Below the pieces are notes generated by a model. It saw nothing but the letters and a program-made list of their open reading frames with translations, searched no databases and was not told the DNA's origin. Positions 1 through 19,873 of a stretch of 19,873 nucleotides of DNA are shown piece by piece (the first letter of the stretch is position 1; every line of letters begins with the position of its first letter). Both the position numbers and the translations under genes were made by a program. The stretch comes from Lysobacteraceae bacterium (lineage in GTDB: Bacteria; Pseudomonadota; Gammaproteobacteria; Xanthomonadales; Wenzhouxiangellaceae), in NCBI GenBank assembly GCA_020201235.1, contig JAIVHD010000224.1:1-19873 (forward strand), given 5' to 3'.

Positions 1-235
1 GAAAATCCATTTGGAAGAAACGATCACGCGCGTGCAGGTAGCCCTGCACGAAGGTGACATCGCGCTCGGTACCGCCGACAATGGTCGGGATGCCTTCGGC
101 ATCGGTATAGACCGTGACATCGTCGGACAGGCCCGGGACATTAACCGTCTGGGCCTGAACAAGCGACGTTGCCGATGCCCCGGCGACCAGCAGTGCAAAA
201 AGGAAAAGCCTGGAAAGTGACTGGACAGTTTTCAT
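1..235 (-). CDS. Penicillin acylase family protein (peptidase S45), N-terminal fragment, exported
   Basis: The coding strand starts with ATG at 235 and runs off the left edge, leaving 78 codons. Residues 1-28 look like a Sec signal peptide: KTVQ, a hydrophobic FLFALLVAGA core, then a likely cut at VQA|QT. Residues 40-78 read VTVYTDAEGIPTI, then RDVTFVQGYLHARDRFFQMD. This matches the start of the alpha chain of the penicillin acylase / acyl-homoserine-lactone acylase family (Ntn hydrolases), where a D-x-x-GIP-x-I segment precedes FxQGYxHAxDRxFQMD. Family members are periplasmic amidases that mature by self-cleavage; the beta-chain nucleophile Ser lies outside the window, so substrate (beta-lactam, AHL or other amide) cannot be judged. 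GGGG lies about 10 nt upstream of the ATG as a weak ribosome-binding site. Identity is good to family level only. Confidence 0.82.
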   Translation of the reverse strand, partial: MKTVQSLSRLFLFALLVAGASATSLVQAQTVNVPGLSDDVTVYTDAEGIPTIVGGTERDVTFVQGYLHARDRFFQMDF

Positions 236-315
236 TTTTTCAACCCCGTTATTATTCGAATTGAGTGAGCCGACTCGCCGACTCAGAATCTTCATTATTG
301 CATAGTAGGCCGGCT

Positions 316-500
316 GGCGAATACGCCCGGCGTATTCAACAGCCCACCGACTGTGGCCCCTGCATGCCCCGCGTCCGGGACGTTTCGCTCGGTCACGCAT
401 CCTCCGCGGGAAGGCGCGTGCGCTTCCCCGGTGCGTATCGTCGCGCAACGCCCCAGCCACGGCGCCTCGTGACCGAAGGGGGTCAATAAGACGGGTTCAC
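316..500. repeat. Structured intergenic repeat, long copy R1 (downstream of kynA)
   Basis: This stretch fills most of the gap between kynA and the acylase gene. Positions 381-460 align without gaps to 1461-1540 at about 71% identity (counted by eye), including an identical 15-mer at 390-404 and 1470-1484. The ends carry the terminus motif: inverted at 326-340 (CCCGGCGTATTCAAC) and direct at 481-500 (GGTCAATAAGACGGGTTCAC). A further direct terminus at 316-330 abuts the left end, so 319-337 forms a palindrome with 9-bp perfect arms around one central base. Inside, CGGTCACG (390-397) is inverted as CGTGACCG (468-475), so the copy can fold on itself. The kynA stop codon (497-499) lies inside the right terminus. 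Confidence 0.7.
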
Positions 501-1363
501 AGGCGCGTGCGAACTTCCAACAACTCCGGGAAAAAGCGATGCGCGACCGCCTTTTCCAGGAATCCAACGCCGCTGGAGCCGCCGGTACCGGTTTTGTGGC
601 CGATAATGCGCTCGACCGATTTCAGGTGGCGAAAGCGCCATAGCTGGAACGATTCCTCGACATCAACCAATCGCTCGCACAAGGCGTATTCCGACCAGTA
701 ACGCTCGGTATCGCGATAGATTTCGACCAGCACGTCGACCAGCGGGCTCGAAAAGCGGTGTGGTTGGGTCCAGTCACGCTCGATGCATTCAGGCGGTATC
801 GCCATGCCCTTGCGGCCGAGATAGCTCAGAAATGCATCAAAGATCGATGGTGCCGCAAGAATTCGCTCGAGCTTTTGATAAACCTCGGGCCGGTAGCGAA
901 ACACTGCCATAAGTTCGGGCTCCTTGTTTCCAAGCAGGAATTCGACACAGCGATATTGGTATGACTGAAAGCCCGAGGCCGAACCCAGCACATGGCGAAA
1001 CTCCAGATATTCGCTCGGCGTCAGCGTTTCGAGAACGGCCCACTGCTCGAACAGTTGCTGCTGGATCAGTTTGACTCGGGCCAGGATCTTCAGGCACGGG
1101 CCCGGGTCGTCAGTGGCCAGGTATTGGATCGCCGCCTCGAGCTCATGGATAATCAGCTTGAACCAGAGCTCGGCGGTCTGGTGCTGGATGATGAACAGCA
1201 ACTCGTCGTGATGCTGCGGTTTGCTCAGCGGCTGCTGGGCCGAAAGAATACGCTCGAGTCCGAGATAGCCCTGGTAGTCCATGCGTTCGCCCAGGTCGGT
1301 ATGAATACCCTCCTCCAGGCCGCGTGTCGGGTTCGGTCTTTCAGGATGTCCGGTGTCGCTCAT
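497..1363 (-). CDS. kynA: Tryptophan 2,3-dioxygenase
   Basis: This heme enzyme opens the indole ring of L-tryptophan to N-formylkynurenine, the first step of the kynurenine pathway. The protein is 288 aa, the usual bacterial length. [13 protein letters not shown] places distal His61; [18 protein letters not shown] gives substrate-carboxylate Arg123; [12 protein letters not shown] gives proximal heme ligand His246; GTGGSSGV is the conserved C-terminal loop. These match Xanthomonas campestris TDO His55/Arg117/His240 with a constant offset of six, so the sequence is colinear and probably active. The start is supported by AGGA seven bases upstream of ATG. The gene stands alone: no kynB or kynU is adjacent. 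It is flanked by long repeat copies on both sides, and its TGA stop sits inside one. Confidence 0.96.
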
Positions 1364-1397
1364 GATGATCCTGCACTCGCTTCGGGAAACCCCAGTG

Positions 1398-1592
1398 TAA
1401 CCCCGACTGATTCACCACTCGAACGACTGCGGCGGCCCCAGCCAGGTTCCGCGTCTGCGGCGTTTTGCCCGGTCACGCATCCTCACCGGACAGGCGAGCA
1501 CGCTTGCAGCGCATTCTCGGTCGCGAAACGCCCCAACCACGGCACCTGGCGGCACCGCGTGACCGAGGGGTGGTCAATTACGCGGGGGTAAC
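1398..1592. repeat. Structured intergenic repeat, long copy R2 (between kynA and pdhA)
   Basis: This is the second long copy of the family, in the divergent kynA/pdhA spacer. The left terminus at 1398-1416 (TAACCCCGACTGATTCACC) is the imperfect inverse of the right terminus at 1572-1592 (GGTCAATTACGCGGGGGTAA plus C). Internal inverted pairs are CGGTCACGC (1470-1478) with GCGTGACCG (1557-1565), and GGCGTTT (1459-1465) with AAACGCC (1526-1532). Relative to R1 it has about 10 extra bases near 1541-1556. No reading frame inside looks like a gene. Confidence 0.7.
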
Positions 1593-1780
1593 GGCGCTCC
1601 GGGCCTTGTGCCCGGACGTCCGGCGGCTCTGCGATTGGCAATAACCTTCGGGCCGCCTGCGTCGATGCGCGGTTATAATGGAACGCTGGCGTCGAATTCA
1701 GCGCGGTGGCCAACATGGGTGTTCACCATCAAATCGACAACAAAAATCAATTCACTCATCATTAATAATGAGGTTTTTCC
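1593..1780 (+). promoter_or_regulatory. pdhA upstream region with a perfect -10 hexamer and hairpin
   Basis: TATAAT at 1674-1679 is a perfect sigma-70 -10 box about 100 nt before pdhA, but no good -35 lies at the expected spacing. Upstream, 1598-1616 forms a 7-bp hairpin (TCCGGGC/GCCCGGA, 5-nt loop) that overlaps a perfect 12-bp palindrome, CCGGACGTCCGG, at 1612-1623. Either could end leftward read-through or serve as an operator. The pdhA ribosome-binding site is TGAGG, about 8 nt before the ATG. Together with repeat R2 this accounts for the 417-bp kynA-pdhA gap; I see no other gene there. Confidence 0.35.
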
Positions 1781-2881
1781 ATGGCGGCAACCATTGCCTC
1801 GTTCAAGGTCGACTATTTTCAGTTTCTGAATACCGATGGCAAATTGATCGAAGGGGCTCAGATTCCAGCGCTGGCGCGCGATGTCAAGCAGTTGACCAGC
1901 CTGTATCGGCTGATGACGCTGACCCGCGTTTTCGATAAGAAATCCATCGCCTTGCAGCGCACCGGCAAACTCGGCACTTATGCTTCGTGCCTCGGTCACG
2001 AGGCTGCACACATCGCGATCGGCTCGGCCATGCGTGAAGAGGATTGTTTCGCGCCGATGTATCGCGAGTACGGTGCCCAGTTCTGCCGCGGGGTCAAGAT
2101 GTCGGAGGTCTTAATGTATTGGGGCGGCGACGAGCGCGGCAATGACTTTTCCGGACCCCGGCATGATTTCCCCTGGAGCGTACCGATTGCCACGCAATGC
2201 CTGCATGCCGCGGGTGCCGCGCTGGCCTACAAGTTGCATGGCCAGCCGCGTGTCGCAGTCAGCGTGGTCGGCGACGGCGGCTCGTCAAAGGGCGATTTCC
2301 TTGAGGCGATCAATGCCGCAAGCGCCTGGAAGCTGCCGCTGGTGCTGGTTATCGTCAACAACCAATGGGCCATTTCGGTGCCGCGCGAAAAACAAAACAC
2401 GGCCCGTACGCTGGCCCAGAAAGGCATCGCCGGTGGCCTGGCCTCGGTCCAGGTCGACGGCAACGATTTGATTACATCCCGTTGGGTCATGGACAAGGCG
2501 ATTGCCGCGGCGCGCGAGGGCCGGGGCGGATCGGTCGTCGAGATGATGACCTACCGGCTTTCCGATCACACCACTGCCGATGACGCGCGCCGCTACCGTC
2601 CTCAGGATGATGTCGATGAGGCCTGGAAGAAAGAGCCGCTGGGGCGGCTTCGCAACTATCTTCTCGACCAAGGCTTCTGGGACCAGGTCAAGGAAGAGGA
2701 ATTGCTGGCCGAGTGCGCCAAGCGCGTGCAGGCCGCCGTCGAGGAATACCAGGAGCAGGTTAACAACGATCCACAGCCGGTCGACACCATGTTCAACTAT
2801 ATGTTTAAAAATCTGCCCCATCACCTTGAAGAACAACGTGATATTGCGCGAAAATTTGCACGCGAAGGAGGTCAGCACTGA
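1781..2881 (+). CDS. pdhA: 2-oxo acid (probably pyruvate) dehydrogenase E1 component, alpha subunit
   Basis: This is the thiamine-diphosphate-binding half of an alpha2beta2-type E1, which decarboxylates a 2-oxo acid and passes the acyl group to E2 lipoate. The protein is 366 aa, normal for the family. [18 protein letters not shown] through VIVNN (residues 164-194) is the classic GDG-x(n)-NN ThDP/Mg motif. [15 protein letters not shown] (67-81) and the regulatory-type loop [13 protein letters not shown] (261-273) are as expected. The loop resembles both Gram-positive PDH and branched-chain enzymes, so pyruvate is likely but branched-chain 2-oxo acids are not excluded. The stop TGA overlaps the next ATG by one base (2881). 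The partner gene pdhB is broken, so this subunit may have no partner from this locus. Confidence 0.9.
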
Positions 2882-3387
2882 TGGCTCAGATCACCCTTGT
2901 CGAGGCCGTCACGCTGGCGCTTGCCTACGAAATGGAACATGATCCGACGGTGGTCGTGTTTGGCGAGGATGTCGGCGTCAACGGCGGCGTTTTCCGTGCC
3001 ACGGCCGGGCTTCAGCAACGCTTCGGCGATGACCGCGTGCTCGACACGCCGCTGGCCGAAGTAATGATTGCCGGCATGTGCGTGGGCATGGCAGCGCAAG
3101 GCATGAGGCCGGTTGCCGAAGCCCAGTTTGAAGGCTTCATGTATCCGATGGTCGACCACATCGTGAATCATGCCGGACGCCTGAGGCATCGGACTCGCGG
3201 CCGTTTGACCTGCCCAATGGTGGTCAGAACGCCCTGGGGCGGCGGTATCCACGCACCCGAGCATCACTCCGATAGCAACGAGGCTACCTGGGCCCATTTT
3301 CCCGGCATTCGCACTGTGATTCCATCCTCGCCCAGCCGTGCCTAACGCATCGTGCAGGCGGCTAGCGAAACCATGGAGTTCGAATGA
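2881..3387 (+). pseudogene. pdhB: 2-oxo acid dehydrogenase E1 beta subunit, internally deleted
   Basis: The open frame 2881-3345 gives only 154 aa, against about 325-350 for the family. The N-terminal half is intact: VFGEDVG (26-32), DTPLAE with ThDP-contacting Glu60, the [11 protein letters not shown] helix, and EHHSDS with His129. It stops right after IPSSPSRA, where relatives continue with Tyr-Gly-Leu-Leu, the rest of the pyrimidine-binding domain and the whole transketolase C-terminal domain. After TAA (3343-3345) the same frame reads RIVQAASETMEFE and ends at TGA (3385-3387), overlapping the E2 ATG as ATGA. That tail looks like a genuine E1beta C-terminus. The simplest reading is one deletion of roughly 480-550 bp that kept frame but made TAA at the junction, from TA of the Tyr codon plus A. 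A strong GGAGG precedes the start. Misassembly is the main alternative. Confidence 0.85.
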
Positions 3388-4688
3388 AAACGTTTAATTT
3401 GCCCGATCTTGGAGAAGGCTTGCCGGATGCTGAAATTGTCGAATGGCTGGTCGCCGAGGGCGATGTGGTCAAGATCGACGATCCGATCGTCTCGATGGAG
3501 ACGGCCAAAGCCGTCGTTGAAGTGCCCTCGCCTTACGATGGCGTGGTCGCGAAATTTCATGGCCAGGCCGGCGATGTGATCAAGACCGGCGCTGCGCTGG
3601 TAAGCTTCGATACGGGAGAATCAGAACAGACCGGACAGGCATCCGGTGATGATTCTGAGCCGCCGGACGAGCCGGCCGCAGATGACGATGTCGGCCAGGC
3701 CGGTGAGCAGCGGGCCGATACCGGAACCGTGGTCGGCAATGTCACGACCTCCGACGAGGTGGTCAAGCAAACCCATTCGAGCATCGGCGGCGTGCGCCTG
3801 ACGCCGGCCGTGCGCGCGCTTGCGCGCAAGCTCAAAGTCGATCTTTCGAACGTCGAAGCGACCGGGCCGGAAGGTACGGTCAGTTCGGCCGACATCCGCC
3901 GAGCAGCCGAACGCGGTCCGGAGCCGGCTGCAGCGGCTCCGGCTGCAGCGGCACCGGCCAAAAGCCGATCTGCTGGGGAAAACACCGAACCGGCAAGCAC
4001 CTCGCAATCCCCGGCTTCCGGCGAGCGCGCCAGCCCCCCGGAAACGGCCGGCGGCGACTGGCAGCCTTTGCGCGGTACGCGACGTACCATGGCCCGCGCC
4101 ATGAGCGAATCGCATGCTCGGGTGGTCGCGACCACGATCATGGACGATGCCGACATCCATGCCTGGCGGCCACGCGAAGACATCACGGTTCGGCTGTTGC
4201 GCGCCCTTTGGGCCGGGGCTCGCGCTGAGCCGGGCCTGAACGCCTGGTATGACGATGAGCAGAATGTTCGCATGGTGCACAAGACCATGCATGTGGGAAT
4301 GGCCGTGGATACGCCCGATGGCCTGTTCGTGGCGCGGCTGCGCGACGTTCATTCATCGGATCGGCAGCAGATGCGCGATGAAATCAATCGCCTGCGCGAA
4401 AATGTTAAGGGTCGCTCCATACCCCCGGCTGATCTCACCGGTTACACCATCATGCTGTCGAATTTTGGCGTATTCGCTGGCCGCTACGCCACACCGATCG
4501 TCAACCCGCCGTGCGTCGCCATCGTTGCCGCCGGTGTTTTGCGTCACGAAGTCGTGCCGGTGCTTGGCGGGCTTGAGGTCCACCGCAGCCTTCCGCTTTC
4601 GCTGACTTTCGATCACCGGGTCTGCACCGGTGGCGAAGCCGCACGATTCCTCAAGGCCATGATGACCGACCTCGAGCTTTCCGATTGA
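3384..4688 (+). CDS. 2-oxo acid dehydrogenase E2, dihydrolipoyl acyltransferase
   Basis: This E2 core subunit moves the acyl group from lipoate to CoA. It is 434 aa with one lipoyl domain (1-80, lipoylated Lys42 in SMETAKAVV), an acidic linker, a peripheral subunit-binding domain (about 138-175, LTPAVRALARKLKVDL to GTVSSADIRRAA), an Ala/Pro-rich linker (about 180-225), and the catalytic domain (about 228-434). The catalytic motif is FDHRVCTGGEAARFL, with His411. The usual Asp of HxxxDG is Thr415; I believe TGGEAARF is a recurring variant in some lineages, so this is not proof of inactivity. ATG overlaps the E1beta remnant's TGA, the normal coupling in such operons. No E3 (lpd) gene follows. 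The repeat element begins 15 nt after the stop. Confidence 0.92.
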   Translation: MKTFNLPDLGEGLPDAEIVEWLVAEGDVVKIDDPIVSMETAKAVVEVPSPYDGVVAKFHGQAGDVIKTGAALVSFDTGESEQTGQASGDDSEPPDEPAADDDVGQAGEQRADTGTVVGNVTTSDEVVKQTHSSIGGVRLTPAVRALARKLKVDLSNVEATGPEGTVSSADIRRAAERGPEPAAAAPAAAAPAKSRSAGENTEPASTSQSPASGERASPPETAGGDWQPLRGTRRTMARAMSESHARVVATTIMDDADIHAWRPREDITVRLLRALWAGARAEPGLNAWYDDEQNVRMVHKTMHVGMAVDTPDGLFVARLRDVHSSDRQQMRDEINRLRENVKGRSIPPADLTGYTIMLSNFGVFAGRYATPIVNPPCVAIVAAGVLRHEVVPVLGGLEVHRSLPLSLTFDHRVCTGGEAARFLKAMMTDLELSD

Positions 4689-4703
4689 ATCAAGGCATTT
4701 CAC

Positions 4704-4758
4704 CCCGGCTTATTCACCATCCGATCTACTGCGACGACCGGGTGGTGAATAAGCCGGG
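4704..4758. repeat. Short repeat copy R3: perfect 16-bp inverted repeat after E2
   Basis: Arms 4704-4719 and 4743-4758 are perfectly complementary (CCCGGCTTATTCACCA / TGGTGAATAAGCCGGG) around a 23-nt loop. The arms match the termini of R1 and R2, and the loop start (CCGATCTACTGCGACGACC) resembles the R2 interior just after its left terminus, so this looks like an internally deleted, miniature copy. It could act as an RNA 3' hairpin that protects or ends the E2 transcript; no T-run follows, so it is not a standard Rho-independent terminator. Confidence 0.75.
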
Positions 4759-4790
4759 TTCACACTGACACGGCGGCTCTTGTACAAATC

Positions 4791-4830
4791 CTTTATGACC
4801 GGGCTTTAAGACGCTAACCCGGTCATGAAG
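4791..4830. repeat. Second inverted repeat in the E2-ugd spacer
   Basis: Arms 4791-4803 and 4818-4830 pair over 13 positions with one mismatch; the core is ATGACCGGG / CCCGGTCAT (9 bp) with a 14-nt loop. It lies 32 bp after R3. It may be part of the same repeat unit or a separate stem ending the E2 operon; there is no T-tract. Confidence 0.5.
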
Positions 4831-4877
4831 TCTCTCCCAATACCACCCGGCTGCGTCAACGACCGCGGCCACAACGG

Positions 4878-4942
4878 GATTGCAACATTCCAGGGTTACC
4901 GTAAACAACATCGTTCAGCGATTTTCAAAAACGGATTGAGTT
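4878..4942 (+). promoter_or_regulatory. Possible ugd promoter and leader
   Basis: TTGCAA at 4879-4884 followed after about 16 nt by TAAACA could be a weak sigma-70 promoter. The ribosome-binding site GGATTGAG just before ATG 4943 is also weak. This is suggestive only. Confidence 0.22.
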
Positions 4943-6280
4943 ATGCGCATCAGTATTTTCGGAACAGGCTATGTCGGCCTGGTAACCGGTGCCTGCCTGG
5001 CTGAGGTCGGCAACCATGTGCTTTGCATGGACATCGATCCGGACAAGGTCGATGCGCTGAAGCGTGGCGAAATTCCGATCTTTGAGCCTGGCCTGGAAAG
5101 TCTCGCGCGACGCAACCATGAAGCCGGCCGACTGCGGTTCACCACCCAGGCGGACGACGCGGTCAGACACGGCGAGATCTTGTTTATTGCGGTTGGCACG
5201 CCGTCTGATGTCGACGGATCAGCCGATTTACGCGCGGTTTTGTCGGTTTCGCGGGACATTGGACGCACGCTCACAGAATCGCAACTCGTGGTCACCAAAT
5301 CGACGGTCCCGGTGGGCACCGCCGACAGGGTGCGTGAGGCAATCCGTCAGACCCAGGCGGAGCCGTTTCGGCCACGCATTGCGTCCAATCCGGAATTTTT
5401 AAAAGAGGGCGCGGCGATCAAGGACTTCATGGCGCCGGACCGCATCGTCATCGGCGTCGACGATCCGCACTCGGAAGACCAGCTTCGGCATTTGTACGCG
5501 CCTTTCAACCGCAATCGCGAGAAGATCGTGAGCATGGACATTGCCTCAGCCGAGCTGACCAAGTACGCTGCCAATGCAATGCTTGCGACCAAGATTTCGT
5601 TCATGAACGAACTGGCCAATATCGCTGAAAATGTCGGTGCCGACATCGAGCGGGTCCGAATCGGAATTGGCTCGGACCCGAGAATCGGCTACCACTTCAT
5701 CTATCCAGGCGTCGGTTACGGGGGGTCATGCTTCCCCAAGGATATTCGAGCCCTGGCTCGAACCGCCATCGACCACGGCTATCCTGCGCACATTCTGCAG
5801 GCCGTCGAAACGGTCAACCAGCAACAGAAGCAGCGGCTGTTCGAGAAAATCAGGCGGCACTTCGACAGCGACCTGAGCGGTCGCACCATCGCATTGTGGG
5901 GTCTAGCCTTCAAGCCCGAGACCGATGACATGCGCGAAGCGCCTTCGCGCGTGTTGATGGAGGCCCTCTGGGAAGCCGGCGCCAAGGTTCGCGCCCACGA
6001 CCCCAGGGCCCTGGACGAAACCCGGCGAATCTATGGCGAGCGGGTTGACCTGACGCTATGCAGCGATCCCTACGAGGTACTTGCCGGCGCCGATGCGCTG
6101 GCTGTGATCACCGAGTGGAAGGCGTATTGGAGCCCTGATTTCGAAGTGATTCGCGATCGTCTCAAGCAGCCAGTCATCTTCGATGGCCGCAACATCTACG
6201 ACCCGCGCGACCTCGCGGCTCTCGGCTTTCAACATGAAGGAATCGGCCGCAGCTCGCGGGTCGCCGCCGCCACAAGCTGA
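4943..6280 (+). CDS. ugd: UDP-glucose 6-dehydrogenase
   Basis: The enzyme oxidises UDP-glucose twice with NAD+ to UDP-glucuronate, a precursor for exopolysaccharide, capsule or lipid-A sugars. The protein is 445 aa, typical of bacterial Ugd. It opens with the Rossmann motif [18 protein letters not shown] (6-23). KSTVPVGT (119-126) and [15 protein letters not shown] (148-162) are the conserved NAD/UDP-binding stretches. [20 protein letters not shown] carries catalytic Lys207, and [14 protein letters not shown] carries nucleophile Cys263 and Asp267. [17 protein letters not shown] is the C-terminal UDP-binding signature. All key residues are present. It seems to be a single-gene unit: polysaccharide genes are not adjacent, and amn converges on it after an 85-bp gap. 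Confidence 0.97.
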
Positions 6281-6376
6281 CAACCCCGGATCCGCAATAG
6301 ACGGCTGCGGACCGACCTCGACGGTGCCGCTTTCGCTTGATCCAACGGGTTTGTTTTACTCCGGCTTAATCAAACC
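6281..6376. repeat. ugd/amn convergent spacer: small hairpin plus inverted repeat terminus
   Basis: TCCGCA (6291-6296) pairs with TGCGGA (6306-6311) around a 9-nt loop, a possible weak end signal for ugd. At 6361-6376, CCGGCTTAATCAAACC resembles the left arm of R3 (CCGGCTTATTCACC). The amn stop codon TAA (6366-6368, read on minus) lies inside it. Confidence 0.4.
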
Positions 6377-7139
6377 TCAGGTGCCGAACCGACCGCCCTT
6401 CATCGCGGATCTCGCGCAACGCGTCGACACCGATTGAGAGCTGCATGTCGACATAGTTCTGGGTGATCACGCGGTCGCTGGCATCGGTTTTGACGCCTTG
6501 CGGTATCATCGGCTGGTCTGAAACCAGCAGCAGCGCGCCGGTCGGAATCTGGTTGGCGAACCCGGTAATGAAGATGGTTGCGGTCTCCATGTCAACTGCC
6601 ATGCAGCGGGTTTGGCGCAGATATTTCTTAAACGACTTGTCGTGCTCCCAGACCCGCCGGTTGGTGGTGTAAACCGTGCCGGTCCAGTAATCCTGGCCGT
6701 TGTCACGAATTGTCGAGGATACCGCCCGCTGCAAAGTGAAGGCCGGCAAGGAAGGGACTTCGGGCGCAAAGTAGTCGTTTGACGTGCCCTCCCCCCGGAT
6801 GGCGGCAATCGGCAAGATCAGGTCGCCAAGCTTGTTCTTCTTCTTCAGGCCACCGCATTTGCCCAGAAACAGGCAGGCCTTGGGCTTGATCGCACTGAGC
6901 AGATCCATAATCGTCGCGGCGTTGGCGCTGCCCATTCCAAAATTGATGATCGTGATGTCCTCAGAAGTCGCGTTTCGCATTGCCTTATCGCGCCCACGAA
7001 TCTCGACCTGCATGCTGGTGGCGAATTTTTCGACATAATTATCGAAGTTGGTCAGCAGAATGTATTTTCCGAAGCCCTTCAGCTCGGTCCCTGTGTAGCG
7101 AGGCAACCAGTTCTCAACAATATGCGCTTTCGATTCCAT
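6366..7139 (-). CDS. amn: AMP nucleosidase, short form
   Basis: This purine nucleosidase of the PNP/UDP family splits AMP to adenine and ribose 5-phosphate, helping set adenylate levels. From ATG 7139 the protein is 257 aa and starts MESKAHIVENWLPRYTG, the usual start of the short AMP nucleosidases best known from Bacteroidetes; E. coli Amn is about 480 aa with an extra N-terminal domain. INFGMGSANAATIMDLLSAI (65-84), LGKCGGLKKKNKLGDLILP (92-110), AVDMETATIF (181-190, base/ribose-binding ME) and LLLVSDQP (204-210, catalytic Asp208) are all present. An in-frame TTG at 7181 would add 14 residues that overlap repeat sequence; I reject it. GGGAAA lies about 9 nt upstream as a modest ribosome-binding site. 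It follows the sulfotransferase gene on the same strand. Confidence 0.9.
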   Translation of the reverse strand: MESKAHIVENWLPRYTGTELKGFGKYILLTNFDNYVEKFATSMQVEIRGRDKAMRNATSEDITIINFGMGSANAATIMDLLSAIKPKACLFLGKCGGLKKKNKLGDLILPIAAIRGEGTSNDYFAPEVPSLPAFTLQRAVSSTIRDNGQDYWTGTVYTTNRRVWEHDKSFKKYLRQTRCMAVDMETATIFITGFANQIPTGALLLVSDQPMIPQGVKTDASDRVITQNYVDMQLSIGVDALREIRDEGRSVRHLRFD

Positions 7140-7161
7140 CGACGGTTTCCCAGTTCTTGTT

Positions 7162-7184
7162 GGTGGATTAGGCCGGGTCAATCA
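7162..7184. repeat. Repeat terminus between the sulfotransferase gene and amn
   Basis: GGTGGATTAGGCCGGGTCAA (7162-7181) matches the right arm of R3 (GGTGAATAAGCCGGGTTCAC) with a few changes. The sulfotransferase stop (TGA, 7182-7184 on minus) abuts it. With the inverted terminus at 6361-6376 it brackets the amn gene. Confidence 0.45.
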
Positions 7185-9209
7185 GTCCGACCTGCTGCCT
7201 TGCGTAAAGCGCTTCGGCCCGACAAGCGAGCGTTTGAGCTGGCCCAGCCATGGCTCGAAATTTCGCCATTGCTCAATTCCGGAACGGTAAATCGGTTGCC
7301 GCACCTGCTCGGAGCTGGCCGTTCTAACCGAGCGCCGGGTGCGATGAAACTCGACGCAGGCCGACTCAAACGGAAGCTCCAGGAAGTCGAGCATGCGCCG
7401 CACCTGGGGCTCGAGGTCATCGACGACCTGCTCGTAGTCAACGCGAATAACGCGCCCCGGATAAAGCGACTCCCAATGATCCATCAAATCAACATAACCG
7501 CGATAATAACGGCCGAGATCGTCAAGGTCATAGCTAAACTCCTGACCCTCGGCGAACAACTGCTTGAATCCGCTGAAACAGCAGGCCATCGCGGAACGCC
7601 GCGCATCGATGATGCGCGCGTTGGGCAAGACCGTGAGAATCAATCCGATGTGCCGAAAATTGTTCGGCATTTTGTCTGTAAACCGCGGTGCCTGCTGGCG
7701 ATGAACCCGGGTTTCGTCAAGATAGCGCCGGCCGAGCGCGGCCAGGTCGGCCGCATCCATCTCATCCAGCACTGCCGGGTAGCGAGGTTGCTGGTCGCGC
7801 TGCAGCCGGCCGTTCAGGCGATGCACCATGGCCAGGATATTGGGAAGCTCCAGAGTACCGTCGACCTGGCTGTGTGAGGCCAGGATCTGTTCGACCAGGG
7901 TCGAGCCGGCGCGCGGCAGGCCTACGATGAAGACCGGATCGCAATCGGGCGCACCAAGGCCCGACAGGTGCTCGACGCGCTCGGGCGTGAAAAACGCTTT
8001 CTGACGATCGAAATCGGCCTGCATCCGATCGGCGCTGTAACGAAGCTCCTGATGTTTAAGCCGGTTGCCACGCGCATAGAAGTCAAATGCCGATGCAAAT
8101 TCTGCACGATCCTCGAGCGCCTTGCCAAGCGCAAAACAGAGATGATATTGATCCACGCGGGTCAGATCGCCCGCCTCCAGTCGATCCTGCATTCGGGCGA
8201 TTTCGTCATCACCGAAACTGAAGGTCTTCATGTTCGCAAGCGACCACCAGGCATCACCCAGCCCCGGCCGTGCCCGGCAGGCTGCACGATAGGCAGCAAC
8301 CGCTCGGTCGTGCTCGCCGATGGTTTTTAGCGCATGTCCGCGAAGCATTTCCACGTTGGCCGGATTATCGACCCGGGAGCTCAGGTCGTCGAGCACCTGG
8401 AGGGCTTGCGTGTATTGGCCTACGGCCGAACACTGGTTGGCATAAGCCAATTCGGCGGCCGGATTGCCCGGAAGCCGGCGGCGCAGCGTTTCGGCCTCCT
8501 TGAAAGCCTGCTCGAACCGCTGGCGCTTGTGCAGAACCTTGACGTAGTCGATGCGCGCGCGGTCGAAATCAGGGTCGATTTCCAGCGCGCTTTCGAGTAA
8601 AAACTCGGCGTCGTCGTATATATGCAGAAGACTACCGATCGCAGCCAGCAGACGCATGGCTTCGAGATGATGGGGGTTGTTCTGAAGAAAATGCCGACAC
8701 AGTTTCTCGGCCTTGTAGAGCTGGCCTTCGTGCATCATGCTGGTTACCGAGACCAATTCGCGAGGAAGCTTCTGCAGACGCCGGAAATTTGCCTCGGCGA
8801 TCTCGGCTCGCTCTTTGGCACCGGCCGCACGCTGCGCTTCGGACAAGAAGCGCCAGCTTGCCATCAGGCCGGGATTAAGCGCCACGGCGCGCTCATAGGC
8901 TTCAATCGCCTTGTCTGGAAGGCCGGCGTCGCGGCGACAATGGCCCAGCTCCTGCCAGCCCCGGGCGTATTCGGGTGCTACTTTCCGTAATGATTCAAGC
9001 GCTTCGAAAGCGTCGTCGAATTGATGCTGCAAACGTCGCACCACCGCGAGCAGATAATAAACCTGCTGATGGTCGCAACCTCGAGAAACTAGCGCTTCAA
9101 GTTTTTCCGAGGCCGGTACGAGGCGCTGCTGCTTGAGCAGCGCCTCAATCTGTTTCAATTCACCGGGCTGTGCGGCCCGGTGTTCTTTTTCACGATGCTG
9201 ATTTGCCAT
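7182..9209 (-). CDS. TPR-repeat sulfotransferase
   Basis: The 675-aa protein joins an N-terminal tetratricopeptide solenoid (about residues 15-400; for example YARGWQELGHCRRDAGLPDK, AIEAYERAVALNP) to a PAPS-dependent sulfotransferase domain (about 422-640). The 5'-phosphosulfate loop is VFIVGLPRAGSTLVEQIL (426-443). ARIIDARRSAMACCFSGFKQLF (531-552) is the 3'-phosphate-binding helix with Arg and Ser546. SVRTASSEQVRQPIYRSGIE (627-646) is a C-terminal signature of this family. There is no signal peptide, so the enzyme should be cytoplasmic. The acceptor is unknown; the TPR part suggests a protein or peptide. Such genes often neighbour TonB receptors, as here (51-bp gap, same strand). Function beyond sulfuryl transfer is not known. 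Confidence 0.88.
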   Translation of the reverse strand: MANQHREKEHRAAQPGELKQIEALLKQQRLVPASEKLEALVSRGCDHQQVYYLLAVVRRLQHQFDDAFEALESLRKVAPEYARGWQELGHCRRDAGLPDKAIEAYERAVALNPGLMASWRFLSEAQRAAGAKERAEIAEANFRRLQKLPRELVSVTSMMHEGQLYKAEKLCRHFLQNNPHHLEAMRLLAAIGSLLHIYDDAEFLLESALEIDPDFDRARIDYVKVLHKRQRFEQAFKEAETLRRRLPGNPAAELAYANQCSAVGQYTQALQVLDDLSSRVDNPANVEMLRGHALKTIGEHDRAVAAYRAACRARPGLGDAWWSLANMKTFSFGDDEIARMQDRLEAGDLTRVDQYHLCFALGKALEDRAEFASAFDFYARGNRLKHQELRYSADRMQADFDRQKAFFTPERVEHLSGLGAPDCDPVFIVGLPRAGSTLVEQILASHSQVDGTLELPNILAMVHRLNGRLQRDQQPRYPAVLDEMDAADLAALGRRYLDETRVHRQQAPRFTDKMPNNFRHIGLILTVLPNARIIDARRSAMACCFSGFKQLFAEGQEFSYDLDDLGRYYRGYVDLMDHWESLYPGRVIRVDYEQVVDDLEPQVRRMLDFLELPFESACVEFHRTRRSVRTASSEQVRQPIYRSGIEQWRNFEPWLGQLKRSLVGPKRFTQGSRSD

Positions 9210-9260
9210 CGGAACAGTTTACCCCGGACCGGCCAATTTCGGGCCGGACCCCGGGGCATG

Positions 9261-11756
9261 CTAGTACGGCAGAAAGCGGTACGAGAACCGTATGCCGGCC
9301 GTCAGCGGTCGGTTGGTGGTGATTCGCGGAATGTCATCCTGGGTATTGAAAAACAATTCGGCGCGCTTGTCGGTAAAGTTCTCGACAAAGGCCTCAGCAT
9401 TCCAGCTTCCCCGGGAAACGCCGACCGATCCATTGAAGATCGAATACCCTGCCTGGCGTCGGCGCTCCTCGGCCACCAGCGAACTGAACGAGTTGCCGAC
9501 GAAATTTCCGCTGACCTGGACGTAACCAAAATCGGCCCAGTCGACATTGATCGAGCGTTCGTAGCGCGCGCGCAGGTGCCCCTGGAGTTCGGGAACCAAC
9601 GGCAACTGGCTTCCAATCGGTGCCAGTTCGATCACCTGCGCATCGACGCTGGTCAGTTCGGTATCGTTGTAAGAAACCGCGCCGGACAGCGTGAAGTTGG
9701 TCGTTGCCCGCCAGGTAAAGTCCGTCTCGATGCCGAAAATCTCGGAATCTGCGGAATTCTCGATAAACGTCAGGATCGAAACATTTTGTGGATCGAAGCG
9801 CGAAACCTGCATGTTGTCCCATTCAATGAAATAGGCACTGCCATTGAGGCGCAGCGAATTGCCGAACAGCAGGGTCTTCCAGCCAACCTCCCAGTTGACC
9901 ACATCATCGGTATCGAAGGTTGCACTGACGGTTGGAAAATTCGGGTTGGCCGACGGAATCCCGCCACCGCGGTTCCAGCCGCCAGGCCGGAAGCCTTCCG
10001 AGCGCGTGAAGTACAGCATGATGTTGTCAGCCGGTGTGTAGGCCACGTTGAATTTGGTGATGACATCATCCTGCTCAAGCGGATCGGGCCCGTGGCCGCC
10101 GGTAATATCGAAATCGCGCCCGCCCGGGCCGGCCTCTACCGAGTCGATCGAGCCCCGAAAGATCCCGCTGGCGAAGTTCGATGATCCCTCGAAATCTGAC
10201 TCAATGTTGTAAAAGCGCGCCCCGATGGTCGCGCTCAGCAGCTCGGGGATCAACTCGTAGCTGAACTCGCCAAACAGCGCGTATTGCTCTTCAGTCCGCG
10301 TGATATCGTTAAAAAACGCAATGCCCGCAGGCCGCGTTTCATCGTTGATGCTGACGGCCGTTGCGATCGGAGCATTCGGGGCAAAACCCAGATCCGGCGT
10401 CGCTAGATAAAAGAAATCGTCCTGTGTTTCAAGCTCATAATTATCGTAATAAACCCCGGAGACCAGACGCCAGCGGTTTTCAGCTGGGGTGGAAATGCGA
10501 AACTCCTGGGTATTGCGCTTGTGATCCTGGTCGCCTACGAAGCCCTTGGTCGGGTCCAGGCACTCGCGAGCATCGGTGATGAAACGCGGATCGATATCGT
10601 AGTTGACGATGTAATCGGGATTGTCATATGTACAGGTGTAGTATTCGATGAACGCACCGGAGGTATTGTAACCAGTGTAATCGACTGATTGCTCCACCTC
10701 GCGAGACAGGTAGGAGCCGGTGTAGACCAGATTGAGCATGCCGGTTCGGCCTTCAATGGTCCAGGACGTCTGGTTGAACTGGTCTCGCAGCGTATCGGGA
10801 AAAAAGCGCGTGACCTCGAGGTCTCCGACCTCTGGATCGAAGTCGAACACACCGTCGGCCCCGAGTTCCTGAAAGGTGTTCTGAACCAGCAGCGACCAGT
10901 CCGAGTTGAACTCATGATAGATACCGGCGCGAAGACCCTTGTAGAAACTATCATTGAAATTGTCTTCAACCAACGGGTTGTTATCCGTGGTCTCGAAGGT
11001 CGCATTGTCGGGCAGACTGACATTGGCATCCGGATTGATTTCCGGATCGAGCGTGAACTCGCCGCGGACATTGTCGATGTAGCCGCCATAGTTGACATTG
11101 TAAAACGTCAGCCTGGCCGCAGTATCGCTGCCCAGCGGAATGTTCAGAAAGCCCTCACCGGAACTGTTGAATTCGCCGTCCTTGGTAAACGAACCCATCC
11201 CGGAAAAGCCGGCATCGAATTCATTCAGGCGCGGCTTGTTGGTGATGTATCGGATCGTACCGGCCTGCGAGCTGGCGCCAAATAGTGTTCCCTGAGGCCC
11301 CGGCAGAACCTCAATACGTTCGAGATCGGTGGCGTAAACATCCAGGTTTCTACCCGGTGCTGTGACCGGTTGCTCATCAAGATACAGCGCGACATTGGGC
11401 TGGGTGCCCTGCGCGCCCGACAGCAAAACGGAAATCGGCTGGACTGCCATTCCACGGATAAAGATCGTTTGCTGTCCGGGCCCACGGCTTGCGGCATTCA
11501 GGCTGGGCACATTGTTACGCAAGTCATCGAAATTACCGATGTTCATCTCGATCAGGGCTTTTTGATCGATCGCCTGGACTGTAACCGGTGCCGATTGTAA
11601 ATCGATTTCTTCGGTCTTGGTCGCAGTTACAACGATGGTTTCGATTTCCTTGCTGTCGGAATCTCGCTCTTGCGACTGCTGCTGGCCATGCAGCGAGCCG
11701 GCCGTGGCTGCCAGACTCCAGAAAATCGCCTGGGATAATGCGTTCTTTCTCGTCAT
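9261..11756 (-). CDS. TonB-dependent outer-membrane receptor
   Basis: This 22-strand barrel receptor imports a scarce substrate (siderophore, cobalamin, glycan or other) using TonB energy. The protein is 831 aa from ATG 11756, chosen because GAGGGAAG lies just upstream and a signal peptide follows (1-24, AIFWSLAATAGSLHG). The TonB box is about 39-48 (ETIVVTATKT). The plug domain has APVTVQAIDQKAL, FIRGMAVQPIS, LYLDEQPV and ERIEVLPGPQGTLFGASSQAGTI. The barrel ends FSYRFLPY with a terminal aromatic, the usual BAM signal. Long loops rich in Asp/Asn lie about 205-275. The substrate cannot be named; sequence style resembles the large CirA/Fiu-like sphingomonad and xanthomonad receptors. The sulfotransferase gene follows after 51 bp. 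An upstream in-frame extension of 70 residues has no receptor features and is rejected. Confidence 0.93.
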   Translation of the reverse strand: MTRKNALSQAIFWSLAATAGSLHGQQQSQERDSDSKEIETIVVTATKTEEIDLQSAPVTVQAIDQKALIEMNIGNFDDLRNNVPSLNAASRGPGQQTIFIRGMAVQPISVLLSGAQGTQPNVALYLDEQPVTAPGRNLDVYATDLERIEVLPGPQGTLFGASSQAGTIRYITNKPRLNEFDAGFSGMGSFTKDGEFNSSGEGFLNIPLGSDTAARLTFYNVNYGGYIDNVRGEFTLDPEINPDANVSLPDNATFETTDNNPLVEDNFNDSFYKGLRAGIYHEFNSDWSLLVQNTFQELGADGVFDFDPEVGDLEVTRFFPDTLRDQFNQTSWTIEGRTGMLNLVYTGSYLSREVEQSVDYTGYNTSGAFIEYYTCTYDNPDYIVNYDIDPRFITDARECLDPTKGFVGDQDHKRNTQEFRISTPAENRWRLVSGVYYDNYELETQDDFFYLATPDLGFAPNAPIATAVSINDETRPAGIAFFNDITRTEEQYALFGEFSYELIPELLSATIGARFYNIESDFEGSSNFASGIFRGSIDSVEAGPGGRDFDITGGHGPDPLEQDDVITKFNVAYTPADNIMLYFTRSEGFRPGGWNRGGGIPSANPNFPTVSATFDTDDVVNWEVGWKTLLFGNSLRLNGSAYFIEWDNMQVSRFDPQNVSILTFIENSADSEIFGIETDFTWRATTNFTLSGAVSYNDTELTSVDAQVIELAPIGSQLPLVPELQGHLRARYERSINVDWADFGYVQVSGNFVGNSFSSLVAEERRRQAGYSIFNGSVGVSRGSWNAEAFVENFTDKRAELFFNTQDDIPRITTNRPLTAGIRFSYRFLPY

Positions 11757-11857
11757 GGTTGGTCTTCCCTCGTTATCGTAAACGTGATCGACGATTCCAA
11801 TGCAAAGTACATTCCGGCAACGCAGCCGGGCGATCCAGAACGACCAGACAAGACGCG

Positions 11858-11881
11858 GCATTGCCAAAGCAATGGCAATGC
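11858..11881. promoter_or_regulatory. 9-bp hairpin in the TonB receptor leader
   Basis: GCATTGCCA and TGGCAATGC are perfectly complementary with a 6-nt loop (AAGCAA), about 100 nt before the receptor start. With no T-run on either side it is more likely an operator or mRNA structure than a terminator. Confidence 0.35.
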
Positions 11882-12244
11882 GAGTAAGGCAAATGAATGC
11901 CCTCATGCAAAGTGGGCTACCAGAATCAGTGGCCGACAACGATCGCTGCGGGCCACACGATGACATTCCCGGCGACTCCCGTTGGCGCGCTTTGATGCGA
12001 CGCCGCTGGGTAGCAATGCGAATGAATCGTTAACGGAAGGCGACTATCAAAATTCTTTTAAAGCACTTCCACGTGCCGAGGCACGATTGATAAACAACTG
12101 ACTACAGAGGGCGTTATTATTCGAAACCTGACCCAAACTTGCAGACAATCGTGACGAGTCCCCATGCATCACGTGCTCTGGTCGTTCAGTGGTGCACGCA
12201 AACTGCCGCGCAACCGGATTTTGGACAATAATCGTGCCTTTGCG

Positions 12245-12303
12245 TTGAAGCGAACCATCATCTTAACATAATCTGAATGTTTTTATGTCACCGGCGCGCC
12301 GGT
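12245..12303 (+). promoter_or_regulatory. Candidate thrB promoter and palindrome
   Basis: TTGAAG (12245-12250), a 16-bp spacer and CATAAT (12267-12272) form a fair sigma-70 promoter about 72 nt before the thrB ATG. Just downstream, ACCGGCGCGCCGGT (12290-12303) is a perfect 14-bp palindrome in the predicted 5' leader; it could bind a regulator or fold in the mRNA. Confidence 0.35.
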
Positions 12304-12343
12304 CAATGCCCATCAACCATATCAACCATTAGCCGAGCTTGTA

Positions 12344-13291
12344 ATGTCCTTAATCGATTCACCTATTTCGCAAGTTACCGCCTTTGCGCCGGCCAGCGTC
12401 GGCAACGTCGCGGTCGGCTTCGATCTGCTCGGCCATGCCTTGTGCGGACCCGGCGATCGAGTGCTGCTCCGAAAAAGTGCGCAAGCCGGTATAACGATCC
12501 GACGGATACATGGTTGCGTCGAGGCATTGCCCCGCGAGCCGAAGAGCAATACCGCATCGTGCGCCGTGCAGGCGCTGTGCGATGCGCTGGGAATCAAGCC
12601 TTCGATCGAAATCGAGATCGAAAAAGGCATCCCGCTTTCTTCCGGGCTCGGCGGCTCGGCCGCCTCGGCGGTCGCCGCAGTCGTCGCTGCAAATCGATTG
12701 CTGGGTGCCAACCTCGGGCCGCAGCAGCTCTATCCCTTTGCGCTCGCCGGCGAAGCTGTTGCCAGCGGCGCTGCGCATGGCGACAACGTCGGTGCCCAGC
12801 TGCTCGGCGGGCTGGTTTTGGCCACCCCCGATCGCCTGGTCTCGATCCCTGTACCGGACGGGTTGACGGCGGTCGTGGTCCATCCCGACTACCGGGTCGC
12901 GACACGCGACGCGCGCAAGGTGCTGACCGCGCCCTTTTTGCTCGAAACCGTGGTTCGACAGTCGACCAACCTGGCGATGGTCTTGAGCGGCTGCTTCCAG
13001 AGCCGCTTGGAACTGATCGCCGAAGGCCTGGTCGACGTGATGGTCGAGCCGCGCCGCGCGTCTCTGATCCCCGGATTCGACGGCGTGCGTCAGGCGGCAC
13101 TCGATCACGGCGCGCTCGGCGCTTCGATCTCGGGTGCCGGACCATCGGTGTTCGGCTGGTTCCGCGACTCGACCGGGGCGGCCGATGCGGGTGCTGCAAT
13201 GGTTGCAGCCTTCGCACGCGCCAGGCTGTCTGCACAGGCCTATCTTTCGCCGGTCCAGTCCGCCGGTGCCCGAGTTGAGGAATCCCGCTGA
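12344..13291 (+). CDS. thrB: Homoserine kinase
   Basis: This GHMP kinase phosphorylates L-homoserine with ATP to O-phosphohomoserine, the substrate of ThrC. The protein is 315 aa, as usual. It opens with VTAFAPASVGNVAVGFDLLG (11-30), typical of ThrB. The phosphate-binding loop is KGIPLSSGLGGSAASAVAA (94-112). HGDNVGAQLLGG and the C-terminal ALGASISGAGPSVFGWF (GHMP motif 3) are present, so all family motifs are intact. Only a weak GAG ribosome-binding site precedes the ATG. It leads a tight operon: its TGA ends one base before the thrC ATG. The aspartokinase/homoserine dehydrogenase gene (thrA), often first in such operons, is absent from the window. Confidence 0.96.
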   Translation: MSLIDSPISQVTAFAPASVGNVAVGFDLLGHALCGPGDRVLLRKSAQAGITIRRIHGCVEALPREPKSNTASCAVQALCDALGIKPSIEIEIEKGIPLSSGLGGSAASAVAAVVAANRLLGANLGPQQLYPFALAGEAVASGAAHGDNVGAQLLGGLVLATPDRLVSIPVPDGLTAVVVHPDYRVATRDARKVLTAPFLLETVVRQSTNLAMVLSGCFQSRLELIAEGLVDVMVEPRRASLIPGFDGVRQAALDHGALGASISGAGPSVFGWFRDSTGAADAGAAMVAAFARARLSAQAYLSPVQSAGARVEESR

Positions 13292-13292
13292 C

Positions 13293-14591
13293 ATGTTGTA
13301 CTCAAGCACCCGGAACCCCGATCTGCGCGTAACGCCGGAGCAGGCGCTGCAGGCCGGACTCGCGCCGGACGGTGGTTTGTTTGTGCCCAACCGCCTGCCG
13401 GCTTTCGATTTTCGCGCCATATCGCCCGAGGTCAGCCTGCCCGAATGCGCCAGCCAGGTTCTCGCCCCCTTTTTTGCCGGATCTTCGCTGGCCGAACACC
13501 TCGAGGCCATTTGTCGAAGAGCATTGGACCTGCCGCTGCCGATCACCGCGATGCCCGAACACGGCGCGGCCTTTATGCTCGAATTGTTCCACGGCCCAAC
13601 GGCCGCCTTCAAGGATTTTGCCGCGCGTTTCCTCGCCGCCTGCCTGGCCGCTCTTCAAGGCCGCGAGCGGCGTCCGCAGACGGTACTGGTGGCGACCTCG
13701 GGTGATACCGGCGCTGCGGTCGCCGCAGCCTTTCATGATTTGCCGGGTTTTCGGGTCGTGATTCTTTATCCGGACGGCCGGGTTTCGGCCAGGCAAGCCC
13801 ATCAGCTCGGCGCTTTTGGCGGCAACGTCGAGGCGCTTCGGGTACAGGGCAGTTTCGACGACTGCCAGCGGCTCGCGAAGCTGGCGCTCAACGATCCGGG
13901 GCTTGTCGAACGTCACGGCCTGACCACCGCCAACAGCATTTCAATCGGCCGATTATTGCCGCAGATCAGCTACTATGCGTTGGCCTCGACGCGACTGGCC
14001 GATCGCGCCGATACCGACGCCGCGCTGTTGGACGTGATCGTGCCGACCGGCAACCTTGGCAACGCGCTGGCGTGCATTCTGGCGCGCGAAATGGGTTTTC
14101 CCATCGGCCAGGTTCATCTCGCCACCAACGCGAACCGGACATTGCACGATTATTTCGCGGGAGCCCGTTATCAGGGCCGTGATGGCCTGCGCACGCTTGC
14201 CAACGCGATGGACGTTGGCGATCCCAGCAATTTCGAGCGACTGGCCTGGCTGTATCGCGATCAGGACCCGAGAGATGCTGGAATCCATGCCGAAAGCGTC
14301 GATGACGAAACCATCCGCGCCCGCATCCGCAAGGAATTCGATCAATCCCGCCGCATGATCTGCCCGCACACGGCCTGTGCCATGGAAGTGCTGGATGGGC
14401 TTCGCAAGAACGGTCATGACGGCCCTCTGCTGGTCGCCGCCACTGCTCACCCGGCCAAGTTCGAAGGCGTTATCGAGCCGATTCTTGGCCAGCCGGTCCC
14501 GCTCCCCCCGGGCCTCGAGGAACTGCTCGCCAGACCGGCCACGGCGACCCCGCTGGCGGTCGATTTCGAAGCACTTCGGCAAGCCTTATGA
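13293..14591 (+). CDS. thrC: Threonine synthase
   Basis: This PLP enzyme converts O-phospho-L-homoserine to L-threonine. Starting at ATG 13293 it is 432 aa, close to E. coli ThrC (428). The longer in-frame extension upstream lies in thrB and is rejected; GAGG sits before the chosen ATG. MLYSSTRNPDLRVTPEQAL is the usual ThrC start with the YxSTR pattern. HGPTAAFKDFAARFL carries PLP-lysine Lys107, at the same number as in E. coli. VATSGDTGAAV (phosphate cup), TANSISIGRLLPQISYY, VPTGNLGNALA and NAMDVGDPSNFERL are all conserved. The stop overlaps the next gene as ATGA, pointing to translational coupling with the HAD phosphatase. Confidence 0.97.
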   Translation: MLYSSTRNPDLRVTPEQALQAGLAPDGGLFVPNRLPAFDFRAISPEVSLPECASQVLAPFFAGSSLAEHLEAICRRALDLPLPITAMPEHGAAFMLELFHGPTAAFKDFAARFLAACLAALQGRERRPQTVLVATSGDTGAAVAAAFHDLPGFRVVILYPDGRVSARQAHQLGAFGGNVEALRVQGSFDDCQRLAKLALNDPGLVERHGLTTANSISIGRLLPQISYYALASTRLADRADTDAALLDVIVPTGNLGNALACILAREMGFPIGQVHLATNANRTLHDYFAGARYQGRDGLRTLANAMDVGDPSNFERLAWLYRDQDPRDAGIHAESVDDETIRARIRKEFDQSRRMICPHTACAMEVLDGLRKNGHDGPLLVAATAHPAKFEGVIEPILGQPVPLPPGLEELLARPATATPLAVDFEALRQAL

Positions 14592-15283
14592 GCACCCCTA
14601 AGGCCATTCGGGCGACGGATAAATACCGCTTCGACGCCGCCATTTTCGACATGGACGGGCTGCTGATCGATTCCGAACCCCTGTGGCAGGATGCCGAAAT
14701 CGCGGTCTACTCACCCTACGACGTGGCAGTCACTCGCGATTTATGCCGGGCCACGGCCGGCCAGCGCATCGACGAAGTGTTGGCGCTGTGGCACCAGCGC
14801 TTCGAATGGAGCGGCCCGTCGGTCGACGAAATGGCGGCCAGGGTGGTCAAGGACGTCACGCGCCGAATCCTGGAACACGGCGTTGCCCTGCCCGGCGTGC
14901 ACGAAACCCTGCATTCGCTTCGACGCATCGGACTCCGGATCGCGATCGCCTCCTCGTCGCCACCGGGTCTGATTGCTGCTGTGGTCGAAAAACTCGAGTT
15001 GGCCGATCTGCTCGATCTGAGCCACTCGGGCATCCACGAAGCGCGCAGCAAACCGGACCCGGCTGTGTTCCTGTCGACCGCCCGTAAACTCGGCATTCAG
15101 CCGCATCGGTGCCTGGTGTTCGAGGATGCGCCAGCCGGTATCGCCGCGGCCCGGGCTGCCGGAATGACGGTCATCGCCGTGCCGTCGGTGTTCGAAGCCG
15201 ACGATCCCGGCATCAAAATGGCCGACCGCGTGCTGCAAAGCCTGCTCGAATTCCAGCCGCAGTGGTGTCGATCGACAGATTGA
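14588..15283 (+). CDS. hxpB: HAD-family phosphatase, YniC/HxpB-like
   Basis: The 231-aa protein is a haloacid-dehalogenase-type sugar/hexitol phosphatase. Motif I is AIFDMDGLLIDSEPLWQDAE, with nucleophile Asp21 and acid Asp23; motif II is the Ser of IASSSPPG; motif III is SKPDP; motif IV is FEDAPAGIAAARAAG. The helical cap sits between motifs I and II. The opening and the LPGV segment closely resemble E. coli YniC (HxpB), which dephosphorylates 2-deoxyglucose 6-phosphate and hexitol phosphates in vitro. The natural substrate here is unknown. ATGA overlap with thrC suggests co-regulation with threonine synthesis, so a role in housecleaning a phosphorylated side product is possible but unproven. 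Confidence 0.85.
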   Translation: MSTPKAIRATDKYRFDAAIFDMDGLLIDSEPLWQDAEIAVYSPYDVAVTRDLCRATAGQRIDEVLALWHQRFEWSGPSVDEMAARVVKDVTRRILEHGVALPGVHETLHSLRRIGLRIAIASSSPPGLIAAVVEKLELADLLDLSHSGIHEARSKPDPAVFLSTARKLGIQPHRCLVFEDAPAGIAAARAAGMTVIAVPSVFEADDPGIKMADRVLQSLLEFQPQWCRSTD

Positions 15284-15291
15284 TACAGCTT

Positions 15292-15324
15292 GTTGCGGCA
15301 ACCCGCAGCCGCCAGCGTTCTTTT
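15292..15324. terminator. Possible weak bidirectional terminator between hxpB and crtZ
   Basis: The 40-bp convergent gap holds a small stem, TGCGG (15294-15298) with CCGCA (15303-15307) and a 4-nt loop, extendable by a G-T and a G-C pair, followed after a short gap by TTCTTTT. The stem is short and the T-run is not adjacent, so the call is weak. Confidence 0.25.
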
Positions 15325-15788
15325 CAGCCCTTGCGATTTTGCAATTCCTGGAACTGCCGCTTGAGTTCCGGCAACGGTCTTGCATACAGGAACCCGAACG
15401 ACAAAGCACCATCCTTTTCGTGCACCGCATGATGCATCTTGTGGGCCTGGATAAGACGCTTTAGGTATCCGCTTTGCGGATGCCATCTCAGCGGCCAGCG
15501 TCGGTGGACCAGACCATCGTGGAAGATAAAGTAACAAAAGCCGTAACCGGCCATGCCCCAGCCGATCCACCAGGTTGGTCCGAGTTCATCGGCGCCGAAT
15601 GCGATCAACGACATCGAAATGGCCGTACCAACCAGCGCGAACAGGTCGTTTTTCTCAAACAGGCCAGTGCGCGGTTGGTGGTGTGACTTGTGCCAGCTCC
15701 AGCCCCAGCCGTGCATGATGTAACGATGCGTGACCCAGGCCACGCCTTCCATTGCCACCAGTGTGCCCAAAAACAGCAGTGCATTCAT
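15324..15788 (-). CDS. crtZ: Beta-carotene hydroxylase
   Basis: This non-heme di-iron membrane enzyme hydroxylates the beta-ionone rings of beta-carotene to give zeaxanthin. The protein is 154 aa from ATG 15788, chosen because AGGA lies 8 nt upstream; ATG 15797 is an alternative. The four His clusters are complete: HRYIMH (21-26), HKSHH (33-37), HDGLVH (90-95) and HKMHH (116-120). Hydrophobic stretches at 2-19, 49-65 and 72-89 fit an integral inner-membrane protein. Length and spacing match bacterial CrtZ (about 160-175 aa). It is the last gene of the minus-strand crt operon, 16 bp after the ABC permease stop, and it converges with hxpB. Confidence 0.94.
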   Translation of the reverse strand: MNALLFLGTLVAMEGVAWVTHRYIMHGWGWSWHKSHHQPRTGLFEKNDLFALVGTAISMSLIAFGADELGPTWWIGWGMAGYGFCYFIFHDGLVHRRWPLRWHPQSGYLKRLIQAHKMHHAVHEKDGALSFGFLYARPLPELKRQFQELQNRKG

Positions 15789-15804
15789 GAAAATCATCCT
15801 GTCG

Positions 15805-17040
15805 TTACTTGAGCCGGGCAAGGCCGCCGGCACGCCATAGCGTCAGGGCCATGGCCACCAAAAATATTCCGAGCAACACGCTCCAGCCGGGCACCAGATC
15901 CTGTAGACCAACATCGCGCCAGAAAATATCCTGCCAGGATTCGATAACCCAGGCATTCGGTGTCAGCCAGCCGAGGTCGCGCAACCAGCCCGGCATCAGA
16001 AAACGCGGCATCATGCTGCCGCCGATGGCCGAGAGTATAAGAACCGCGAATGCAGACGCTGTCGTCGCCTGCTGGCGACTGCGACACATTGATGCCAGCA
16101 ACAGTCCAAGCCAGGCCGAGACGGCTGCGGCCAGCAACGCCGTGACAAGCCACGGGCCAAACCGTCCTGGCCAGTCGATGCCGTAAAACCACCAGGCGGA
16201 GGCAAAAATGACCGCCGCCTGGGCAAGCCCCAGGGCGGTCAGAAACAAGCCCTTGCCAAACACCACCACGCCATAGCCGCCCGGCCCTGCAACCAGCCGG
16301 TCGACAATCCCGCTGTCGCGTTCTTCGATCAGCGAAATCGCGCCCTGCATCGCCGAAAACAACAGAAAAAGAATGGCCACAGCGCCGGCGTAATAGCTGA
16401 TGCCGTCATCGGCGACTGCGGCACCGGTCAGCATTCGTCGCTCGATCAACCCATCCGGCGATGCCAGAGCATTGCCGTCGCCCAGGCCGCGAGCGGCTCG
16501 GTCACGGTCCAGTCCGGCCAGCGCATCATCGAGCGCCAGCTGCTGCTCATGGGTATATGGGCCGGCCAGCACATCGACCAGCGCCACGGCCCGGGCAATG
16601 CCCAGTTCTGGAAAGCTTGTCTGAAGCAGGGCCTGCAAACGGCCGCTGACCACGGAGGCGGCAAGCGCGCGCGAGGCATCGGCAATGACAACAATCGGTG
16701 CATCGGCATCCAGGTCGGCGTCTGGCTCGGCCCGAATCCAGACCGCAGCATCGAAGCGGCCCGCGCGGACCATCGCTTCAAGGTCGTGCCGGTCGCGTGC
16801 GCTGTGCTCGCCCGGGAGCAGTCCATCGAGCGCGTGAATTGCGTCAAACAACACAACGGTCGCCGGCGTTTCGGCGCTGTCGAGCAACGCCACGCGCATT
16901 TCGAGCTCGTCTTCGCCGGTGCCGGAAAAGACTTCGGCAAACACGAAAAACATCAGCGGCGGCAGCACGAATGCCAGCATCAGGGCACCCCGATCGCGCC
17001 ACAGCGCCAACCACATGATGTGCGCAATGGTCAGGATCAT
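15805..17040 (-). CDS. ABC-2 type transporter permease in the crt operon
   Basis: The 411-aa protein has the ABC-2 export layout: TM1 at about 17-36 (GALMLAFVLPPLMFFVFAEV), a large periplasmic domain at about 38-215, then five more membrane helices (about 222-242, 262-288, 297-318, 328-348 and 378-403). EERDSGIVDRLVAGP (about 249-263) is the conserved amphipathic coupling segment of this family, and WLTPNAWVIESWQDI the typical extracellular helix. Its ATG overlaps the ATPase stop (ATGA), so the two form one transporter. Homologues (YhhJ/YbhS-like) move lipids, polymers or drugs outward. The position between crtE and crtZ suggests a carotenoid-linked substrate, but nothing in the sequence shows that directly. 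Confidence 0.88.
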   Translation of the reverse strand: MILTIAHIMWLALWRDRGALMLAFVLPPLMFFVFAEVFSGTGEDELEMRVALLDSAETPATVVLFDAIHALDGLLPGEHSARDRHDLEAMVRAGRFDAAVWIRAEPDADLDADAPIVVIADASRALAASVVSGRLQALLQTSFPELGIARAVALVDVLAGPYTHEQQLALDDALAGLDRDRAARGLGDGNALASPDGLIERRMLTGAAVADDGISYYAGAVAILFLLFSAMQGAISLIEERDSGIVDRLVAGPGGYGVVVFGKGLFLTALGLAQAAVIFASAWWFYGIDWPGRFGPWLVTALLAAAVSAWLGLLLASMCRSRQQATTASAFAVLILSAIGGSMMPRFLMPGWLRDLGWLTPNAWVIESWQDIFWRDVGLQDLVPGWSVLLGIFLVAMALTLWRAGGLARLK

Positions 17041-18011
17041 CGACGGGTCTCAGGCACCGGAGGGTACAGGGTTCGCCACAGCGATCCCAGCCCGGGGCGG
17101 CGCACGCGCCACTGGCTGACCGGCAGCCCGTCCAGCACGCGTTCGATTTCGGCCGCCGGCGTCTGCTCGTCAACCAGCCCACGCCAACGCCAGTTGCCGT
17201 CGGCCGGGTCGGCGACCAGGCCAATCTGACCCAGCAGACCGGCCTGTCTAGTGCTCGGTGCCTGCAACAGCATTACGTCCCACTCCCGTTGACCGGCATA
17301 GTATTTGGCGATCAAGTCTGCCGGCTTCCCGGAAGCCGCGACCACGCCGTCCTTCAGAAACGCGACACGGTCCGCAAGGCGCTCGAGCTGACCGAGATCA
17401 TGGCTGGTCATCAGGATCCCGATGTCGTGGCCGGCAAGCCGTCCGAGCAGGCTTTCGATGTCGCGACGCGCCGGCGGATCGATGCCGACCGTTGGTTCGT
17501 CCAAAATCAGCAATTCGGGTGAATGGGAAAGCGCACAGGCGATGTTTGTACGGCGCTGCCAACCACCCGACAGTTGCCCGGCGCGGCGTGCCGCGACCGC
17601 TTGCAGGTCGCAGGTTTCAAGCGCGTACTCGGCACACTCGCCGATCCGGTTGCTGGCAACGCCGCTCAAACGACCGAAAGCACGCACGTTTTCAAGCACA
17701 CTCAGATGCGGATACAGCGCGATCTGTTGAGGCACCAGCCCAATCAGGCGCCGGGCCTGCGGGTCAGCATGGGGATCAACCCCGGACACCGAAACCGAGC
17801 CCGCATCGGGACGCAGTCGACCGCAGATTGCCCGAATCAACGTCGACTTCCCGGAACCGTTGGGCCCCAACAGTGCGACGATCTCGCCGCGGCCGACGCT
17901 TAGAGACAGCCCGGTGAGAACCCGCCGGCCGGTAAACGCGAACTCGAGCGCGTCGATGTTCAGCAGCAAAGCGGCGCGGCCGGCAGCGAGTCGGCAAGGA
18001 TCGGCCAGCAT
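17037..18011 (-). CDS. ABC transporter ATP-binding protein in the crt operon
   Basis: The 324-aa ATPase pairs with the ABC-2 permease encoded next. Walker A is LLGPNGSGKST (47-57), the Q-loop lies in VPQQIALYPHLSV, the signature is QLSGGWQRR (146-154), Walker B is LLILDEPTVGIDP, and the H-loop is MTSHD (His204). All catalytic residues are present. The fold belongs to the CcmA/NodI/DrrA-like exporters. After about residue 235 there is an unusual C-terminal extension of some 90 residues, ending in LGSLWRTLYPPV, which resembles the short tail of YbhF-type ATPases. It begins 6 nt after the crtE stop and its TGA overlaps the permease ATG. Confidence 0.93.
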   Translation of the reverse strand: MLADPCRLAAGRAALLLNIDALEFAFTGRRVLTGLSLSVGRGEIVALLGPNGSGKSTLIRAICGRLRPDAGSVSVSGVDPHADPQARRLIGLVPQQIALYPHLSVLENVRAFGRLSGVASNRIGECAEYALETCDLQAVAARRAGQLSGGWQRRTNIACALSHSPELLILDEPTVGIDPPARRDIESLLGRLAGHDIGILMTSHDLGQLERLADRVAFLKDGVVAASGKPADLIAKYYAGQREWDVMLLQAPSTRQAGLLGQIGLVADPADGNWRWRGLVDEQTPAAEIERVLDGLPVSQWRVRRPGLGSLWRTLYPPVPETRR

Positions 18012-18017
18012 CGCCAG

Positions 18018-18797
18018 TCAGTGAAACCGTGCAAACAGCGAGCGAATATAAGCATCCAGCGTGCCGCCGTCAACCGACATTGCCCGCAACACCGAACCGG
18101 CACCATTTATTTCGCTCGTGAGGCGCTGACGCAGTGCCGCCTCGCCGACGTCGTGGATTGAGCCGGCCTTGGCCCGATCGGCGTTGCTGTCCTTGCCGGT
18201 TGCCGGTCGACCGAGGTCGAGCAGGTCATCGGCGGCCTGGAAGGCTTGTCCGACATGCTCGGTCAGGTCGCGGGACTGACCAGACGCCAGACCGGCCGTG
18301 CCGACCGCGTGCGCCAGGCGCGAGACCAGACCGATACGCACCGTTTCGGGCAGCACGTCACAGCGCGCGATCACACCGTAGGCCTGGTTCAACAAGGCGA
18401 TGGCCGCGAGCGTCGTGGTCGCCTCGCCGAATTCGAGGTGGCAGGCCGACCGACCGCGACGCATTCGGGCATTATCCATGCTGGGCAGATCGTCGAGCAT
18501 CAGCGACGCGCAGTGCACCATTTCCAGGGCGCAGCCGAAGTCAACCAGGCGGCCGGGATCGCGGTCGAAATCAAGTGCGGTGAAGATGGCCAGCAGCGGG
18601 CGCACCCGTTTGCCCGGCGATAGCAGGCTGTAGCGCATGGCCGATGCCAGTCGATTGCAGCAGCCCTCACCGCCGGCCTCGACCAGCCGTTCAAGTCGCG
18701 CATCAATGCTGGCCCGCCAGCGGCCGGAAAGCGCTTCAATATCCGGCCCGACCGAACCACCGGCGAGCAGGGTTATGGGATCAACAGTGGCCATCAT
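18018..18797 (-). CDS. crtE: Geranylgeranyl diphosphate synthase, internally deleted
   Basis: CrtE condenses IPP with allylic diphosphates to make GGPP, the carotenoid precursor. From ATG 18797 (GGAG 7 nt upstream) the protein is 259 aa, against about 290-305 for relatives. The N-terminal PGKRVRPLL, the first Asp-rich motif DDLPSMD (102-108), FQAADDLLD (186-194) and GKDSN (201-205) are present. After GQSRDLTE (173-180) the sequence jumps to HVGQAFQ. From memory, Pantoea CrtE has about 48 residues here, with a helix pair and the HFKTS segment whose Lys binds diphosphate. The frame is kept. This suggests an in-frame deletion of about 144 bp near 18255-18262; activity is doubtful. An upstream in-frame extension to 19079 translates the tandem repeat and is rejected. 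Confidence 0.88.
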   Translation of the reverse strand: MMATVDPITLLAGGSVGPDIEALSGRWRASIDARLERLVEAGGEGCCNRLASAMRYSLLSPGKRVRPLLAIFTALDFDRDPGRLVDFGCALEMVHCASLMLDDLPSMDNARMRRGRSACHLEFGEATTTLAAIALLNQAYGVIARCDVLPETVRIGLVSRLAHAVGTAGLASGQSRDLTEHVGQAFQAADDLLDLGRPATGKDSNADRAKAGSIHDVGEAALRQRLTSEINGAGSVLRAMSVDGGTLDAYIRSLFARFH

Positions 18798-18866
18798 GCA
18801 GCAGCTCCGTGGGCATCGACCCCGCTCGGCGAGGGCATGCAAGAATGATCGGCAGTCGCTCCGGCT

Positions 18867-18911
18867 CGGTGCGTCAATCGGTGCGTCAATCGGTGCGTCA
18901 ATCGGTGCAAT
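18867..18911. repeat. Tandem 12-bp direct repeats in the crtE/crtY divergent spacer
   Basis: CGGTGCGTCAAT occurs three times head to tail without a mismatch (18867-18878, 18879-18890, 18891-18902). A fourth unit, CGGTGCAAT (18903-18911), has lost three bases of the pattern. Read toward crtE, each unit contains TTGACG, a -35-like hexamer, but no good -10 follows at the right spacing. Nearby, TGCGAACTATACGCA (18917-18931) is a short dyad. An iteron-style operator controlling both crt directions is possible. Confidence 0.6.
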
Positions 18912-18978
18912 CAAATGCGAACTATACGCAATTTCACGGTGAATCACGCGGCAACGACGTATCGCGCACAATAGCGTG

Positions 18979-19873
18979 ATGAATTCCATGACGAGCGACC
19001 TGGTTCTGGCCGGCGGTGGCCTGGCCAATTGCCTGATTGCCTGGCGCGTGGCCTGCAAACATCCCGGCGCAGCGATCACGATTGTCGAGGCGGGTCCTGA
19101 ACCCGGGGGAAACCATACCTGGTCGTTTCACGGCGGCGACCTCAGGCCCGACCAGCTGCGCGCAATCGAGCCGCTGATCGATTATCGCTGGAGCGCTCAA
19201 AAGGTTGCTTTTCCGGGATTTGAACGCAGCCTCGACACGCCGTACTTCAGCATACGCTCGGGATCCCTTCAACGGTTTATCCGCAGTCTCGACCGAATCG
19301 ATATTCGTACCGACTGCCGGGTTTCGGCGCTCGGCCAGCAATGGGTTCGAACCAAATCGGGCGAAGTCATCAACGCCAGCGCCGTGATCGACGGTCGCGG
19401 GCCGGGCCGCAGCGACGGTCTGGTGCTTGGATTTCAGAAATTTTTCGGCCGCGAAGTGCGCACCCGGGAACCGCACGGACTGACCGCGCCGGTCATCATG
19501 GATGCCACGGTATCCCAGCACGATGGCTATCGTTTTGTCTACCTGCTGCCCTTCTCCGCCGATCAGGTGTTGATCGAAGACACCCGCTACAGCGACGGCA
19601 ACGCGCTCGACGAGCGCAGTCTGCGCCGTGCCATCGACCAATACGCAGCGGCCAAGGGCTGGACGATCGTCGAGACGATGCGCGAGGAACACGGTGTTCT
19701 TCCGATTTTGCTGGCCGGCGATCTGGACCACTTCTGGTCCAGGCCCGAGCATACGGTGGCGCGTTCCGGGCTGGCTGCCGGCCTGTTCCATCCAACCACA
19801 GGCTATTCACTGCCCCAGGCGATTGCGCTGGCCGACGAGATCGCCGCTCACTGGCCGCTCGACGGTGCCGCGC
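18979..19873 (+). CDS. crtY: Lycopene beta-cyclase, N-terminal part (runs off the window)
   Basis: CrtY closes both ends of lycopene to give beta-carotene, using FAD without net redox. At least 298 codons are open to the window edge; the family is about 380-400 aa. DLVLAGGGLANCLIA (7-21) is the dinucleotide-binding start. GGNHTWSFH (43-51), VIDGRGPG (137-143), LGFQKFFGREV (150-160), EPHGLTAPVIMDATV (164-178), GYRFVYLLPFSADQVLIEDT (183-202) and GLFHPTTGYSLP (268-279) are diagnostic CrtY segments. Two starts are possible, ATG 18979 and ATG 18988, neither with a clear ribosome-binding site. It diverges from crtE across a 181-bp spacer. crtI and crtB probably follow beyond the edge. Confidence 0.94.
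   Translation, partial: MNSMTSDLVLAGGGLANCLIAWRVACKHPGAAITIVEAGPEPGGNHTWSFHGGDLRPDQLRAIEPLIDYRWSAQKVAFPGFERSLDTPYFSIRSGSLQRFIRSLDRIDIRTDCRVSALGQQWVRTKSGEVINASAVIDGRGPGRSDGLVLGFQKFFGREVRTREPHGLTAPVIMDATVSQHDGYRFVYLLPFSADQVLIEDTRYSDGNALDERSLRRAIDQYAAAKGWTIVETMREEHGVLPILLAGDLDHFWSRPEHTVARSGLAAGLFHPTTGYSLPQAIALADEIAAHWPLDGAA

What the first reader, a model, noticed from the sequence alone, without database searches (positions are those of the whole stretch)
3322..3390. E1beta gene lost its middle but kept its C-terminal tail in frame
The 154-aa E1beta frame stops at TAA exactly where the conserved Tyr-Gly-Leu-Leu should follow SPSRA. The next 13 in-frame codons (RIVQAASETMEFE, then TGA) read like an E1beta C-terminus and keep the ATGA overlap with E2. 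This points to one frame-preserving deletion whose junction (TA + A) happened to create a stop. E1alpha and E2 remain intact, so either the complex has just died, an E1beta elsewhere fills in, or the assembly has collapsed sequence here.
Basis: partly seen in the sequence, partly recalled or inferred. Interest (0 to 1): 0.72.

Follow-up and report, generated by a model that had tools for sequence, protein, structure and literature searches.

The report
Truncated gene from a faulty assembly
A metabolic gene seems to have lost its middle, but the draft genome it sits in has similar bites missing from other genes, one of them indispensable, so this is most likely a sequence-assembly error and not biology.

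Summary
The E1beta frame (2881-3345) ends in TAA exactly where all five same-genus genomes held continue with Tyr-Gly-Leu-Leu, and the next 13 codons are the true E1beta C-terminus (10 of 13 identical to two mates; the next best of 39,670 six-frame 13-mers in the window reaches 6). Against the mates 474 bp (158 codons) are missing.

It is most likely not a real deletion. The window is one whole contig of a 439-contig, 83%-complete draft genome. The same contig lacks 144 bp from the middle of crtE, and nine further genes of the draft lack 81-623 bp at joins without N, in all three frames. One is leuS, the only copy found in the bin, frame-broken by 293 missing bp. The same script on four genus mates printed three small deletion rows, none of which I read as a loss inside a gene. 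The joins show no long shared sequence, so they do not look like repeat collapse; they look like contig ends butted together across unassembled gaps. No reads were available, so this step is inferred. No second E1beta was found in the bin; aceE is there. The value is a warning about this draft's gene models.

The parts
1781..2881 (+). E1alpha of a 2-oxoacid dehydrogenase complex, 366 aa, intact
   Evidence: PF00676 1.1e-71; 83-87% identical over 363-366 aa to the five genus mates
2881..3345 (+). E1beta, first 154 codons and TAA
   Evidence: 88-92% identical to the five genus mates
3343..3345 (+). Join that writes TAA; 474 bp absent relative to mates
   Evidence: Alignment with four mates; tie range of the breakpoint 1, 2, 1 and 5 bp
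3346..3387 (+). Last 13 codons of E1beta (RIVQAASETMEFE) and TGA
   Evidence: 7-10 of 13 residues identical to the five mates' C-termini
3384..4688 (+). E2 acyltransferase, 434 aa, intact, ATGA overlap with the E1beta tail
   Evidence: PF00364, PF02817, PF00198; 69-78% identical to mates
18018..19079 (-). crtE-like polyprenyl synthase frame with a second internal loss (48 codons) at 18257/18258; breakpoint uncertain by several bases
   Evidence: PF00348 covers only profile 3-125 of 251; 48 residues present in all five mates are absent; 144 bp against four mates; coordinates

Best explanation
Assembly artefact. In the organism E1beta is most likely full length (about 326 aa). In this draft two sequence ends inside the gene were joined without N, leaving out about 474 bp that was not assembled; the join happened to fall in frame and to write TA+A = TAA. 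Shown: the loss, its size and frame, the lack of a long shared sequence at the join, and losses of the same kind in ten other genes of the draft. Inferred: that scaffolding or gap closing with an underestimated gap is the step that made the joins.
For: Window = a whole contig of a 439-contig draft, 83% complete. Ten other genes of this draft lack a piece at joins without N: crtE 144 bp, mutL 278, dcp-like peptidase 225, APH-fold kinase 202, unknown gene 124, dTDP-glucose dehydratase 81, cydB 162, oleA-like 271, DUF481 gene 623 and leuS 293. Remainders mod 3 over all eleven: 0 in five, 1 in three, 2 in three, so frame is not selected. leuS is the only leuS found in the bin and is frame-broken. 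In 93 places (27,275 aa) compared with mate G003, six deletion rows without N; in 80 places (29,150 aa) of four mates three rows, none convincing. One 65-N run is about 38 bp shorter than the matching stretch of G003, so at least one marked gap is underestimated. The rest of E1beta differs from mates mostly at third codon positions (14, 6, 66 against G002), as in a gene under selection until now. Passages of PMC7111523 describe gaps and local assembly errors in MAGs that put incomplete gene sequences into public databases.
Against: No reads, coverage or assembler name could be seen. A join without N is not the usual mark of scaffolding, and the short N runs could be masking. E1beta and crtE are both in frame. 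Nine of the eleven losses were measured against one mate (G003) only, so some (81 bp, 124 bp) could be natural length differences; the DUF481 junction is poorly defined. No intact copy from the same species was found; the nearest full-length proteins are 91.6% identical over the first 154 residues.
Confidence: 0.9

Rival explanations
1. A genuine recent 474-bp deletion in this organism inactivated E1beta, leaving E1alpha and E2 still intact and the complex dead.
For: Clean single junction with little shared sequence, in frame, ATGA overlap kept; no other E1beta or E1beta-type PF02780 domain in the bin; aceE present, so pyruvate oxidation would not depend on it.
Against: It would have to hold for ten other genes too, leuS among them; all five genus mates are intact; E1alpha, E2 and the remaining E1beta codons show no decay.
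Confidence: 0.06
2. The joins come from chimeric reads or from a mixture of strains in which a shortened form won the consensus, not from scaffolding.
For: Two other database proteins of this gene carry internal losses: P0129 (306 aa) and P0001 (187 aa, frame lost). Joins without long shared sequence fit chimeric reads as well as scaffold joins.
Against: The short form would have to win at eleven places; reported contamination is only 0.47%. Without reads this cannot be separated from the best explanation.
Confidence: 0.04

Closest known systems
E1beta of thiamine-dependent 2-oxoacid dehydrogenase complexes (solved relatives 3DUF chain B, 1QS0 chain B)
   Same: First 154 residues and last 13 residues; operon E1alpha-E1beta-E2
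   Different: Lacks residues 155-313 of a 326-aa mate, that is the end of PF02779 and the PF02780 domain
Scaffolding gaps and local assembly errors in metagenome-assembled genomes (PMC7111523, passages seen)
   Same: Incomplete gene sequences at joins, several per genome, no selection on frame
   Different: The passages seen speak of N gaps and of consensus without read support; here most joins carry no N and read support could not be tested

Membership tests
Functional 2-oxoacid dehydrogenase E1beta | PF02779 pyrimidine-binding domain | tested here: met
   7.2e-34, profile 2-145 of 174
Functional 2-oxoacid dehydrogenase E1beta | PF02780 C-terminal domain | tested here: not met
   No match in the 154-aa protein; in the whole bin PF02780 is matched only on C354, in a 708-aa frame of transketolase type
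Functional 2-oxoacid dehydrogenase E1beta | Length near 326 aa in relatives | tested here: not met
   154 aa; 105 of 109 other loci have 322-331 aa, one more has the normal C-terminus in a longer stop-to-stop frame (L022), two are cut by contig ends (L035, L109), one has a broken frame (L070); some loci are the same contig twice
Assembly artefact | Same kind of loss in unrelated genes of the same draft, without frame selection | tested here: met
   Ten other genes, all three remainders
Assembly artefact | Loss in a gene the cell cannot do without | tested here: met
   leuS on C227, two frames, 293 bp missing, no other leuS above 62 bits in the bin; that leuS is essential is established knowledge, not tested
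Assembly artefact | No reads supporting the join | not testable with these tools
   No reads available
Repeat or k-mer collapse | Long identical sequence at both edges of the missing part | tested here: not met
   E1beta tie range 1-5 bp; over all junctions at most 14 columns, with mismatches inside; judged with mates' sequence, since the species' own missing part is unknown

The most novel reading that the evidence does not exclude
The draft is faithful: an organism in an early burst of genome decay by internal deletions of 80-620 bp without repeats at their ends, with mutL among the genes hit.
Probability: 0.03. Interest if true: 0.6.

Novelty: not a real feature. Interest (0 to 1): 0.07.

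Why it matters
Gene-loss calls from this draft genome are unsafe: 6 of 93 compared places had a piece missing at a join without N. If the losses were real this would be a striking case of genome decay, but the broken leuS speaks against it.

Tried and rejected
Second E1beta in the bin: only the window's own copy at E <= 10 with a full-length mate as query; no E1beta-type PF02780. A naturally short E1beta: not seen among 109 loci.

Recurrent truncation point: four of the 120 listed short homologues end exactly at S-P-x-R-A (P0029, P0039, P0077, P0084, P0039 by eye). The search admits only proteins of 0.55-1.75 times the query length and favours hits covering all 154 residues; others end 4 to 9 residues further on; P0077 and P0084 come from contigs of 607 and 546 bases. 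I read them as contig-end fragments; not proved.

A conserved stretch as cause of the gap: among 25 full-length relatives the left edge is more conserved than average (window starting at 460: 60 of 948 are higher) but no peak; the most shared 21-mers lie inside the missing part. Inconclusive. GC of the missing part (64-67%) lies between its two flanks, so no argument from GC.

Rows seen and not counted as losses: L250 (38 bp, at an N run), rows of 48 bp inside matches, a 63-bp row in L239 11322-12344 that I tried to re-align and could not, insertion rows of 17, 17, 19 and 267 bp in G000. One row of the opposite sign, 39 bp missing in G003 in the E2 gene, appeared. Control rows judged not real: 108 bp (overlapping subject pieces), 66 bp (same match has a 72-bp insertion), 13 bp (frame running antisense across two genes); two control insertion rows (376 and 72 bp). 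The first survey chose ORFs badly and lost most genes; redone. One search read minus-strand loci on the wrong strand; redone. Essential-gene searches with rpoB, rpoC and dnaE found pieces at contig ends only; ileS pieces on C31 and C84 were not resolved; none was counted. One literature search gave nothing useful.

Full report
What is there. The window is the whole of contig C421 of a draft genome of 2.89 Mb in 439 contigs, 83% complete, 0.47% contaminated. Three of its five genus mates have contigs of the same length as records titled Lysobacterales bacterium SP244, Wenzhouxiangellaceae bacterium GSL_GB14_17 and Wenzhouxiangella sp. XN79A, so it belongs with the Wenzhouxiangellaceae. E1alpha (1781-2881), E1beta (2881-3345) and E2 (3384-4688) lie in a row beside a tryptophan 2,3-dioxygenase gene on the other strand.

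The E1beta frame stops after SPSRA and holds only PF02779. All five genus mates read SPSRAYGLL and are 326 aa. The 13 codons after the stop match the mates' last 13 residues at 10, 10, 8, 8 and 7 positions; elsewhere in the six frames of the window nothing exceeds 6. Aligned with four mates, 474 bp is missing and the breakpoint is ambiguous by 1-2 bp against three of them and 5 bp against the fourth. Solved E1beta structures cover the whole 325 aa, so the missing half is part of the normal fold.

Not confined to this gene. The window is syntenic with mates G002, G003 and G005. Its genes align with their orthologues over about their full length, apart from frames cut by the window ends and variable termini, except E1beta and crtE. 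crtE lacks 48 residues present in all five mates, at 18257/18258, in frame.

A survey of the draft. I fetched 40 other contigs (two read N throughout; with the window 323 kb readable) and 1.6 Mb of mate G003. In 93 orthologous places (27,275 aa) there were seven deletion rows: six without N (mutL, a dcp-like peptidase, an APH-fold kinase, an unknown gene, dTDP-glucose dehydratase, cydB) and one at a 65-N run that is about 38 bp too short. Sizes are from the offset steps, names. The same script on 125 kb of mates G001, G002, G004 and G005 gave 80 places, 29,150 aa, with three deletion rows of 108, 66 and 13 bp, which I judge not to be losses inside genes; that judgement is mine and its grounds are in Tried and rejected. 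Nine of the eleven losses rest on one mate, G003.

An indispensable gene. The leucyl-tRNA synthetase of the draft lies on C227 in two pieces in different frames, model positions 1-274 and 373-842, with 22 bp between them; the next leuS-model match in the bin scores 62 bits. Against G003, whose gene is a full-length leuS, 293 bp is missing, without N. I found this case through the ileS search, not in the contig sample. That leuS is essential is established knowledge.

Mechanism. The eleven losses are 81-623 bp long with remainders 0, 1 and 2 in 5, 3 and 3 cases. The edges share no long run of bases, which makes collapse of a repeat or a shared k-mer unlikely, though the species' own missing sequence is unknown. 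The sampled contigs hold six short N runs of 12-84 bases; these look like scaffold gaps, though the tools also show withheld stretches as N. The simplest account is joins across unassembled gaps whose length was underestimated, some to zero or less. PMC7111523 (passages seen) says that gaps and local assembly errors of MAGs leave incomplete or incorrect gene sequences in public databases. The assembler of this draft is unknown, and the step is inferred.

Consequences. Neither loss of the complex nor loss of carotenoid synthesis should be concluded from this contig. aceE is present on C243, cut at a contig end, so pyruvate oxidation need not depend on this operon. No intact E1beta of the same species was found: the best ungapped identity over the first 154 residues among the 240 proteins listed is 91.6%; the 154-aa search could not return full-length proteins because of its length limits.

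Noticed in passing
window 18018-19079 (-): crtE-like frame lacks 48 codons in its middle, in frame, relative to all five genus mates.
   Followed up: yes
L282 (G000:C227), about 1947-1958: leuS of the draft is broken by a 293-bp frame-shifting loss without N.
   Followed up: yes
P0129 and P0001: Database proteins of the same gene with internal losses: P0129 lacks about 20 residues, P0001 jumps and loses frame after RTVI.
   Followed up: no
P0064: Ends in ...SDRKSTRLNSSH, which I recall as the translation of a sequencing adapter; not tested.
   Followed up: no
window about 18868-18913: Short tandem repeat upstream of or in the first codons of the crtE frame (APIDAPIDAPID on the minus strand).
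   Followed up: no
window 15327-19872: crtZ-like hydroxylase, ABC transporter pair, crtE and lycopene cyclase lie together; the order is kept in mate G005.
   Followed up: partly
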